Source: Candidatus Dormiibacter inghamiae | Lineage (GTDB): Bacteria > Chloroflexota > Dormibacteria > Dormibacterales > Dormibacteraceae | DNA: 64,000 bases | Assembly: GCA_016464825.1 (NCBI GenBank) | Contig: JAEKNQ010000040.1 | Span: 124,001 to 188,000 of the forward strand | Direction: 5' to 3' | Shown: piece by piece, positions 1 to 64,000 of the stretch | Layout of the letters: every line of letters starts with the position of its first letter | Position numbering within the stretch: position 1 is the first letter of the stretch | Made by a program: the position numbers and the translations under genes | The notes under the pieces: model-generated | The model's database searches: none | The model's input: the letters and a program-made list of their open reading frames with translations, nothing else | What the model was told of the DNA's origin: nothing

Positions 1-200
1 GGGCCTTGGTCTGATAGAGACCACGTGTCCGCGCCTTGGTCAGGCGTCATGTGCCCGGCTCATGGCAGATGTCGGGTGGATCTGAAGTCGAAACTGTGTA
101 CTGACTTCGGCAGTATTGCCGGTCTTGATCGAAGACGCAGGGAAGTGCTCTGAGGGCATGAAGCGAGTGTCTTAGAGTGGGGATCGGAGGAGGCTGGTAG

Positions 201-1019
201 ATGACCGCGTTGATTGTCGTGATAGTGATAGTGGCGGTGGCGGTTCTGGTGGTGGCGTCATCCAGCATCCGGATCGCCAGGGAGTACGAGCGAGGCGTCG
301 TCTTCCGGCTCGGCCGCTTGATCGACCTCAGGGGGCCCGGCCTCTTCCTCATCTTCCCATTCGGCTTTGACCGGCTGACCAAGGTGGATCTGCGCGTGAT
401 CACGCTCGAGGTGCCACCCCAGGAGGTGATCACCTCCGACAACGTCACAGTCAAGGTCAACGCGGTCATCTTTTTCCAGGTCCTCGACGCGCGGGCCGCC
501 ATCACTCGCGTCTTCGATTTCCGCCAAGCCACCTCGCAGATCGCGCAGACCACTTTGCGGGCTGTGCTGGGGCAGTCCAGCCTGGATGAGCTGCTCAGCA
601 GCCGGGACGTCATCAACCAGAAGCTGCAGACGATCATCGACGGTCAGACCGAGCCCTGGGGCGTCAAGGTGGGCGCCGTCGAGGTCAAGGACGCCGAACT
701 GGCGCCGACCATGGTTCGGGCTTTGGGCAGGCAGGCCGAGGCTGAACGGGAGAAGCGAGCGAAGATCATAGCCACCGAGGGCGAGTTCCAGGCAGCACAG
801 ACGCTGGCCAACGCCGCACAGGTCATCTCGACGCAGCCCGCCGCCCTGGCGCTGCGCTACATGCAAACGCTGCTCGACATGGGCTCCAACCAGAACTCGA
901 CCATCGTCTTTCCGATCCCGATCGAGCTGATCCGCCCGCTCCTAGCGGCCCCGGTGCCCATGGAGGCGAAAAACCCGGCTCAGAACGAGCCAGTGCCTGC
1001 CGCTCCTCTCAACGCCTGA
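201..1019 (+). CDS. Slipin / stomatin-like SPFH membrane protein
   Basis: A 272-residue SPFH-family protein. Residues 1-22 form one hydrophobic N-terminal anchor, followed by the conserved block REYERGVVFRLGR and then the SPFH core (about 30-200). A helical, charged segment (AEAEREKRAKIIATEGE, about 178-195) is typical of the coiled-coil part of slipins. Slipins scaffold membrane microdomains and often work with an NfeD protein or a membrane protease; no NfeD gene is next to it, though the region upstream is cut by the window edge. An SD-like GGAGGAGG lies about 8 bases before the ATG. The first 200 bases of the window hold no convincing gene. Confidence 0.9.
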   Translation: MTALIVVIVIVAVAVLVVASSSIRIAREYERGVVFRLGRLIDLRGPGLFLIFPFGFDRLTKVDLRVITLEVPPQEVITSDNVTVKVNAVIFFQVLDARAAITRVFDFRQATSQIAQTTLRAVLGQSSLDELLSSRDVINQKLQTIIDGQTEPWGVKVGAVEVKDAELAPTMVRALGRQAEAEREKRAKIIATEGEFQAAQTLANAAQVISTQPAALALRYMQTLLDMGSNQNSTIVFPIPIELIRPLLAAPVPMEAKNPAQNEPVPAAPLNA

Positions 1020-1020
1020 T

Positions 1021-1034
1021 CGCCGCGTGCGGCG
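1021..1034. terminator. Short GC hairpin between convergent genes
   Basis: CGCCGC-GT-GCGGCG forms a 6-bp perfect stem directly after the slipin stop codon and before the end of the convergent LLM gene. It has no T-tract, so its role as a terminator is only suggested by position. Confidence 0.3.
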
Positions 1035-1043
1035 ACGGTCGTC

Positions 1044-1883
1044 TCAGCCCAGCCCGAGCGCGTCGGCCAGGGCGCGGTAGGTCGGCAGCGGGTCGCCGCC
1101 CTCTGCGGTGAGGGCCTGAATCGCCACGTGGTCGGCACCGGCATTGAAGTGCGCCGTAATCCCCCGTGCGATGGTCACGGCGTCACCCTGCAGTACGAGC
1201 GCGTCAATCAACCTGTCGCTGCCGCCATCGGCGAAGTCCGCGTCCGTATAGCCGAGCCGGCGCAGGTTGTTGAGGTAATTGCTCAAACCGAGATAGGGGT
1301 TCTGCACGGCCGGGCGCCCGATGCCGCGCGCCAGCGCCGGATCCGTCTCCATGACCACCTTGTGCTCGGGCGCGAGAAGTGGGCCCTCGCCGAGGATCTC
1401 ATGCGCTTGCTTCGTGTGCTCAGGTGTGGTGAGGTAAGGATGGGCGCCAGCGGAGCGCTCGCCCGAAAGCCTCAGTACCCTCGGCCCCAGCGCGGCCAGG
1501 ACCCGCTCCTGCACGGGCACGCCTGCCTGGTCGAGCTGATCGAGATAGGAAACCATCTTGTCATATGGCCGCTGGTAAGCCTCGGTGGACTCGGGGTGCC
1601 CGATGCCCACACCCAGTAGGAACCTGCCTGGGTGCTTGGAGCTGACCCTGTGGTAGGAGGCAGCGACAGTCGCGGCGTCCTCACGCCACATGTTCACGAT
1701 TCCGGTTGCAAGTGTGACGGTGCTCGTCGCGTCGAGCAGATCCTCGACAATCCTCAGATCACCTGGCGGCGAGCTGCCCAGCCAGATGGCGCCGTAACCC
1801 AGCTGCTCAACTGCCGCGGCCAACTCGACGTTGACCTGCCGCCAATTCTGCCAGATGCCCACTCTGCCCAGATCCACAGTCAT
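1044..1883 (-). CDS. LLM-class (probably F420-dependent) oxidoreductase
   Basis: A 279-residue luciferase-like TIM-barrel protein. After the start comes MTVDLGRVGIW, then YGAIWLGSSPPGD, the strand TLATGIVNMW, and the active-region motif YHRVSSKHPGRFLLGVGIGHPE, all typical of the flavin/F420 LLM family (MSMEG_4141-like subgroup). The C-terminal motif GADHVAIQAL is also characteristic. An upstream in-frame start exists 63 bases earlier, but family alignment fits the internal ATG at 1883. The substrate cannot be told from sequence. With the DUF385-type gene near 51.3 kb it suggests the organism makes F420. The gene stands alone and converges with the slipin gene. Confidence 0.82.
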   Translation of the reverse strand: MTVDLGRVGIWQNWRQVNVELAAAVEQLGYGAIWLGSSPPGDLRIVEDLLDATSTVTLATGIVNMWREDAATVAASYHRVSSKHPGRFLLGVGIGHPESTEAYQRPYDKMVSYLDQLDQAGVPVQERVLAALGPRVLRLSGERSAGAHPYLTTPEHTKQAHEILGEGPLLAPEHKVVMETDPALARGIGRPAVQNPYLGLSNYLNNLRRLGYTDADFADGGSDRLIDALVLQGDAVTIARGITAHFNAGADHVAIQALTAEGGDPLPTYRALADALGLG

Positions 1884-2044
1884 GCAATCCCAACCGTTGG
1901 GCCTCGGACGATCATTCCGCGGTATCCACAGCCACCTCCTACGCACGGTCTGAGACGGATACCGGCGCCTTGCTCCACCGGCGCCGCAGCAAGCTGCCGA
2001 AATGACCGCGGGCCGCCACTGCTAGCGAGCTCGGGGGGCGCCCC

Positions 2045-2050
2045 TAGACT
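2045..2050 (+). promoter_or_regulatory. Leaderless -10 box (TAGACT)
   Basis: TAGACT ends 7 bases before the ATG at 2058, the spacing expected if transcription starts at the start codon. The same arrangement recurs across the window. Confidence 0.5.
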
Positions 2051-2057
2051 CGCTGGC

Positions 2058-2393
2058 ATGGACGAGTATCAGCGGGAGATTCGGGAGGTCGAGGAGCAGA
2101 TCGACGCCATGACGGCGGCAGAGGAGGAACCGAAGGAGATCGCTGAACTTCAGATGCAGCTCAACGTGCTGCGCGCCATCTACTCCCAGGCCAGCACCCT
2201 ACTCGAGGCGGGCGCGGCCGATCCGGCGCTCGCGGAGAGCCTCGCCCTGCGCGGCTACGGCCTCTGGAGCATCGACAACGTCTACTCCTTCGTCTACGAG
2301 GCCGCCATCGACCTCCCCGCGGAAGGGCACCGCTCCTTCGTGGGCGAGATCCGGGACACGGATTTCGCCGGCCTGCTCGTTGAGCCCGCCTGA
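2058..2393 (+). CDS. Conserved hypothetical protein, 111 residues
   Basis: I do not recognise this family. The N-terminal half (about 1-50) is acidic and strongly helical (EYQREIREVEEQIDAM then EEEPKEIAELQMQLN), probably coiled coil. The C-terminal half has a compact motif YGLWSIDNVYSFVYEAAIDLP. The ATG at 2058 is chosen because a TAGACT -10 box ends 7 bases upstream; a much longer open frame reaching back to 1632 runs opposite the LLM gene and is not credible as coding. No membrane segment or signal peptide. Confidence 0.6.
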   Translation: MDEYQREIREVEEQIDAMTAAEEEPKEIAELQMQLNVLRAIYSQASTLLEAGAADPALAESLALRGYGLWSIDNVYSFVYEAAIDLPAEGHRSFVGEIRDTDFAGLLVEPA

Positions 2394-2446
2394 CGCTCGA
2401 TCATCGCGGTGGCCCCCCTTGGCAGTGGTCGCCGGTGGGCAGCGGT

Positions 2447-2452
2447 CAGACT
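2447..2452 (+). promoter_or_regulatory. Leaderless -10 box (CAGACT)
   Basis: CAGACT ends 7 bases before the ATG at 2460. It would drive the VOC gene and the elongation operon behind it. Confidence 0.4.
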
Positions 2453-2459
2453 AAGCGCG

Positions 2460-2855
2460 ATGAGTGTGAAAGGACTGGATCACGTAGGCGTGGTTGTCGC
2501 TGACATGGCGGGGGCCCGGCGCTTTCTCAGCGAGGCGCTCGGTCTGCAGCTGGATCGCGAGGTGGACGCCTCAGCGATTGGACGCAGGGGCGTGTTCTAC
2601 AGGTGCGGAGCCGTCGAGATCGAGCTGATCGAGGAGCTGGACCCAGCCGCCCGTGACCGGGTTTTGGGCGGCGCCCAGGCCAAGATCGACCACCTCGCAC
2701 TGGCAGTCGACAGCCTGGCCGACACGATGGTTGCTCTCCAGGCGCGAGGCGTCGGCTTCAGCCGCGGGCCAGTTGAGATCGGCGGCCGGCAGAACGCCTG
2801 GACCGGAGAGGGCACCTCCGGTGGTGTGACCTACCAGCTCGTGGAGAAGCCTTGA
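2460..2855 (+). CDS. VOC-family protein, methylmalonyl-CoA epimerase-like
   Basis: A 131-residue vicinal-oxygen-chelate protein with two beta-alpha-beta-beta-beta modules. LDHVGVVVADM begins the first and IDHLALAVDSL the second, each contributing the metal-binding His. The layout resembles methylmalonyl-CoA epimerase and glyoxalase-like proteins; the exact reaction cannot be assigned. Its TGA overlaps the TTG start of the next gene, so it is translationally coupled to the elongation operon and probably acts in the same pathway, or on a CoA thioester made from its product. ATG 2460 is preferred over an upstream start at 2409 because the fold begins right after it and a CAGACT box precedes it. 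Confidence 0.75.
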   Translation: MSVKGLDHVGVVVADMAGARRFLSEALGLQLDREVDASAIGRRGVFYRCGAVEIELIEELDPAARDRVLGGAQAKIDHLALAVDSLADTMVALQARGVGFSRGPVEIGGRQNAWTGEGTSGGVTYQLVEKP

Positions 2856-3886
2856 GCGGAAAGACTCGCAAGATAGCCGTGATGCCGGGCGATCTGGCGG
2901 GCCAGGAGGTGACTCCTGAGGCTGTCAAGGTGCTGCAGGCTGCGGGACTGCCCTACGAGTTCCAAGAGTTCGAAGTCGGCGCCGGTCCCCTCCTGCGCGG
3001 CGAGCCCGCGATGTCGGAACAGACTTTCCGGGAGGCTGCAAGTGCTGACGCCATCCTCTTCGGCGCCATCGGCGACCCGCGCGTTCCTGACGTCGGCTAT
3101 TCGGCTCAGGTGCTGCTGCGCATTCGCTTCGAGCTGGACCTCTACGTCAACCTGCGCCCGGCCCGTCTCTTCCACGATCGCTTGAGCCCGATAAGGGCTG
3201 AGTCGAAGCGGGCGGTTGATCTGATAGTCGTGCGCGAGAACACCGAGGGTCTCTACGTGGGAGCCGGCGGCCGGATCCGGCGCGGGAGCAAGGACGAGGT
3301 GGCGATCCAGGAGGACGTCAACACCTACCGCGGCGTCACGCGCATCCTGGAGCATGCCTTCACCCTCGGTCGGCAGAAGGTCTGCATGGTGGACAAGTCG
3401 AACGCGATGAACCACGCCGGTGGTCTCTGGCAGGACTGCTGGGCCTCGCTCCAGGCCAGGCATCCCGACGTGGAGACGCGCCATCTCTACGTCGACGCCG
3501 CGGCGATGGAGCTGGTCAGGGACCCGAGCCAGTTCCAGGTCATCGTTACCGGCAATCTCTTTGGTGACATCCTGAGCGACCTCACTGCTGCCCTCGTCGG
3601 TGGCATGGGCGTCGCGCCGAGCGCGAACATCAATCCAGAGACCGGCAGCGGGCTGTTCGAACCCATCCACGGCAGCGCTCCGAGCATCGCCGGCAACGGC
3701 CTGGTCAATCCAGTGGGGGCCATCATGACCGCGTCTATGATGGTTGGTCACCTGGGTGAGGTTGAACAGGCGCAGAGGATCGCAGGCGCGGTGGAGGCGG
3801 CGGTGATAGCGGGTGAGTGCACGCGCGATCTGGGCGGGTCTCTCAGCACCAGCGAAGCCGGCGACGCCATAGTGAAGCGGCTCTAG
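2852..3886 (+). CDS. 3-isopropylmalate / homoisocitrate dehydrogenase family protein
   Basis: A 344-residue beta-decarboxylating dehydrogenase. Key landmarks are the Arg-rich substrate region LRIRFELDLYVNLRPAR, VRENTEGLYVGAGG, the metal site GNLFGDILSDL, and the NAD region GLFEPIHGSAPSIAGNG. The family oxidises and decarboxylates 3-isopropylmalate, homoisocitrate, isocitrate or tartrate. The VRENTEGLYVGAGG block resembles LeuB-type rather than ICD-type enzymes. Start is TTG overlapping the previous stop. It is followed by aconitase-like subunits and a LeuA-like synthase, so together they form a complete 2-oxoacid elongation set; leucine, lysine or another chain length are all possible. Confidence 0.85.
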   Translation: MSGKTRKIAVMPGDLAGQEVTPEAVKVLQAAGLPYEFQEFEVGAGPLLRGEPAMSEQTFREAASADAILFGAIGDPRVPDVGYSAQVLLRIRFELDLYVNLRPARLFHDRLSPIRAESKRAVDLIVVRENTEGLYVGAGGRIRRGSKDEVAIQEDVNTYRGVTRILEHAFTLGRQKVCMVDKSNAMNHAGGLWQDCWASLQARHPDVETRHLYVDAAAMELVRDPSQFQVIVTGNLFGDILSDLTAALVGGMGVAPSANINPETGSGLFEPIHGSAPSIAGNGLVNPVGAIMTASMMVGHLGEVEQAQRIAGAVEAAVIAGECTRDLGGSLSTSEAGDAIVKRL

Positions 3887-3910
3887 ATCTAGCCGGGAGG
3901 TACTTAGCCG

Positions 3911-5197
3911 ATGCCGATGACGATGACCGAGAAGATCCTGGCCCGAGCCAGCGGTCGGGAGGAGGTGGGGCCAGGCGATCTCGTGCTGGCCAAGGTCGAC
4001 TTCGCCATGGGTCACGACCTGACCATCCCGCACGCCGGCCGCATCATGCGCGAGCAGATGGGCGCCACCCGCGTCTGGGACCAGGAGCGGGTGGCTGTCG
4101 TTCAGGACCACTTCCAGCCTGCCAAGGACGTCGCCAGCGCGGGGCTCGGCCGGCTCACCCGCGAGTTCGCGCGCGAGATGGGCGTCAAGTGGTACTTCGA
4201 GGTCGGCCAGGGCGGCATCTGTCACACAGTGCTGCCCGAGCGCGGCCTCGTCCTGCCCGGCGAGCTTGTCGTCGGCGCCGACTCCCACTCCTGCACCTAC
4301 GGCGCCTTGAACAACTTTGCCGCCGGCGTTGGCAGCACGGATCTGGCCTGCGTCCTCTCCCTGGGTGAGCTCTGGTTCCGCGTCCCGGAGACGCTCCGCT
4401 TCGTCTACCACAACCGGCTTTCGGAGTGGGTGGAGGCGAAGGACCTGATCCTCCACGTCATCGGCCAGATCACAGTGGACGGGGCGCGCTCCAAGGCGAT
4501 GGAGCACTCAGGTGAGGCGATCTCTCAGATCGACATGGAGGGCCGGCTGACGATGACCAACATGGCCATCGAGGCCGGCGCGAAGAACGGCATCATCGGT
4601 TACGACGAAGTGACCGAGGCCTATCTCAGGGGCCGGGCCAAGCGGTCCTACTCGCCGGTGGCGGCCGACCCGGACGCGATCTACGAGCGGACCTTCGAGT
4701 TCGATGCGGAAGCGGTTCCGATCACGCTGGCTAAGCCGATGTCCCCCGACCACGCCGCCTCGATCGACGAGGTTGCCGGCACCAAGCTCGACCAGGTCTT
4801 CATAGGTTCCTGCACCAATTCCCGCATCGGTGACCTGCGCCGGGCGGCCGCCGTGCTGCGGGGGCGCAAGGTGGCGCCCTGGACGCGGCTCATCGTGACT
4901 CCCTCCTCGCATCAGGTCGCGCAGGCGGCCGAGAGGGAAGGACTGATCGGCGTCTTTCTGGAGGCGGGCGCCGCCTGGACGGCGTCCACCTGCGGCGCCT
5001 GTCTGGGCGGCCACCAAGGCGTGCTGGGGCCAGGCGAGGTCTGCCTCTCCACCAGCAACCGCAACTTCCCCGGCCGGATGGGGGACCCGAAGGCGCTCGT
5101 CTATCTTTCCAATCCAGTGGTGGCCGCAGCCAGCGCGGTCACGGGCGAGATAACCCACCCCAAAGAAGTGGTCGGCAAGGAGCTGGTCCTCGCATGA
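3911..5197 (+). CDS. leuC: 3-isopropylmalate / homoaconitate hydratase large subunit
   Basis: A 428-residue large subunit of the short (archaeal/HACN) isopropylmalate isomerase type. It carries VGADSHSCTYGALNNFAAG, IGSCTNSR and STCGACLGG, the segments that hold the three cysteine ligands of the [4Fe-4S] cluster. It isomerises 2-alkylmalate to 3-alkylmalate by dehydration and rehydration in the cytosol, with the small subunit encoded next. ATGA overlap (5194-5197) couples the two genes. The short type also includes homoaconitases, so a substrate other than isopropylmalate remains open. A start two codons later (ATG ACG ATG) would also fit. Confidence 0.88.
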   Translation: MPMTMTEKILARASGREEVGPGDLVLAKVDFAMGHDLTIPHAGRIMREQMGATRVWDQERVAVVQDHFQPAKDVASAGLGRLTREFAREMGVKWYFEVGQGGICHTVLPERGLVLPGELVVGADSHSCTYGALNNFAAGVGSTDLACVLSLGELWFRVPETLRFVYHNRLSEWVEAKDLILHVIGQITVDGARSKAMEHSGEAISQIDMEGRLTMTNMAIEAGAKNGIIGYDEVTEAYLRGRAKRSYSPVAADPDAIYERTFEFDAEAVPITLAKPMSPDHAASIDEVAGTKLDQVFIGSCTNSRIGDLRRAAAVLRGRKVAPWTRLIVTPSSHQVAQAAEREGLIGVFLEAGAAWTASTCGACLGGHQGVLGPGEVCLSTSNRNFPGRMGDPKALVYLSNPVVAAASAVTGEITHPKEVVGKELVLA

Positions 5198-5727
5198 CAA
5201 GCGTGCTGCCGGTGATGCGGGGCAGGTCCTGGAAGTTCGGCGCCAACGTGGACACCGATCAGATCATCCCTGCCAAGTACGCCATCTATTCGTTGGACGA
5301 GAAGAAGCTGGGAGAGCACGCGATGGAGGGGGTGCCTGGCAACGAGGATGGCTGGGCCCAGCAGGTCAGCCCGGGTGACATCCTGGTCGCAGGTTCCAAC
5401 TTCGGCTGCGGCTCCTCCCGCGAGATAGCGCCCGTCGCCATCCGCGGCGCCGGCATCGCCTGCGTGATCGCGGACTCCTTCGCCCGCATCTTCTTCCGCA
5501 ACGCCATCAACATGGGTTATCCGATCCTGCAGTCGCCGCAGGCTGCGGAGGCGATTCACTCCGGCGATGAGCTGGAGGTCGACCTGGAAGCGGGAATCAT
5601 CCGCAACTTCACCCAGGGAGACGAGTACCAGGCCGATCGCTTTCCTCCCTTCATGACCGAGCTTCTCATCCACGGCGGCCTGGTTCCCTGGGTCCGAAAG
5701 CGGCTGCAAGAGCGCACCTTCGCCTGA
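5194..5727 (+). CDS. leuD: 3-isopropylmalate / homoaconitate hydratase small subunit
   Basis: A 177-residue swivel-domain subunit. GANVDTDQIIPAKY and the loop GSNFGCGSSREIAP are diagnostic. The loop after the first motif, which sets substrate preference in this family, reads AIYSLDEKKLGEHAM and does not match the textbook leucine-type sequence that I can recall, so specificity is uncertain. It starts inside the stop of the large subunit and is 2 bases from the next gene, hence co-translated. Functions only as a heterodimer or heterotetramer with the preceding product. Confidence 0.87.
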   Translation: MTSVLPVMRGRSWKFGANVDTDQIIPAKYAIYSLDEKKLGEHAMEGVPGNEDGWAQQVSPGDILVAGSNFGCGSSREIAPVAIRGAGIACVIADSFARIFFRNAINMGYPILQSPQAAEAIHSGDELEVDLEAGIIRNFTQGDEYQADRFPPFMTELLIHGGLVPWVRKRLQERTFA

Positions 5728-5729
5728 AC

Positions 5730-7115
5730 ATGCGCATCGGGGAGTTGAAACCTGTCCAATTGCAGGAGGCATTGGCAGAACTGGTCAGGCCCCCCTCAAT
5801 GTTCGAGCACGACCTCCAGTTCGCCGACGCCTCTCAAATCCGCATCTACGATGACACGCTGCGGGACGGCGAGCAGATGCCAGGCGTCGCCTTCTCGCCC
5901 GCTGTCAAGTACGAGCTGGCCCGCGCCCTCTCGGATATCGGCGTGCACATCATGGATGTGGGATTTCCGGCAGTGTCAGCAAGTGAGCGCGAGACACTGA
6001 GCAGGATCTTGCAAGGGCGCCGCGTGGGCGAGCTGCGGTCAGACCTCGAGGTGCTCTGCATGATGCGCAGCAATCGGAGCGACATCGATGCCACCATGGA
6101 TGTGATCGATGACCTCGGCTTCCGGCGCGACGAGGTCAGCTACTTCATCTTCACTTCAGCTTCCGATTTGCACCTCAAGTACAAGCTCGGGCGCACGCTG
6201 CTCAGCCGTGAGGGCATCCCGGCCAGTGAATGGCTGGAGCTTCCCCTCTCTTTCTATCGGGACGCGAACCTGCGCCTCCTGACCGACGCCATCACCTATG
6301 CGCGAGAACGAGGAGCGGAGCTGGTCGAGTTCGGTGGGGAGGACGGCTCCCGCGCCGACCCTGAATACATAAAGCGCCTCCATCAGCAGGGGTTCGAGGC
6401 GGGTGGCGCCCGTGCCGCGACGCCGGATACTGTGGGCTGCTACTCGCCCTACGCGGTCCGCACCTACATATCCCAGTTAAAAGCGGCCGAGCCAAACCAT
6501 CCTCTTGTTGTGCATTTTCACAATGATCTGGGTCTGGGCGCCTGGAACACAGTGGTCGCGCTGGGTAGTGGCGCGGACATCTTCACCACCAGCGTGAACG
6601 GCATCGGCGAGCGAGCCGGCAACGCGCCCATGCATCAGGTAGTGCTGCAGCTCCGCTATCTCTTCGATCTGGAGCTGCCGGGCTTCAAGTACCAAAAGCT
6701 CCGCGAGCTGGCACTGACCATGGAGCGTTTGAGCGGAATTCCCGTGCAGCCGACCGAGCCGGGCATTGGCCAGAACGTCTTCAGCCACGAGTCAGGCATT
6801 CACACCGCCGGCATGCTCATCCATCCGGCAATCTATCAATTCATGCCGCCCGAGGAGCTGGGCGCGGAAATCGACTATGTCTACGGCAAGCATTCGGGCA
6901 ATCTAGTCATCGAGCACGCCCTCCGCCAGGCGCAGATCCAGCCCGAACCCGAACTCGTGACCGCTGTCATGGCGGAGGTGAAACGCGTTCGCGAGGAGCG
7001 GGCTGAAGAGCAGCAGTTCGAGCACTTCCAGCGGATATATCACGATCATCTGGCTCGAATGGGAGTCAGCCAGGCCGAGGTGGCCGAGATCGCTCGCGGG
7101 CTTCTCACTAGATGA
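5730..7115 (+). CDS. LeuA / homocitrate / citramalate synthase-like DRE-TIM metallolyase
   Basis: A 461-residue DRE-TIM barrel enzyme that condenses acetyl-CoA with a 2-oxoacid. IYDDTLRDGEQMPGV holds the metal and catalytic residues, HFHNDLGLGAWNTV the HxH metal ligands, and NGIGERAGNAP the conserved substrate loop. HESGIHTAGML and YGKHSGN follow the barrel. It lacks the C-terminal LeuA regulatory domain and has an extra roughly 35-residue N-terminal segment. It is distinct from the second synthase at 48.5 kb, which sits with ilvBN and is the more likely leucine enzyme. This copy may make homocitrate, citramalate, citrate (Re-type) or a longer homologue. Confidence 0.82.
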   Translation: MRIGELKPVQLQEALAELVRPPSMFEHDLQFADASQIRIYDDTLRDGEQMPGVAFSPAVKYELARALSDIGVHIMDVGFPAVSASERETLSRILQGRRVGELRSDLEVLCMMRSNRSDIDATMDVIDDLGFRRDEVSYFIFTSASDLHLKYKLGRTLLSREGIPASEWLELPLSFYRDANLRLLTDAITYARERGAELVEFGGEDGSRADPEYIKRLHQQGFEAGGARAATPDTVGCYSPYAVRTYISQLKAAEPNHPLVVHFHNDLGLGAWNTVVALGSGADIFTTSVNGIGERAGNAPMHQVVLQLRYLFDLELPGFKYQKLRELALTMERLSGIPVQPTEPGIGQNVFSHESGIHTAGMLIHPAIYQFMPPEELGAEIDYVYGKHSGNLVIEHALRQAQIQPEPELVTAVMAEVKRVREERAEEQQFEHFQRIYHDHLARMGVSQAEVAEIARGLLTR

Positions 7116-8116
7116 GCGAAGCGCTGGCCGGCGTCCCCCCGGCCATGCCGCCGCCTGCGCCCGAGGAGTATCTGCGCATCCATCGTTGGATGTGCCTGAC
7201 CAAGGCGCTGGACGACCGGATGCATATGCTGGTGAAGCAGGGTCGCGCTCCTTTCGTCGGCTCCTGCCGCGGACACGAGGGGATCCAGGTGGCTGCCGTC
7301 GCGGCGCTGTCGGACCGGGATTGGCTCGTGCCCCATTACCGCGGTCTGGGCAGCGCCGTCACGCGCGGCCTGACAGCTCGGGAATGGATGCTGGCGGTCT
7401 TCGCCAAAGCCGCGGATCCGCTCTCGGCAGGACGTAATATCCCCGGCGGTTGCTTCGCGCACCCCAGCCTCAACATCGCGCCCGTCTCCCAGGTGGTGGC
7501 GACCTGGATCCCCAAAGCTGTAGGCCTCGCGTACGCGACGAAGCTGCGGGGTGAGGACGCCGTGACTCTCTGCACTTTCGGGGACGGTGCGACCTCCCAG
7601 GGCGATTTCCACGAGGGCCTGAACTTCGCTGGCGTGCACCGAGTTCCAGCGGTGTTCGTCTGCGAGAACAACGCCTACGCCATCTCAGTGCCGCTGTCGC
7701 TCCAGGCCGGCAATTCGCAACTCTGGCGCCGGGCGGCAGGTTATGGCCTGGCCGGTTTGCAGGTTGACGGCGGCGACGTGCCGGCCTGTTATGAAGCGGT
7801 CCGCCAAGCGGTCGCTCTAGCACGAAGTGGCGGCGGGGCCACCCTCATCGAGGCGCTCGTGAAGCGCATCAACCCGCATACTTCGGAGGACGATCAGACG
7901 AAGTACCGGCCGGCGGGCGAAGTCGGCGAGGCTGGCCAGGCCGACCCTCTGGTCCGGTTCGAGAGCTGGCTGGAGGACCAGCGCTGGCTCACGTCGGCTC
8001 ACGCCGAGCAGGTTCATCAAGAGGCTGCACTCGACGCCGGACAAGCGGCCGACTGGGCGGAGACCCAGCCCGATCCCGATCCCGCCCAAGTTTTGAGCCA
8101 CGTTTTTCTCGGCTAA
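7112..8116 (+). CDS. 2-oxoacid dehydrogenase E1 component, alpha subunit (orphan)
   Basis: A 334-residue thiamine-diphosphate enzyme subunit. GDGATSQGDFHEGLNFA and the following CENNAYAIS form the GDG...NN cofactor motif; SCRGHEGIQVA and PHYRGLGSAVTRG are the conserved phosphate/loop regions of pyruvate and branched-chain E1 alpha. E1 alpha normally works with E1 beta, E2 and E3, but neither beta nor E2 is next to it: the operon ends here. ATGA overlap couples it to the synthase gene, suggesting oxidative decarboxylation of the elongated 2-oxoacid to an acyl-CoA. The partner subunits must be elsewhere if the protein works conventionally. Confidence 0.85.
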   Translation: MSEALAGVPPAMPPPAPEEYLRIHRWMCLTKALDDRMHMLVKQGRAPFVGSCRGHEGIQVAAVAALSDRDWLVPHYRGLGSAVTRGLTAREWMLAVFAKAADPLSAGRNIPGGCFAHPSLNIAPVSQVVATWIPKAVGLAYATKLRGEDAVTLCTFGDGATSQGDFHEGLNFAGVHRVPAVFVCENNAYAISVPLSLQAGNSQLWRRAAGYGLAGLQVDGGDVPACYEAVRQAVALARSGGGATLIEALVKRINPHTSEDDQTKYRPAGEVGEAGQADPLVRFESWLEDQRWLTSAHAEQVHQEAALDAGQAADWAETQPDPDPAQVLSHVFLG

Positions 8117-8142
8117 CCAGCTGCCGGCCCCGGTCCTGGGGC

Positions 8143-8203
8143 AATTTTCCCTGCTTGGCTTTGTCAGTGGGGCGATCGCCCGATCGCCTGAGTTAGGAAA
8201 ATT
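8143..8203. repeat. Nested inverted repeats upstream of the DWVNG peptide
   Basis: Outer arms AATTTTCC (8143-8150) and GGAAAATT (8196-8203) enclose a second perfect inverted repeat, GGCGATCG-CC-CGATCGCC (8171-8188). The pair could fold as a compound hairpin in RNA or serve as protein-binding sites. They lie in the 270-base gap between the E1 alpha gene and the peptide gene, which otherwise contains no ORF I would call. Confidence 0.5.
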
Positions 8204-8386
8204 CCGCTCGAACTCCTTCGGAACTCCCTAGGTAAAGAATGGGAATCCCAAACGAAGCTGGTCGTCTGACAATTGCTCCCAGCCATCGATTTGGCCGGGC
8301 CCGTGTGGAAACCCCCTGATTATCGCGCATAATTTGATCAGCGGCGCAATCCCGTGCCGCAGTACAGCAGAGGAAAGGAGAAATTC

Positions 8387-8518
8387 ATGACGACGAACAT
8401 CACGGACGGCGATTGGGTCAACGGACGCACCGATTGGGTCAACGCCGGCCAGGATTGGGTCAACGGACGCACCGATTGGGTCAACGGTCACGGCGATTGG
8501 GTGAACGGTGTCTTCTAG
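8387..8518 (+). CDS. 43-residue DWVNG heptapeptide-repeat protein
   Basis: Not a family I recognise. A short leader MTTNITDG is followed by five exact 7-residue units: DWVNGRT, DWVNAGQ, DWVNGRT, DWVNGHG and DWVNGVF, ending at a stop. Trp, Val and Asn are invariant; the last unit uses GTG for Val where the others use GTC, and the third positions that differ are mostly compensated by the invariant protein motif, arguing for selection on the peptide. A strong SD (AGGAAAGGAG) sits 6 bases before the ATG. It has no signal peptide or membrane segment. A perfect 11-bp hairpin follows the stop, so it looks like a single-gene transcript. A sensor kinase gene lies immediately downstream. Confidence 0.7.
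   Translation: MTTNITDGDWVNGRTDWVNAGQDWVNGRTDWVNGHGDWVNGVF
8411..8515 (+). repeat. Five 21-bp tandem repeats encoding the heptapeptides
   Basis: Units at 8411, 8432, 8453, 8474 and 8495, each beginning GATTGGGT(C/G)AACG. Units 1 and 3 are identical. The period is a multiple of three and stays in frame with the small gene throughout. Confidence 0.9.
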
Positions 8519-8530
8519 AACCGTCTGAGT

Positions 8531-8569
8531 GCGGCTTCACCTCCGGCCCAGCGGCTGGGGTGAAGCCGC
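8531..8569 (+). terminator. Hairpin after the DWVNG peptide gene
   Basis: GCGGCTTCACC (8531-8541) and GGTGAAGCCGC (8559-8569) are perfect 11-bp complements with a 17-base loop. There is no clear T-tract, so it may act as a terminator, an mRNA-stabilising end or a processing site. Confidence 0.5.
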
Positions 8570-8616
8570 CGCCCCGATTCCTACGGCACAATGAACAACG
8601 TAGTGGTCTCGGTGCC

Positions 8617-11349
8617 GTGCTAGCAGCGGAAGCGCCTAGTGGGGACGCGCCGTCGGAGCGCGTCCTACAAGAGGCCCAGAGTGGTCTCTCGAAAGCGTTG
8701 CGCACTTGTGCGACGGAGGCGGACCTGGTACAGGTGCTGAATGCCCACCTTCGCCCGCTGCTCGGTTACGACGTGTTCAACCTGCAGGTCCTGGAGAGAG
8801 AGGGCTGGTACCACAACGTTGTCATGGACTCCGGAGTCCTCCAGGACGTAGGGAGATATCGCCTCGTCGACTCGTACTTCCTGTCCCATTATCGATCCGG
8901 CAGGCCCTCTGCTGGGCATTTCGCGGATGCGCGCTTCGAGCACGGGCGCGGCAGCGGGGCGCCGAGGCGGCCCCAGACGTACATCTGGATGCCCATCCTC
9001 CACCACCAGGACCTGGTCGGCGCTGTCATCTATCAGCTGTTCGCGCGCCGGAGCGTTCCTCCCGAGGAGATGCGCTTCCTAGGCGAGGTGCACGCCCAGC
9101 TCGGCGTGCTTGTCAGCAACGCCTATCTAAACGAGTTGACGCGCAATCAGGCCCTAAGCCTGAGCGCTCTCAACGAGATCGGCTGCGCTTTGGCTGTCAC
9201 GCGCGACGAACTGGGGATCGTGGGCGCTTTGCGCGAAACGTTGGGCCCTCGGGTCCCCCTGGATCAGCTCGAACTTGTCTTACCCCAAGGATCTCGAGCC
9301 CGGGTGCTGACGGTCTCGCCGCAGACTCGCGCGGCAGAGAGGGTGATGTCCTTGCGGTCGTCCGGCCTGGCCACGGCTAGGGCGGTCCTGAGCAGTGGAC
9401 AGTCGCTGTTGGAGCCGGAGGCTAGAACTAGCAATGGCTATCCTTCCGCCGCGCTCGTGCCGGTGAAGGGTTCGACGGAGATCGAGGCTGTGCTGACCGT
9501 AAAAAGCCGTGAGCCTGATGTCTATGAGCACTCCACCCTCGCGTTCCTGGGCCAGGTCGCGGACCAAGTGGCCCTGGCTCTGAGCAATGCCCGGTCCTAT
9601 GCCGCTCTGGAAGCCAACCGCCATCACCTGGAGGTGGTCGAGGCGGTGGGACGCGAGCTGGCCACCCGGCTTGATCCGTGGATGATCGTGCGAACGCTGC
9701 AGGCCGAGCTGAGCCGCCACGTCGCGTTCGACTCGGTCGTGCTGGCGGTGCTCGAGGGCGGTCTGGAAGGCCCGGTGGCGCTCGAGGCCGGTCTCGAAGT
9801 CCCTGTGGCGCATTCTTACGCGATCGATCTGGGCAGACCGCAGCCACCGGCTACGATCCCACTCGCCGGCGCGGGGCCTGCCCGCGAAGCTTTCCGTTCC
9901 GGCCGGCCCGTGCTGGCGGACTACCCGCCCTGGACGAGCGGCGCCAACAAGGCAGGCAAGGCACTGGACGGTGCCCCTCAGGTGGCCCTCCAGGAAACGA
10001 CTGGGAGCCGCCGAGCCCGGCCCGCCCGGTCAGTCCTCTGGGTACCCGTCAGGCAGGAGGGCCGAATCCGCGCTCTACTCTCCATCCAGTCTTACCGTCA
10101 GGGCGCTTTCAGCAGCTGGCACACACATGTGCTGCAGGATGTGGCGACCCACGTGGGCCTGGCGCTCAGCAATGCGCAACTGGTGGAAGCCTTGGACCGC
10201 CAGGCGACCACCCTGGGAACCATACTGGCCAATACGCCGATCGGGGTCATGCTGGAAGGCGCCGATGGCCGCATCACCTTTGCCAACCCGGCCCTGGAGC
10301 GACTCTACGGAGTCGAGGCCAAGAGCTTGGAGGGAGCGAGGTCCGAGCGCCTGTTGGACCTGGCAGGCGGGGCCGGCAGCAGCGAGGTCGACCCCGAGAC
10401 GGGCGCCACGAGCCTCGTCCTGAAACGCAACGGGCTCAACCTCCGGATTCAGCGCCTGATGGTTCCCGCGTCGCGCGACCATCCGGCCGGCGTCCTCACC
10501 CTGCACGAGGACGTGACCAGGCAGCGCGCCGCCGAGGAGGAGAGAGACCTCATGCTGCGCGCCATCGGCCATGAGCTGCGCAGTCCGGCGGCGGCCATCC
10601 GAGGCCTCATGGCGTCCCTGTTGCAGTGGGATGAGCGCCTGCCCGCCGATGAGCGGCGCGCGGCTCTGATCGCGGCCAACGATCAGTCAGAGCGGCTGCT
10701 TCGCGTGGTGGAGGCGCAGCTCCTCATCGCAAGGCTGGAGAGGGACGGTCCCGCCGACGCGGCCGTTGAGGACGTCGACTTCTGTCCGGCTGTTCGAAGG
10801 GTAGTGCAGCTGCTGTCGCACGCCTACGAGAAGGCAGCCAGCGTCGTCGTTTGCGACGAGAAGTCCGGCTCGATGGTCCTGCGCTGTGAGCCGGCGCATC
10901 TGCAGCAGGTGCTGACGAATCTGATCGGCAATGCGCTGGAGCACGCCGCCTGCAGCCGAGTTGAAGTGCGAGCCAACCGGGCCGCCGGCTGGCCTGACTG
11001 GTGTGAGGTCACAGTCAGCGACGACGGCACCGGGTTGCCGGAGGACTTGCTGGCCGCCACCTTCAACCAGAGCCGGGCGGGCCGGCATCGGGCAATGGGC
11101 GGTCTGGGGATTGGTCTGCACCTGAGCCGACTGGTGGTCGAGCGCTCGTTCGGCGGGCAGATCTGGCTGGCACAGCACGGTCCTCGGGGAACCGCTATCA
11201 GCTTCACCGTGCCCTGCAAGAGCCCAAGCAAGGCTGAGAAGCAAGCGGTCCGGCACCAGGCCGAAAAGTCGGTCCTAGCCGGTGGCGACGGTCAGCTCAG
11301 CAGCACCCGGCGGCGAGCGGCGCAGCACTCGGAGGTAGGTGATCCCTAG
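8617..11349 (+). CDS. Multi-GAF / PAS sensor histidine kinase
   Basis: About 910 residues if it starts at the GTG at 8617. Upstream in-frame codons run through the peptide repeats and the hairpin, so an earlier start is unlikely. Three GAF-like sensor regions occupy roughly the first 540 residues, then a PAS domain (TTLGTILANTPIGVMLE, FANPALERLYGVEA), a HisKA helix with phospho-acceptor His652 in AIGHELRSPAAAI, and a HATPase domain with the N box NLIGNALEHA and the G boxes DDGTGLP and GGLGIGLHLS. No transmembrane segment is evident, so it is probably cytosolic. No response regulator is adjacent. Its 3' end overlaps the convergent MFS gene by 75 bases. Confidence 0.88.
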   Translation: MLAAEAPSGDAPSERVLQEAQSGLSKALRTCATEADLVQVLNAHLRPLLGYDVFNLQVLEREGWYHNVVMDSGVLQDVGRYRLVDSYFLSHYRSGRPSAGHFADARFEHGRGSGAPRRPQTYIWMPILHHQDLVGAVIYQLFARRSVPPEEMRFLGEVHAQLGVLVSNAYLNELTRNQALSLSALNEIGCALAVTRDELGIVGALRETLGPRVPLDQLELVLPQGSRARVLTVSPQTRAAERVMSLRSSGLATARAVLSSGQSLLEPEARTSNGYPSAALVPVKGSTEIEAVLTVKSREPDVYEHSTLAFLGQVADQVALALSNARSYAALEANRHHLEVVEAVGRELATRLDPWMIVRTLQAELSRHVAFDSVVLAVLEGGLEGPVALEAGLEVPVAHSYAIDLGRPQPPATIPLAGAGPAREAFRSGRPVLADYPPWTSGANKAGKALDGAPQVALQETTGSRRARPARSVLWVPVRQEGRIRALLSIQSYRQGAFSSWHTHVLQDVATHVGLALSNAQLVEALDRQATTLGTILANTPIGVMLEGADGRITFANPALERLYGVEAKSLEGARSERLLDLAGGAGSSEVDPETGATSLVLKRNGLNLRIQRLMVPASRDHPAGVLTLHEDVTRQRAAEEERDLMLRAIGHELRSPAAAIRGLMASLLQWDERLPADERRAALIAANDQSERLLRVVEAQLLIARLERDGPADAAVEDVDFCPAVRRVVQLLSHAYEKAASVVVCDEKSGSMVLRCEPAHLQQVLTNLIGNALEHAACSRVEVRANRAAGWPDWCEVTVSDDGTGLPEDLLAATFNQSRAGRHRAMGGLGIGLHLSRLVVERSFGGQIWLAQHGPRGTAISFTVPCKSPSKAEKQAVRHQAEKSVLAGGDGQLSSTRRRAAQHSEVGDP

Positions 11350-12540
11350 CAGCGCCATGCCGGTGGCAGTGGCGGCAAACGTCCAGCGCGGGCCTGCGAG
11401 GGTGACAGCAACTGCGCCCACCGCCACGCCCACCAAGAGCGCCGCCTGGGCGATGACAAAGCGGGCCGTCAGCAGCGTGCCGCGGTTGAAGCCGTCTGCG
11501 GCACGCATGACCGAGCTTGCGTTAGCGACAGCGTAGACAGCGTTGGCCACGCCGGTCACGCCCACCGCCAGCAGAGCCGGCGCCAAGCCGGGTAAGCGCA
11601 GGGAGCCAAGACCGGCCAGCCCCAGGCAGCCGATGGCGAAGAACAGGAACGAGACCGCCATAGCCGGCCGCAGCCGGGCTGGACCAATGCGGCCAGCACT
11701 CAGACTGCCCACCACGATGCCGGCGACCAGCGCGATCTGGAGCAGCGCATAGGTCGAAGGACCATTGCCGGCGAACTCATAGGCCAGCGGCAGCAGCGCG
11801 GGCGTGGCCGAGCCGATGAGAACGCTGGCGGTGGCCGCCACGATCAGCAAGGCTCGAGCAGGGCGGACCGCGAAGGCTACGCGCAATCCGCTGCCCAGTC
11901 CCGCAAGCTTGATGCCGCCACCCAGTCCGGGGATGGTGGCGACCAGCAGGCCGCTGAGCGCGAAAGTGGCGGCGTCGAGCCAGAAGAGCCAGAGTGCCTG
12001 TGGCCAGCGCGCGAGCAGGGCGCCGGCCAGGCCGAAGCCGAGGGCCTGGGCGGTGGAGAGCGCCAGCAGGAGGACCGAGTTGGCGGTCTCGATCTGATTG
12101 TCCTTGACCAGCTCGGGCACAGCCGCCTGGCGGGCCGACTGCACGATGGCTTCGGCGGCGCCCAAGACCACCAGACAAGGAAAGATGGTCAGCGGCGAGA
12201 GCGGCACGGCGAAGGGTAGCAACAGTAGGGCCAGGCACCGAAGCGTTTCCAGGCTGACCACCAGTCGGCGGCGATCCCAGCGGTCGGCGGCATGTCCCAG
12301 CAGCCCTCCTACCGCCAGCGTGGCGCCCACCCGGCAGACGTAGGCAAGGCCGATCCCAATGGCGCCCAGCGAGCGCCAGGCGATCACCAGGGTCAGCGTT
12401 AGCGTAATCGGGTCTCCCACCGAAGAGACCAGGATGGCGGCGGTGAGACGGCCGAAGCGGGGCGTCTGAAACAGCAAGCGTGGAGCGCCCAGGCGCTGGT
12501 CGGCGGTTCTTGCCTGACCCAGCTCTCGGGGAACCCTCAA
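11275..12540 (-). CDS. Major facilitator superfamily transporter
   Basis: About 421 residues with roughly twelve hydrophobic segments. The loop GLLGHAADRWDRRRLVV between the second and third helices is the typical MFS motif A. The overall pattern resembles MFS-type drug/solute exporters (MFS_3-like), substrate unknown. The open frame extends far upstream, but that part has no hydrophobic pattern and overlaps the neighbouring gene; the TTG at 12540 with AAGGTGAG upstream gives a normal length, though the start is uncertain. It overlaps the end of the histidine kinase gene tail-to-tail. Confidence 0.78.
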   Translation of the reverse strand: MRVPRELGQARTADQRLGAPRLLFQTPRFGRLTAAILVSSVGDPITLTLTLVIAWRSLGAIGIGLAYVCRVGATLAVGGLLGHAADRWDRRRLVVSLETLRCLALLLLPFAVPLSPLTIFPCLVVLGAAEAIVQSARQAAVPELVKDNQIETANSVLLLALSTAQALGFGLAGALLARWPQALWLFWLDAATFALSGLLVATIPGLGGGIKLAGLGSGLRVAFAVRPARALLIVAATASVLIGSATPALLPLAYEFAGNGPSTYALLQIALVAGIVVGSLSAGRIGPARLRPAMAVSFLFFAIGCLGLAGLGSLRLPGLAPALLAVGVTGVANAVYAVANASSVMRAADGFNRGTLLTARFVIAQAALLVGVAVGAVAVTLAGPRWTFAATATGMALLGITYLRVLRRSPPGAAELTVATG

Positions 12541-12658
12541 CTCGTGCTCACCTTGCCACTCCCAGCTTGATTGCCGACAGTCCGACCGCTCTCGGCACGA
12601 AGTCCGACACCGGCTTAGCAGGCACGATACTCCGCTGGCGTTTCGTGAAGGGTGTTTT

Positions 12659-13615
12659 TCAAGCCTTCCAGGAGGCTGATCGTGCCGAAGGCGGCAGCAG
12701 CCGTTCATGCTCAGGCGAGGCTGCCAGCCGGCTAGCTCCGGCTGAGACGACCGCCGAGGCCAGTTGCACAGTTGCGACGGCCACCAACGACCCTTCGATC
12801 GCATACCCTCGTGAGCGCACAGCCAGCGCCGCACCGCCCCCGAGCAGCCCGACCAGCAACTGCAGCAGCTGGTTTCGGGGCAGGTTCAGCCGATCGCCCA
12901 GAAGCAACGCTAGGCCAAACCAAAGCGGTCCGCTGGCCAGCTGATAGCTCGGCGCCCAGTGGAAAAAGAGCGTCACAGCCGTAGCGGCAATCAGGCTGCC
13001 GAAGACCGTGAGCAAGCTCAGCCGGCGCGCGTACCAGAGCCAGGCCGCGCCCAGGACCTGGGCCAGCAGCGAAGTGGCGAAGATGGGGCCCGCGACGTTC
13101 CCCAGATAGAGTCGAGTGATATCGATGGGCATCTTGCTGCCACCGTAGAAATCGAGCCAGAGGCGGATCGGCTCAGGCATTGGCGTGGCGGCGTCGGGCC
13201 TTAGGTAGGCGGCCGGGGCGCCCTGCGTGGCGATCACCACAGCGGCGTACGCAGCCAGGCCCACCTGGAACCTGAGTGAAGGTAGAAAACGCGCTCGCAA
13301 CAGTTCAGCTGCGGCCGCGCCGCCAGCCAGGCCGATCACCACTAGCAGCGGGGCGTTGGGTCCCACGAGAGCGATCGCAACCACCGAGGAAAGCAGGGGA
13401 GCGCCTCCAGCAAACCGTTTTAGAAAGAGGGCAGGAAGCTGAGCTACGCAGCCGATCCCCGCCGCCAGGCCCAGAAGCACGGCCGCCGTTTGTTTGAAAA
13501 GAAGGATCCCGCCGACGAGGGGCGGCACCAGGGCCAACGCGAAAACATAGGCGGACGGAGCGGTTTGGGGCCTGAGGATCAGCTCGCTTAGGCGGTGCCG
13601 CAGCCTGTCCAGCAC
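12659..13615 (-). CDS. RnfD/NqrB-like integral membrane protein
   Basis: A 318-residue protein with about nine to ten hydrophobic segments. The opening RPQTAPSAYVFALALVPPLVGG and the middle LYLGNVAGPIFATSLLAQVLGAAWLWYAR resemble the NQR2/RnfD/RnfE family, whose members carry a covalent flavin in electron-transport complexes. No other Rnf or Nqr subunit is nearby and I cannot point to the flavinylated Thr motif, so a divergent stand-alone role is likely. It starts with GTG at 13615; a TAAACT box ends 6 bases upstream on the minus strand. It is divergent from the BNR-repeat gene. Confidence 0.55.
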   Translation of the reverse strand: MLDRLRHRLSELILRPQTAPSAYVFALALVPPLVGGILLFKQTAAVLLGLAAGIGCVAQLPALFLKRFAGGAPLLSSVVAIALVGPNAPLLVVIGLAGGAAAAELLRARFLPSLRFQVGLAAYAAVVIATQGAPAAYLRPDAATPMPEPIRLWLDFYGGSKMPIDITRLYLGNVAGPIFATSLLAQVLGAAWLWYARRLSLLTVFGSLIAATAVTLFFHWAPSYQLASGPLWFGLALLLGDRLNLPRNQLLQLLVGLLGGGAALAVRSRGYAIEGSLVAVATVQLASAVVSAGASRLAASPEHERLLPPSARSASWKA

Positions 13616-13621
13616 AAGCGG

Positions 13622-13627
13622 AGTTTA
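13622..13627 (-). promoter_or_regulatory. Leaderless -10 box (TAAACT, minus strand)
   Basis: Reading on the minus strand, TAAACT ends 6 bases before the GTG start at 13615. Confidence 0.5.
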
Positions 13628-13684
13628 GACACGGACTTGCGGGGACAGAGCTTAGCAACCGTCTTGGGGCATAATCGGAAGTGC

Positions 13685-14956
13685 GTGTCGCCGTCTTCTC
13701 TACGCCTTGGAGCGACAATCGTCCTGGCCCTGCTCGCCATGTTTGGGGGCGCTGCACCGGCTGCTGCCGGGCCGCCAGCCAGTGACACCTGGCAGCGCCT
13801 GGCCCAGCTGCCTGAGGCAGTAGCTGAACCACTGCTCGCTCTCGCGGTCAGCCCCTCGGAGCCGGCGACACTGTTGGCCGGGACCCCTGCTGGGAACCTC
13901 TATCGCACATCCGACGGAGGTCAGAGTTGGAAGCTGGTGAAGCGTCGGCTCGGCGGCCCCGTGACCAGCGTTGTCTTCAACCGCTACCAAGCCGGCAGCG
14001 TTGTCGTGGGGACGCACGGCGACGGGGCCTGGCGCAGCACTGACGGCGGCCAGACCTGGGGTCGGGAAGCTGGCAGCGAGGGCCGCAGCGTGCGGGCCAT
14101 TGCGTTCGGTCCGGGCTTGACCCTGGTCGGCAGCGACCAGGGGGCGCTGCTCAGCCGCGACGGCGCCCCGCTTACGCCATCGGGGCCGCAGACCCTCGGC
14201 GTCAGCGCTGTGGCAGTGGTGCAGGCGGGCCAGCCCGCCCGGCTGGTCATCGGGGCCGACGCCAGCAAGGCCGAGGAGGCGCTGCCGCTCTTTGCCAGCG
14301 GGGACGGTGGCCAGAGCTGGAACCTCGCGGCCAAGGACGTCGGTGCCAGCAGCATGGTGTCCGCGCTGGGGGCCGGACCAGCTCCAGAAGGGTCGCCCCG
14401 GCCACTTCTGCTCGGTACCAACGCCGGCCTCTACAGCTCCAGTGATGGAGCCGGCAGCTGGCAGCAGCTGACCGGCGACCCCGCCCTGCCGGCCGCCGAT
14501 TTCTCTGCCCTAGCCTTTTCGGACAGGGCCGATCAGTTCTATGTGGCCAGCGATGGCGGTGGTTCCGATGCAGGCGGGCTGTGGCAGACGACCGACGGTG
14601 GCAGCCACTTCCGCTCGCTGGAAACGCCAGTCCACGCGGTGACCGCCTTGGCGGTATCTCGCGGTCCGCAGCCGGTGCTCTACGCAGCCAGCTTCCGACC
14701 GGTCGACCACGCCGTGTTCCTCTGGTCCTACCGGGACGCGGGCGGCACTCCTCAAACGGCAACGGGAGCCGTGCCGGCGCCGAAGCCGGTCGCCCAGGCA
14801 GGTGCCCCGGCACCTGGGCGGGCCCTCAATCCAGCAGCGGAAGCGCGCCAACTGCTGCACGGCCCCGAAACGCCCTTCCTAGCACTCGGCATAGTGTCAC
14901 TGCTGGTGCTGCTGCTGGCCATGGGCGCCTACGTGGGCAGAGCGCGCAAACTCTAA
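13685..14956 (+). CDS. Secreted or membrane-anchored BNR/Asp-box beta-propeller protein
   Basis: About 423 residues from the GTG at 13685. An N-terminal hydrophobic stretch LGATIVLALLAMFGGAAPAAAG is a signal peptide. Five Asp-box motifs of the form S/T-x-D-G-G-x-S/T-W/F follow (SDGGQSW, TDGGQTW, GDGGQSW, SDGAGSW, TDGGSHF), the mark of sialidase/sortilin-like beta-propellers. A Pro/Ala-rich spacer leads to a C-terminal membrane segment (FLALGIVSLLVLLLAMGAYV) with a short basic tail. So it is an exported propeller tethered to the membrane; ligand unknown. CATAAT upstream is a likely -10 box. It diverges from the RnfD-like gene. Confidence 0.75.
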   Translation: MSPSSLRLGATIVLALLAMFGGAAPAAAGPPASDTWQRLAQLPEAVAEPLLALAVSPSEPATLLAGTPAGNLYRTSDGGQSWKLVKRRLGGPVTSVVFNRYQAGSVVVGTHGDGAWRSTDGGQTWGREAGSEGRSVRAIAFGPGLTLVGSDQGALLSRDGAPLTPSGPQTLGVSAVAVVQAGQPARLVIGADASKAEEALPLFASGDGGQSWNLAAKDVGASSMVSALGAGPAPEGSPRPLLLGTNAGLYSSSDGAGSWQQLTGDPALPAADFSALAFSDRADQFYVASDGGGSDAGGLWQTTDGGSHFRSLETPVHAVTALAVSRGPQPVLYAASFRPVDHAVFLWSYRDAGGTPQTATGAVPAPKPVAQAGAPAPGRALNPAAEARQLLHGPETPFLALGIVSLLVLLLAMGAYVGRARKL

Positions 14957-15008
14957 CCACGGGCGAGCTGGCCAAGGCTGCCGACCGACGGCGTTTGGGC
15001 TGGACTTG

Positions 15009-15752
15009 CTAGCTATCGGTGCTCGGGGGCAGCCCGGGCGGCTCGAAGCGGCGGGAAGTTGCTTCAGGGGTGGGCGGGCGCTCAGGCCGGCGATGGCGGT
15101 CGCCCCGCAGCCCTGTGCTGCGCAGCATCTCGTCGGCGAGCGCCTCGTAGCGATGCTCCAGCAGATCCGAGACTGGATCGCGGCTCACCCGCATGAGACG
15201 GGTGAAGGAGAGCGTGCTGACAGCGCGGAAGGCGAGGAGTGCGCTGGCCTGTTCCGAGAGGCCGCCGGCCGCCGCCCGGTCCAGGTAGGCGAGAGCGGCG
15301 CCACGCTCGCGGGCGTCCCGCCAGCGCCAAGCCACGTAGGGGCCCGTGATGAGGAGGATCGGGATGGCCGCCACCAAGACTCCCACCACGAGCGCAGTCT
15401 GATCTACAACTGTGTTCAGCTGGCCCGCTGCAGCGATCAGCTGATCTCCTCTCCGAGCCAAACTGGGCAGGGCGGGCGAATTGTGGAGGTTCAGGAGCTG
15501 GCTGAGCGGGCTGTCCTTGATGGCCTTCAGCACGTCGTTGAGCTGGCCAAACCCGGTGTTCAGCTGGCCGATGCCTGAGTTGATCTCATCGCCTGTGCCG
15601 CGCAGCGCCTCACCCACCTGGCGCAGGCGCTCGATCTGATCGTGCAGCCACCGGCCGAGAAGCAGGCAGATCACTGTCCAGGTGCCCACGGCCAGATCCC
15701 CGACGACTCTAAAGGCAGCCGGCCGAGGACGTTCCGGATAGAACTTGAGCAC
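15009..15752 (-). CDS. Two-TM membrane protein with periplasmic helical domain, unknown function
   Basis: A 247-residue protein from the GTG at 15752, which has a well-placed AAGGAG 6 bases upstream. Two membrane segments (about LAVGTWTVICLLLGRWL near 18-35 and ALVVGVLVAAIPILLITGPYVAW near 120-142) flank a mostly helical, possibly extracellular segment with repeated GIGQLNTGFGQLN. The C-terminal third is cytosolic, charged and Pro-rich. I do not recognise a family. It is divergent from the RidA gene across a 68-base gap holding opposing promoter-like boxes. Confidence 0.62.
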   Translation of the reverse strand: MLKFYPERPRPAAFRVVGDLAVGTWTVICLLLGRWLHDQIERLRQVGEALRGTGDEINSGIGQLNTGFGQLNDVLKAIKDSPLSQLLNLHNSPALPSLARRGDQLIAAAGQLNTVVDQTALVVGVLVAAIPILLITGPYVAWRWRDARERGAALAYLDRAAAGGLSEQASALLAFRAVSTLSFTRLMRVSRDPVSDLLEHRYEALADEMLRSTGLRGDRHRRPERPPTPEATSRRFEPPGLPPSTDS

Positions 15753-15806
15753 CAGTCTCCTTCGCCTGGAAAGATATACGCACAATCGTCCGCCGGCGCA
15801 CTTCCC

Positions 15807-15812
15807 TAGACT
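15807..15812 (+). promoter_or_regulatory. Leaderless -10 box (TAGACT)
   Basis: TAGACT ends 8 bases before the ATG at 15821. Confidence 0.5.
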
Positions 15813-15820
15813 CCCAGGCG

Positions 15821-16294
15821 ATGAGCTCGGCCTCAGATCGCCTCAGGGAGTTGGGCCTCCGGCTGCCTGCGGCCCCCGCCGCCATGGCTTCCTACGTGCC
15901 CACAGTGCAGGTCCCGGTCGCCGACGGCCGCTCCCTGCTTTACATCTCTGGTCAGGTTGCTAGTCAGGACGGCACACTGCTCACCGGGCGCGTGCCGGAT
16001 GAGGTCGACTTGGCGCATGCCCAGCAGGCGGCGCGCTGCTGTGCCCTGAGCATCCTGGCCCAGCTCGACAGTGCTGTCGGACTGGACAACGTGGAAAGGC
16101 TCGTCAACCTGACGGTGTGGGTGAACTGCACATCTGACTTCACAGAGCAACCGACTGTCGCCAACGGAGCCTCCGACCTCCTGGTCCAGGTGCTCGGTGA
16201 AACGGGTAAGCACACCCGGGCCGCCGTCGGCGCGTGCGGTTTGCCCAAGGACGTCACAGTCGAGATCGGCGCCATCGCGCTGGTTCGCACCTGA
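15821..16294 (+). CDS. RidA / YjgF family protein
   Basis: A 157-residue Rid-family protein. LLYISGQVASQDGTLLTGRV and the later GKHTRAAVGACGLPKDVTVEIGAIALV match the conserved core, including the Arg in HTRAAVG used by enamine/imine deaminases and the CGLPKD loop. It is closer to the longer RidA-like subgroup (YjgH/YoaB type) than to the 128-residue archetype. RidA hydrolyses reactive 2-aminoacrylate-type intermediates released by PLP enzymes. No functional partner is adjacent. Confidence 0.82.
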   Translation: MSSASDRLRELGLRLPAAPAAMASYVPTVQVPVADGRSLLYISGQVASQDGTLLTGRVPDEVDLAHAQQAARCCALSILAQLDSAVGLDNVERLVNLTVWVNCTSDFTEQPTVANGASDLLVQVLGETGKHTRAAVGACGLPKDVTVEIGAIALVRT

Positions 16295-16409
16295 ATGTCG
16301 ACCTGGATCGCTGTCAGCCAAAGAGCGCTGACCGCATCTCTCGCGCTCATTCTTCGAAGCAGACGCTTGGGCCTGACGAAGCCCTCTGCCGGCTCCCGCT
16401 CACACAGAT

Positions 16410-17342
16410 TTGCCCAATCCACCCTCAGCTCCCACAGCTGACCGGTTCGATGCCTCGTCGCTGAGGCGCCACCCGCGCCTGCTGCTCGGCGGCAGCGTCG
16501 TCTACCTCGGCCTCATCTTCGGTGTGATGCTCTGGCGGGGCATCGACATCGAGCCACAGTGGGTCGTTCTGGCGCTACTCGTCATCGCCGCCGCGATGGG
16601 TCGGGGCAAGCAATTCATCTTCGACTTCGTCCCTTTCCTGCTGCTCTTCCTGCTCTACGAGGTGATGCGTGGCTTCGCCGCCAAGACAGGCTTCGCCCCT
16701 CACGATCTTTCAGGGCCTGAGCGCCTGCTCTTCGGCGGGGCCCTCCCGAGCGAGTGGCTGCAGCAGGTGCTCTACGGGCCCAAGAGCGTGGGCTGGGTGG
16801 ATCTGCTCAGCATGGGCCTGTACTTCCTGCATTTCCCGCTGCCGGTGGCAGTTGGGTTCATCTTCTGGCTTCGAGATCGCCGCCATTACTGGCACTTCGT
16901 GGGCGCGCTGCTGCTGATGTCTGCCTTGGCCTTCGTGACTTATTTGTTCTTCCCCAGCACACCGCCCTGGCTGCAGTACCCAGGCGAAGTACACAAGGTG
17001 GCCAACGAGACTGTCACGAAGCTGGACATTGACTACTTCATCTCTCCGCTCTATGACCACATCAATCCCAACCAGTACGCCGCCTTCCCGTCGCTGCACG
17101 CCTCCTATCCGGTCCTGGCGGCCGTCTACGCGTGGTCGCGTTACCGGCTGCTGGCCGTGGCTCTAATGTTCTGGAGCGCGGGAGTGTGGTTCGCCATCGT
17201 GTACCTGGGCGAGCACTACGTGGTGGATGCGCTCTTTGGCCTGCTCTACGTCGCGGTGGCCACTGCAGCGGTGGAGCTGGGTTCGCGCCACTCGCGCCGG
17301 CGAGACGAGGGTAAGGCGGCCCGAGCAGACGCGGCGGCCTAG
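16410..17342 (+). CDS. PAP2-family (AUR1/inositol phosphotransferase-like) membrane protein
   Basis: A 310-residue integral membrane protein with about six hydrophobic segments. The phosphatase/transferase signature appears as FPSLHASYPVLAA (motif with catalytic His) and VYLGEHYVVDALFG (second catalytic His and Asp), preceded by YLFFPSTPPW. This ordering is that of the PAP2_3 subgroup, which moves phospho-head-groups between lipids. A clear N-terminal KxxxxxxRP motif is absent, as in that subgroup. TTG at 16410 is taken as the start without a strong SD, so the N terminus may be shorter. Confidence 0.75.
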   Translation: MPNPPSAPTADRFDASSLRRHPRLLLGGSVVYLGLIFGVMLWRGIDIEPQWVVLALLVIAAAMGRGKQFIFDFVPFLLLFLLYEVMRGFAAKTGFAPHDLSGPERLLFGGALPSEWLQQVLYGPKSVGWVDLLSMGLYFLHFPLPVAVGFIFWLRDRRHYWHFVGALLLMSALAFVTYLFFPSTPPWLQYPGEVHKVANETVTKLDIDYFISPLYDHINPNQYAAFPSLHASYPVLAAVYAWSRYRLLAVALMFWSAGVWFAIVYLGEHYVVDALFGLLYVAVATAAVELGSRHSRRRDEGKAARADAAA

Positions 17343-17374
17343 CTTCCTGGTCGGTCCTCCGGCCGGCTTGGCCG

Positions 17375-18652
17375 CTAGCTCTCCCAAACGCGCTTCATGA
17401 TCAGCCTGGCCAGTTTGTCGGGGTCATGATGAGACGGGATGCCGACGTTGACAACGTCTCCCCCTATGAACTTGGAGCCATCCGCCAGCCGAACCGCCTG
17501 CTCGTGGTCGAAGACGACCAGGTTCTGGCCTCCAGTCGGCATGTGGTTTGAATTCGAATTCACGATAACGAAGTCAAAGAGGTTCTCGCCCACGTGATCG
17601 TGCAGCGTTTTCAGGTAGTGGCTGACGTGGTAGCCGTCGGTCTCGCCAGGCTGGGAGGCCAGGTTGCAAACGAAGACCTTGAGCGCCGGTGACTCGCGGA
17701 TGCAGCGGATCATCCCCGGCACCATCAGGTTGGGCAGGATCGACGTGTAAAGAGAGCCTGGGCCGACCACGATTAGCTCGGCCTGGGCGATGGCCAGCGC
17801 CGCCTCCGGGTTGAGCAGGATGTCATCGGGCTTGAGAAAGACGCGGCTGATGGGCGCGTTCTGTCTCGGGATCTGCGACTCACCCTCCACGAAGGCCCCG
17901 TTGACGCTGGCGACCAGCGTCACGTCGTGCAGCGTGGAGGGGATGATCGTGCCGCGGACGGCGAGCACGCGTCCCGACTCGCGAAGGGCTGTTTCGAAGT
18001 TGCCAGTCACTTCCGCCATGGCCATGATGAACAGGTTGCCGAAGGAGTGGCCGTTGAGCGAGCCCTCCTTGAAGCGAAGGTTGAACAGCTCCTTCACCAA
18101 CGGCTCGGCATCCGCCAAGGCGACGAGGCACTGCCTGAAGTCGCCGGGGGGCAGGATGCGATACTCGTCTCGCAGCCGGCCGCTGGAGCCGCCGTCGTCG
18201 GCCACAGTGACCACTGCGGCGAGGTTGCTCGTGTACTGCTTCAGGCCACGGAGCAGGGTCGACATGCCCGTACCCCCGCCGATGGCCACGAGCCGGGGGC
18301 CCCGCCGCCGGGTGCGGAACGTGTAGATCATCTCCATCGTGCTGGGTCCGTTCTCCGCTCCGGGCAGGAAGGGGCCCAGGACCGAGCGCTGCAGCATGAA
18401 GATGGCGAAGACGAGGACGCTGAGCCCGCCAACAGTGAAGATCGCCGCCCTGACCGGCTTGGGCCAGAACTGGAGTGTCAGCGTCGCCACCCAGCCGGGG
18501 AAGGTGACCTCGCTGTAGACAGCCTTCAGGGCGTAGCTGGCGCCCAGGTCGATCACCAGGATGGCAGCCATGAGGAGCAGAAGCCAGCGCTTGACCTCGA
18601 GACCGGGGAGCAGCCAGCGCAGCCAGCGCCGATAGGCGGTTTTTCGATTCAT
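17375..18652 (-). CDS. YvcK/CofD-like gluconeogenesis factor with N-terminal membrane segments
   Basis: 425 residues. Two membrane segments near 20-45 and 65-85 precede a YvcK-type domain that begins RLVAIGGGTGMSTLLRGLKQY, followed by TVADDGGSSGRLRDEY and PPGDFRQCLVALAD, the nucleotide-sugar-binding signature. YvcK proteins bind UDP-sugars and are needed for normal cell-wall growth on gluconeogenic carbon. The membrane-anchored form is seen outside Firmicutes. In many genomes yvcK lies with whiA and rapZ; here it is alone. ATG 18652 is chosen over an upstream start at 18697 since the basic MNRKTAYRRW stretch precedes the first helix. Confidence 0.87.
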   Translation of the reverse strand: MNRKTAYRRWLRWLLPGLEVKRWLLLLMAAILVIDLGASYALKAVYSEVTFPGWVATLTLQFWPKPVRAAIFTVGGLSVLVFAIFMLQRSVLGPFLPGAENGPSTMEMIYTFRTRRRGPRLVAIGGGTGMSTLLRGLKQYTSNLAAVVTVADDGGSSGRLRDEYRILPPGDFRQCLVALADAEPLVKELFNLRFKEGSLNGHSFGNLFIMAMAEVTGNFETALRESGRVLAVRGTIIPSTLHDVTLVASVNGAFVEGESQIPRQNAPISRVFLKPDDILLNPEAALAIAQAELIVVGPGSLYTSILPNLMVPGMIRCIRESPALKVFVCNLASQPGETDGYHVSHYLKTLHDHVGENLFDFVIVNSNSNHMPTGGQNLVVFDHEQAVRLADGSKFIGGDVVNVGIPSHHDPDKLARLIMKRVWES

Positions 18653-18754
18653 AGCGGGGTGCGGCTTTCCTTGGTCTTGTGAAGAACGCGATCTCAACGG
18701 CGGCCGTTACGCCTCAGCTGCCGGTCCCGGCGCACAATGGTAGGCCCCGGGGCG

Positions 18755-18760
18755 GATAAT
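18755..18760 (+). promoter_or_regulatory. Leaderless -10 box (GATAAT)
   Basis: GATAAT ends 6 bases before the ATG at 18767. Confidence 0.45.
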
Positions 18761-18766
18761 CAGAGC

Positions 18767-19183
18767 ATGAGAACTGCTCGGCGCCTGCGGCGCCTCACAA
18801 CTGTCGCCGGCTTTGGCCTCATGGTAGCCGCCATCTCACAGGAGATGGCCAAGCCTGAAGCTCAGCGCACGTGGACCGGCAAGGTCTTCGGCCTCGTTCC
18901 CTACGACTTCCGGCCGCCGACGTGGGACCGTATCCGGGCCGCCTACTGGAACCCCAACTCCAGCAGCCTCCTCTCCACGCGGGTGCTGGGCGTTGGTTGG
19001 TCGATCAACCTCTATCGGGCGAGCGTGCTGCTCGAGAACGGCTTCCGCATGCTGATGGGCACAGGGGCGGCGACGCCTATCCTGCGCCAGGCGCAAAAAG
19101 CGGCAACCCAGGCTACCAGCAAGGCCCAGGACGTCGCCGCCAGCGCGACCGGCGGCCGGGTCGGCAACAGGGCGGCGTCGTAG
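18767..19183 (+). CDS. Conserved hypothetical protein, DUF5808-like
   Basis: 138 residues. A short N-terminal hydrophobic stretch (VAGFGLMVAAISQEM) is followed by GKVFGLVPYDFRPPTWDRIR, AAYWNPNSS and TRVLGVGWSINLY, which resemble the DUF5808 pattern (PPT...WNP...GWGWxxN) as I remember it. The tail is Ala/Gln-rich and helical. Function unknown. A GATAAT box 6 bases before the ATG supports this start over one 30 bases upstream. Confidence 0.6.
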   Translation: MRTARRLRRLTTVAGFGLMVAAISQEMAKPEAQRTWTGKVFGLVPYDFRPPTWDRIRAAYWNPNSSSLLSTRVLGVGWSINLYRASVLLENGFRMLMGTGAATPILRQAQKAATQATSKAQDVAASATGGRVGNRAAS

Positions 19184-19241
19184 CTTCGCTCAGCTCATCC
19201 TGGCGTGCCTGTGCGCCCCGGCTACAATTGGTGCCCGGCAT

Positions 19242-19317
19242 TGGGGAGTGGCCAAGCTGGTAAGGCGCCTGACTCTGGATCAGGAGATCGAGGGTTCGAA
19301 TCCTTCCTCCCCAGCCA
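19242..19317 (+). tRNA. tRNA-Gln(CTG)
   Basis: A full cloverleaf can be drawn: acceptor TGGGGAG with CTCCCCA, anticodon stem CCTGA/TCAGG enclosing loop CTCTGGA with anticodon CTG at 19275-19277, and T arm GAGGG-TTCGAAT-CCTTC. The discriminator is G and a genomic CCA follows (19315-19317). A weak 5' U1-A72 pair is typical of tRNA-Gln. It decodes CAG. Confidence 0.95.
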
Positions 19318-19341
19318 GCGCTGTATCAGCCTGACGGGATA

Positions 19342-20217
19342 ATGGCGCTGACGCCTGAACCGCCGAGTGCCGCCGGTGGCGCGGCCGCACAGGTGCAGCC
19401 CTCCCCCTTTGAGCAGCCTTACGACTTGCTGCTCCAGACCATCCGCCGGCGGCGGAGCGTGCGCAAGTTCCAGTCCGGCCGGCCGGTTTCGCGCGAGACC
19501 CTGCTCCGCATCATGGAAGCTGGACGCTGGGCGCCCAGCGGGGCCAACGCTCAGCCTTGGGACTTCATCTGCGTGGACGAGCCGGACGTGCGGCAGCAGG
19601 TGCTGCAGGTCTTCCTTCGTCAGGGTCAGCGCCTGCTCGAGCACGTCACCCGTTTTCCGGCCGTCAACAAGAGCTTTCTCGCCCACACGAGTGCCATCAT
19701 TCTGGTCCTGGGCGATCCCCGTTGGAAGGCCGCCTTTCCCCAGGGCAACCAAGCCGCCTGGCAGAACGAGTACGCCGCGAACAACGACAACATCTTCTAC
19801 TGCTCACTCGGCGCGGCCATCCAGAACCTGCAGCTGGCGACCACAGCCTGCGGTCTGACGTCCGCCTGGCTCTCGGGCGGAGGCGAAACGCGGACGGCTG
19901 CAGAGCTCCGGGAGATCCTGGGCTTCCCGGCCAGTGCCAGCCCCTATGGCACAGTTCCGATCGGCTATCCGGCCAAAGAGGTGGGCTCAAAATGGCGGCG
20001 CCCGCTGGAGCAGATGGTGCACTGGAACCGGTTCGAGCCTGAGCAGTACAGGCCGCAACCGCTGATCGACTTCTACGTAAATCAGCTCCGTCCCTTCGCG
20101 ATGTACAGGCCGTTCGAGACCCTCGATGAATGGGAGGACGCCGGCGACCGCGCTGGCGGCTGGCGGGCCGCGTTCTCCAGCCGGGTCTCCAACCCGGGCG
20201 GCAAGCTGCCGCGGTAG
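19342..20217 (+). CDS. Nitroreductase-family flavoprotein
   Basis: A 291-residue FMN-dependent nitroreductase fold. IRRRRSVRKFQSGRPVSRE is the conserved FMN phosphate-binding start, AGRWAPSGANAQPWDF the second FMN contact, and AIQNLQLATTACGLTSAW the dimer helix. A C-terminal extension of about 60 residues beyond the usual core (KWRRPLEQMVHWNRFEPEQY onward) is noteworthy. Substrates of the family range from nitroaromatics to quinones and cofactors; none can be assigned. It lies 24 bases after the tRNA. Confidence 0.85.
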   Translation: MALTPEPPSAAGGAAAQVQPSPFEQPYDLLLQTIRRRRSVRKFQSGRPVSRETLLRIMEAGRWAPSGANAQPWDFICVDEPDVRQQVLQVFLRQGQRLLEHVTRFPAVNKSFLAHTSAIILVLGDPRWKAAFPQGNQAAWQNEYAANNDNIFYCSLGAAIQNLQLATTACGLTSAWLSGGGETRTAAELREILGFPASASPYGTVPIGYPAKEVGSKWRRPLEQMVHWNRFEPEQYRPQPLIDFYVNQLRPFAMYRPFETLDEWEDAGDRAGGWRAAFSSRVSNPGGKLPR

Positions 20218-20261
20218 CCGCCCCGAGTGCCTGAAGAGCAGGCCGGCCCCCAGCTCCAGCC

Positions 20262-21737
20262 ATGGTGAGCGGCGGCAATGTGCTCTTGGCAGGCTGCCGC
20301 CCGGAGATCGCGGCGGGGCCGGACGGCTGCATCCTGGCCACGGGAGCTCGCGCCCGCACGGTCGCCGGCCGGGACGCTCTGGTGCTCGGGCTCCGGGGAC
20401 TGGCCTGGCCGGGGCTGGGCGACTCCCATCTGCATCTGGAGGCGCTGGCATTGGGCCGGCTCGGCGTTGATCTCAGCGGTGCGCGCTCCCGCGAAGAAGC
20501 GCTTGAACGCGTCCACCGGCGCGCCCGAAGCCTGCCGTCGGACGCCTGGCTGCTTGGCCGAGGTTGGTACAACGACCAGTGGCGGGCTCCCGGCTTCCCT
20601 GACAGACACGACTTGGACCGCGCGGCGGCCGGGCGGGCGGTGCTCCTGCACCGCGCGGACGGCCACTCAGCCTGGCTGAGCACTGCCGCCCTCCGCGCTG
20701 CGGGCATCACCGCCGGGACATCCGACCCCGAGGGCGGCGTGATCGACCGCGGGCGTGACGGCGGGCCGACAGGCATCCTCCGGGAGTCCGCCATCGCCCT
20801 GGTCGCGCCTGCCGTCCCTGAGATACCCGCTGTCGCGTACGACGGCGCTCTCCTGGCCGCCCTCCGCGACCTGGCGCGGCTCGGCCTGACCTCTGTGCAG
20901 TCGTTCGACGGGCCGCGCAGCTTCGCCTCGCTTCAGCGCCTTCACGCTGCCCGGCGCCTGCCTCTTCGAGTGACACATCACCTGCCTGTGGCTCAGCTGG
21001 GTGAGGCCGAGCGGATGGGCGTCCGCTCAGGGCTGGGCGACGACATGCTGCGTGTCTGGGGCGTCAAGGGCTTCCTGGACGGTTCAGTTGGCTCGCGCAC
21101 AGCCCAGATGCTGGATGGGAGCGGGGTGGAGGTGATGCCGCAGGACGAGTTGGAAGACGCCGTCCGGCGCTGCGCTCGAGCCGGCCTCAACATCTGCCTG
21201 CACGCCATCGGCGATCGTGCGGTCCGGCGGGCGCTCGACGCGCTCCTGCCGCTCTCGGGGGCGCGTCCCGACTGGCGGCCACGCCTCGAGCACGCCCAGT
21301 TCGTCCATCCTGACGACGCGCCGCGCTTCCGCGCCGGCGGCGTCATCGCCTCCATGCAGCCGATCCACGCGGTCACCGACCGGCCGCTGACGGACGCGGA
21401 ATGGCCCAAGCAGGCCGCTCACGCCCACGCTTGGAAGGCATTGAAGCGCGCCGGTGCGATCCTCGCTTTCGGCACTGATGCGCCGGTCGAATCTGCCGAT
21501 CCGCTAGCGTGCCTGCACGCCGCCACCACCTGGCGCCGGGAGGTGGGCTGGCACCCAGAGCAGGCCTTGAGCCAGAGGGAGGCGCTCTCGGCCTACACGG
21601 TCGGAGCGGCCTTCTCGGCCGGCTTGGAGAGGAAGCTCGGCCGCCTCGCCGCCGGCTACCTGTGCGACGTGACTGTGGTCGACTCGGGCCGCGTGACCGC
21701 AACCATAGTCGGTGGCCGATTGGTCGTCGGCGGCTAG
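20262..21737 (+). CDS. YtcJ-like metal-dependent amidohydrolase
   Basis: A 491-residue amidohydrolase (Amidohydro_3). Metal ligands and catalytic residues are visible as GDSHLHLE (HxH), VKGFLDGSVGSR (the bridging Lys region), CLHAIGDRA, LEHAQFV and FGTDAPVE (catalytic Asp). C-terminal YTVGAAFSAGLERKLGRLAAGYLCDVTVVD is the usual small beta-domain closure. These enzymes hydrolyse amide or C-N bonds of unknown small molecules. Start ATG 20262 lacks a good SD; coupling with the upstream nitroreductase is plausible (44-base gap). Confidence 0.85.
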   Translation: MVSGGNVLLAGCRPEIAAGPDGCILATGARARTVAGRDALVLGLRGLAWPGLGDSHLHLEALALGRLGVDLSGARSREEALERVHRRARSLPSDAWLLGRGWYNDQWRAPGFPDRHDLDRAAAGRAVLLHRADGHSAWLSTAALRAAGITAGTSDPEGGVIDRGRDGGPTGILRESAIALVAPAVPEIPAVAYDGALLAALRDLARLGLTSVQSFDGPRSFASLQRLHAARRLPLRVTHHLPVAQLGEAERMGVRSGLGDDMLRVWGVKGFLDGSVGSRTAQMLDGSGVEVMPQDELEDAVRRCARAGLNICLHAIGDRAVRRALDALLPLSGARPDWRPRLEHAQFVHPDDAPRFRAGGVIASMQPIHAVTDRPLTDAEWPKQAAHAHAWKALKRAGAILAFGTDAPVESADPLACLHAATTWRREVGWHPEQALSQREALSAYTVGAAFSAGLERKLGRLAAGYLCDVTVVDSGRVTATIVGGRLVVGG

Positions 21738-21749
21738 CGCCGAGGGCCG

Positions 21750-21755
21750 TATGCT
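21750..21755 (+). promoter_or_regulatory. Leaderless -10 box (TATGCT)
   Basis: TATGCT ends 9 bases before the GTG at 21765. Confidence 0.4.
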
Positions 21756-21764
21756 CCAGCTCGC

Positions 21765-22757
21765 GTGAGGGTTGTCAAGGAGCTGGAGCTGCATGTCGCG
21801 CCCGAGGAGGTGTGGCGTGCCCTGGTGGCGCCCGAGGAGCGCCGCGCCTGGTACTACGGGCAGGCTGCCTTCGGAGAATGGCGTCCCGGCGGCCGGGTGG
21901 AATGGCGGTCCGAGGACGGATCAGTCGCCGAGGAGTCAACCGTCCGGGAGCTGGATCCACCGCGACGCCGGGTCCTGGAGAGCCGCTGGCTCTTCGCTGC
22001 AGCCTTCACCACCGAATCCCCGCACGTGCTCACCTGGGAGCTCGAGCCAACGGCCCTGGGCTGTCGGGTCAGGATGAGCGCCGACTTCCAGGAGTCCGGC
22101 CAGGCCTCCAGGCTTCTGCAGAGCGAGAGTGAGGCGATCCTGCGCGGTCTCCGCCTGCAGGTCGACCCCGCTGCCCGCGCCGAGCTGGCGAGGCTCGACG
22201 AGATCGGGGAGATCGACATCCGCGATCTGACGCCGGAGCGGCTGGGCGACTACCTGCGGTTTTTCGACGACGAAGCCTTCCGCGACAATCCGGCCTGGCA
22301 GGGCTGCTACTGCATGGAGACACACTGGGCCGGCTCCAGTGAGGAATGGGCGGGCCGAACCGCTGCGGACAACCGGGACGCCATGGTGAGACTGATCGAG
22401 GACGATGGTGTGGCAGCGCTTCTCGCCTATGCCGGCGAGAGACCCGTCGGCTGGTGCAACTACGGCCGCACAAGTCGACTCCAGGGAGTGCTCAGCCGGT
22501 ACGAGCTGGAGGCTCGCAATCACGACGGCGTGGGTTCGATCGCCTGCTTCGTGATTGCGGCTCAGTATCGTGGCCACGGCCTCGCCGGCCGGCTGCTGGA
22601 GGCCGCCTGCGCCAGGCTTGCTGACCGCGGACTGCGCTGGGTTGAGGGGTATCCCAAGCGGGCAGCCGAAAGCGCGCAGGAGGTTACCGGGGGCTGCTGT
22701 CAATGTATCTTCGGGCGGGCTTCCAGCCTTACCGCGAGGCCGGACAAACACTCATAG
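21765..22757 (+). pseudogene. SRPBCC - GNAT fusion, frameshifted near its C terminus
   Basis: The N-terminal 125 residues form an SRPBCC (AHSA1-like) domain (ELELHVAPEEVWRALVAPEERRAWY). Residues about 150-305 are a GNAT acetyltransferase with GSIACFVIAAQYRGHGLAGRLLEAACARL, the acetyl-CoA loop. After YPKRAAESAQE at about 22680 this frame turns to unrelated residues, while a different frame continues perfectly with YRGLLSMYLRAGFQPYREAG. A single-base deletion at about 22680-22687 explains it. The resumed frame stays open to 22966 and overlaps the next gene. Either the gene is newly inactivated or the assembly has an error. Confidence 0.7.
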
Positions 22758-22944
22758 TCAGGAAGCAGTTGACTCCGCGCGGCATGTGGGCTGGCGCTGG
22801 GCAGCGGCCAACTTCCCGCCCTGAAGGCGTCATCGACCGAATCGGACACCACCAGCGGGGCACAGAGGGTCGGTGCAACGAGCTCGGCTCCGATCGGCCG
22901 ACAACCGGTCGCACGCTTGGGTCAACAGCGAGGACAATAGTCGG

Positions 22945-23280
22945 GTGGCGTACGACGAAGACCTAGCTGACCGGATCCGCGAGCTTGTTGCCGGTGAGCC
23001 CGGAGTTACCGAAAAACGCATGTTCGGCGGGCTGGCTTTCTTGATCAAAGGCAACATGTCCGTGAGCGCGAGCGGTCAGGGCGGCCTGCTGTTACGTGTT
23101 GATCCCGCCCAAACTGATGCCTTACTCCGGAAGCCACACGCACACCCCGTCGAGATGCGGGGAGTCGAGATGCAAGGGTGGATTAGGGTCGGGATGGAGG
23201 GACTGCAGACCAAACGCGAGCTCGAACGGTGGGTCGCGCTCGGGACCTCATACGCACGATCGCTGCCTGGCAAGCGATAG
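22945..23280 (+). CDS. TfoX N-terminal-domain protein
   Basis: 111 residues from the GTG at 22945. ADRIRELVAGEPGVTEKRMFGGLAFLIKGNM and GGLLLRVDP match the TfoX/Sxy N-terminal domain; the LERWVALGTSYARSLP helix closes it. Stand-alone versions are common in actinobacterial and chloroflexal genomes, often without a known role in competence. ACAAT just upstream of GTG could be a leaderless -10 box. A longer start at 22873 is possible but its extra residues show no conservation. Confidence 0.78.
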   Translation: MAYDEDLADRIRELVAGEPGVTEKRMFGGLAFLIKGNMSVSASGQGGLLLRVDPAQTDALLRKPHAHPVEMRGVEMQGWIRVGMEGLQTKRELERWVALGTSYARSLPGKR

Positions 23281-23468
23281 CTCGGGTTCGGTCCCGGCCG
23301 GAAGGAAGTCACGTGGCCGACCGAGCAACGACTCCCTAATCAGCCATCAGCGATGACTGAAGTCGTCCTGGGCATTTGGCTTGCCCAGGCTTCCGGACGT
23401 GGATCGTCCAATGGCGCATCTCATTTGGGCTTGACTTCGAGTGCGCTTGAAGGTGCAGGCTGATCGGT

Positions 23469-23771
23469 ATGAGTGAGCATCACGAGATCCTTGATTGCAG
23501 CCTCTCCCCGCACGAGCTGGCCAATCGCCGAGTGGCCTGGACGGATCTGGAACCCCTGGTGGTCGATCGTACCCGGACCGAAGAGGGATTCCGCGTGCGG
23601 TTTCAACGTGAGCCGGGGGTGTCGGAGTCGCTGCGTGCCTTGGTTGAAGCTGAAGGCGACTGCTGCGGATGGGCCTCGTGGGAGATGGCCGACGAGGAAG
23701 CGTACTCGGTGCTTCAAGTGAATGGGCCGCCTGAGAAGATCGGCACTCTCGCAGCCGCGTTCGGTCTGTGA
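23469..23771 (+). CDS. Small conserved hypothetical protein with Cys-Cys motif
   Basis: 100 residues, family not recognised. The conserved-looking part is LRALVEAEGDCCGWASWEMADEEAY, with an adjacent Cys pair, preceded by ANRRVAWTDLEPLV. Similar short proteins with an ECCxF/W motif are frequently annotated as hypothetical in high-GC bacteria; metal binding or regulator fragments have been suggested for such motifs but nothing here proves it. The 188-base gap upstream holds no gene. Confidence 0.5.
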   Translation: MSEHHEILDCSLSPHELANRRVAWTDLEPLVVDRTRTEEGFRVRFQREPGVSESLRALVEAEGDCCGWASWEMADEEAYSVLQVNGPPEKIGTLAAAFGL

Positions 23772-23848
23772 GGTGCAGCCGCGGGGGTTGACCATCGGTG
23801 GGGTGGCCTGCCGATCAGTCTGCCTGTGTAAGTGTCCGGCCTGTGGTC

Positions 23849-24304
23849 CTAATGCGCGCCTGCTGAAGCTGAATCGGGGTCGTGCGACGGGACGGGACGC
23901 CAGTAGCGATAGGAGGATCGCTCGAAACCGAGCGCCTCGTAGCAGGCGTGGGCGGCTTCTCGTTCGGGCCGGACACCACTGGTTAGCTCCAGCTCCTCAC
24001 AGCCGCGTCGCTCGGCCCGCTCCAAGACAGTAGTGACAAGCACGCGAGCGATGCCATGGCGGCGGTGGGCAGCGCTGACGACGAGCGCGGTGAGGCGGCC
24101 AATCGGCCCAGCGTGGGTCAGCGTGCGCGAGATCGCCAGCGCGGCGAGGCCGATCACTCGATCCTCGTGCTCCACGACGAGCACGAGTTCGGCTGAGCGG
24201 CGTAGCCGCTTCAGGGTCGTCGACACGTCGGTCGGGTAGCCAAGCTCGCACAGCAGCTCGGCGATGCCTCCGGCATCGCGCTCACCCGCGGAGCGAACCT
24301 GCAT
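23849..24304 (-). CDS. GNAT-family N-acetyltransferase
   Basis: 151 residues from the ATG at 24304. MQVRSAGERDAGGIAELLCELGY starts the fold, LTALVVSAAHRRHGIARVLVTTVLERAERRGC contains the acetyl-CoA pyrophosphate loop (R/Q-x-x-G-x-A variant RRHGIA), and ACYEALGFERSSYRYWR closes it. The acceptor is unknown. A perfect 10-bp inverted repeat lies about 65 bases upstream (24370-24421) and could be regulatory. Confidence 0.8.
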   Translation of the reverse strand: MQVRSAGERDAGGIAELLCELGYPTDVSTTLKRLRRSAELVLVVEHEDRVIGLAALAISRTLTHAGPIGRLTALVVSAAHRRHGIARVLVTTVLERAERRGCEELELTSGVRPEREAAHACYEALGFERSSYRYWRPVPSHDPDSASAGAH

Positions 24305-24369
24305 GGTGCTGGAACGCACTTCACTCGTCGTTGGTAACACCGGAGTAGGTTCCCAGCCCTGATTTGATG

Positions 24370-24421
24370 AACCCTGTCCGCGCTACGACCAGCATGGTTG
24401 TGGACAGGGTTCGGACGTGAT
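24370..24421. repeat. 10-bp perfect inverted repeat (AACCCTGTCC / GGACAGGGTT)
   Basis: Arms at 24370-24379 and 24412-24421 separated by 32 bases, between the GNAT gene and the DUF222 remnant. It could be an operator or the scar of a mobile element end; no transposase is seen. Confidence 0.4.
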
Positions 24422-24441
24422 GCAATACGAACACGAGTTCG

Positions 24442-25000
24442 ATGGCTGCGTGCGCCTGGTCTTCGCCGTTGGAGGATGTGACGCAGGCGACCGCGTCGCT
24501 AATGGACGAGGATACGCGGCACCTGCCGGGAGTCGTGCAGGCGGAGCGGCTGAAGGAGATCCGCCAGGGCACCAACCGCTTGGAGGCGCAGTTCACGGCT
24601 GAGCTCCGCGTCTTCGATCAGCAGCAAGCCGGGCGGTGAGCGGTCATCAGAGCCTGCAGGGTGGCTGCGCCGGAACTGCCAGTTCAGCTCCGGCGCCGCG
24701 CTGACTCCGGCTGGGCAGGCAGCTGGAGGAGCTACCCGAGACAGCTGCGGAGTTTCAGCACGGCCGGCGCAGCTGCCCAGCATGTGGGCCTCGTCGGCCG
24801 CTTGGCCAGCCAGCTGGGGACCGAAGCTGTGCAGCCGGCGGAGGCGGACCTGGTCCGCTGGGGAAAAGAGCTCGACACCTGGGAGTTTCGGCATCTGACC
24901 CAGCGCCTGCGCCACTGCCCGGATCCAGACGGTGCCCTGGCCGACGGGAATGCCCTCCAGGGAGGGCTGGCGGGTGAGCCGGGCCGGGCGGTGGCTGGCG
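24442..25000 (+). pseudogene. Decayed DUF222 (HNH-endonuclease-type) gene
   Basis: Segments of one DUF222 protein are spread over three frames: AERLKEIRQGTNRLEAQFTA (frame of 24442), then WLRRNCQFSSGAAL in the next frame, then LGRQLEELPETAAEFQHGR in the third, then AQHVGLVGRLASQLGTEAVQ with DPDGALADGN back in the first. At least three frameshifts and an internal stop mean it is dead. The C-terminal HNH nuclease part is missing. DUF222-HNH genes are a common repeated mobile-like family in Actinobacteria and relatives. No other gene occupies 24305-25152. Confidence 0.72.
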
Positions 25001-25152
25001 CTTCATCCCTCCGGCCGGAGACTGGGCCGGGCCCTGAAAGCCGCGCCTATCACAGCCACTCATTCGCGCCGTAGATACGGCGGCACACTCCAAGACGGTC
25101 CTCATATTGGCGGTTCGCCCCTCCCGTCCCGCCCTCTAGACGCAGCAGGCAG

Positions 25153-25170
25153 TGTCTATTACTATAGACA
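25153..25170 (+). promoter_or_regulatory. Palindromic operator over the promoter (TGTCTAT-N4-ATAGACA)
   Basis: TGTCTATTACTATAGACA is a perfect 7-bp inverted repeat with a 4-base spacer, ending 1 base before the ATG at 25172. It contains TACTAT (25160-25165), a likely -10 box 6 bases before the start. A regulator bound here would block transcription of the downstream gene, whose own N terminus is a helix-turn-helix. Confidence 0.65.
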
Positions 25171-25171
25171 A

Positions 25172-26245
25172 ATGGATCCAAGCGATCCCACGCTGCAGGA
25201 GGCGCTGGCGGCACGTGCTCAGCTCTTAGAGGTGGAGGAGCTGGGGGTGCGCAGGCGGGTTGCATACCAGCAGGCCATCCGGCGGCTCCATTCGTCAGGC
25301 GCCTCGATGCGGGAAATCGCCGAGGCGCTCGAACTCAGCCATCAGCGAGTCCACCAGATCGTCAACGGAGGTGAAGTGATGACTACGCCGACCCGGAAGA
25401 AGAGGCTTCTGCGCCGTCTGGTCGGCCGAAACAGAACGGGCTGCGAGCCGACACCCGGCGTGCCGCCGCCCGTCGACCGGTTCTCCAGCGACGCCCGCGA
25501 AGCGCTGGCGTTTGCCCAGGAAGAGGCGCGGGACCTCAATCATGACTACCTGGGGACGGAACATCTGCTTCTCGGTCTGATCCGCGCTGAGCACGGGCTT
25601 GCGGCTCGCCTTCTGGCCACGGTCGGAGCAGATCTTGCCCTAACTCGCGCGGCCATCGAGAGGCTCATGGGCAAGAGCCTGAGCGGCGGAACGCAACGTT
25701 CCCGGCCGGAGACGGCCCGCCTCAAGAAGGTACTCGAGCTCAGCCTGCGGGAGGCGAAGAGTCATCACAGCACACACGTGCGGAGCGAGCACCTGCTCCT
25801 GGCGCTGGCGAGCGAGGGCGAAGGTCTCGGGGCTCGCCTCCTAGCTCAGGTCGGTGCCGTTCACGGGACTCTGGCGAGTCGGCTGGACCGAGCCACGCTC
25901 GCCTGCTCCTTCTGCGCCCGGGGCGGCCTCGAGGTGGACCACTTGATCGCCGGTCCCGGTGTTTTCATCTGTGAGCATTGCGTCTCAGAGGCTGTTCGCG
26001 TGGACCTCGCGAGCGATGATGAGGCAGTCCCGAAGCCGGTCGGCGGAATGCGCGTTCTGCCGCCCACGGCCCCGAACGCCACCTGCAGTTTCTGCGGCAA
26101 GACCCACCCGCAGGTGGACCGGTTGACCGCTGCAGCGGCGTTCAGCCAACCGATTGGTGACCCACGCCCGGAAGTGGCCCCAGCGATCTGCAATCAATGC
26201 GTCACGATCTGTCGGGAGATCCGACAGGAGGAGCAACGAGGGTGA
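25172..26245 (+). CDS. HTH - Clp-N (double) - ClpX-type double zinc-finger fusion protein
   Basis: 357 residues with an unusual domain order. Residues 40-68 form a sigma-70-region-4-like HTH (SGASMREIAEALELSHQRV). Two Clp N-terminal repeats follow at about 103-167 (FSSDAREALAFAQEEA, YLGTEHLLLGLI) and 180-240 (HVRSEHLLLALA). Two ClpX-like C4 zinc fingers close it: Cys245, 248, 267, 270 and Cys305, 308, 340, 343. There is no AAA+ ATPase. Clp-N domains bind substrates and adaptors, and ClpX zinc fingers dimerise and bind adaptors, so a DNA-bound Clp adaptor or a proteolysis-coupled regulator is plausible but inferred. The palindrome over its start suggests autoregulation. Confidence 0.82.
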   Translation: MDPSDPTLQEALAARAQLLEVEELGVRRRVAYQQAIRRLHSSGASMREIAEALELSHQRVHQIVNGGEVMTTPTRKKRLLRRLVGRNRTGCEPTPGVPPPVDRFSSDAREALAFAQEEARDLNHDYLGTEHLLLGLIRAEHGLAARLLATVGADLALTRAAIERLMGKSLSGGTQRSRPETARLKKVLELSLREAKSHHSTHVRSEHLLLALASEGEGLGARLLAQVGAVHGTLASRLDRATLACSFCARGGLEVDHLIAGPGVFICEHCVSEAVRVDLASDDEAVPKPVGGMRVLPPTAPNATCSFCGKTHPQVDRLTAAAAFSQPIGDPRPEVAPAICNQCVTICREIRQEEQRG

Positions 26246-26380
26246 GCAATCGCCCAGTTCGAAGGCCGGAGGACCGGAACCCCCAATCGGCCAATTCGCA
26301 TCGGCCGATTCGCCAGCGCCGAACTGTTCGTATTCTGGGCGGCCCTCGGTCGGGACAGTCCGGCCTGTCGCCGGGCGCGG

Positions 26381-29300
26381 TTACTCCGGCTCGTAGCCCA
26401 GGTTCGGGCGCAGCCAGCGTTCCACCTCGCTGACTTCCATGGCTTTGCGCCGGGCGTAATCCTCGACCTGGTCCCGGCCGATCTTGCCCACGGTGATGTA
26501 GCGCGCCTTGGGATGCGCGAAGTAGAGACCTGAAACCGAGGCGGGCGGCAGCATGGCATAGGACTCGGTCAGCGTCATGCCCAGGCGATCCGCCTGGAGC
26601 AGCTGAAAGAGCGTTCGCTTCTCGGTGTGGTCGGGGCAGGCGGGATAGCCGAAAGCGGGCCGGATGCCGCGATACTTTTCAGCCGTCAGGTCCTCCGACG
26701 AGAGCTGCGGCCCGCTCTCGTACCAGTCCCGCCGGGCCTGCTCGTGCAGGTACTCGGCAAACGCCTCCGCCAGCCTGTCCGCCAACGCCTTGACCATGAT
26801 GGCGCGGTAGTCGTCGCCCTCCGCTTGAAACCGCGCCGCCAGCTCCTCGGAGCCGAGCCCGGCAGTGCAGGCGAACGCGCCCAGATAGTCACCCCCGGCC
26901 GGCGCGACGTAGTCCGCCAGCGAGGGATTCGGCCGATCGTCGCCATGGTCCAGCTGCTGGCGCAGCATGGGAAAGCGCACCTCGGTGCCATCAGCCTGCA
27001 AGACCAGGTCGTCGCCTTCGGCGCGGGCCGGCCAGAGTCCGTAGACGCCGCAAGCGTGCAGGCTGCGCTCGGCCTCGATCTGATCAAGCAGCTCCTGGGC
27101 CTGCTCGTAGAGCTCGTGAGCGGCGGGGCCCATCTCGGGATGGGAGAGGATGCCCGGGAAGCGACCGCGCAGCTCCCAAGCGTGAAAGAAGAATGTCCAG
27201 TCGATGTAGCGGCGCAGCGTCCCCAGTTCCGGCTCCGCCCGCCGCCTGCCCAACCCCGCCGGCACCGGCAGATCGTCGAAGTCGACCAGCTCGCGGTTGG
27301 CGCGCGCCTGCTGATAGCTCAACAGCGGGCGCTTCTGCTTGTCGCTGTGCTGCTCCCGCAGCGCGGCCTGCAGATCCCGGTTCTCCTCATCAAACGCATC
27401 CAGCTGGTTAGGATCGAGCAGCTTCGAGACGACGCCTGCGACGCGAGACGCGTCCAGCACATGCACAGTCGGACGGCTGTATTCCGGCGCTATGCGGACG
27501 GCGGTGTGCTGCTTGGAGGTGGTGGCGCCGCCGATGAGCAGGGGCACCTTGAATTCCCGCCGCTCCATCTCCTTGGCCACGTTCACCATCTCGTCCAGCG
27601 AGGGCGTGATCAGCCCTGACACGCCGACCACGTCGGCACCCGCGGCCACAGCAGTGTCCAGGATGCGGTCGGCCGGCACCATCACTCCGAGGTCGATCAC
27701 CTCGTAGTTGTTGCAGCCCAGCACCACGCCCACTATGTTCTTACCGATGTCGTGCACGTCGCCTTTGACCGTGGCCAGGACGAGCTTGCCGCGCGCCTGG
27801 CTCTCGCTGGAGTCCGCCTTCTCAGCCTCCATGTAGGGCTGCAGATAGGCGACCGCTCGCTTCATCGCCCTGGCGCTCTTTACCACCTGGGGCAGGAACA
27901 TCTTGCCGGCTCCGAAGAGATCGCCCACCACCTGCATCCCGGCCATGAGCGGACCTTGAATCACCTCGAGCGGGCGGGCATATTGCTGCCGCGCTTCCTC
28001 CGTGTCCTCCTCGATGAAGTCGACAATGCCGTGCACCAGCGCGTGTTCCAGACGCTTTTGGACGGGCGTCTCCCGCCAGAGGAGGTCACGCTCACGCTGG
28101 GTGCCTCCGCCAGACACCGTGCGCGCGAACTCGATCAGCCGGTCTGTGGCGTCAGGCCTGCGGTCGAAGATGACGTCCTCGACCAGCTCCAGCAGATCCG
28201 GCGGGATGTCCTCGTACACCGCGAGCTGACCGGCGTTGACTATGCCCATGTCGAGCCCTGCCTGGATCGCGTAGTAGAGGAAGGCCGAGTGAATGGCCTC
28301 CCGAACCCGGTCGTTGCCCCGGAAGGCGAAGGAGAGATTCGAGATGCCGCCTGAGATCTTGACGCCGGGGCAGCGCCGCTTGATCTCCCCGGACGCCTCG
28401 ATGAACGCCTTCGCGTACTGGCTGTGCTCCTCCATGCCTGTCGCGATGGCGAGGACGTTGGGATCGAAGATGACGTCCTCCGCCGGAAAGCCCACCTGCT
28501 CAGTGAGGAGTTGATAGGCGCGCCGGCAGATCCCCACCTTGCGGGCCGCCGTGTCGGCCTGGCCCTTCTCGTCGAAAGCCATAACCACCACTGCGGCGCC
28601 CAGGCGCCGGACAGAGCGGGCCTGCGTCAGGAACGGTTCCTCACCCTCCTTGAGGCTGATCGAATTGGCCACGCCCTTCCCCTGCAGACACTTGAGCCCG
28701 GCCTCTATCACCGACCAGCGGGAGGAATCGACCATGATCGGCAGCCGGGCCACCTCCGGCTCGGTGGCGATCAGGTTGAGGAAGCCGACCATTGCTTCCT
28801 TCGAATCGAGCAGATCGGCGTCCATGTTGATGTCGATCAGGTTGGCGCCACCGCGAACCTGCTCCAGCGCCACCTCTAGGGCGCCGCCCAAATCTCCCGC
28901 CTCGATCAGGCGCCGGAAACGACTGGAACCTGTTACGTTGGTGCGCTCGCCGATCATCACGAACGTCGAGTCAGGCCCGATCTCGAACGTCTCCAGGCCT
29001 GAGAAACGAGTCCGCCGAGGGATCGCCGGCAGAGCTCGCGGCTTCACCCCACTGACTGACGCGGCGATGGCCCGGATGTGTTCAGGTGTGGTGCCGCAGC
29101 AGCCGCCGACTGCGTTGACCAGCCCATCCCGAGCAAACTCCCCCAGCAGCCGGCTCGTCTCGGGCGGCTGCTCGTCGTAACCGCCGAAGGCGTTGGGCAG
29201 CCCCGCATTGGGGTAGCAGCTGACGTACGTGCCGGCCACCTGCGCCAACGCCGCCAGATGAGGCCGTATCTCATGCGCCCCGAGGGAGCAGTTGATGCCT

Positions 29301-29995
29301 GTGATGAGCGGGCGGGCGTACTCAATCGACGTCCAGAAGGCCTCAACAGTCTGCCCCGCAAGCGTGCGGCCGCTGCGATCGACTATGGTCACCGAGATCA
29401 TCAGCGGCAGCTCAGGCGCCACCTCCTGGGCGGCCGCGACGGCGGCCTTGCCGTTGAGAGTGTCGAAGATCGTCTCGATCAGGAGCAGGTCGGCCCCGCC
29501 GTCGCGGAGGCCACGAGCCGCTTCGGCGTAGGCAGAGTAGAGCTGATCGAAGCTCACTGGCCGGTAGCTGGGGTCGTCTACCCGGGGCGACATCGAAAGC
29601 GTGACGTTGGTGGGTCCCAGCGAGCCGGCCACGAAGCGGTTCTCGTACTCGGCCGCCGCCTGCTTCGCCAGCTGGGCGCCGGCCCGGTTGAGCTCGTAGA
29701 CCACTTTTTCCAGCCCGTAGTCGCGCTGAGAGATGGAGGTCGCAGTAAACGTGTTGGTCGAGGTGATGTCGGCGCCGGCCTGGAGATACTCCCGGTGGAC
29801 GTCGAGCACGACGTCCGGGCGGGTCAGGCAGAGCAGGTCGTTGTCCCCCTGCAGCGGCTGCGCATGGTCCCGGAAGCGCTCGCCCCGAAAGGCGGCCTCG
29901 TCCAGCTGCCGGCGCTGCAGCATCGTGCCCCAGGCGCCGTCCAACAGCACAATTCGCTGATCCAGGAGTTCCTTGAGCCGCGCCGCAGTACTCAA
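26381..29995 (-). CDS. metH: Cobalamin-dependent methionine synthase
   Basis: 1204 residues, full-length MetH. Domains in order: homocysteine-binding barrel with zinc cysteines (NCSLGAHE and [11 protein letters not shown]), pterin (methyl-tetrahydrofolate) barrel ([16 protein letters not shown]), cobalamin cap and Rossmann domain with the base-off motif [11 protein letters not shown], and the C-terminal activation domain ([33 protein letters not shown]). It transfers a methyl group from methyl-tetrahydrofolate to homocysteine. It starts with TTG 38 bases after the GCS2 gene and is the last member of a five-gene minus-strand operon, so methionine synthesis may be expressed with the amide-ligase cassette. 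No cobalamin riboswitch is seen upstream. Confidence 0.95.
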
Positions 29996-30033
29996 CGCGG
30001 CTTCACGAGCTGCCGAAGCGGAGGAGAAGGCCT

Positions 30034-31173
30034 TCAGTCTCCCGCTTGCTGGGCGGCGGCGTGCCGGAGCGAAGGTTGGCCGGCGGTTTCCGCACAGAGA
30101 TTCTCGACCACTTCCTTCAGGCTACCGGTCTCCCGGTAGATGCGAAGCTGGCGGTCCGCACTGGTGCCCTCCCTGAGGATCGTCTCCACGTACCTGACCG
30201 CCTCGCGTGACTCCAGTTCGTCCACCACCTCGTCGATGAACTCCAGCAGCTCCTCAGCCAGTTGAGCAGTGGGGATCTCGGACTGTCGGCCGAAATCGAT
30301 CAGCTTGCCGGCGGTGCCGTGCCGCATTGCGCGCCACTTGTTTTCCGCTATCAGGGCAGGCATGTACTTGCGGAAGCCCAGGTTCCGCTCACGCAGCCGC
30401 AGCAGTTTGGCGCAGATTGCCTGGCACAGGCCGGCAATTGCCACTGTCTCTTCGATTCGAGTCGTCTGGTCGCAGCAGCGCCACTCCAGCGTGGGGTGGT
30501 GGGGATGCGAGCGAAGGTCCCACCAGATCCGCTTGCCGTCATCGATGCAGCCGGTCCTGACCAGCATGTCGATGTAGTTCTCGTACTCGTCGTAGGAGCT
30601 GAAGTCCGGCGGGATGCCGGTCCGGGGAAAGCGCGACCAGATGACGCTGCGATAGGACTTGAGACCGGTCTCGCGCCCGTCCCAGAAAGGTGAGGAGGTG
30701 GAAAGAGCCAGCAGGTGAGGGAGGAAGTAACGGGCCTCGTTCATGATCTCCATCCGCCGGTCGGGGTCCGGGAGGGCGACATGGACATGAAGGCCGAAGA
30801 TGAGGATCTCGCGGACCACGTCCTGCATCTCGTCTTCCAGCATCTTGTAGCGCTCTTTCTCAGTGATCTGCTGGTCCTGCCAGCGGGAGAAGGGGTGGGT
30901 GCCGGCACAGGCAATCCGCATCCCGACAGGCTCCAGGACGCGATTCAGCATCGCGCGGAACCGGCTGAGCTGCTCTTTGGCCTCACCCACCGTCTGGCAG
31001 ATGGTGGTGCCGACTTCGACCACTGATTGGATCATCTCCGGCCGCACCTGGTCGGCGCCAACCTCCTGGGCGATGGAGGTCATGAGTGCGTCGATGAAGG
31101 GCTGCAGGTGACCATCGCTGTCGAGAATCTGGTATTCCTCCTCAACTCCGATGGTCAGCCAGTCGGTGCTCAT
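30034..31173 (-). CDS. GCS2-family carboxylate-amine ligase (YbdK-like)
   Basis: 379 residues, normal for the YbdK/GCS2 family. [11 protein letters not shown] is the ATP/metal-binding opening, HVHVALPD the metal-binding His segment, and [18 protein letters not shown] the substrate/ATP loop. Members join the gamma- or alpha-carboxylate of an amino acid to an amine; YbdK itself has weak glutamate-cysteine ligase activity. ATGA overlap with the upstream circularly permuted ATP-grasp gene shows coupled translation. The role of the cassette's product, possibly a peptide or thiol, is not established. Confidence 0.85.
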
Positions 31174-32543
31174 CGCCTCTCCTCCACCAAAAAAGTGGGA
31201 ACGATGCTACCGGTGCCCGCAGTCACGTTCAGTAGCTCGGAGGAGGAGAGCCTGGTCAGCATGCCGCCCGGCCGACCGTGGAAGAGGTAGGGGTCCATGT
31301 CGACCGCCAGAGAAAGCAGCTGGACCGAGTCGTCGAGCACCACGGGAAAGGGCTCCCGCGGCACAGGCACCGCCTCCTGCACCACCGAGGGCCGTTCCAG
31401 GCCTTCTTTGACAGCGCTTTCCCACTGCCCGTCAGTGACTGTCCAGCCGAGCACCACACCCTTGCCGCCGTATTCGTCGTTGGGCTTCAAGACGAGTTTG
31501 TGGCGGTTCTTGAGGACGTGCTGGACGAGGTCCTTGACCGGTTTTTGGGCAGCGCTTGAGCTGCCTTCGCGAAGCCGGCGCGTCCAGGGGATGTGCCGAG
31601 CCACAGCCTTCCTCTGCGCGCTGCTGTACAGCTGCTGGTAGCGCTCGTCTGAAAGCAGCGCCAACGAGACTTTCTTGTGCAGCAGCTTGCCCCGGAAGGT
31701 GTTGACCACGCAGACAGCTCCGGCGAGATGCGCTTGGACCAAGCCCCGGGCGGCCTCCGGCCTGGCCAGCAACTCCGATGTGAGCACCCGCTTGTAGACG
31801 AGGTTCACAGGGGTCGAGCCGGCGTGGAGGCGGCCGCGCCTGAACTCCAGATCCGCAGGCTCACAAATGATGGTTTGCAGGCCATGGCGCTCGAAGTATT
31901 CCTTGAACAATGTGAACTCGTTGGCGGTGGGCAGCCCGGGCCAGTCAACGATTGCCAGCACCGGTCGCCGTTCCTGGCCCCATTCCCTGAAGGAGCGCAG
32001 CAGGCAGCTTTGCATCTGCGTCCGCACTGGCAGGGAGCGTGCATGGTAGCGGCGACGGAAGGCTCGCATGACGGGCAGTTCCCGGAAAACCGATGCCAGC
32101 ATGTCCTCGTAAGCCATGCCGGCAGGCGACTCGGCGTTGCATTCGACGTAGCGCACCTCATCGCCGAAGAAGCTGTCCAGGCGCATCGACGGCGACGAGT
32201 GGGAGTGCCCTGTCTCGGCCAGCGCCAGCCGCTCCTCCTCCGGCTCCAGCTCAAGCTCCCGGCGCAGCTCTGAATCACCGAGAAGCGTTCGCTCCAGCGT
32301 GATCAGGGCCGAGTGCACGCCCCGGGCGGCTTGGATCGCGCGCTGATAGCGTTCGGCCGTCAGCAGGTTGGGTCGCAGGGTGCGGCAAATCCGGCGCTCA
32401 CCGAAGGTCAGGCTTCGCTCGGGCTGCAGCTCGAGCAGACGACCTGTGCTCTCAGCTTGGAGCGCGGCGTCGCCCAGCAGGTCGTGCCAGGCGCGAACGG
32501 GATCAGAGACTGCCGCCGGGTCAGCCGGAGCTCTGTGCGCCAC
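31170..32543 (-). CDS. Circularly permuted ATP-grasp-like ligase
   Basis: 457 residues. FFGDEVRYVECNAESPAGMAYEDML resembles the N-terminal half of glutathionylspermidine-synthase-like and circularly permuted ATP-grasp enzymes; KLVLKPNDEYGGKGVVLGW is an ATP-grasp loop, and the C-terminal LSLAVDMDPYLFHGRPGGMLTRLSS is the acidic metal region. These enzymes form an amide bond through an acyl-phosphate. Start GTG at 32543 overlaps the end of the ATP-grasp gene by 23 bases. Acts with the GCS2 and RimK-type ligases by context; substrates unknown. Confidence 0.75.
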   Translation of the reverse strand: MAHRAPADPAAVSDPVRAWHDLLGDAALQAESTGRLLELQPERSLTFGERRICRTLRPNLLTAERYQRAIQAARGVHSALITLERTLLGDSELRRELELEPEEERLALAETGHSHSSPSMRLDSFFGDEVRYVECNAESPAGMAYEDMLASVFRELPVMRAFRRRYHARSLPVRTQMQSCLLRSFREWGQERRPVLAIVDWPGLPTANEFTLFKEYFERHGLQTIICEPADLEFRRGRLHAGSTPVNLVYKRVLTSELLARPEAARGLVQAHLAGAVCVVNTFRGKLLHKKVSLALLSDERYQQLYSSAQRKAVARHIPWTRRLREGSSSAAQKPVKDLVQHVLKNRHKLVLKPNDEYGGKGVVLGWTVTDGQWESAVKEGLERPSVVQEAVPVPREPFPVVLDDSVQLLSLAVDMDPYLFHGRPGGMLTRLSSSELLNVTAGTGSIVPTFLVEERR

Positions 32544-33504
32544 TATCCACGTACTTCCACCAGCGATGGTCGCGCCGCCAAGGCGGCTCTAGCTGGCGCA
32601 GCGCGTATCTGAGCGCCAAGTCACTCATCCGGTCCAGCACCCAACGAAACGCCTCCTGCTTGATTGAGAAGTCGTCAAAATCGGGCGCCGGGTTGAGGAA
32701 GTCGATGGCGTACAGCGTGCCGTCCCGGATGGCGAACTCGACTGTGTTCATGTCGTAGCCGAGCGCCTGGGTCAGTGTGAGCGCATCCGCGATGGCCCGC
32801 TGGCGCAGCGGGCCCTGGGGCGGGTCGTTGGCCACATAGCGCCGCTCGAACGGCGCCGACGGATCGTAACGCAAAGGCCAGACATGCTCCCGACCTATGC
32901 AGATGCAGCGCAGGTAGTCATCCCATTTGATGTACTCCTGCAGGATCATCGTCTTCTGACCCGTCTTGTCGTAGGCGGCCCACAGCTCCTCCAGCGAGTG
33001 CACCACAGAGACGTCCTTCCAGCCGCCGCCCGTGTTCGGCTTCAGGACCGCCGGCAGGCCTACGTAGCTGATGATGCGCTCCCAGTCGAGAGGAAACTGC
33101 AGATTGCGCAGCGACAGCTCGTGGTCGATGTCGGCTATGTACTCCTTGTTAGGAAGCACCACCGACCGAGGCACTGCCACGCCCAACTTGCGGGCCAGCG
33201 TGCACTCGAAGAACTTTTCGTCAGCCTCCCACCAGAAGGGATCGTTGATCACAGCGGCCCCCATCAGCACAGCGCTCTTCAGGTGCGCTCGGTAGTAGGG
33301 CACCTCGTGCGAGATGCGATCGATCAGCACCGCGTAGTCAGGCTCGTCATGCTCGCCCGGGCCGCCAAGTCGGGCCAGCTCGGCTGTGACACCGTTGTCG
33401 GCACCCCTGTGGTTGAGCACGTGGAGGAAGGGCTCCGGAAAGGTCTGCTCGCGGCCGACCAGCAGGCCCACCCTGCGAGAACTCTCCTGTCTTGTCTCAG
33501 GCAT
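32521..33504 (-). CDS. RimK-like ATP-grasp ligase
   Basis: 327 residues from the ATG at 33504; the open frame runs further upstream but through the esterase gene. FFECTLARKLGVAVPRSVVLP, the ATP-binding LPAVLKPNTGGGWKDVSVV, LQEYIKWDDYLRCICIG and NTVEFAIRDGTLYAIDFLNPAPDFD are the canonical ATP-grasp blocks, the last holding the metal ligands. It overlaps the esterase gene by 8 bases. The family makes peptide-like bonds between an activated carboxylate and an amine. Context makes it a partner of the permuted ligase and GCS2. Confidence 0.82.
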   Translation of the reverse strand: MPETRQESSRRVGLLVGREQTFPEPFLHVLNHRGADNGVTAELARLGGPGEHDEPDYAVLIDRISHEVPYYRAHLKSAVLMGAAVINDPFWWEADEKFFECTLARKLGVAVPRSVVLPNKEYIADIDHELSLRNLQFPLDWERIISYVGLPAVLKPNTGGGWKDVSVVHSLEELWAAYDKTGQKTMILQEYIKWDDYLRCICIGREHVWPLRYDPSAPFERRYVANDPPQGPLRQRAIADALTLTQALGYDMNTVEFAIRDGTLYAIDFLNPAPDFDDFSIKQEAFRWVLDRMSDLALRYALRQLEPPWRRDHRWWKYVDSGAQSSG

Positions 33505-34192
33505 AGAGTCGCAGCATCTCCTTCCAGTACTGCCAGTCGTGTGCCCAGCCGGGCCAGAGATCAAGCTTGACACCGACTCCGCGCTGACGCAGCGCGTCTG
33601 CCAGCGCCAGCGAGTCCCGCACGTTCGGATCGGTTTGTCCCGTGACGATGACCTTGCAGGGCAAATCGCGCAGCGGAGCCAGGTAGCGCTCATCGGTCAG
33701 ATTGGGAACGAAGGCGAGCGGATTGGTCAGATAGGTCGACTCGTCGCTGTAGCCGTCGAGCCAGCGGCTGGGGTCGTACACGCCGGAGAGCGAGATGAAT
33801 CCCAGCACCCGATCAGGGTGACGGAGCGTGAGCAACGCAGCGTGGAACGCTCCGAACGACGGTCCTGCGCACACAGGACGCTGGCCGATCTCTTTGAACA
33901 GCTCTTGGACCAGGTAGCGCTCATATTCCAGGTGACGGGCGACGCGCTGCGCCGGCGGTCGCGTCGGCGCGTACCAGGACTCGGAGTCAACTGTGTCGAC
34001 GCACCAGAGGTTGAGCTCGCCGCTGTCGATCCTGGCCGCCACTGACTCGACCAGGCCGAAGTCCTCCCACTGATAGAAGCGCCCCTGGGAGGTGGGGAAG
34101 GCCACGAGCGGGCGGCCCTGGGTGCCAAAGCGAAGGATCTCCATGTCCCTGCCGAGCGCTGGGCTCCAGGTCCGCCGGTAATCCCTCTCCAC
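33497..34192 (-). CDS. Esterase-family alpha/beta hydrolase
   Basis: 231 residues, GTG start at 34192. The nucleophile elbow is CAGPSFGAFHAAL (Gly-x-Ser-x-Gly), the acid is likely in VIVTGQTDPN and the His in WPGWAHDWQYWKEML. It resembles the antigen-85/D-type esterase family (S-formylglutathione-hydrolase-like fold). It is the first gene of a minus-strand operon with two ATP-grasp ligases and a GCS2 ligase and might release, cyclise or transfer their product. A TAGACT box ends 9 bases before the start. No signal peptide, so cytosolic. Confidence 0.82.
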   Translation of the reverse strand: MERDYRRTWSPALGRDMEILRFGTQGRPLVAFPTSQGRFYQWEDFGLVESVAARIDSGELNLWCVDTVDSESWYAPTRPPAQRVARHLEYERYLVQELFKEIGQRPVCAGPSFGAFHAALLTLRHPDRVLGFISLSGVYDPSRWLDGYSDESTYLTNPLAFVPNLTDERYLAPLRDLPCKVIVTGQTDPNVRDSLALADALRQRGVGVKLDLWPGWAHDWQYWKEMLRLYA

Positions 34193-34201
34193 GACGTGGG
34201 A

Positions 34202-34207
34202 AGTCTA
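34202..34207 (-). promoter_or_regulatory. Leaderless -10 box (TAGACT, minus strand)
   Basis: On the minus strand TAGACT ends 9 bases before the GTG at 34192, at the head of the esterase-ATP-grasp-GCS2-metH operon. Confidence 0.5.
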
Positions 34208-34245
34208 TGGTGGAAACTTCGGCCCTGATCTCTCGGCGGGTGCGG

Positions 34246-34251
34246 TAGCCT
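34246..34251 (+). promoter_or_regulatory. Leaderless -10 box (TAGCCT)
   Basis: TAGCCT ends 7 bases before the ATG at 34259, at the head of the ECF transporter operon. It is divergent from the TAGACT box of the neighbouring operon, about 40 bases apart. Confidence 0.45.
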
Positions 34252-34258
34252 CTCCGCG

Positions 34259-35089
34259 ATGCCGCTCACCGCTACCCGCACGCTGGTACTGATGCCTGTA
34301 GCCATAGCCCTCAACGTCGCTTTGGGCTCCACAGTCCAGCAGGCGCTGAAGCTGCCCCTCTACCTCGACTCACTCGGCACGGTCATCGCCGGGGTGTTGG
34401 GCGGCCCGTTGGTGGGCGCGGTCACCGGGTTGCTCAGCGATCTGATCTGGGCCTACGTCCTGCCACCGCCCCTGGCCGCGCCGACCGCAGGGCCCTTCGC
34501 AGTTACCGCGGCGATCGTCGGCCTGCTGGCGGGGGTCTTCGGTCGGGCCGGCCTCTTCCGCATGCGGCCCGTGGCTGATCGCCGCTCGCTGCTGTTGGCC
34601 CTTGTCGCGGCACTCGTGGTGCTCATGCTTGCGCTCTACACCTTCAGCCGCGCTTACGGCTCACCACAGACCTTCAGCGCCGTGACGGGCAACCCGGCTG
34701 CCAGTTTCGCCGCGTCCCGGCTGGCCTTCGGCTTAATCAGTCTCGTGTTTGGAGGATTGGTCGTCTGGACGCTCTTCTGGCGCCGCGACGCTGGGGCTCT
34801 GCTCGCCCTCACCTGTGGCCTACTGACGGGGCTGGCGGCGGCACTTGTCTCGGCGCCCATAGCTGCCTACGTATTCGGTGGCGTGACAGGCTTCGGCGGC
34901 GATGCGCTGGTGGCCGCCTTCCGAGCCGCCGGAGCGAGTCTCTTCCAGGCCACGCTGCAGCAGGGCCTGCTCTCGGACCCGCTGGACAAGATGGTCACCT
35001 TCCTGATCGCCTTTTTGGTGCTGGCGGGATTGCCGCGCCGAGTCGTGAGCCGCTTTCCCAACGGCGAGCGCCTGACCGAAGCTGCGTAG
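34259..35089 (+). CDS. ECF transporter substrate-specific (S) component
   Basis: 276 residues with about six to seven hydrophobic segments. GLYLD-type opening LPLYLDSLGTVIAGVLGGPLVGAVTGLLSDLIW is typical of ECF S components. It is followed by genes for EcfT and two ATPases, so it encodes a dedicated ECF transporter. The substrate (vitamin, thiol, or a metal complex) cannot be read from sequence; the adjacent divergent operon contains metH, so a cobalamin- or methionine-related substrate is a guess only. There is no riboswitch upstream. Confidence 0.75.
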   Translation: MPLTATRTLVLMPVAIALNVALGSTVQQALKLPLYLDSLGTVIAGVLGGPLVGAVTGLLSDLIWAYVLPPPLAAPTAGPFAVTAAIVGLLAGVFGRAGLFRMRPVADRRSLLLALVAALVVLMLALYTFSRAYGSPQTFSAVTGNPAASFAASRLAFGLISLVFGGLVVWTLFWRRDAGALLALTCGLLTGLAAALVSAPIAAYVFGGVTGFGGDALVAAFRAAGASLFQATLQQGLLSDPLDKMVTFLIAFLVLAGLPRRVVSRFPNGERLTEAA

Positions 35090-35103
35090 CCGCCTGTACC
35101 CGT

Positions 35104-35799
35104 ATGGCCCTGCCTAAGGGACCGGCGCCGCTGACGGCGCTGGCGCTCGCGCTTACCGCCGCCCTGATCGGCGCCCTCTGGGGCGGCTGGGCGGCTCTGG
35201 CGATCTCGCTGGCCGTCGTCGCCGCCGCCATCGTCCTGGGCCGGCTGAAACCCATGGGCCTGATTCTGCTCAGCCTACTGCCGCTGGCGCTCTCCAGCCT
35301 GCTGATCAACGCGCTGCTGCCGGCAGGTGGTGCAGGGGCCAGCACCGCCATCCTGGCACTGGTCCGGCTGGCCGGCGCAACGCTCCCCTTGAGCCTGCTC
35401 TTTCTTGCCGTGCCCGCCGACAGGCTTCTCGCAGACCTGGAAGGGCACGGGCTGGGTCGCCGCCCCGCGTTCGTGCTGGCAGCCTCTCTGGGCTCGGTTT
35501 CGCGGGCACGCGGGCGTGCTGTACACGTCATCGAGGCCCAGCGCGCGCGCGGCCTGGACACGGAGGGCTCCTGGTGGCGGCGGGCCCGGGGCGTGCTGCC
35601 GCTCGTCAGCCCGCTCGTGCTGGGCAGCCTGGCGGAGGTGGAGGAGAGGGCGCTGGCGCTGGAGGTCAGGGCGTTCAACCGCTCGGGCCCCCGGACGGTA
35701 CTGGAGCCGCCGGTTGCTGCGGCCTGGGAGGGGGTCCTGCGCTGGTCTCTTCTGGCGGCGGCTGCGGCTGCCGTCGTGCTGCGATTTGCCGGGCGATGA
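35104..35799 (+). CDS. ECF transporter transmembrane component EcfT
   Basis: 231 residues. Four to five N-terminal hydrophobic segments are followed by a cytosolic part with VIEAQRARGLDTEG and later RALALEVRAFNRSGPRT; these carry the Ala-Arg-Gly-type coupling motifs by which EcfT engages the two ATPases. Its TGA overlaps the ATG of the first ATPase gene. Start ATG 35104 is 14 bases from the S-component stop. Confidence 0.8.
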   Translation: MALPKGPAPLTALALALTAALIGALWGGWAALAISLAVVAAAIVLGRLKPMGLILLSLLPLALSSLLINALLPAGGAGASTAILALVRLAGATLPLSLLFLAVPADRLLADLEGHGLGRRPAFVLAASLGSVSRARGRAVHVIEAQRARGLDTEGSWWRRARGVLPLVSPLVLGSLAEVEERALALEVRAFNRSGPRTVLEPPVAAAWEGVLRWSLLAAAAAAVVLRFAGR

Positions 35800-36404
35800 T
35801 CCAGCTGCTTGACGTGGCCTATCGCTATCCGGGCGAGCGGGAGTGGGCCATTCGAGAAACCAGCCTCGCGGTGAAGGCGGGCGAGCTGGTGGGGATCCGG
35901 GGAGCCAACGAGTCAGGCAAGACAACTCTCTGCCTGGTGGCCGCCGGACTGGCGCCGCGAGTGCTGGGTGGCGAGCTACGGGGCAGTGTCGAGCTGGCCG
36001 GGCTGAGCGCCATTCTCTTCGACAACCCGGAGACGCAGCTGTCGGGGCTCTGCCGGACCGTCTACGAGGAGGTCGCCTTCGGGCCCTGCAACCTTGGGCT
36101 GGCGCGGCAGGAGGTTCATCTCCGGACGGCTGCGGCGCTGGAGCGAATGGGCATCGGGCAACTGGCCGGGAAGTCGCCCGAGAGGCTTTCGGCAGGTCAG
36201 ACGCAGCTGGTCGTGCTGGCAGGCTTGATGGCGCTGCAGCCCGATGCCCTGATCCTAGACGAGCCGGTGTCCCGCCTTGACCCCGACGGAGCGGACGTCA
36301 TCGCCGGCGTCCTGCTGGGCCTGGCCGATTCCGGCAAGGCTGTGCTGCTGGCCGAACATGACGAGGCGCTGCTTTCTCTCTGCGGGCGGGTGGTGGAGCT
36401 GTGA
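35796..36404 (+). CDS. ECF transporter ATPase subunit (first)
   Basis: 202 residues. Walker A is GANESGKTT, the signature LSAGQTQ, Walker B LILDEPVSRLD, and the H-loop VLLAEHDE. An intermediate FDNPETQLSGLCRTVYEEVAFG (Q loop) is typical of EcfA. The ATG overlaps the EcfT stop and its own stop overlaps the next gene by 4 bases. A longer upstream open frame lies inside EcfT and is not used. Confidence 0.85.
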   Translation: MIQLLDVAYRYPGEREWAIRETSLAVKAGELVGIRGANESGKTTLCLVAAGLAPRVLGGELRGSVELAGLSAILFDNPETQLSGLCRTVYEEVAFGPCNLGLARQEVHLRTAAALERMGIGQLAGKSPERLSAGQTQLVVLAGLMALQPDALILDEPVSRLDPDGADVIAGVLLGLADSGKAVLLAEHDEALLSLCGRVVEL

Positions 36405-37024
36405 TCGCCGTCTGGGGCCTGAGCCACACTTACGCCGATGGCACGCAGGCCCTGACCGGCGTCAGCTTCAGCGTCGCGGCCGGGGAGGTGGTTTCTCTGT
36501 CCGGGCCCATGGGCTCGGGCAAGTCCACCCTGCTCCGCCACTTCAACGGACTGCTGCGGCCCAGCCACGGACGGGTGTGGATCCAGGGGCGTGACACTCG
36601 GGCTCTTCGGGTAGCTCAGCTGTCCCGCCGCGTGGCGGTCGCCTTCCAGGAGCCTGACCACCAGCTCTTTAAGACCAGCGTGCGGGAGGAGATCGCTTTC
36701 GCGGCAGCTGGGCACGACCGACTGGAGCTGGTGCTGGACTGGCTAAGTCTCCGGGCTGTCGCCAGCCGCCATCCCTTGGACCTCGGTTACTCGCGCCGCA
36801 AGCTGGTGGCGATCGCCGCGGTGGTGGCAATGGGCACTCCCATTGTCGTCCTCGACGAACCCGCCGCGGGCCAGGACCGGGCTGGGCTGCAGACGCTGCT
36901 CAGCCTCTTGGCCAGACTCCGTGAAGAGGGCCGGACAGTCGTGTTCGCGGGCCACAGGCGGGAACTCTCAGATGTCGCCGACCGGCGGCTGCGCCTCGAC
37001 TCAGGCCGCTTGACGTGTGGCTGA
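36401..37024 (+). CDS. ECF transporter ATPase subunit (second, degenerate signature)
   Basis: 207 residues, GTG start in an ATGA-like overlap. Walker A GPMGSGKST and Walker B VVLDEPAAGQD are intact, H-loop FAGHRRE is intact, Q loop FQEPDHQLF present. The ABC signature, LSGGQ in most family members, reads LGYSRRK, so only one composite ATP site may be fully catalytic. It pairs with the preceding ATPase. Confidence 0.82.
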   Translation: MIAVWGLSHTYADGTQALTGVSFSVAAGEVVSLSGPMGSGKSTLLRHFNGLLRPSHGRVWIQGRDTRALRVAQLSRRVAVAFQEPDHQLFKTSVREEIAFAAAGHDRLELVLDWLSLRAVASRHPLDLGYSRRKLVAIAAVVAMGTPIVVLDEPAAGQDRAGLQTLLSLLARLREEGRTVVFAGHRRELSDVADRRLRLDSGRLTCG

Positions 37025-37322
37025 ACCGCCTCGGAGCGCCAGCGCGGTTGGGCTGACAGCCGGCGGCCGAGCTAGCGTGGCAGCCGGCCGACCAGCGACC
37101 CGGTCAGCGATGCTAGCTCGCGGCTGAGCGCCGCCAGCGTGATGTCCACCGCCGGCCGGGAAACGCCGGATTCGTGCAGGCCGCCCAGGCGCGATGGTGA
37201 GGCCCGGAGCAAAGACTCGGCTGACCAGGACGTGGGCGACTCTTCTTCTCTGCATGGTCTTCATGCTTCTCAGGTTCTTCATCCTTGTTCTCAAGTACGA
37301 TGTTACCCAACTGGCCAAATGG

Positions 37323-37345
37323 CAAAGCGCCAGCCTGGCGCTTTG
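37323..37345. repeat. Perfect 10-bp hairpin upstream of the AbrB-type gene
   Basis: CAAAGCGCCA-GCC-TGGCGCTTTG forms a 10-bp perfect stem with a 3-base loop, 38 bases before the AbrB-like start codon. It may be an operator for that protein or a terminator for the ECF operon; no T-tract follows. The 358-base stretch 37025-37382 otherwise holds no gene I can support. Confidence 0.5.
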
Positions 37346-37382
37346 GCGTAGGTCCATTCCGGCGTAAGATCTTGTCCAGCCG

Positions 37383-37601
37383 ATGAAGAGCATCGTCGCC
37401 ATGAACACCACAGGCCGGCTGACCCTGCCGGCCGAGACGCGCCGTGGGCTGGGGCTCGAGGGCGAGTGCTACTTCGAGGTCAAGGTGGTGGACGGCACGA
37501 TCCTGCTCTGTCCAGTCAAGATAGTTCCCTTGGTCTCGTCCTCGGCCGCGCCTGCGTCTTCCGCCAGGATTGGAGGCGGTGCTCCACGAGCCGCCGGGTA
37601 G
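37383..37601 (+). CDS. AbrB/SpoVT-type DNA-binding protein
   Basis: 72 residues. MNTTGRLTLPAETRRGLGLEGECYFEVKVVDGTI is a swapped-hairpin AbrB/MazE fold; the ~25 C-terminal residues are low-complexity Ala/Ser. Such proteins are antitoxins or transition-state regulators. No toxin gene is adjacent, so a transcriptional regulator acting on the 10-bp hairpin immediately upstream is a reasonable inference. Confidence 0.7.
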   Translation: MKSIVAMNTTGRLTLPAETRRGLGLEGECYFEVKVVDGTILLCPVKIVPLVSSSAAPASSARIGGGAPRAAG

Positions 37602-37711
37602 CGCTATCATTCTCTTAGCCGCTGGTAGTCAGCGGTGCTGGCGTAGGTCGTTTCCAGGTTCTTCGACCGCCCGTCGTCAGTTCGTCAGTTCGAGGAACCA
37701 GGAGTAACGAG

Positions 37712-37906
37712 ATGCCTGAGGGCACCATCAAGAAGATCGTCTCGGATCGCGGCTTTGGATTCATTGCGGCCGACGACGGCAAGGAGTACTTCTTTCACCG
37801 CAGCTCAGTTGCCGAATTCGACAACCTGCGCGGCGGCGAGAGGGTGACGTTTGAGACCGAGCCGAGCCCCAAGGGCCCGCGCGCGGCTCAGGTTCGGGTC
37901 GCCTAA
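37712..37906 (+). CDS. Cold-shock protein (CspA family)
   Basis: 64 residues. GTIKKIVSDRGFGFIAADDGKEYFFHRSSV contains RNP1-like (GFGFI) and RNP2-like (FFH) nucleic-acid-binding strands. SD AGGAG lies 7 bases before the ATG. The 110-base non-coding stretch before it is probably the 5' untranslated region usual for csp genes, and a strong terminator follows. Confidence 0.93.
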   Translation: MPEGTIKKIVSDRGFGFIAADDGKEYFFHRSSVAEFDNLRGGERVTFETEPSPKGPRAAQVRVA

Positions 37907-37924
37907 GCAAGAAGCGCTCCGCGC

Positions 37925-37963
37925 TAGCCCCGTGCGCCACGAGCGCACGGGGCTATTTATTTA
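37925..37963 (+). terminator. Rho-independent terminator of the cold-shock gene
   Basis: TAGCCCCGTGCGC (37925-37937) pairs perfectly with GCGCACGGGGCTA (37943-37955), loop CACGA, followed by TTTATTTA. Confidence 0.9.
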
Positions 37964-37969
37964 GGCACC

Positions 37970-38881
37970 GTGCAGCACTCAGCTCGGCGCTCTTTTCGGC
38001 TGCCTCGAGCCCTCGATCTCGCGGCAACGCTGCGGCCTCTGCAGAGGGGACCCCTGGATCCGACGTTCCGATTCGAGGCAGGCGCGGTCTGGCGGGCCAG
38101 TCGGACCGCGGCGGGGCCGGCCCGGGAGAGGCTCTGGCAGGCGCCGGACGGCAGCGTCTACGTGGAGGCCTGGGGCCAGGGTGCGGGCTGGCTGCTGGAG
38201 CACGCTGCAGAGCTGTGTGGGAGCCTGGACGACGACTCTGCCTTCAGACCAGTCGACGGGCTGGTCAGCACGCTTCACCGCCGAGCGCCGGGCCTCCGTC
38301 TGGCTCGCACCCAAGCTGTCTGGGAGGCGACGGCTGCCACGATCTTGGAGCAGAGGGTGACAGGTCTCGACGCCTGGCGCAGCTGGCGACTGCTGGTCCG
38401 ACGCCAGAGCGAGCCGGCCCCCGGTCCGGGGCCCCAGCTCTGGCTGCCACCGGTTCCGGAGCAAGTGGCCCACATGCCGCTTCATGAGCTGGCGGGAATC
38501 GGGGTTGAGGCCAAGCGGGCCGCCACCCTCCGGCGCGCAGCCGCTCTGGCAGGCCGACTGGAGGAGACCTGTGAGGTCGACCCTCCGGCCGTCCGCAGGC
38601 GTCTGCTTAGCGTCCCGGGCCTCGGCCTTTGGTCGGCCGCGGAGATCGCACGCGTGGCGCTGGGCGATGCTGATACGGTGCCGGTGGGCGACTACCACGT
38701 GCCGCACCAGGTGGCCTGGGCGCTGGCCGGCGAGCCACGCGGCAGCGACGAGCGGATGCTGGAGCTGCTGGAGCCCTACCGCGGCCACCGCGGCCGAGTC
38801 CTTGCGCTGCTGAACCACGCGGGCATCCAAGCTCCTGCCTATGGTCCCCGCCAGCCGCTGCGCGACATCTCGAAGCTCTGA
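37970..38881 (+). CDS. HhH-GPD DNA glycosylase (AlkA-like 3-methyladenine glycosylase)
   Basis: 303 residues, GTG start. TILEQRVTGLDAWRSWRLL is the family's EQ-V motif; the helix-hairpin-helix LSVPGLGLWSAAEIARVALGDADTVPVGDYHVPH carries the catalytic Asp in GDYHVPH. It excises alkylated or otherwise damaged bases in the cytosol. The N-terminal domain is AlkA_N-like in position, but sequence alone does not fix the substrate. It begins just after the csp terminator. Confidence 0.82.
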   Translation: MQHSARRSFRLPRALDLAATLRPLQRGPLDPTFRFEAGAVWRASRTAAGPARERLWQAPDGSVYVEAWGQGAGWLLEHAAELCGSLDDDSAFRPVDGLVSTLHRRAPGLRLARTQAVWEATAATILEQRVTGLDAWRSWRLLVRRQSEPAPGPGPQLWLPPVPEQVAHMPLHELAGIGVEAKRAATLRRAAALAGRLEETCEVDPPAVRRRLLSVPGLGLWSAAEIARVALGDADTVPVGDYHVPHQVAWALAGEPRGSDERMLELLEPYRGHRGRVLALLNHAGIQAPAYGPRQPLRDISKL

Positions 38882-38916
38882 TCCTGCGAGCCGAGGGCTT
38901 CACTTCCATCTACCTG

Positions 38917-39591
38917 CTAGCCAGTTCGAATTCTGAGCAAGAACGCCGGCAGCGGCAGCGCCTGAACCAGGCAGCACCAGCCAAGCCCGAGCAGGATCCC
39001 ACCCAATACGTCGGTCGGCCAGTGCGGCCCCGCCCAGACCCGCCCCAGCGCTGCCAGCAGCAAGACAGCTACTGCCGCACTCCAGATCAGTCCTCGCGTC
39101 GACCGCCCGCGGCCGGCGACCAGCGCCGCGGCCAGCATCACTGCCAGCCAGGTGAAGAACACCGCGTGACCGCTCGGAAAGCTGAAACCCACGTTGATCT
39201 GGCTGACGTGAACCAGCTCGCCCGCAGGTCGGGGCCGGTGCAGGGCAATCTTGAGCACAGTAGTCCAGAGGCTGGCGACGGCGGCCAAGGCCAGCCGCAG
39301 GCCCGCGCTCCAGCGCCAGACGAGCATTGACAGCGTCGCGGCTATCCCGAGCAACGTTTGCGGCCAGCCGCCAGACCAATTGGTGAGATCCATCACCAAG
39401 CTCAGCGGTCCCCAAGTCGTGGCCTGCACAAGCCGTTCCAGCGGCAGATCCAGAACGCTCAGGCTGAGCGCTCGGCTGGCCCAGACATCGAGCGCCAAGA
39501 GGGCCAGCAAGGCGGCGGCGGCCACCAGCCAAACGGTTGGCGAATGGCCGCGGACGGCTGGATTGGTTTCCCGGGCACCGCTCGCAGCCAT
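38917..39591 (-). CDS. PAP2-family membrane phosphatase
   Basis: 224 residues with about six hydrophobic segments. The phosphatase signature is complete: KIALHRPRP, FSFPSGHAVFF and GRVWAGPHWPTDVLGG. It likely dephosphorylates a lipid or isoprenoid pyrophosphate at the outer membrane face. It is distinct from the AUR1-like PAP2 protein at 16.4 kb. Confidence 0.87.
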   Translation of the reverse strand: MAASGARETNPAVRGHSPTVWLVAAAALLALLALDVWASRALSLSVLDLPLERLVQATTWGPLSLVMDLTNWSGGWPQTLLGIAATLSMLVWRWSAGLRLALAAVASLWTTVLKIALHRPRPAGELVHVSQINVGFSFPSGHAVFFTWLAVMLAAALVAGRGRSTRGLIWSAAVAVLLLAALGRVWAGPHWPTDVLGGILLGLGWCCLVQALPLPAFLLRIRTG

Positions 39592-39655
39592 CTGCTCTTT
39601 AGAGGCTACTCGCGGGCAGCCAAGGCTTGACAGTGCGGAGAACGGCAGAGCGGGT

Positions 39656-39661
39656 TAGGCT
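39656..39661 (+). promoter_or_regulatory. Leaderless -10 box (TAGGCT)
   Basis: TAGGCT ends 8 bases before the ATG at 39670. Confidence 0.45.
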
Positions 39662-39669
39662 TCCCCACG

Positions 39670-40242
39670 ATGGCTGCCAGCGCCCGGGTCCCGGTCCATC
39701 ACGCGGCGCGCAGCCGCTTCACTCGCGAGCGGCTGGCTCAGATTTACCACACGGCGTTTGCCAAGCCCGGCTCCGAACGCCTCTTTCTGTCCTCCCTCGC
39801 CTTCTTCCTGGCCTTTGTGGTGGTGAGAGGCATCACCACCTCGATCCACGCCAACGTCGGTCCCTTCCACAACGTGGGCTTGGGTGGCACACACATCCAC
39901 CACCTGGTTTGGGGCATCTTCCTGCTCCTGTTCTGCGGCCTTGGCCTGCTGGCTCTGGGCGGACCGGGGGCGCGTTGGTTCCATTTTTCCAGCCGGCTGC
40001 TGGCGGTTGGCTTCGGGGTGGGCGCCGCACTGACACTTGACGAGTTCGAGCTCTGGCTGCACCTCGCAGACCTCTACTGGGCGCCCCAGGGCAGCGGCAG
40101 CATTCGGGCGGTGCTGCTCTTTGGCTCACTGCTGTCGGTGGCCGGCTGGGGCTGGCCGCTGACGCGGTTGCTGCTGAAGGAGGTGGCTCACAGCTTCCGC
40201 GGCGAGCCGGCGCCCAGCGCCCGGCACGTCTCCCCGCCCTAG
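39670..40242 (+). CDS. Conserved integral membrane protein
   Basis: 190 residues, five or so hydrophobic segments, family not recognised. The intramembrane His-rich motif GGTHIHHLVWGIF and the following TLDEFELWLHLADLYW are the conserved-looking parts; clustered His, Asp and Glu in or near helices suggest metal or proton binding. It lies directly before the CO dehydrogenase operon on the same strand but has its own promoter-like box and a 56-base gap after it, so operon membership is uncertain. Confidence 0.65.
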   Translation: MAASARVPVHHAARSRFTRERLAQIYHTAFAKPGSERLFLSSLAFFLAFVVVRGITTSIHANVGPFHNVGLGGTHIHHLVWGIFLLLFCGLGLLALGGPGARWFHFSSRLLAVGFGVGAALTLDEFELWLHLADLYWAPQGSGSIRAVLLFGSLLSVAGWGWPLTRLLLKEVAHSFRGEPAPSARHVSPP

Positions 40243-40285
40243 CGCAACACTGGCGATGGGGTTTTTCAGAGCGTAGGACCGCTGC

Positions 40286-40291
40286 TACACT
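40286..40291 (+). promoter_or_regulatory. Leaderless -10 box (TACACT) of the cox operon
   Basis: TACACT ends 7 bases before the ATG of coxM at 40299. It is the only clear promoter-like signal ahead of the CO dehydrogenase genes. Confidence 0.5.
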
Positions 40292-40298
40292 CGCCTCC

Positions 40299-41168
40299 AT
40301 GTACCCGGCCAAGTTCGAGTACTTCGCGCCCCGGACACTCGCGGAGGCGCTCTCGCTCCTGGAAAAGTACGGCGACGAGGGAAAAGTCCTGGCCGGGGGC
40401 CAGAGCCTGATCCCCCTCATGAAGCTGCGCTTTGCGGCGCCCCGGGCGCTCATCGACTTGAACCGCATTGAGGGCCTTGACCAGCTGGTCGAAGAGGCCG
40501 GCGCGCTTCGGATCGGCGCCCTCGTGCGAACCAAGGCCTGCGAGCTCTCCCAGCTGCTCCACGACCGCTTCCGCGCTCTCGGCGACGCCGCCCCCCAGAT
40601 CTCCGACCCGATAGTTCGCAACCGGGGAACTGTGGTAGGCTCCCTCGTCCACGCCGATCCGCAGGGCGACTGGGGCTCGGTAATGCTTGCCGTCGGGGCC
40701 AGGGTCGAGGCCCGCGGATCTGGGGGAACGCGGACGGTCACCATCGAGCAGTTCTTCCAGGGCCCGTTCGCCTCGGCGCTCCAGCCAGATGAGATAGTCA
40801 CCTCGGTGGTGGTGCCCGACCCGGGACCTCGGGCGAGCGGGACCTACCTGAAGCTGGAGCGCAAGGTGGGTGACTTCGCGACAGTCGGTGTCGCTGTCCA
40901 CCTCTCGCTCGACAACGGGAGGGTCCGCCGAGCCGGGATCGCCCTCACCGCCGTGGCGCCGACCAACGTGAAAGCGACCAAGGCGGAGGAGGCGCTGGCC
41001 GGCGCTGAACTCAACGACTCCTCGATCCGCAATGCGGCCGAGCTCGCCGCACAGGCGGCGGAGCCGCGCAGCGACCTGCGGGGAAGCGCCGACTACAAGC
41101 GCCACATAGTGCAGGTGTTCACAGAGCGCGGGTTGCGCACGGCGGCGGAGGCTGCCCGCGCCGCGTAG
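40299..41168 (+). CDS. coxM: Aerobic CO dehydrogenase medium (FAD) subunit
   Basis: 289 residues, normal for CoxM. FEYFAPRTLAEALSLLEKYG, the FAD loop VLAGGQSLIPLMKLR, and the second FAD motif TVVGSLVHADPQGDW (TxGGxxxxAD-like, here VGSLVHADP) are visible, with the domain-closing DFATVGVAVHLSL. It shuttles electrons from the Fe-S subunit to the quinone pool. It leads the operon and is followed 12 bases later by the small zinc-ribbon gene. Confidence 0.93.
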   Translation: MYPAKFEYFAPRTLAEALSLLEKYGDEGKVLAGGQSLIPLMKLRFAAPRALIDLNRIEGLDQLVEEAGALRIGALVRTKACELSQLLHDRFRALGDAAPQISDPIVRNRGTVVGSLVHADPQGDWGSVMLAVGARVEARGSGGTRTVTIEQFFQGPFASALQPDEIVTSVVVPDPGPRASGTYLKLERKVGDFATVGVAVHLSLDNGRVRRAGIALTAVAPTNVKATKAEEALAGAELNDSSIRNAAELAAQAAEPRSDLRGSADYKRHIVQVFTERGLRTAAEAARAA

Positions 41169-41180
41169 GAGGTGAAGGAG

Positions 41181-41465
41181 ATGGCCGAAGAGACCTGTCC
41201 GAACTGTGGAGCAGTGGTGCCCCGCGAAGCCGGACAGCATGCAATGACCCCCAGCGCCGGCGTCGTCGAGTGTCCCAGCTGCGGCGCCAAGGTCACACTG
41301 GCCAAACCCGGCGCCCAAAGCGAGGCCGAAGCGGCAGAGCCCAGCCCGGATGCCTCCACCACCCTCGAATCGCGCGGAGGTGAGACGGGAGGCGACGATT
41401 ACTTCAGCGGCGAGGAGTCTCTGGGGGGCGTCATGAAGGAAGTGAAAGAGAAGGAAGGCGGATGA
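41181..41465 (+). CDS. Small zinc-ribbon protein inside the cox operon
   Basis: 94 residues from the ATG at 41181, which has GGAGG 8 bases upstream. Two CxxC pairs (CPNCGAVVP and CPSCGAKV) form a zinc ribbon; the rest is acidic and low-complexity up to a short helical tail [11 protein letters not shown]. Its ATGA overlap with coxS means it is translated together with the CO dehydrogenase subunits. It is not part of the standard coxMSL set. A role in assembly of the cofactor or as a chaperone is only suggested by position. Confidence 0.72.
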
Positions 41466-41995
41466 ACGAGCAGGCACGGCCGGTAAGTGACGAGCCACAG
41501 ATGCGGCGCAGGGTCGAGATGGTCGTCAACGGCCGGCCGCGCTCGGCCGAGATCGAGACCCGGCTCCTGCTCGTCCACTTCCTGCGTGAGACCCTGGGCC
41601 TGACGGGGACCCATGTCGGCTGCGACACTACCAGCTGCGGGGCCTGCACAGTCCGCCTCCAGGGCACGCCCATCAAGTCCTGCACGATGTTCGCGGTCCA
41701 GGCAGACGGCCTGGAGGTGACGACAGTTGAGGGCCTGGCGCAAGGTGGAAAGCTCCATCCCGTGCAGGAGGGGTTCAAGGAAGAACACGGTTTGCAGTGC
41801 GGCTTCTGCACGCCGGGCATGATGCTGGTATCGGCGGCCCTGCTCGAGGAGAACCCGAACCCGACCGAGGCGGAGATCCGCTTCGCCATCTCCGGCAACA
41901 TCTGCCGCTGCACCGGCTACCAGAACATCGTGAAGGCCGTCCAGTGGGCGGCCCAGAAGACCCAGTCGGGGCAAGCAGCCACCACAGTGGCCTGA
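41462..41995 (+). CDS. coxS: Aerobic CO dehydrogenase small [2Fe-2S] subunit
   Basis: 177 residues. The plant-type cluster motif is [20 protein letters not shown]; the second cluster lies in [13 protein letters not shown] and [13 protein letters not shown]. It carries electrons from the molybdenum site to CoxM. The N terminus carries about 20 extra residues. Gene order M-S-L is as in form I operons. Confidence 0.95.
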
Positions 41996-42005
41996 GGAGG
42001 ACTTG

Positions 42006-44366
42006 ATGGCCGTTGTCGAAGAGAAGGTGACGACCTGGCTGGGTCGCAGCGTCAAGCGAAAGGAGGATGACCGCTTCCTCCAGGGCCGGGGGAACTACAT
42101 CGAGGACATCAAGCTGCCCGGGATGCTCTACATGGCCATCCTGCGCAGCCCGCACGCCCATGCCCGCATCCTGTCGATCGACACCGCGCCGGCGATGCAG
42201 GTGCCCGGCGTGGTCGCGGTCGTCACCGGCGCCGACCTGGTGGCCCACAAGCTCGCCTGGATGCCCACCTTGTCGGGCGACACCCAAGCCGTGCTCGCGA
42301 CCGATAAGGTGCGCTTGCAGGGCCAGGAGGTCGCCTGCGTTATCGCCGAAGACGCCTACACAGCGCATGACGCTCTGGGTCTGATCGACGTCGACTACGA
42401 GCCCCTCCCCGTGGTGACCAACCCCCAGCAGGCCTTGGCGGAGGGCGCGCCGCTGATCCGCGACGATAAGGAGGGCAAGACCGACAACCGCATCTACCAC
42501 TGGGAGGCGGGGGACCAGGCAGCCACCGAGCGCGCGTTCGCCCAGGCCGACAGGGTGGTCAGCATAGACATGCACTACCCGCGCTGTCACCCCTCGCCGC
42601 TCGAATGCTGCGGCTGTGTTGCCGACGTGAACCCTGCCTCCGGCATGGTCACCATTTACATGACCTCGCAGGCGCCCCACGTCCACCGCACTGTGTTCGC
42701 GCTCGTCACCGGACTGCCCGAGCAGAACATCCAGATCATCTCGCCGGATCTGGGCGGCGGCTTCGGCAACAAGGTCCCCATCTATCCCGGCTACGTGGTG
42801 GCGACGGCCGCCTCGCTCCTGATCGGGCGCCCTGTGAAGTGGATCGAGGACCGGACCGGAAACCTGATTTCCACCGGCTTCGCTCGCGACTTCTACATGG
42901 ACGGCGAACTGGCGCTTCGGCAGGACGGCAAGATGCTGGGGCTGCGCGTCAACATGCTTTCCGACCAGGGCTACGCGTACGCCGACGCCCAGCCGAGCAA
43001 GTTCAAAGCAGGTCTGTTTCACGTGGTAACAGGCTCCTATGACATCCCCGCCGCGCACGTCGTCACCGATGGCGCCTACACCAACAAGGCGCCAGGCGGC
43101 GTCGCCTACCGCTGCTCCTTCCGGGTCACGGAGGCTTCCTACTTCATCGAGCGGCTAGTCCAGAAGGCGGCGTACGAGCTGGGTCTGGATCCGGCCGAGC
43201 TGCGGCGCCTGAACTTCATTCAGCCCGAGCAGTTTCCTTACACGTCGGCGACAGGGTTCGTCTACGACTCGGGGGACTACGAACGGGCGCTCGACCTGGC
43301 GCTCGAGAAGGTCGGCTACCGCGAGCTGCGTCAGGAGCAGGCAAAGCTTCGCCAGGAGGGGAAGGGCAAGCTCCTCGGGATCGGGCTCGCCAGTTTCACC
43401 GAAGTAGTCGGGGCAGGACCGGGCAGGCAGTTCGACATCCTCGGCATCAGGATGTTCGATTCCGCGGAGCTGCGGGTCCATCCGACCGGCAAGGCGATCC
43501 TGAAGTTGGGCGTGAAGTCGCAGGGCCAGGGGCACGAGACCACGTTTGCGCAGATCGTCTCCAACGAGCTCGGCATCCCGCCGCAGGACGTCATAGTGCA
43601 GGAGGGTGACACCGACAACACTCCCTACGGACTGGGCACCTACGCGTCTCGCAGCACCCCCACCGGCGGCGCCGCCACCGCAGTGGTCGCGCGCGAGCTG
43701 CGTGAGAAGGCGAAGCGGATAGCCGCCCATCTGCTCGAGGCAGCCGCCGAGGACTTGGAATGGGAGTTGGGGCGCTTCTTCGTCCGCGGCACTCCCGATC
43801 GGGGCGTCACCATCCAGGACGTCGCGTTCGCCGCTTACACGAACCTCCCCGAAGGTATGCAGGCGGGGCTCGAGGGAGTCCACTACTACGATCCGCCCAA
43901 CATGACCTATCCCTTCGGCAGCTATGTCGTGGTCGTCGACATTGATGCGGGCACTGGCCAGTGGAAGGTGCGCCGGGTGGTCGCAGTCGACGACTGCGGC
44001 GTCCGGATCAACCCCATGATCGTCGAGGGCCAGATCATGGGCGGTCTGACCGAGGGGCTGGGCATGGCAGCCATGGAGCTGATCACCTTCGACGAGGAGG
44101 GCAACTGCATAGGCTCCAACTTCATGGACTACCTGCTCCCGACCTCCATGGAAACGCCGCACTTTGACCTCTTCGAAACAGTCACGCCCTCGCCGCACCA
44201 TCCCATCGGCTGCAAGGGAGTGGGTGAGTCGGCGACGGTGGGCTCTCCCGCGGCCTACGTCAACGCGGTCATCGACGCGCTGGCCCCGTATGGGATCACG
44301 AACATCGACATGCCTGTGACCTCTGACAAGGTCTGGGAGGCGCTGCGCTCAAAGGGAGTGGGCTAA
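42006..44366 (+). CDS. coxL: Aerobic CO dehydrogenase large (Mo) subunit, form I
   Basis: 786 residues. The active-site loop reads AYRCSFR at residues 367-373, the form I signature that carries the Cys bound to copper in the Mo-S-Cu site; form II-type proteins have a different loop. PDLGGGFGNKVPIYPGY and GQGHETTFAQIVSNELGI are molybdopterin-cytosine-dinucleotide contacts, and the C-terminal GVGESATVGSPAAYVNAV holds the catalytic Glu. It oxidises CO to CO2, a trait of soil bacteria that live on trace gases. GAGG lies shortly before the ATG. Confidence 0.95.
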   Translation: MAVVEEKVTTWLGRSVKRKEDDRFLQGRGNYIEDIKLPGMLYMAILRSPHAHARILSIDTAPAMQVPGVVAVVTGADLVAHKLAWMPTLSGDTQAVLATDKVRLQGQEVACVIAEDAYTAHDALGLIDVDYEPLPVVTNPQQALAEGAPLIRDDKEGKTDNRIYHWEAGDQAATERAFAQADRVVSIDMHYPRCHPSPLECCGCVADVNPASGMVTIYMTSQAPHVHRTVFALVTGLPEQNIQIISPDLGGGFGNKVPIYPGYVVATAASLLIGRPVKWIEDRTGNLISTGFARDFYMDGELALRQDGKMLGLRVNMLSDQGYAYADAQPSKFKAGLFHVVTGSYDIPAAHVVTDGAYTNKAPGGVAYRCSFRVTEASYFIERLVQKAAYELGLDPAELRRLNFIQPEQFPYTSATGFVYDSGDYERALDLALEKVGYRELRQEQAKLRQEGKGKLLGIGLASFTEVVGAGPGRQFDILGIRMFDSAELRVHPTGKAILKLGVKSQGQGHETTFAQIVSNELGIPPQDVIVQEGDTDNTPYGLGTYASRSTPTGGAATAVVARELREKAKRIAAHLLEAAAEDLEWELGRFFVRGTPDRGVTIQDVAFAAYTNLPEGMQAGLEGVHYYDPPNMTYPFGSYVVVVDIDAGTGQWKVRRVVAVDDCGVRINPMIVEGQIMGGLTEGLGMAAMELITFDEEGNCIGSNFMDYLLPTSMETPHFDLFETVTPSPHHPIGCKGVGESATVGSPAAYVNAVIDALAPYGITNIDMPVTSDKVWEALRSKGVG

Positions 44367-45329
44367 ATAAAAGACGAGACGCTGAGCCTGCTGGCCGAGT
44401 ATGTGGCCGCCGGCACGCCGTGCGCGCTGGCCACCGTGGTCAGTTGCCGGCCGCCGACATCGGCCCACCCCGGCGACAAGGCAGTCATCACCGCCGACGG
44501 GGGGCTGCGCGGTTGGATCGGGGGTAGCTGTGTGGACTCGCTGGTGCGTCGAGAGGCGCTGCACGTGCTGGCCGAGGGCCGCTCAAGGTTGGTGCGAACG
44601 GTGGCCGCCGAAGAGGCGCGGGAGAGCCGCCCGCCCGGTGAGCTGACAGTGGCTACCACCTGCCCCAGCGGTGGGTCGGTGGAGGTCTTCATCGAGCCGC
44701 AGCTGCCACGCCCACAGCTGCTGATCTTCGGTGCCAGCCCCGCCGCTCGAACGCTCCTTCGGCTCGGCGGTGCCACAGGCTTTCGCACCTGCCTGGTTCA
44801 TCCGGGGGCTCGACCCGCGGAGTTCTCGGAAGCCGACATGGTGCTGCCGAGCCTGGATGTGGCGCCCGCTGCCCCAGGGCCAGACAGCTGGGCGGTTGTG
44901 GCAACGATGGGCCACTACGACGAGGACGCGATCGAAGCCGCGCTGGCCCACCCAGAGCTCGACGTTGCGCTGGTGGCGAGCGACCGCCGCGCCGCGGCTG
45001 TGCGCGCCGCCCTGCGGCAACGCGGGCTGCCCGAGGCGACAGTAGCGCGGGTGAGGGCGCCGGCGGGCAGGCTTCGCGCCGGCAGCCAGGAGGAGATCGC
45101 CCTGCTGGCCCTGGCCGAGTTGGTTACCCGGCGCCACGAGGTGTCTCGCCCGAGGCTGCTGCCCGAGGCTCCGGTCTTCGCCACCGATCCGGTCTGCGGC
45201 ATGACGGTGGAGGTGGGCGTCGGAGAGCAGGCAGACCATGCCGGCGCCATCTACCACTTCTGCTGCGCTGCCTGTCGAGACCAATTCCTGCTCCAGCCAG
45301 AGCGTCACCTGAAGGCGGCTGAGGCCTAG
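44367..45329 (+). CDS. XdhC/CoxF-like protein fused to a C-terminal YHS domain
   Basis: About 320 residues. An XdhC-type domain starts LLAEYVAAGTPCALATVV, with GGLRGWIGGSCVDSLVRREAL and the Rossmann part QLLIFGASPAARTLLRLGG; VVATMGHYDEDAIEAAL is also conserved. XdhC proteins insert sulfurated Mo cofactor. The last ~45 residues are a YHS domain (DPVCGMTVEV, YHFCCAACRDQF), a metal/thiol module usually separate. No ATG or GTG gives the full N terminus: the frame opens after the coxL stop with ATA at 44367, preceded by GGGAG; GTG 44403 is an alternative that would cut 12 conserved residues. Confidence 0.8.
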   Translation: MKDETLSLLAEYVAAGTPCALATVVSCRPPTSAHPGDKAVITADGGLRGWIGGSCVDSLVRREALHVLAEGRSRLVRTVAAEEARESRPPGELTVATTCPSGGSVEVFIEPQLPRPQLLIFGASPAARTLLRLGGATGFRTCLVHPGARPAEFSEADMVLPSLDVAPAAPGPDSWAVVATMGHYDEDAIEAALAHPELDVALVASDRRAAAVRAALRQRGLPEATVARVRAPAGRLRAGSQEEIALLALAELVTRRHEVSRPRLLPEAPVFATDPVCGMTVEVGVGEQADHAGAIYHFCCAACRDQFLLQPERHLKAAEA

Positions 45330-45374
45330 AGGTCTAGTGTCCCGCTTCTCGCGTTCCCCAGGCGGCTGAGGCCT

Positions 45375-45992
45375 GTGCCCGGAGGAAGGTCGGCCGGGCT
45401 GGTGCTCGCCGCCGGCGCGTCGAGCCGGATGGGCAGTCCCAAGCAGCTGCTGCCGGTGAACGGCCGTCCGCTGCTGGAGGTGGTGGTCGCCGAGGTGTCG
45501 GCTTCACGGCTGGACCAAGTGCTGGTGGTTTTGGGCGCGAACGCTGATGAGCTGCTGCGGCGCGTGCAGCTCGGCCGCGCCCAACCGCTGGTCAACGCTG
45601 ACCACGCGTCAGGCATGAGCTCATCCTTGAAGGCCGGCCTCCGCGCCCTGCCGGCGGAAGTGGAGCTGGCAGTGGTCATCCTGGGCGATCAGCCGGCCAT
45701 CTCGGCTGCGCTGCTCAATGAGCTGCTGGATCTGGAAGAAAGCTCAGGCCGGCCGGCGGCCGCCTTGAGCTTTGACGGCCTCCTTCACCCGCCTGTCCTG
45801 CTGCGCCGTGAGCTCTGGCCCGATCTGATGTCCCTGGAAGGCGACGTGGGCTGCCGGCGCCTGATCCGAACCCGCCCGGACCTGGTCTCCGCGCTGCCAG
45901 TGCGGGGAGGCGGGCGGCATCCCCTCGACGTGGACACGCCAGCCGACTATCAGCGGCTGCTGACATCAGAACCCTGGACCGCGGGCCGCTAG
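45375..45992 (+). CDS. Molybdenum-cofactor cytidylyltransferase-like protein (MocA type)
   Basis: 205 residues, GTG start. The NTP-transferase signature is LVLAAGASSRMGSPKQLLPVNG; ADHASGMSSSLKAGLRALP and ILGDQPAISAALL (metal-binding Asp) follow. MocA makes molybdopterin cytosine dinucleotide, the cofactor form used by CO dehydrogenases, matching its place at the end of the cox operon. Confidence 0.86.
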   Translation: MPGGRSAGLVLAAGASSRMGSPKQLLPVNGRPLLEVVVAEVSASRLDQVLVVLGANADELLRRVQLGRAQPLVNADHASGMSSSLKAGLRALPAEVELAVVILGDQPAISAALLNELLDLEESSGRPAAALSFDGLLHPPVLLRRELWPDLMSLEGDVGCRRLIRTRPDLVSALPVRGGGRHPLDVDTPADYQRLLTSEPWTAGR

Positions 45993-46096
45993 GCTGACCG
46001 GCTCAGTTGGTCATCACTCACTAGGGTTGCCGGGCTCGGTTTGTAGGAGAGTAACCAAACACAGGCCTGGGCTGGGCTGTAGCATCGTCAATCGAC

Positions 46097-46174
46097 ATGC
46101 GCTCCCGTGCAGACCACGCCATCCAACTCGAAGTACTCATTCGCCTTCTCCAGGCGGGGGCAGTCGCGTCCTGA
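46097..46174 (+). CDS. ilvBN attenuator leader peptide
   Basis: A 25-residue ORF: after MRSRADHA comes IQLEVLIRLLQAGAVAS. Eight of its residues are Ile, Leu or Val, with Leu-Ile and Leu-Leu clusters, the pattern of leader peptides controlling branched-chain amino acid operons. A stop at 46172 is followed by a terminator at 46198. GGGGGC at 46156-46161 inside the leader can pair with GCCCCC of the terminator stem, giving an alternative antiterminator. Confidence 0.82.
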   Translation: MRSRADHAIQLEVLIRLLQAGAVAS

Positions 46175-46197
46175 GCGTTTCTTAGACACCGACTTGA

Positions 46198-46230
46198 GCC
46201 CCCACCGCAGAAGGTGGGGGCTTTTTTATT
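46198..46230 (+). terminator. Attenuator terminator upstream of ilvB
   Basis: GCCCCCACC (46198-46206) pairs perfectly with GGTGGGGGC (46213-46221), loop GCAGAA, followed by TTTTTTATT. With the leader peptide upstream this makes a classical attenuator. Confidence 0.9.
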
Positions 46231-46269
46231 GCGGCAGACAAGCAGACAAGCGAGAGAAAGAGTGAAGCA

Positions 46270-47958
46270 ATGACCGGAGCCGACATCCTGCTGGAAGCCC
46301 TGGAACGGGAAGGTGTGGACACCATCTTCGGTTACCCGGGCGGTGCCAACCTGCCGATCTATCAGCGGCTGCACGCGCATCCCAAGCTGCGCCACATCCT
46401 GGTCGGCCACGAGCAGGGTGCGGCTCACATGGCCGACGGCTACGCCAGGGCCTCGGGTAGGCCAGGAGTCGTCTTCGCCACCAGCGGGCCGGGTGCGCTC
46501 AACACGATCACTGGCTTGGCGACAGCGTTCATGGACTCGGTTCCACTCGTCGCAGTCACGGGTCAGGTCGCCAGCGGCATGGTGGGTCGAGACGCCTTCC
46601 AGGAATCGGACGTGATCGGCTGCAGCCAGCCGGTCACCAAGCACAACTACCTGGTCACCCGGGTAGAGGACGTCGCACCTGTGCTGAAGGAGGCGTTCTA
46701 TATCGCCTCCAGCGGCCGGCCCGGCCCTGTGCTGATCGACATCTGCAAGGACGCGCAGCAGGCGGAATGCGAGCCGGCCTGGGAGGAGCGCATCCAGCGG
46801 CCGGGCTATCGGCCTGCCTTTGAGCCAGATCTGAGCCAGGTCGAGCGGGCCGCCGCAGCGCTGGCCCGAGCTGAGCGGCCGGTGATTTTGGCGGGACACG
46901 GGGTGCTGCTGAGCAGCGCCGAGCAGGAGCTCATCGCCGTCGCCGAGAAGGCGGTTGTGCCGACTGGCACCACGCTGCTGGGTGTGGGCGCTTTCCCGGT
47001 CAGGCATCCGCTGTCACTGCACATGACAGGGTTCATGGGCACCGGTTGGAACCTGAAGGCTGTGCAGAACGCCGACCTCCTGATGTGTGTCGGCATGCGG
47101 GTGGACGATCGCGTCACTGCCAAGCTGAACGATTGGGCGCCCCGGGCGGAGACGTTCATCCACGTCGACATCGACCGTTCCGAGATGGGCAAGAACGTGC
47201 GGCCGCACCTGGAGGTGGTGGCGGACGCCGGGACGGCGCTGAGGGCGATGCTGCCTCACCTCGTGCCGCCGCCCGCAAGTCGCGGCGCCTGGCTGACTCA
47301 GATCGATCGCTGGCGCGAGGAGCACCCGCTCCGATACGCGAAGTCCAACGGCCATCTGCAGCCGCAGGACGTGATGATCGCCATGTATGAGCGCTGCGCC
47401 GATGAGGCCATCGTCGTCGCCGATGTGGGCCAGAACCAGATCTGGGCGGCGCTCTGGTGGAACTACCTGAAGCCTGGCCTGTTCATCAACTCAGGCGGGG
47501 CCGGCACCATGGGCTTTGCGCTGCCGGCCGCCATCGGGGCCAAATTCGCGCGACCGGAAAAGGCTGTCTGGTGCGTTGCCGGGGAGGGCGGTTTCGTGAT
47601 GACCGCCCAGGAGCTGTCGGTGGCCGTCAAGCATCAGCTCGACGTGAAGATAGTGCTGCTGAACAACTTCTGCCTGGGCATGGTGCGTCAGTTCCAGGAC
47701 GACTTTTACGGTGGGGTCCGCTCAGAGGTCGACCTGCGCCACCTACCTGATTTCGTGAAGCTGGCCGACGCCTACGGGCTTGCCGGCATCAAGGTCGAGC
47801 GGGCTGAACAACTCCCGGAGGCTTTCGACTTCGCGCAGAGAACACCCGGTCCCGTGCTGATCGACTTTCGCATCGACCCGTCCGCCAACGTCTATCCGAT
47901 AGTTCCGCTGGGGGCGGGTTTGAACGACTTTTGGGAGCAGCCGGATGATTACGCCTGA
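46270..47958 (+). CDS. ilvB: Acetolactate synthase large subunit
   Basis: 562 residues, thiamine-diphosphate enzyme. Conserved Glu lies in GHEQGAAHMADGYARASG, GGAGTMGFALPAAIGAKFA precedes the cofactor region, and NNFCLGMVRQFQDDFY is the AHAS-type C-terminal motif. It makes 2-acetolactate or acetohydroxybutyrate, the first step of Val/Leu/Ile synthesis. The usual GDG of the cofactor motif reads AGEGGF, so Glu replaces the metal-binding Asp. Overlaps ilvN by 14 bases. Attenuation control is upstream. ilvC is not in the window. Confidence 0.92.
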   Translation: MTGADILLEALEREGVDTIFGYPGGANLPIYQRLHAHPKLRHILVGHEQGAAHMADGYARASGRPGVVFATSGPGALNTITGLATAFMDSVPLVAVTGQVASGMVGRDAFQESDVIGCSQPVTKHNYLVTRVEDVAPVLKEAFYIASSGRPGPVLIDICKDAQQAECEPAWEERIQRPGYRPAFEPDLSQVERAAAALARAERPVILAGHGVLLSSAEQELIAVAEKAVVPTGTTLLGVGAFPVRHPLSLHMTGFMGTGWNLKAVQNADLLMCVGMRVDDRVTAKLNDWAPRAETFIHVDIDRSEMGKNVRPHLEVVADAGTALRAMLPHLVPPPASRGAWLTQIDRWREEHPLRYAKSNGHLQPQDVMIAMYERCADEAIVVADVGQNQIWAALWWNYLKPGLFINSGGAGTMGFALPAAIGAKFARPEKAVWCVAGEGGFVMTAQELSVAVKHQLDVKIVLLNNFCLGMVRQFQDDFYGGVRSEVDLRHLPDFVKLADAYGLAGIKVERAEQLPEAFDFAQRTPGPVLIDFRIDPSANVYPIVPLGAGLNDFWEQPDDYA

Positions 47959-48475
47959 GGTCGTCGACACCCGGCGGCTCCGGGTCGTGACAGCCATAGT
48001 TCAAGATCACCCGGGAGTCCTCTCCCGCGTCAGTGGCATGGTCCGCCGGCGCGGATTCAACATCCAGGGACTGACAGTCGGTCCGACCGGGGTGCCGGGG
48101 CGTTCACGCATGACTCTCACAGTTGATGCCGGCCACGCTGAGGCGGACCAGGTGGAGAAGCAGCTGGACCGGCTGATCGAGGTGATCGAGATCCGCGACG
48201 TCACGGATTCCCCCAAGCTGCTCCGTGAGCTGGCCATTGTGAAGGTGTCGGTCACCGGGGAGCAGCGTGAGCAAACAACGAGGGAGGTCCAGGGCTTCGG
48301 CGGTCGCCTGCTGGCTGCCAATGAGGCGCTGGTCATCTACGAGTTGAGCGGCGAGTTCGAGTCAGTCGAAAGCTTTCTGGGGCTGATGCGCCCGCTGGGC
48401 ATAGTGGACATCGCCCGCTCGGGGCCTGTCGCCATGACGAGCCTGGCTGGTCTGGCTGGACCGGAGGGAGAATAG
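47945..48475 (+). CDS. ilvN: Acetolactate synthase small (regulatory) subunit
   Basis: 176 residues. The N-terminal ACT domain RLRVVTAIVQDHPGVLSRVSGM...GFNIQGLTVGPT is followed by the ACT-like C-terminal half (VEKQLDRLIEVIEIRDV ... LAIVKVSVTGEQREQ). It confers valine feedback inhibition on the large subunit. It starts inside the end of ilvB, a typical coupled arrangement. Confidence 0.95.
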   Translation: MITPEVVDTRRLRVVTAIVQDHPGVLSRVSGMVRRRGFNIQGLTVGPTGVPGRSRMTLTVDAGHAEADQVEKQLDRLIEVIEIRDVTDSPKLLRELAIVKVSVTGEQREQTTREVQGFGGRLLAANEALVIYELSGEFESVESFLGLMRPLGIVDIARSGPVAMTSLAGLAGPEGE

Positions 48476-48476
48476 C

Positions 48477-49631
48477 GTGAAGTCGGATCGAGTGTTCATA
48501 TTCGACACGACGCTCCGCGACGGTGAGCAGTCGCCCGGCTTCGGCTTGGACCATGACGCGAAGCTGCGGGTGGCGCGGCAGCTCGAAGTGCTCGGTGTTG
48601 ATGTCATCGAAGCCGGCTTCCCCATCTCCTCGCCCGGCGATTTCGAAGCCTGCCGCGAGATCGCCAGGGAAATCCGAGAGCCTGTCATCACAGCCCTGGC
48701 GCGGGCTGTGCGCAAGGACATCGATGCGGTCTGGGGCGCGATCCAAGACGCTGAGCGGCCTCAGATCCACATAGTGCTGTCGGTCTCCGACATCCATATC
48801 GAGCGCAAGCTGGGGCTCAGCCGCGAGCAGGTGCTGCAGCGCGGGGTGGAGGCAGTCGAGTACGCCCGCTCCCTCTGCAATGAGGTGGAGTATTCACCGG
48901 AGGACGCCGGCAGATCAGACCCGGACTACCTGGTGGAGACCGTGGAGCGGGTCATCGACGCCGGTGCCACGACCATCAACATCCCCGACACGACAGGCTA
49001 CTGCCTGCCGGGAGAGTTTGGCAGTCTCATCCGCCACGTCGTGGAGAACGTGCGCAACGCAGAGCAGGCCATTTTCTCGGTGCACTGCCACAACGATCTC
49101 GGGCTGGCAACCGCCAACTCGATGGCCGGCTTGGAGAATGGTGCGCGGCGCGTGGAGTGCACGGTCAACGGCATAGGTGAGCGAGCCGGTAACACTGCAC
49201 TGGAGGAGATCGCCATGCTGCTGGCCGTCCGCCAGCCGCTGCTCGGCCTGGAGACAGGCATCGCCACCTCGCAGATAGTGCCCACCTCGCAGCTGCTGAC
49301 AGCGCTGACCGGCGTCCAGGTCCAGCCCAACAAAGCGGTGGTGGGTGCCAACGCCTTTGCTCATGCCTCAGGCATCCACCAGGATGGGGTGCTGAAGGAC
49401 CGGCTGAATTACGAGATCATGCGCCCGGAAGACGTTGGCTGGGACGACAATCGGATAGTGCTGACCGCACGCTCGGGCCGCCATGCGTTCCGCCATCGCC
49501 TGGGTCGCCTCGGCCTGGAGGTGCCGCCGGACCGACTGGACCACGCCTGGGAGGAGTTCCTTCGAGTCGCCGACCACCGGAAGGTGGTGACCGACGCCGA
49601 CCTTCACGAACTGTTCAGCGCAGCGGTTTAA
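48477..49631 (+). CDS. leuA: 2-isopropylmalate synthase lacking the C-terminal regulatory domain
   Basis: 384 residues. FIFDTTLRDGEQSPGFGLD, the metal ligands in SVHCHNDLGLATANS, NGIGERAGNT and FAHASGIHQDGVLKD define the LeuA family. Full-length LeuA is about 500 residues or more with a C-terminal leucine-binding domain; this one stops after the barrel and accessory helices, so it should lack allosteric leucine inhibition. GGAGGGAG precedes the GTG. It is the third gene behind ilvB and ilvN, matching the branched-chain role; a citramalate or homocitrate variant is less likely. Confidence 0.88.
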   Translation: MKSDRVFIFDTTLRDGEQSPGFGLDHDAKLRVARQLEVLGVDVIEAGFPISSPGDFEACREIAREIREPVITALARAVRKDIDAVWGAIQDAERPQIHIVLSVSDIHIERKLGLSREQVLQRGVEAVEYARSLCNEVEYSPEDAGRSDPDYLVETVERVIDAGATTINIPDTTGYCLPGEFGSLIRHVVENVRNAEQAIFSVHCHNDLGLATANSMAGLENGARRVECTVNGIGERAGNTALEEIAMLLAVRQPLLGLETGIATSQIVPTSQLLTALTGVQVQPNKAVVGANAFAHASGIHQDGVLKDRLNYEIMRPEDVGWDDNRIVLTARSGRHAFRHRLGRLGLEVPPDRLDHAWEEFLRVADHRKVVTDADLHELFSAAV

Positions 49632-49721
49632 AAGGTTGCCGCCGGCGGGTACACTCGCCGCTCAGTGCGCGCCACGCCGGTCGGCTGGCCCGGCCAATTA
49701 GGGAGTCGGAGGAGTCCACGA

Positions 49722-50075
49722 ATGTGTCGTCTAATCAACTGCTGTCTGGTTCTCGTGGCAGGCCTCGTGCTGGTGCCGGCGGCTTCAGGCTGTGGCCGGC
49801 TGCCTGGAGGTGCGTCGGCCAGATGCGTGGTGGATTTCAAGTACTTCAACGTTGAGGCGACGGGCGACAAGGCTGGGGTGGACGCGTTCTGCAAGTCGGC
49901 GACCGCGGCGGGAGAGGGGAAGATCGACAACCCGCAGGGGGACAAGGTATGCACTCACGATGTCAGTCAGGGCGGCAGGAAGTTCACGCTGGCGGTCTAC
50001 GTTCGGCCTGACGCGGACCAAGTTAGTCGTGATGGAGCAAACCGGCTCTGCCAGACCTACGCCGGCATGCACTGA
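49722..50075 (+). CDS. Small lipoprotein, unknown function
   Basis: 117 residues from the ATG at 49722 (GGAGGAG 9 bases upstream). The signal peptide LINCCLVLVAGLVLVPAASGC ends in a lipobox (AASGC), so the mature protein is anchored to the membrane by its Cys. The mature part has five more Cys residues, probably disulfide-bonded. The family is not recognised. TACACT at 49650-49655 is a likely -10 box about 65 bases upstream. Confidence 0.65.
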   Translation: MCRLINCCLVLVAGLVLVPAASGCGRLPGGASARCVVDFKYFNVEATGDKAGVDAFCKSATAAGEGKIDNPQGDKVCTHDVSQGGRKFTLAVYVRPDADQVSRDGANRLCQTYAGMH

Positions 50076-50157
50076 GTTGGAGCCAGCTCGGAATAGAGAG
50101 GCGCCGTGACTCGTTGCGGCAGGGCAGCGCCGTCGAAGCAGCCAGAGGAGAAAGGAC

Positions 50158-51321
50158 ATGCCTGAAGCCGTGATAGTTGCCGCCGGCCGCTCACCCATCG
50201 GCCGTGCCTTCAAGGGCCACCTGGTCGGGATGCGGCCGGACGACCTGGCGGCTCAGGTGACGCTCAAGGTGCTGGAGCAGGTGCCGCAGGTGCAGGCGCC
50301 GATGATCGACGATCTGATCTGTGGCTGCGGCCTGCCGGCCGGGGAGCAGGGGTTCAACCTGGGCCGGGCGGTGAGCGTCCTGGCGCGACTCAACACACCC
50401 GGCACGACTGTGAATCGCTACTGTTCGAGCTCGTTGCAGACCACTCGCATGGCTGCCCACGCTATCCGAGCCGGCGAGGGCGACATCTTTCTGTCGGTGG
50501 GCGTGGAATCGGTTTCGCGCTTCGGCAGCGGCTTCGCGGACAATCCTGACGCGCGCAATCCGTTGCTTATGCCTGGCAACGAAAAGCGCTATCCAGACCT
50601 CTACATCGAGATGGGCCAGACCGCCGAGAACGTCGCCGAGCGGGAGGACGTGAGCCGCGAGGAGATGGACCAATACGCGGCGAAAAGTCAGAACGCGGCT
50701 GTGAAGGCGCGCGATGACGGATTCTTCGCCCACGAGATCGTCCAGGTTCAGCTGCCGGACGGCGATCTGTTCGCAGCTGACGACGGCCCCCGGCCAGGTA
50801 CCACCCCCGAAGTGCTCGCAACGCTGAAATCTGCCTTCCGCGAGAACGGCCGGGTGACGGCCGGGAACTCCTGCCCGCTCAACGACGGAGCGGCTGCTGT
50901 GGTTGTCATGTCAGATGCCAAGGCGAAGGAGCTGGACATCACGCCGCTGGCCCGTATCGTGAGCACGGGCGTGAGCCAGCTGGAGCCTGAATTGATGGGG
51001 CTGGGGCCGATAGGGGCTTCTCGCCAGGCACTGAAGCGGGCGGGCATGTCGATCGAGGACATCGATGTGGTGGAGCTGAACGAGGCCTTTGCGGCCCAGG
51101 TCATCCCAGCGGCCCGGGCGCTGGACGTCGACCCCTTCAGTGCCAAGCTGAACCCGCACGGAGGAGCCATCGCCCTCGGCCATCCCTTCGGCATGACCGG
51201 CGCCCGGATTCTCTGCACCCTGCTCAACGATCTGCGCAGCCTTGACAAGACGTACGGTCTGGAGACCATGTGCGTCGGCGGCGGTCAGGGCATGGCGATG
51301 ATTGTGGAACGCCTGAGCTAG
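50158..51321 (+). CDS. Acetyl-CoA acetyltransferase (thiolase)
   Basis: 387 residues. The active-site Cys lies in NRYCSSSLQT, the second catalytic triad in [12 protein letters not shown], and the C-terminal Cys in [13 protein letters not shown]. The enzyme condenses or cleaves acyl-CoAs; the 3-ketoacyl-CoA type fits equally well. SD AGAGGAGAAAGGA lies 8 bases before the ATG. Its last ~240 coding bases and the following start of the next gene are duplicated at 52.84-53.11 kb. Confidence 0.9.
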   Translation: MPEAVIVAAGRSPIGRAFKGHLVGMRPDDLAAQVTLKVLEQVPQVQAPMIDDLICGCGLPAGEQGFNLGRAVSVLARLNTPGTTVNRYCSSSLQTTRMAAHAIRAGEGDIFLSVGVESVSRFGSGFADNPDARNPLLMPGNEKRYPDLYIEMGQTAENVAEREDVSREEMDQYAAKSQNAAVKARDDGFFAHEIVQVQLPDGDLFAADDGPRPGTTPEVLATLKSAFRENGRVTAGNSCPLNDGAAAVVVMSDAKAKELDITPLARIVSTGVSQLEPELMGLGPIGASRQALKRAGMSIEDIDVVELNEAFAAQVIPAARALDVDPFSAKLNPHGGAIALGHPFGMTGARILCTLLNDLRSLDKTYGLETMCVGGGQGMAMIVERLS

Positions 51322-51327
51322 GCCTCG

Positions 51328-51702
51328 GTGCCTTTACCCAAGCGCCTGGCCCGCTTCAACCGCCGGGTGACCAACCGCGTCCTGGGCCCGCTGGCGGTTC
51401 GGACACCCTGGTTTGGCTTGGTCGGCCACCGCGGCCGCCGCTCGGGGCAGCTCCACTGGACGCCTGTCAACGTTTTTGCGATTCCTGAGGGATATGTGAT
51501 AGCTCTCACTTATGGGCGGGTGAGTCAGTGGCCGAAGAACGTGCTGGCGGCTGGCAGTCTCGAGTTGCGAACCTATCGGGGCTCCTTGCGCCTGGGCGGA
51601 ACGAGGCTGGTTCGAGATCCTAACCTGACACTGGTGCCGCTGCCGGTCCGGCTGGTTCTGCGCGCCCTGAAGGTGGACGAATTCGTCTTCGCCTGGCCGT
51701 AG
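51328..51702 (+). CDS. DUF385/F420-binding deazaflavin-dependent nitroreductase family protein
   Basis: 124 residues, GTG start 4 bases after the thiolase stop. RTPWFGLVGHRGRRSGQLHWTPVNVFAIPEGYVIA is the DUF385/Ddn motif that binds the deazaflavin cofactor F420 or a quinone. It is compact, with a split beta-barrel. The substrate is unknown. It is immediately coupled to the thiolase. Confidence 0.75.
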   Translation: MPLPKRLARFNRRVTNRVLGPLAVRTPWFGLVGHRGRRSGQLHWTPVNVFAIPEGYVIALTYGRVSQWPKNVLAAGSLELRTYRGSLRLGGTRLVRDPNLTLVPLPVRLVLRALKVDEFVFAWP

Positions 51703-51830
51703 CGGCCTCGGTGCCGCGAGGGAATGTTTGGTCAGCCGATCCTCCTGGACGTGGGCCCTTAGCGCGCCTGGGAACAGCTAGAATCGGCGCGAGTTTCTTC
51801 AACCATCGTGAGTAATAAGGGGGCTGCGGG

Positions 51831-52766
51831 ATGGCAGGCGCAACAGGAGCCGGTGATGATTTCGAAGTCGGACGTACTAACGCGAGCGAGGAACGCAGCC
51901 TGCTCGTCGCCATCAGCGGTGATCCAGATGGCTATCAGACGGACTTTGTCCTTGATGTTTCAATCGAGGGTAATCAGGTCCTGACGAAGAACCCGGATGG
52001 TGTCGATGCGATTCATGCCACGGGCACTGTGAGTCTTCCGACGGGAGGCGCCATCGGAACCATTCCGGAGGGAAACGGCATAGTCGGCCGTGGACTCAAC
52101 GGATTGGTGGGATACGTGCATGCGGCGCCGCGGAACCGCAACGACGAGAGGAATGTCAATGCCGGCGCGCTCGGCGTCGGCGGCAGCGCGTCTCCTGGCC
52201 TCTTCGGGCGTGGCGTGATAGGTGTGATCGGCTACCCGGACGGCGTGCCGCGCGACCCGACCTGGGAGGGAGCAGATACTGCCGCCGTGGCCGGTAACGG
52301 CGGCAACGCGGCGATCGGTTTACGGGGCACGGGCGGCAACGGTGGCGTGAAGGGTGAAAGCGCGCAGAGCGTCGGCGTCCAAGGCATCAGTGAGCTGTCT
52401 CCTGGTGTCAATGGCACCAGCACCGAAGGCATCGGAGTCATCGGCACCAGCCAGCGCGGCCCTGGAGTTCACGGAATCTCCTCGGAAGACAACGGGGGTG
52501 TTTTCCAGTCAAGACATGCGGCCCAGGTGTTTCTCATACCGACTGACGTCGGTCCCCTGAAAGCGCCGTCCCCGATCACTCCGCTGGCGATCAACGTCAC
52601 GCCTGACGAGGGGCCCCCACCGCTTCCGAGGCGCGGCCGCGGAGGCCAGCTGATGGCGGTGAGGGACAAGCAGGGTGCCTCCACCCTCTGGTTCTGTGTG
52701 AAGGATGGACCGCCTGCCCGCTGGACGCAGGTGCTCTTGGGAAATGAGTTCAACGGCACTGGATGA
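51831..52766 (+). CDS. Glycine-repeat protein, beta-helix/tail-fibre-like, function unknown
   Basis: 311 residues. The middle (about 70-230) is full of short G-x-x-G motifs: GAIGTIPEGNGIVGRGLNG, GLRGTGGNGGVKGESAQSV, GVQGISELSPGVNGTSTEGI. Such GVxG-type tandem units form beta-helical stalks or fibres in tail fibres and related surface proteins. The N and C termini are non-repetitive. No signal peptide is seen. A TAGAAT box lies about 47 bases before the ATG (51779-51784). The gene sits between the thiolase/DUF385 pair and the duplicated thiolase tail. Not recognised further. Confidence 0.6.
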   Translation: MAGATGAGDDFEVGRTNASEERSLLVAISGDPDGYQTDFVLDVSIEGNQVLTKNPDGVDAIHATGTVSLPTGGAIGTIPEGNGIVGRGLNGLVGYVHAAPRNRNDERNVNAGALGVGGSASPGLFGRGVIGVIGYPDGVPRDPTWEGADTAAVAGNGGNAAIGLRGTGGNGGVKGESAQSVGVQGISELSPGVNGTSTEGIGVIGTSQRGPGVHGISSEDNGGVFQSRHAAQVFLIPTDVGPLKAPSPITPLAINVTPDEGPPPLPRRGRGGQLMAVRDKQGASTLWFCVKDGPPARWTQVLLGNEFNGTG

Positions 52767-52842
52767 GTCTGTCTGGTCCTCGAGCGGCCCAGGCCGGACA
52801 CCTCAGTTGCTGCGCGCCTTGAAGGCGGACAGGGTCGGCCGT

Positions 52843-53078
52843 GCCTTTGCGGCCCAGGTCATCCCAGCGACGCGGGCTCTGGACTTCGACCCCTCAGCCC
52901 CAAGCTGAACCCGCAGGGAGGTGCCATCGCCCTCGGCCACCCCTTCGGCATGACCGGCGCCCGAATTCTGTGCACGCTGCTCAACGATCTGCGCAGCCGT
53001 GATCGGTCGTACGGTCTGGAGACCATGTGCGTGGGCGGCGGTCAGGGCATGGCGATGATAGCGGAGCGCGTGAGCTAG
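52843..53078 (+). pseudogene. Duplicated, frameshifted 3' end of the thiolase gene
   Basis: Bases 52843-53114 match 51084-51355 closely, covering the last ~79 codons of the thiolase, its stop and the start region of the DUF385 gene. The copy has one base missing in the segment before AAGCTGAAC, so the reading frame is lost and the protein ends after FDPSAPS. In the correct frame it still encodes [20 protein letters not shown] and [15 protein letters not shown]. It cannot make a thiolase. Confidence 0.85.
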
Positions 53079-53173
53079 GCCTCGGTGCCTTTTACCCAAG
53101 CGCCGGGCCCGCTGCTCCGGAGTAGGCTGGCCGGGCAGGCAGTCGGAGCAGACGCGAAGGAGAACGCAAGCAG

Positions 53174-53641
53174 GTGGAAACCCAGGCGCCGCAGCAAGTC
53201 AACAGCCATGCTCATCCCCGGTTACTTGAACGCCACCACGAAAAGCCGCCGCTGAGCTCCGACGAAGCCGTGGGTTTCAACGGGCGCCTGGGGGCGTTGA
53301 TCACAAAGGGGGTGGGAACGATGTGGGCCTTCTACGCCGCTGCCCTCTTCATGGCCGTCTGGATGGCCGCCGCACTGTTTGGCCCGCTCCGGGCGATCGA
53401 TCCCTATCCCTTCTCCTTCCTGCTCTTTCTGGGCAACATAGTGCAGCTGCTCCTGATGTTCGTGATCATGGTTGGGCAGCAGGTCCTGGGGGCGGCCAAT
53501 GACAAGCGCGCGGTGCAGACGTACAAGGATGCCGAAGCGATCCTGCGCGAGTGCCTTCTGCTCCAAAAACATCTGGCGGACCAGGATCAGATCCTGCAGG
53601 AGGTCATGGCCCAGGTCCGACCGCCCGCCCAGCGCGGCTGA
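53174..53641 (+). CDS. DUF1003 membrane protein
   Basis: 155 residues, GTG start with GAAGGAG upstream. Two membrane segments (MWAFYAAALFMAVWMAAALFG and NIVQLLLMFVIMVGQQVLG) separated by DPYPFSFLLF, then a helical tail NDKRAVQTYKDAEAILRECLLLQKHL; this is the DUF1003 layout. Function unknown; many family members sit near stress or transport genes. Confidence 0.8.
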   Translation: METQAPQQVNSHAHPRLLERHHEKPPLSSDEAVGFNGRLGALITKGVGTMWAFYAAALFMAVWMAAALFGPLRAIDPYPFSFLLFLGNIVQLLLMFVIMVGQQVLGAANDKRAVQTYKDAEAILRECLLLQKHLADQDQILQEVMAQVRPPAQRG

Positions 53642-53804
53642 GCCGGGTCTCCCGGAGAGAACCGACACGACAGTCGATTCGCTCGGCGGGCTGAGGGTAG
53701 TGGTAGGCCGCGCTGAACCGGGCCTGCCAGTGACGCCGGCCAATTGCCGACGCGCCGGCAGACACCAGTGGAGCCGCCGGTGAACCAGCGCGGAACCTAC
53801 TCGT

Positions 53805-53960
53805 CTAGATGCGGCCCCCGGTCCCTCGGGAGAGGCGGGCCTCCTCATCGGCGCTGAAGCTGCCGAGCGAAACCCAGCGCTTCAAGGCGGGGCGCAAGCG
53901 CTCCGGCAAACCAACGCTGGCCCGCCGCCAGATGACCTCGGGGAGTGTTACTTCGATCAT
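53805..53960 (-). CDS. Small 51-residue protein divergent from the CGNR regulator
   Basis: ATG at 53960 on the minus strand, preceded by GGAGGAACAACACA (strong SD). The product begins MIEVTLPEVIWRRASVGLPE and continues with the helical KRWVSLGSFSADEEARLSRG. No match is known to me. It is divergent from the CGNR gene over a 100-base gap containing a palindromic operator, so the two are probably co-regulated. Confidence 0.55.
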   Translation of the reverse strand: MIEVTLPEVIWRRASVGLPERLRPALKRWVSLGSFSADEEARLSRGTGGRI

Positions 53961-53998
53961 TGTGTTGTTCCTCCGCTAACCGTCGTATGGGGCACGAT

Positions 53999-54011
53999 GG
54001 TTATTATAACC
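53999..54011. promoter_or_regulatory. Palindromic operator (GGTTAT-T-ATAACC)
   Basis: GGTTATTATAACC is a perfect 6-bp palindrome around one base, midway between the divergent 51-residue gene and the CGNR gene. On the minus strand it contains TATAAT, a consensus -10 box for the small gene. Confidence 0.55.
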
Positions 54012-54063
54012 TACAAATGGGTTTGGCTGGTGATGTGCGGTGGTAAGCTTGCCGGCAGACATA

Positions 54064-54633
54064 ATGGCCACACCTGTAGAACCCGAGGCGGCCGGCTTTG
54101 TGGCAGCTTTCGTGAACACGCTTGATCGGGAGGAGGGGCGGGACGAGCTGGCGACCCCCCGCGAGCTGGCCGCCTGGTTCCGCGCCCGGGGCTTGCTCGC
54201 CGCTGAGGTGAGGACAAGCGCTGCTGACGTCAACCGGACGGCTGAGCTCCGAGAAGGCCTGCGCGAACTGCTGCTCGCGAACAACGGGGCCGGGGAGGTG
54301 GCCCTCGACCTCAGCGCCCTCAACCGATACGTCGACGACTCTTGCGCCCGTTTCCAGCTGCGCTTTGAGGGCGATGATTGGGTTCTGAGGCCGCTGGCCG
54401 AGGGATTCGACGCGACCTTGGCGCAGATCCTGCTGGCGGTCGGACAGTCTGTTGCGGACGGCAGCTGGGCGCGACTCAAGGCCTGCGCCGACGAAGGTTG
54501 CCAGTGGGTGTTCTTTGACCAGTCCCGAAACCGTGCAGGCCACTGGTGCAGCATGGGCAGCTGCGGCAATCGGGCCAAGGCCCGACAGTTCCGCGCCCGC
54601 CGGCGCGCTCAGGCGGCGCCACTCAGTAGTTAG
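54064..54633 (+). CDS. CGNR zinc-finger protein (probable transcriptional regulator)
   Basis: 189 residues from ATG at 54064. An N-terminal ABATE domain (AAFVNTLDREEGRDELATPRELAAWF) is followed by a C-terminal CGNR zinc finger (LKACADEGCQWVFFDQSRN, GHWCSMGSCGNRAKARQFRAR), its four Cys in the pattern C-x4-C-x15-C-x4-C. These are usually repressors or stress-linked regulators acting on a neighbouring gene. A longer start at 54040 is possible. The palindrome in the divergent promoter is the natural candidate binding site. Confidence 0.82.
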   Translation: MATPVEPEAAGFVAAFVNTLDREEGRDELATPRELAAWFRARGLLAAEVRTSAADVNRTAELREGLRELLLANNGAGEVALDLSALNRYVDDSCARFQLRFEGDDWVLRPLAEGFDATLAQILLAVGQSVADGSWARLKACADEGCQWVFFDQSRNRAGHWCSMGSCGNRAKARQFRARRRAQAAPLSS

Positions 54634-54692
54634 ATTCGCTTTGTGGCCCGGGACCTAGATTCCTCGCATCTGCGGTCCCTGATCGGGCGCCC

Positions 54693-55427
54693 TTGAACGC
54701 GGCCCCAGTGCCAGGCTCGGGCAGTCGGAGCCTGCGAGCTGTCACCTTCGACTTCTGGGACACGCTGATGCAGCAGGTGCCTGCCCTCCAGCTTCGGGCC
54801 GCGGCGGTGGCCAAGCACTTGGGGATCGAGGAGGTTGCCGTCGCCGGGGCAATCGAGGACGCCTTCGTGCTGCAGACCGAGACGTGGCGGTCGGGCCGCG
54901 AGTTCGGCCTCAAAGGACTCGTCCAGCACTTGAGCCGGCAATTCCAAGTCAGCTCGCCGGCGGGGCTGCGCTCGGTCATCGCGGCGCCCCACTTACTGGC
55001 GGCCAGTCGACCGGCCCCCCATGCCGCCGAGACTCTGGCGGAGCTCAGAGCGGCGGGGCTCCGCCTCGGCATCGTGAGCGACACAGGGTTCTCGCCGGGC
55101 AGCACTCTGCGCCAGCTGCTGGCGGAGCATTGTCTGCTGGATCATTTCCAGCCTTCGGCGCTGGCCTTCTCCGACGAGGTGGGCGTGCCCAAACCGGCGG
55201 CCAAGATCTTCCAGGTCGCTCTGACCGGACTTGACACCCGGCCGGAGGAAACTGCTCATATCGGCGATCTACGCTGTACCGACGTGGCGGGCGCCCGCGC
55301 TCTCGGCATGATCACAGTTCGCTACCGCGGCTGCCACGACGACCTGGCGGGCGCTGAGGCGGACATGGTGGTGGACGATTTGAGCGAGCTACCTTCACTG
55401 CTTCTGCCAGCCGTTAGAGGCAACTAG
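54693..55427 (+). CDS. HAD-superfamily hydrolase
   Basis: 244 residues with TTG start. Motif I is VTFDFWDTL (nucleophile Asp), motif II GIVSDTG, motif III lysine in PKPAAKIF, and motif IV IGDLRCTDVAGARALG. The cap is about 80 residues of helices. It is a phosphatase of unknown substrate. No good SD for the TTG; the start could be a little further in. Confidence 0.82.
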   Translation: MNAAPVPGSGSRSLRAVTFDFWDTLMQQVPALQLRAAAVAKHLGIEEVAVAGAIEDAFVLQTETWRSGREFGLKGLVQHLSRQFQVSSPAGLRSVIAAPHLLAASRPAPHAAETLAELRAAGLRLGIVSDTGFSPGSTLRQLLAEHCLLDHFQPSALAFSDEVGVPKPAAKIFQVALTGLDTRPEETAHIGDLRCTDVAGARALGMITVRYRGCHDDLAGAEADMVVDDLSELPSLLLPAVRGN

Positions 55428-55430
55428 ACT
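55425..55430 (+). promoter_or_regulatory. Leaderless -10 box (TAGACT)
   Basis: TAGACT ends 7 bases before the GTG at 55438, at the head of the DUF4129-MoxR-DUF58 cluster; it overlaps the stop codon of the HAD gene. Confidence 0.5.
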
Positions 55431-55437
55431 CAGCGCG

Positions 55438-56286
55438 GTGAGCTCTTCTGAGCTGCGGCGGCGGTGGCCCGCTGTGGCCGGTCTGGCGGTGCTGCTGCTC
55501 TTGGTAGGGCTGGCCAGCCGCCCGGACGGCCTGAACCCCGCGCCGGTGGGAGCGCGCGTCGGCGGCCTGGTGGTGGACACTGCCTTTTACCTCCTGCTCG
55601 TGCTTCTGCCGCTGGGCTTGGCAGGACTCATCTGGCTGCTCTACACGCGGCCGGACGAAGCGCCCCTGCAGTTGGAGCGGCAACGCCGCCACTGGTTGCT
55701 CCCGATTCTCAGCGGTCTCGCTCTGGTGGCCATCCTCTGGCTGCGGCCGGGCCGGTTGTTTCATCTGCCCGGCTTGTTAGGCGCCGGCGGAGCCGGGCTG
55801 TTCGGCGGGTCAACGGGAACGGCGCTGGGCGGTCAGGGAGGGGGCGGATTCGACTGGCCTGCCGCGCTCATCGCGGCGGGCGTCATAACAGTCTCCGGCT
55901 ACCTGGCCTGTCGAGCCCTCAGGACGCCCCCGGTGCCCGCACCTCGCGCAGCCGAGGCTGTATACCAGGCGCTGAGCGATGCGCTGGGGCTGAGCGACGA
56001 TGGCGCCGAGAGTGCGGATCCCCGCACAGCTGTGATCCGGGCCTGGATCAGCGTGGAAGCCGTCTTTCGCGCCCATGGCGTTCCGCGCCGGCCCTCTGAA
56101 GCGCCGTTTGAATACGCCCGCCGGGCGCCGGCGCGGGCGGGGGTCAGCGCGGCGCCGCTGGAGCGGCTGGCCGAGCTTTACGAGTGGGCGCGGTTCTCGA
56201 CTCACGACGTGAGTGACGACATGGGTGTCCGCGCCGTGGCCGGGCTGCGCTCGATCCGGGAGGACTTGGTCAGTGCGGCGGTCTGA
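55438..56286 (+). CDS. DUF4129-domain membrane protein
   Basis: 282 residues, GTG start. Hydrophobic segments at the N terminus (WPAVAGLAVLLLLVGL), VDTAFYLLLVLLPLGLAGLIWLLY, LLPILSGLALVAILWL and near 140-157 precede a cytosolic C-terminal DUF4129 domain with AVIRAWISVEAVFRAHGVPRRPSEAPFEYARRA and LYEWARFS. Members sit with MoxR and DUF58 genes, as here, and are thought to belong to a membrane-associated chaperone/complex-assembly system. Confidence 0.85.
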   Translation: MSSSELRRRWPAVAGLAVLLLLVGLASRPDGLNPAPVGARVGGLVVDTAFYLLLVLLPLGLAGLIWLLYTRPDEAPLQLERQRRHWLLPILSGLALVAILWLRPGRLFHLPGLLGAGGAGLFGGSTGTALGGQGGGGFDWPAALIAAGVITVSGYLACRALRTPPVPAPRAAEAVYQALSDALGLSDDGAESADPRTAVIRAWISVEAVFRAHGVPRRPSEAPFEYARRAPARAGVSAAPLERLAELYEWARFSTHDVSDDMGVRAVAGLRSIREDLVSAAV

Positions 56287-56800
56287 CAGCGGCATGCGGA
56301 GGCTCTGGGGCCTCCTGGCCACGGCCCTGCTCATCACCATCGTGGTAGGGGCCGCCGAAGCGGCAGGAGCTCCTTACGGCGGGGTGTTGATCAGGCTCTG
56401 GCTGGTAGCCCTCGGCGGCCTGGCCGTCTGGGCTCTCGCGAGCGCGGCCGTCGGGGGCTGGACCTACGCCGATCCACCGCGGCGCCGCTTCTTCCGGCCG
56501 CGGCCGAACCTGCAGCAGGTGCCTGATCTGGTCTCTCTGGAGCACGCAATCGAGTTCTCGCGCGCGACCGCTTTCGACTTCCACTACCGCCTGCGGCCGA
56601 GACTTATGACGCTGGCCCAAGAGCGTTTCGCCGCGCAGGGTCTGGATCCTCGGACACGGCTCGCCGCCTGCAAGGCGCTGGTCGGCAACGAGGCGTGGGA
56701 GATACTGCGGCCGGACGTGCAGCCGCCGCCCCGGCGGGGTGAGCGGGGCATCCCCTTGAACACACTCCGGCGAGTGGTGGAGCGGCTCGATGCCATCTGA
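56273..56800 (+). CDS. Membrane protein of the MoxR-DUF58 cluster
   Basis: 175 residues from the GTG at 56273 (GGGAGG 9 bases upstream), overlapping the DUF4129 gene by 14 bases. Two membrane segments ([19 protein letters not shown] and [19 protein letters not shown]) are followed by a cytosolic, basic domain with [23 protein letters not shown]. Not recognised as a named family. It is 11 bases overlapped with the MoxR gene. Confidence 0.7.
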
Positions 56801-57761
56801 GCCCGCGCGGCTCCCGAGCTTTGAGGGGACCGAGCTGGCGAGCCGGATCCTTGACGCAGTCCAGCTGTCGGTCGTGGGCAAGCGGCAGGCGTTGGAGCTG
56901 ATGCTGCTGGGACTGCTCACTGGCGGGCACGTGCTGATCGAGGACTTTCCAGGACTGGCGAAGACGCTCATGGCGCGCTCTCTGGCCCAGGTGCTCGGAG
57001 TTCAATTCAAGCGCGTTCAGTTCACGCCCGACCTGATGCCCTCCGATGTTACAGGCTCCACGATCTTCAATCCCCAGACTCTGCAGTTCGAGTTCCGGCC
57101 GGGACCAATCTTCACCAACATCCTGCTGGCGGACGAGATCAACCGGGCGCCGGCCAAGACGCAGGCGGCTCTGCTCGAGGCGATGCAGGAGGGGCAGGTC
57201 ACGGTTGACGGCCGTTCGCATCCCCTGCCCGAGCTCTTCACAGTGCTGGCGACGCAGAACCCGATCGAGTACGAGGGAACCTATCCGCTGCCCGAGGCCC
57301 AGCTGGATCGCTTCCTACTCCGCGTCGCCGTCGGCTATCCGACACCGGAGGAGGAGCTGGAGGTGCTGACGAGGCGGATCGAGCGCCGCCGGGATGAGCT
57401 GCCGCTGGACGCGATCACCGGCCAGGTTCAGGTGCTGGCCCTCCGCGACGTGATCGAGCGCGTGCACATCGACCAAGGGCTGAGCCGCTATGTCGTCGAG
57501 CTGGTGGGCGCCACCCGAGCCAGCCCCAGGCTGCAGGTGGGGGCCAGCCCGCGTGGTTCCCTGGCTCTGCTGAAGCTGTCCCGCGGCCTGGCTTTGCTGC
57601 GGGGGCGCGACTTCGTGGTCCCGGAGGACGTGAAAGCGCTGGCGGTGCCGGCCCTGGCTCACCGGCTCACCTTGAAGCCGGAGCTGTGGGTCCAGCGGCT
57701 GCAGCCGGAAGACGTGGTCCGCGAGTGTCTGGACAGCGTGCCGGCGCCGCCTCCCGATTGA
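56790..57761 (+). CDS. MoxR-family AAA+ ATPase
   Basis: 323 residues. Walker A is [19 protein letters not shown], Walker [12 protein letters not shown], sensor regions [25 protein letters not shown]-terminal [20 protein letters not shown]. MoxR ATPases assemble or activate partner complexes, usually with DUF58 and VWA proteins. ATG at 56790. Confidence 0.93.
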
Positions 57762-59047
57762 GCCGGCCGGCCGCCCGCGTCGTCGCTTCACGGCGGCTGG
57801 CCGTCTACCTCGGCATCGGCGCGGCCGGCCTGCTGACCGCCGTTCTCTTCGGCCGGCCGGAAGCTGTGGCTGTAGTGGTCCCGCTGTTGCTGCTACCTGC
57901 GCTGGGTCTGGCGGCAGCGGGTTCGCCCGAGCTGAGCATCTCCATCGGCCAGGCGCGCGAGCGGGCGATCGAGGGCAGTGAGGTGGCGCTGTCGGTGTCC
58001 CTGCAAGCCAGCCGGCCGCTGTGGGGCCTCCGGTTGGAGATCCGCCCAGGTCGAGAGGTGACGGCCCGACCTTTGGGCCCGTCGGTGAGCGAGCTGCGGC
58101 CCGGAGCGGCGGCTGATCTTCACTGGGCGCTCAGCTGCCGGCGCTGGGGGGGCCGGCGGGGCGGCACCCTCAACGTCTCAGCCCAGGATCGGTTGGGTCT
58201 GTTCAGCTACCACTGGGCAGATCAGCGATTGCCAGGACTTCGCATCTATCCCGCCGCCGACAAGCTGCGGCGGCTCATCCCGGCGGCGCGGCCGCAGATG
58301 TCTGCCGGCGACGACGTTTCCAACCTGCGGGGCGACGGCATCGAGTTCGGCGGCATCCGCCAGTTTCTGCCCGGGGACCGGGTCCGGCACGTCAACTGGC
58401 GGGCAACTGCACGCCGGGGAACACTGCAGGTGAACGAGCTCAGACCGGAGAGAAACGCTGACGTGGTCATCTTCCTCGACACCTTCACGGAGCTGGAGCT
58501 AGGAAAAGAAAACAGCCTGGATCGCGCAGTCAGAGCGGCCGGCTCGATCGCCGGCGCCTACCTGCGCAGCCGCGATCGCGTGGGCCTGATCGGCTTCGGC
58601 GGCACGCTGCGCTGGCTGGCTCCGGGGTTGGGGGAGCGGCAGGCCTATCGAATAGCCGATTCGCTGATCGAGAGCGAGGTGATCTTCAGCTATGCCTGGA
58701 AGGGGCTCGAGGTCATCCCGCCGCGCACGCTGCCGCCCGGAGCGCTTGTGGTCGCGGTCACTCCCCTGCTGGATGAGAGAAGCCTGCGGGCGCTGTTGGA
58801 TCTGGGTGGCCGGGGCCACGACCTGGTGGTCGTGGAGGTGTCCCCGCTCGACTTTCTGCCACCTGCCCAGGACGAACCCGCGTTTTTGGCCAGGCGTCTG
58901 TGGGAGATGGAGCGGCAGGCGCTGCGCACGCGCTTTGTCAGCGTGGGCGTGCCTGTCGTGCGCTGGGACGCCGGTCTGCCACTGGCGGCGCCGCTGCTTG
59001 CCGCTTCTCGCTTCCGCCGGGAGCGGCGGCTGGTGGCGCCGAGGTGA
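57758..59047 (+). CDS. DUF58 / VWA-like protein
   Basis: 429 residues from the TTG at 57758, which overlaps the stop of the MoxR gene. Hydrophobic N-terminal helices ([38 protein letters not shown]) precede the conserved DUF58 signature [38 protein letters not shown] and a VWA-like DTFTELELG segment. It is the partner of MoxR in this cluster. Confidence 0.87.
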
Positions 59048-59562
59048 GCCGCTGGCAGCTCTCGGCGCTGGCGGGCGCACTTCTCCTGGGCGCGGCCCTG
59101 ACTCTGCTGCCGGTGTCTCTGGGCGCATTGTCGCCCGCAGTGGCTGTCTTCTGCGGCGGGCCGGCGCTGTTCTTCTTCGCCCTGGCGATGAGCAGGGTCT
59201 GGCCTGCCGGCCTCTGGCTCGCTCTTGTGCTGCTGGCCACCGAGCAGCTCCTGGCCACCGTGCTGAGTGATGCGGTCGCCGTCGACGCGCCGCTACGGGG
59301 CGCCGCTCTGCTCTGGTTCGCCGAGCTGGCCTGGCTGGCCGGCCAGCCGCCGGGCCTGCCGCCGCCTCGCGCCCAACTGCTGGCTGTGGCGATGGTGGGA
59401 CTGGTCGGAGCAGCCCTGGGCTGGTTGGTGCTGGCCATGGCCAGCGTGCCGGTGGCCGGCGGCCCAGGGCTCACAGGTGCCGGCGTGGTCGCAGTGGTGG
59501 CCGTCTTCGCAGCCTTCCTGTGGCTCAACCGGAGCAGCCGGCCGCCCCAGGCGGACGGCTGA
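59044..59562 (+). CDS. Small integral membrane protein at the end of the MoxR cluster
   Basis: 172 residues, five hydrophobic segments, GTG start overlapping the DUF58 stop. No motifs beyond the helices are recognised. It shares the operon with MoxR and DUF58, so it is probably another membrane component of that system. Confidence 0.7.
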   Translation: MSRWQLSALAGALLLGAALTLLPVSLGALSPAVAVFCGGPALFFFALAMSRVWPAGLWLALVLLATEQLLATVLSDAVAVDAPLRGAALLWFAELAWLAGQPPGLPPPRAQLLAVAMVGLVGAALGWLVLAMASVPVAGGPGLTGAGVVAVVAVFAAFLWLNRSSRPPQADG

Positions 59563-59619
59563 CCTGGCTGGACCGTGTGCAGGACGTTTTCGCCAGCTTC
59601 GGCCGCATACTCAGCAGCC

Positions 59620-60117
59620 ATGGAGATCGAAGCCGTGATGGGAGACATCACCCAGGAACAGGTGGATGCCATAGTCAACGCGGCCAACTCCAGCCTGCTG
59701 GGCGGCGGTGGTGTGGATGGCGCCATCCACCGCGCCGCCGGTCCCGAGCTGCTGGCGGCCTGCCGTCCGCTCGGTGGCTGCTCGGCTGGCCAGGCGAAGC
59801 CGACTCCCGGCTTCCGCCTGCCGGCCCGCTGGGTAATCCACACGGTCGGTCCTGTGTGGCACGGCGGCGGGGGAGGAGAGGCCCATCTGCTCGCCTCCTG
59901 CTACCGGCGGTCGCTCGAGGTGGCCGACGAGCTGGGCGTTCAAAGAGTCGCCTTCCCAGCCATCTCAACCGGGATCTACGGCTACCCCAAGGAGGCCGCC
60001 GCCAGGGTCGCAGTCAGCACGCTGCGAGAGACCCCAACCCGGGTCAAGCTGGCGCGGCTGGTCGCCTTCAGCCCCGATCAGCTGAGCCTTTACCAGGATC
60101 TCCTCACCGTTCGGTAG
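59620..60117 (+). CDS. Macro-domain protein
   Basis: 165 residues from ATG 59620. [41 protein letters not shown] is the ADP-ribose-binding macro domain opening with the conserved Asp and Asn; the loop [15 protein letters not shown] is the second contact. Such proteins hydrolyse O-acetyl-ADP-ribose or remove ADP-ribose from proteins. The extended open frame 5' of this ATG has no matching residues. Confidence 0.92.
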
Positions 60118-60136
60118 CTTCCGAACCCGAATTGAG

Positions 60137-60766
60137 CTAGGCGCTGAAGAGCGTGATGGCCCCGCTCAGCAGGAGCACTGTAGTCCAGGCCAGGTCCAGG
60201 TTCAGCCAGCCCCTGCGCAGGAAGCCCAGACCGAGCTTCTCATAGACGACCACCGAGAGCACGCCCATCACCGCGACCATCGCGGCCACGTGGACGGTGG
60301 CTGCCAGCGCCGCCGTGAGACCCAGCTGGCTCGGATTGGAAAAGTGGTCCCCGACCGGCAGCCCGAGCAGAACTGGGGCCAGCATGAGCCCGGCGCCATG
60401 TGCCGATGACATCAGGAACGACCAGGCGACGAGGCCAAGAATGCCCACCCGCATGCCAAAGCCGCGGGGATGCGCTCGGGGCCGGGCCAAGGTCCAGAGA
60501 CCCACGCCGACCAGGGCCAGGGCGGCCAGCAACCGCACAGTGTGCGGCGGCACCAGCTGCTGGGTCAAGCCGATCGCCAGCAGGACCAGCACTATCGACA
60601 TCTCGTGCCCGACAGCGATTGGCACAAGTGAGCCGAGAACTGCGCGACGGCTGCTCTCCTGCAGCCCGCGGCCTACAGCGAACAGCCAACCCATCCCCGG
60701 GTTGACACCGTGATAGGCGCCCAACCCGATCAGCGCCAGCCATGGCCAGGCCTCGCCCCAGCTCAT
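60137..60766 (-). CDS. Membrane protein downstream of SBP56
   Basis: 209 residues with about six hydrophobic segments. LGAYHGVNPGMGWLFAVGRGLQES and PIAVGHEMSIVLVLLAIGL show conserved-looking helices with two His. It belongs to the NicO/HupE-type general layout. It starts 19 bases after the SBP56 gene on the same strand, so it is probably co-transcribed, perhaps moving copper or a methanethiol-related compound; this is an inference from position. Confidence 0.65.
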   Translation of the reverse strand: MSWGEAWPWLALIGLGAYHGVNPGMGWLFAVGRGLQESSRRAVLGSLVPIAVGHEMSIVLVLLAIGLTQQLVPPHTVRLLAALALVGVGLWTLARPRAHPRGFGMRVGILGLVAWSFLMSSAHGAGLMLAPVLLGLPVGDHFSNPSQLGLTAALAATVHVAAMVAVMGVLSVVVYEKLGLGFLRRGWLNLDLAWTTVLLLSGAITLFSA

Positions 60767-60785
60767 CTAAGTACTAGCAGCACAA

Positions 60786-62171
60786 CTAGGGATAGCAGTA
60801 CGAGTCCGAGGAAGCGTCACCGCCTTCCAGGTGGATCTGGTGAGCGCGCTGCTCGGTGCGGACGAAGAACTCAGGATCGATTCTCAGGCCGCCGTGCTCG
60901 TCAGCGTCCAGCTTGACCAGCCAGCTCTCCACTCCTTCCGGGTAAAACTGCGCGTCCCAGGACCCGTACAGCGAGTTGGAGAGATAAACCCGCCGGCCGT
61001 CCCGGCTCACCTCCACCATCTGCGGTCCCCCATTCAGCTGGCCTGAGCCGTTCCAGCCAGTCCGCTCCACAATCCCGCCCAGCCTTACCGACCCGGTCTC
61101 CCGAGGCCTGAACGGATCCAAGACGTCATAGCGCTTGATCTCACCGGTGCCCCAGGCCGACACGTAAAGCCAGCGGTCATCCAGCGAGAGGTTGATGTCA
61201 GTGATCAGCGGGGCCACGGCTTTGAACGGCTGCAGGATCGGCGGCAGCTGCGAGGGATCGGCGGGCTCGGCGGGGATCTCGATCACCTTCTTCACTGCCC
61301 AGCGGGAGCCTTCCAGGTACCACAACCAGACAGATCCGCTGAGGTCCTTCAAACTCGTCACCACTCCCACGAAGCCATAGGCGCGGGTGGGATCGTGCGC
61401 GGGACGCAGCTCCAGCACCATCTGCTGCTCGGCACCCAGGTCGAGCGCCTGCTTGTGGCGCCGCCGCGGCAGGTCCCAAATATGAAGGTGGTGGCCGTAT
61501 TCGCCGGCCAGGAGCAGCTCGCCGTTGACACCGTCCTCGATCATCTTGGGCGTGCCCCACTCGCTGGTCAGAGCGACGTCATAACCGAGGTGCCACCAGA
61601 AGTCGTAGGCGAGGAACTGCGGACCGCGGTCCAGCTCGAAGCGGCCCTTGACGGTGAAGTTGTCGTGGTCGAGGATGAAGATCCCGCCGGGCCCGCCACC
61701 GTCGGGCGCGCCGAGCGCGCTCACATAGACCCCGTCAGGGCCGCAGTGGAGGGTGTGCGGGCGGCTGTAGCCTGTCTTGTTCGCAATCTCTTCGGGCTCG
61801 ATGGTCTTGACGATCTGGGGTCGCCGGGGATCCGGCTTGGTGTCGATCACGTAGATGCGGCTCGAGCGCAGCCCAGGGACCAGCAGGTAGCGGCGCTCGA
61901 TGTGGGGGTGAGGGGCGTAGGGGCACAGGGCGGAGCTGCAGGCGTTCCAGCCAAAGTGATGCAGTTCGTCCCCCAGGTTGGGCATGTCGAGCTTGTTCAC
62001 CACTTGGCGGTAACTCTGCGAGCTGGGATCGACGTCAACTGTCAGCAGGGCGTCGGGACTCTGCGCGGCGGGGTCGAACGTGACCATGTAGGCAAGTGTC
62101 TCGGCGGGCGCGTCGCCGGCCAGCCGTGGCGACGGATAGAAGGTGGGGTCGGGTCGAAGAAGCGTGGCCAT
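60786..62171 (-). CDS. SBP56-family protein (methanethiol-oxidase-like)
   Basis: 461 residues, the usual length. GWNACSSALCPYAPHPHIERRYLLVPGLRSSRIYVID, SRPHTLHCGPDGVYVSALG, LGYDVALTSEWGTPKM and YGHHLHIWDLP are the conserved blades of the SBP56 beta-propeller; the clustered His residues and the C-terminal RAHQIHLEGGD may bind copper, as in methanethiol oxidase. The Cys pair CSSALC is the usual selenium/thiol site. Methanethiol oxidase converts CH3SH to formaldehyde, H2S and H2O2; whether this copy does so is not proved. SD GGGAGG before the ATG. Heads a two-gene operon. Confidence 0.88.
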   Translation of the reverse strand: MATLLRPDPTFYPSPRLAGDAPAETLAYMVTFDPAAQSPDALLTVDVDPSSQSYRQVVNKLDMPNLGDELHHFGWNACSSALCPYAPHPHIERRYLLVPGLRSSRIYVIDTKPDPRRPQIVKTIEPEEIANKTGYSRPHTLHCGPDGVYVSALGAPDGGGPGGIFILDHDNFTVKGRFELDRGPQFLAYDFWWHLGYDVALTSEWGTPKMIEDGVNGELLLAGEYGHHLHIWDLPRRRHKQALDLGAEQQMVLELRPAHDPTRAYGFVGVVTSLKDLSGSVWLWYLEGSRWAVKKVIEIPAEPADPSQLPPILQPFKAVAPLITDINLSLDDRWLYVSAWGTGEIKRYDVLDPFRPRETGSVRLGGIVERTGWNGSGQLNGGPQMVEVSRDGRRVYLSNSLYGSWDAQFYPEGVESWLVKLDADEHGGLRIDPEFFVRTEQRAHQIHLEGGDASSDSYCYP

Positions 62172-62358
62172 ACGTGCCTCCCTTTCAGCTCTGAATGGTG
62201 GTCAGGAGTACGTGCCGGCCGCACGGACCGGCGGCGCTCACTTTAGGAGCGCTCTAGAAGCAGAAAACGGCCGGGGCGTAGACGACCCGCTGGGCGGGCC
62301 AGGCGACCTCGCGCGTCAGCATGGACAGGATTCTAGCGAGGGAAGCTTCCGCTTCGGT

Positions 62359-63228
62359 TCAGGCGCGCCGGGCCAGGATCACCGTGCCGCGCAGGTGGCG
62401 CACCATGCGGGCGAAAGCGGCTTGCACCAGCACTGATGAGTTTCGCTGCTCAGCGAACGCGCCCAGCACGGTTGTCTGGTAGGCCCGCGAGAACTCCAGA
62501 ATCGTGGCCGCAGCGCTGTCGGAGCTGCGCTCCCGGATCTCAACCCGCCGGTAATGGATGCTGTCCACCAGCTCATGAAAGCGCTCAGACATGGCGGCTC
62601 GGAGGCGGTGATGATGCCGGTTCTCGACTACGTGAAGGATGGTCAGCAGACCCTCTCGAGACTCTGCCAGAGCCGCTCCGAGCTTGACCGCCAGCGGGGC
62701 GTTGGTGCCGCCGCGGACGGGCACCAGGACTCCATGACCGCCGCTGGAACCGTCAGGATCCGGTCGCACCAGGGCCAGGTTGGCCGGCGGGTCGGAGACG
62801 AGGTCCTCCAACACCGCAGCGAGCAGCCGAGGCCGCCGGCTGGTCAGTCCAGGCCATTCCACCACCACCAGGTTGCTGCCGTTCTCGTAGACGGCCTCTC
62901 TGATGCCCTGACGCACGTCGTGGCTGACGCGTGTCTGCACGTTGAGGCGGCTGGCCCGGCCGGAGGTGTCGATGCTGGCGATCCAGCGGAGCAGATCCCG
63001 CCGACGCTCCTCGAGGACGTGGGGAAGGTTGGGCAGGTTTGTCCGCGGCACCTCCACGATGCCCAGCACGTCGCCGGAGCTGCGCGTGCTCGCTGATAGA
63101 AGGTCGGCGATCTGGAGCAGCGGCGTCGCAGTCTGGGCGCGGATCACTGGCACCAGCATCCGCCACTCCTCCAGACGCGGCTCCCAGTGAGCCAGCTCGG
63201 TCGCACGCTGCCGCGCCGCCGCTTGCAT
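62359..63228 (-). CDS. Tandem universal-stress-protein-like protein
   Basis: 289 residues from the ATG at 63228. Two USP-like folds: LVPVIRAQTATPLLQIADLLSAS with VEWPGLT in the first, and VLVPVRGGTNAPLAVKLGAALAE with YQTTVLGAFAEQRNSSVLVQAAFARMVRHLRGTVILARRA in the second. The ATP-binding G-x2-G-x9-G pattern is poorly kept. No transporter is fused to it. An upstream TTG at 63237 is less likely. The 187-base gap between it and SBP56 holds nothing I recognise. Confidence 0.6.
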   Translation of the reverse strand: MQAAARQRATELAHWEPRLEEWRMLVPVIRAQTATPLLQIADLLSASTRSSGDVLGIVEVPRTNLPNLPHVLEERRRDLLRWIASIDTSGRASRLNVQTRVSHDVRQGIREAVYENGSNLVVVEWPGLTSRRPRLLAAVLEDLVSDPPANLALVRPDPDGSSGGHGVLVPVRGGTNAPLAVKLGAALAESREGLLTILHVVENRHHHRLRAAMSERFHELVDSIHYRRVEIRERSSDSAAATILEFSRAYQTTVLGAFAEQRNSSVLVQAAFARMVRHLRGTVILARRA

Positions 63229-63313
63229 TGGAAGCAAGGCTACCGGCGCCGGCCTGACGCCAAGCGGGCCCGGCCCCCATCAGCCGTGCCTGCACAAGAG
63301 TCTAGACGCCGGG

Positions 63314-64000
63314 GTGCCCGATCATGGCTTCATGGCCTTTCTGCCGCGAGCGGGGGCGCTGGGCATAGCGTTTTCGGCCGGGCAGGTGCTGATCCGGGAG
63401 GCCGACGGCGTCCCGCCGCTGCTGGCGGAACTGGACTATCCCGCTGAAGTCGAGCCGATCTGGCTGGGCGACCTGGCCGGAAGGGAATGCTGGGGGCTCA
63501 ACCTGGCGCTGGCGCAAGTGCCGCCCGGCCTGTGCATGCTCAGTCTCCGCGAGCTGATGGCTGCTGTCACCGATCAGACGTTGGTTGCCATGGTCGCGCG
63601 GGCCGCTCAGATTCTGGAGTGGTGGGACGCCCACGCCTTCTGCGGCCGCTGCGGCACCCCCACCGAGCCGCACGAGAGCGAGAGAGCCCGGGTCTGTCCG
63701 CGCTGCCACACCGCGCACTACCCCCGCATCACGCCGGCAGTGATCACCCTTGTGCACAGGCCGGGCGAGATACTCCTGGCTCGCAACCATCTCAATCGCT
63801 CAGGCATGTTCGCCCTGGTCGCGGGCTTCGTCGAGCCGGGCGAAACGCTGGAACAGGGGGTCGCCCGGGAGGTGCGGGAAGAGGTCGGCTTGGAGGTGGA
63901 GGAGATCCGATACGCCGGCAGTCAGCCCTGGCCCTTTCCCAGCCAGCTGATGATTGGCTTTCACGCACGTTATCGCTCCGGCGAGATAGCGCTCCAGGAA
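63314..64000 (+). CDS. NudC-type NADH pyrophosphatase (Nudix), cut by the window end
   Basis: At least 229 residues, still open at the window end. The zinc ribbon is FCGRCGTPTEPHESERARVCPRCHTAHYPR; the Nudix box is GFVEPGETLEQGVAREVREEVGLEVE, followed by SQPWPFPSQLM, the motif that marks NADH diphosphatases. These enzymes cleave NADH and decap NAD-capped RNA. Start is GTG 63314 or ATG 63332, both in frame; TAGACG just before the GTG fits a leaderless start. Confidence 0.88.
   Translation, partial: MPDHGFMAFLPRAGALGIAFSAGQVLIREADGVPPLLAELDYPAEVEPIWLGDLAGRECWGLNLALAQVPPGLCMLSLRELMAAVTDQTLVAMVARAAQILEWWDAHAFCGRCGTPTEPHESERARVCPRCHTAHYPRITPAVITLVHRPGEILLARNHLNRSGMFALVAGFVEPGETLEQGVAREVREEVGLEVEEIRYAGSQPWPFPSQLMIGFHARYRSGEIALQE

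Follow-up and report, generated by a model that had tools for sequence, protein, structure and literature searches.

We analysed a 64,000-nucleotide stretch of DNA (here called the window, on G000:C33) from a 3.09-Mb genome of Candidatus Dormiibacter (class Candidatus Dormibacteria) that is 92.5% complete. On its forward strand, a small ORF encoding a peptide of tandem heptads is followed by the gene of a sensor histidine kinase (Table 1). The initial annotation had called this neighbour a GAF/PAS histidine kinase, and Pfam domains agree. The genes upstream (2852-8116) encode an isocitrate/isopropylmalate dehydrogenase-like protein, the large and small subunits of aconitase, an HMGL-type synthase and an E1 dehydrogenase, a set that resembles a 2-oxoacid chain-elongation cluster. 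On the downstream side, the kinase is followed by an MFS gene on the opposite strand.

Table 1 Features at the heptad-peptide locus, in window coordinates
Feature	Position	Strand	Basis
Low-divergence block relative to the congener, covering the peptide gene and nearly the whole kinase gene	8280..11173	.	Four-fold divergence ~2% inside, 9-26% in the neighbours tested
Promoter-like site upstream of the peptide gene, TGGAAA-16-CATAAT	8306..8333	+	Consensus match only, 9/12
5'UTR hairpin GCGGCGC/GUGCCGC	8341..8360	+	Present in MFE and centroid structures
Shine-Dalgarno (SD) region of the peptide ORF (GGAAAGGAGA)	8372..8381	+	Sequence read directly
43-aa heptad-repeat peptide, MTTNITDG(DWVN[GA]xx)5	8387..8518	+	ORF read and translated; diverged homologue in G014
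Five tandem units, each 21 bp / 7 residues	8411..8515	+	TRF and direct reading
Hairpin with perfect 11-bp arms (8531-8541/8559-8569), 12 nt past the stop codon	8531..8569	+	Sequence and folding
GAF-GAF-PAS-HisKA-HATPase sensor kinase, proposed peptide partner	8617..11349	+	Pfam; tree and homologues; start inferred

The peptide reads MTTNITDG-DWVNGRT-DWVNAGQ-DWVNGRT-DWVNGHG-DWVNGVF, with units starting at 8411, 8432, 8453, 8474 and 8495. The array was detected by TRF and keeps an exact 7-residue period without a frame break; at a lag of seven residues the peptide is identical to itself at 18 of 36 positions, and the highest value among 100,000 shuffles was 12. All five units carry DWVN, followed by G in four of them and by A in unit 2. 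The initial description of "five DWVNG heptapeptides" is therefore right about the five 7-residue units and slightly loose about the fifth residue. Among the codons for DWVN there is a single change, GTC to GTG in unit 5, and it is silent; both this silent change and a 21-bp period held in frame throughout had been correctly read before. Comparison of the peptide with solved structures, Pfam, PHROGs, plasmids and phages gave nothing significant. A single-sequence AlphaFold model showed one long helix and was distrusted, as its confidence depended on the model (mean pLDDT 91 for the best and 46 for the worst).

The SD sequence is strong, as had been claimed, and ends about 5 bases 5' of the ATG. 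The promoter-like site is unique in 8000-8800, and shuffles average 0.1 such sites. The perfect hairpin reported 3' of the ORF is real and terminator-like; it has no U-run and is therefore not a canonical intrinsic terminator. Taken with the 5'UTR hairpin, these elements suggest that the gene is transcribed alone, as a short RNA of about 235 nt. This RNA is folded slightly more stably than its shuffles (z about -2). A "270-base structured region" had also been proposed upstream, and this did not hold up: 8117-8386 is no more stably folded than its shuffled versions (z -0.8). No Rfam family matched at the peptide locus, and the only known RNA across the window is a tRNA.

The kinase probably starts near the position given in Table 1, which was chosen by homology and available codons; its reading frame is open back through the peptide repeat array. 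No membrane receptor domain was recognised in the kinase, and no response regulator adjoins it in the window.

Relatives of the peptide gene in two genera

In the congener genome G001 (locus L072), recorded as Candidatus Dormiibacter spiritus, the peptide gene is identical at 132 of 132 bases and the kinase is again adjacent. We rejected this identity as proof of selection on the peptide; it says little about selection because low synonymous divergence spans the whole peptide-kinase block. Against the congener, 12 of 515 four-fold sites in 8617-11200 are changed, and none of the 21 in the peptide; in the kinase, replacement and silent changes occur about equally often. The edges of the block, near 8279 and 11173, fall just 5' of the promoter-like site and near the end of the kinase. 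Because four-fold divergence inside the block is so far below that of the neighbouring genes, we interpret it as probably a recent recombination or transfer tract in which peptide and kinase were exchanged as one unit. The tract gives modest support to joint movement of the two genes, against which recombination may just happen to end near gene borders.

Another genus (genome G014) encodes a diverged heptad peptide, MSTKVNAGWVDDNRGWVDGSQGWVDGKRGWVD (G014:C17:8063-8161), in which the 7-residue period is kept. It has four W-V-D heptads. An SD of its own precedes the ORF, and a perfect hairpin of 12 bp follows its stop codon. The gene lies about 215 bp past the stop codon of a kinase, on its 3' side and on the opposite strand. 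This kinase is the closest among the kinase homologues in the family, with about 50% identity to the window's kinase, and a kinase tree places the two as sisters (support 0.985). The peptide match was weak alone in a single-sequence search (E = 0.035); what persuades is its period, its W-V-[ND] pattern and its position. Recurrence beside a kinase in a related genome, which the initial annotation had named as support for a system, was thus found in one independent genus.

Third codon positions vary in the core of the G014 array (GTC/GTA/GTG, GGC/GGT) and W, V and D are kept. Within the window and G014 arrays, all four core-codon changes are synonymous, for which the chance probability is about 0.001, and selection on a protein is therefore favoured. 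The divergence of the homologue preserves the reading frame, and a divergence that broke it had been named in advance as grounds for refutation.

The peptide is known from two genera and three genomes, each about 92% complete. A profile of the two peptides found no third genus among 110 genomes of the class; its matches to its own two genera are by construction. Across 400 genomes of the phylum, a search for three heptads of the form W-[VILMF]-[ND] returned the three known genomes and otherwise unrelated low-complexity arrays only (among the out-of-class matches, G380 was inspected and the others were judged low-complexity from the matched letters). The G380 match, L199 (G380:C11:1-4000), is a low-complexity array in a distant relative that translates as WMNDRWG heptads. 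Searching contigs of GTDB genomes for DW[hydrophobic]N heptads gave 44 stretches, with the present gene only in the congener; the others inspected belonged to longer proteins or to low-complexity arrays, and showed no small ORF led by a comparable SD. A crude heptad count across loci was set aside, since single arrays entered it many times.

Possible roles of the heptad peptide

We tentatively favour, with a confidence somewhat short of even, the reading that the ORF is a genuine small gene and is translated, and that its unexported W-V-[N/D]-G heptad peptide serves the neighbouring subfamily of GAF/PAS histidine kinases as a dedicated partner. One kinase subfamily is linked to the peptide in two genera and in two arrangements, and because the orientation differs between them the linkage is not explained by co-transcription or by a cis-acting leader. 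The changed orientation in G014 therefore argues for a trans-acting peptide tied to the kinase. Such a peptide would be made from its own short transcript, and its repeated W-V-[N/D]-G face would bind the GAF/PAS sensor region of the kinase, possibly after cleavage into heptapeptides or modification. Binding would set the kinase/phosphatase state of the sensor. The gene anatomy, the diverged homologue, the linkage in two genera and the low-divergence block over both genes are observed; translation, exchange of the block as a unit, binding and the direction of regulation are inferred. The chief weakness of this reading is its sample of two genera and three incomplete genomes, and the lack of a signal peptide and of a response regulator next to the kinase also counts against it.

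The initial annotation had offered three kinds of peptide, signalling, structural or modified, to which the kinase might respond. Kinase linkage in two genera partly supports this proposal; its structured-leader component fell with the folding result, and its modified-peptide component stays at the level of a motif, with no maturase recognised.

Dormibacteria are uncultured and little is known of their signalling, and small peptides are routinely missed by annotation. To our knowledge, the signals of GAF-type sensor kinases are mostly unknown. If the partner reading is true, a repeat peptide found with a single kinase subfamily in different genera, despite a change of orientation, would be a concrete ligand candidate for such a kinase.

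The peptide could also be a small repeat protein with a structural or binding function, such as an adhesive array rich in Trp or made of beta-turns, and its place beside the kinase would then reflect shared regulation or history and no direct ligand role. We regard this as a lesser possibility. Tandem W-V-[ND]-G units with Asn-Gly or Asp-Gly turns would, judging from the sequence, suit a repetitive fold, and neither a signal peptide nor receptor evidence was found for the peptide. Against it stand the pairing with one kinase subfamily in both genera, differently arranged in each, and the lack of a heptad copy elsewhere among the 110 class genomes.

A bolder form of the partner reading, which we consider unlikely, is an undescribed signalling module. 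Here the unexported tandem-heptad peptide would bind a GAF-domain histidine kinase inside the cell as a multivalent ligand, would pass between strains together with it as a two-gene cassette, and would possibly be cross-linked between Trp and Asn/Asp by an unrecognised enzyme.

Cross-linking is central to a further explanation, in which the peptide is a triceptide-type RiPP precursor. An enzyme would join each Trp to the Asn or Asp two residues on, forming three-residue cyclophanes, and the kinase may sense or regulate the product. The W-V-N of the five window units and the W-V-D of the four G014 units exactly fit the Trp(i)-Asn/Asp(i+2) cross-link motif of OscB (PMC11002830). Both peptides also match the C-terminal core region of the GrrA/OscA1 precursor family (TIGR04260) weakly (E = 6e-4 and 0.0097), and this match is order-specific: eight unit-permuted and two shuffled control peptides gave none. 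The scores, 20.4 and 16.5 bits, are nevertheless below the curated cut-off of 31. What the heptad peptide shares with these precursors, whose genes normally cluster with that of a cognate SPASM radical SAM maturase, GrrM/OscB (TIGR04261), is small size, repeated Trp-X-Asn/Asp core motifs and the profile match; it differs in that its repeats are not preceded by a leader of usual length and in having a histidine kinase as its neighbour.

GrrM had no match in the window's genome, and no maturase, protease or peptide exporter was recognised adjoining either peptide gene. The radical SAM proteins of G000, G001 and G014 are mostly housekeeping-like (MoaA, MiaB, LipA, RlmN, FbiC, SplB-like and similar, plus a few that occur in one genome only), and the three genomes share no SPASM peptide maturase; these proteins were read by eye, with only one run against NCBIfam, in genomes about 92% complete. 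Since the search of G000 gave no GrrM-like maturase and we recognised none in G001 or G014, we do not claim RiPP membership. The explanation is decidedly unlikely, the relation to triceptides being "works like" at best and the cyclophane hypothetical. If cross-linked, the heptad peptide would point to a new maturase.

It is improbable that the locus is a nucleic-acid element with an incidental ORF, in which proteins would bind the 21-bp direct repeats as iterons or the RNA itself would be active. The period equals two helical turns, and the slight excess of folding in the transcript would suit an active RNA. Among 92 stretches with W-[hydrophobic]-[ND] heptads in viral contigs, most of the 80 inspected were low-complexity or iteron-like, and eight contigs (L214, L230, L236, L237, L256, L270, L274 and L275) carry GGTGGGTRAATTAC direct repeats at 20-21-bp spacing that translate as W-V-N-Y heptads. 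These repeats resemble replication-origin iterons and show how a heptad ORF can be spurious. The peptide gene departs from this pattern: third positions vary in G014 while W, V and D are kept, which is unexpected of a DNA site, and SD, ATG and stop codon frame the array exactly in both copies. The lack of an Rfam match also counts against an element of this kind, and the core 13-mer of the array, allowing two mismatches, occurs only once more in the window outside the array.

A Trp-rich leader peptide that controls the downstream kinase by attenuation or translational coupling would account for the five Trp codons of so short an ORF and for the hairpin and same-strand gene that come after it. 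No Trp-related target was found, and we reject this extremely improbable reading because the G014 gene lies 3' of the kinase on the opposite strand, where it cannot be a cis-leader, and the 5' co-transcribed position is not kept in all homologues.

Comparison with peptide-sensor pairs

Gram-positive bacteria have pairs of peptide pheromones and histidine kinases, such as ComC-ComD, as well as cytosolic heptapeptide signals, such as NprX and PapR. The heptad peptide shares with these a small gene genetically linked to a sensor, and its heptapeptide unit recalls the size of re-imported signals. It differs from them in being tandemly repeated and in lacking a signal peptide, and its kinase has neither a recognised membrane receptor domain nor an adjacent response regulator in the window. 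As for the features of a secreted pheromone, linkage to a histidine kinase is present in G000/G001 and in G014, whereas a Sec or double-Gly export signal is not: reading of the two sequences (MTTNITDG... in the window and MSTKVNAG... in G014) revealed no hydrophobic segment and no GG leader.

A different set of small peptides was observed near a longer sister kinase in 21 genomes of the same family (L109-L130, e.g. L112:792-911 and L125:790-906). These ORFs of 30-47 aa start with MTW, carry a Sec-like signal sequence and end in a short tail that is often Trp/Asp-rich (e.g. MTWRLKVQGIVFTLVVLGALALASGAQWVEAFAGVDWGW), and may encode a secreted peptide signal. Like the heptad peptide, they are short Trp/Asp-containing peptide genes near a homologous GAF kinase. 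They differ from it in their Sec-type signal and lack of heptads, and have no detectable homology to it; where examined, the MTW ORF is convergent with a response regulator gene, which in turn diverges from the kinase gene.
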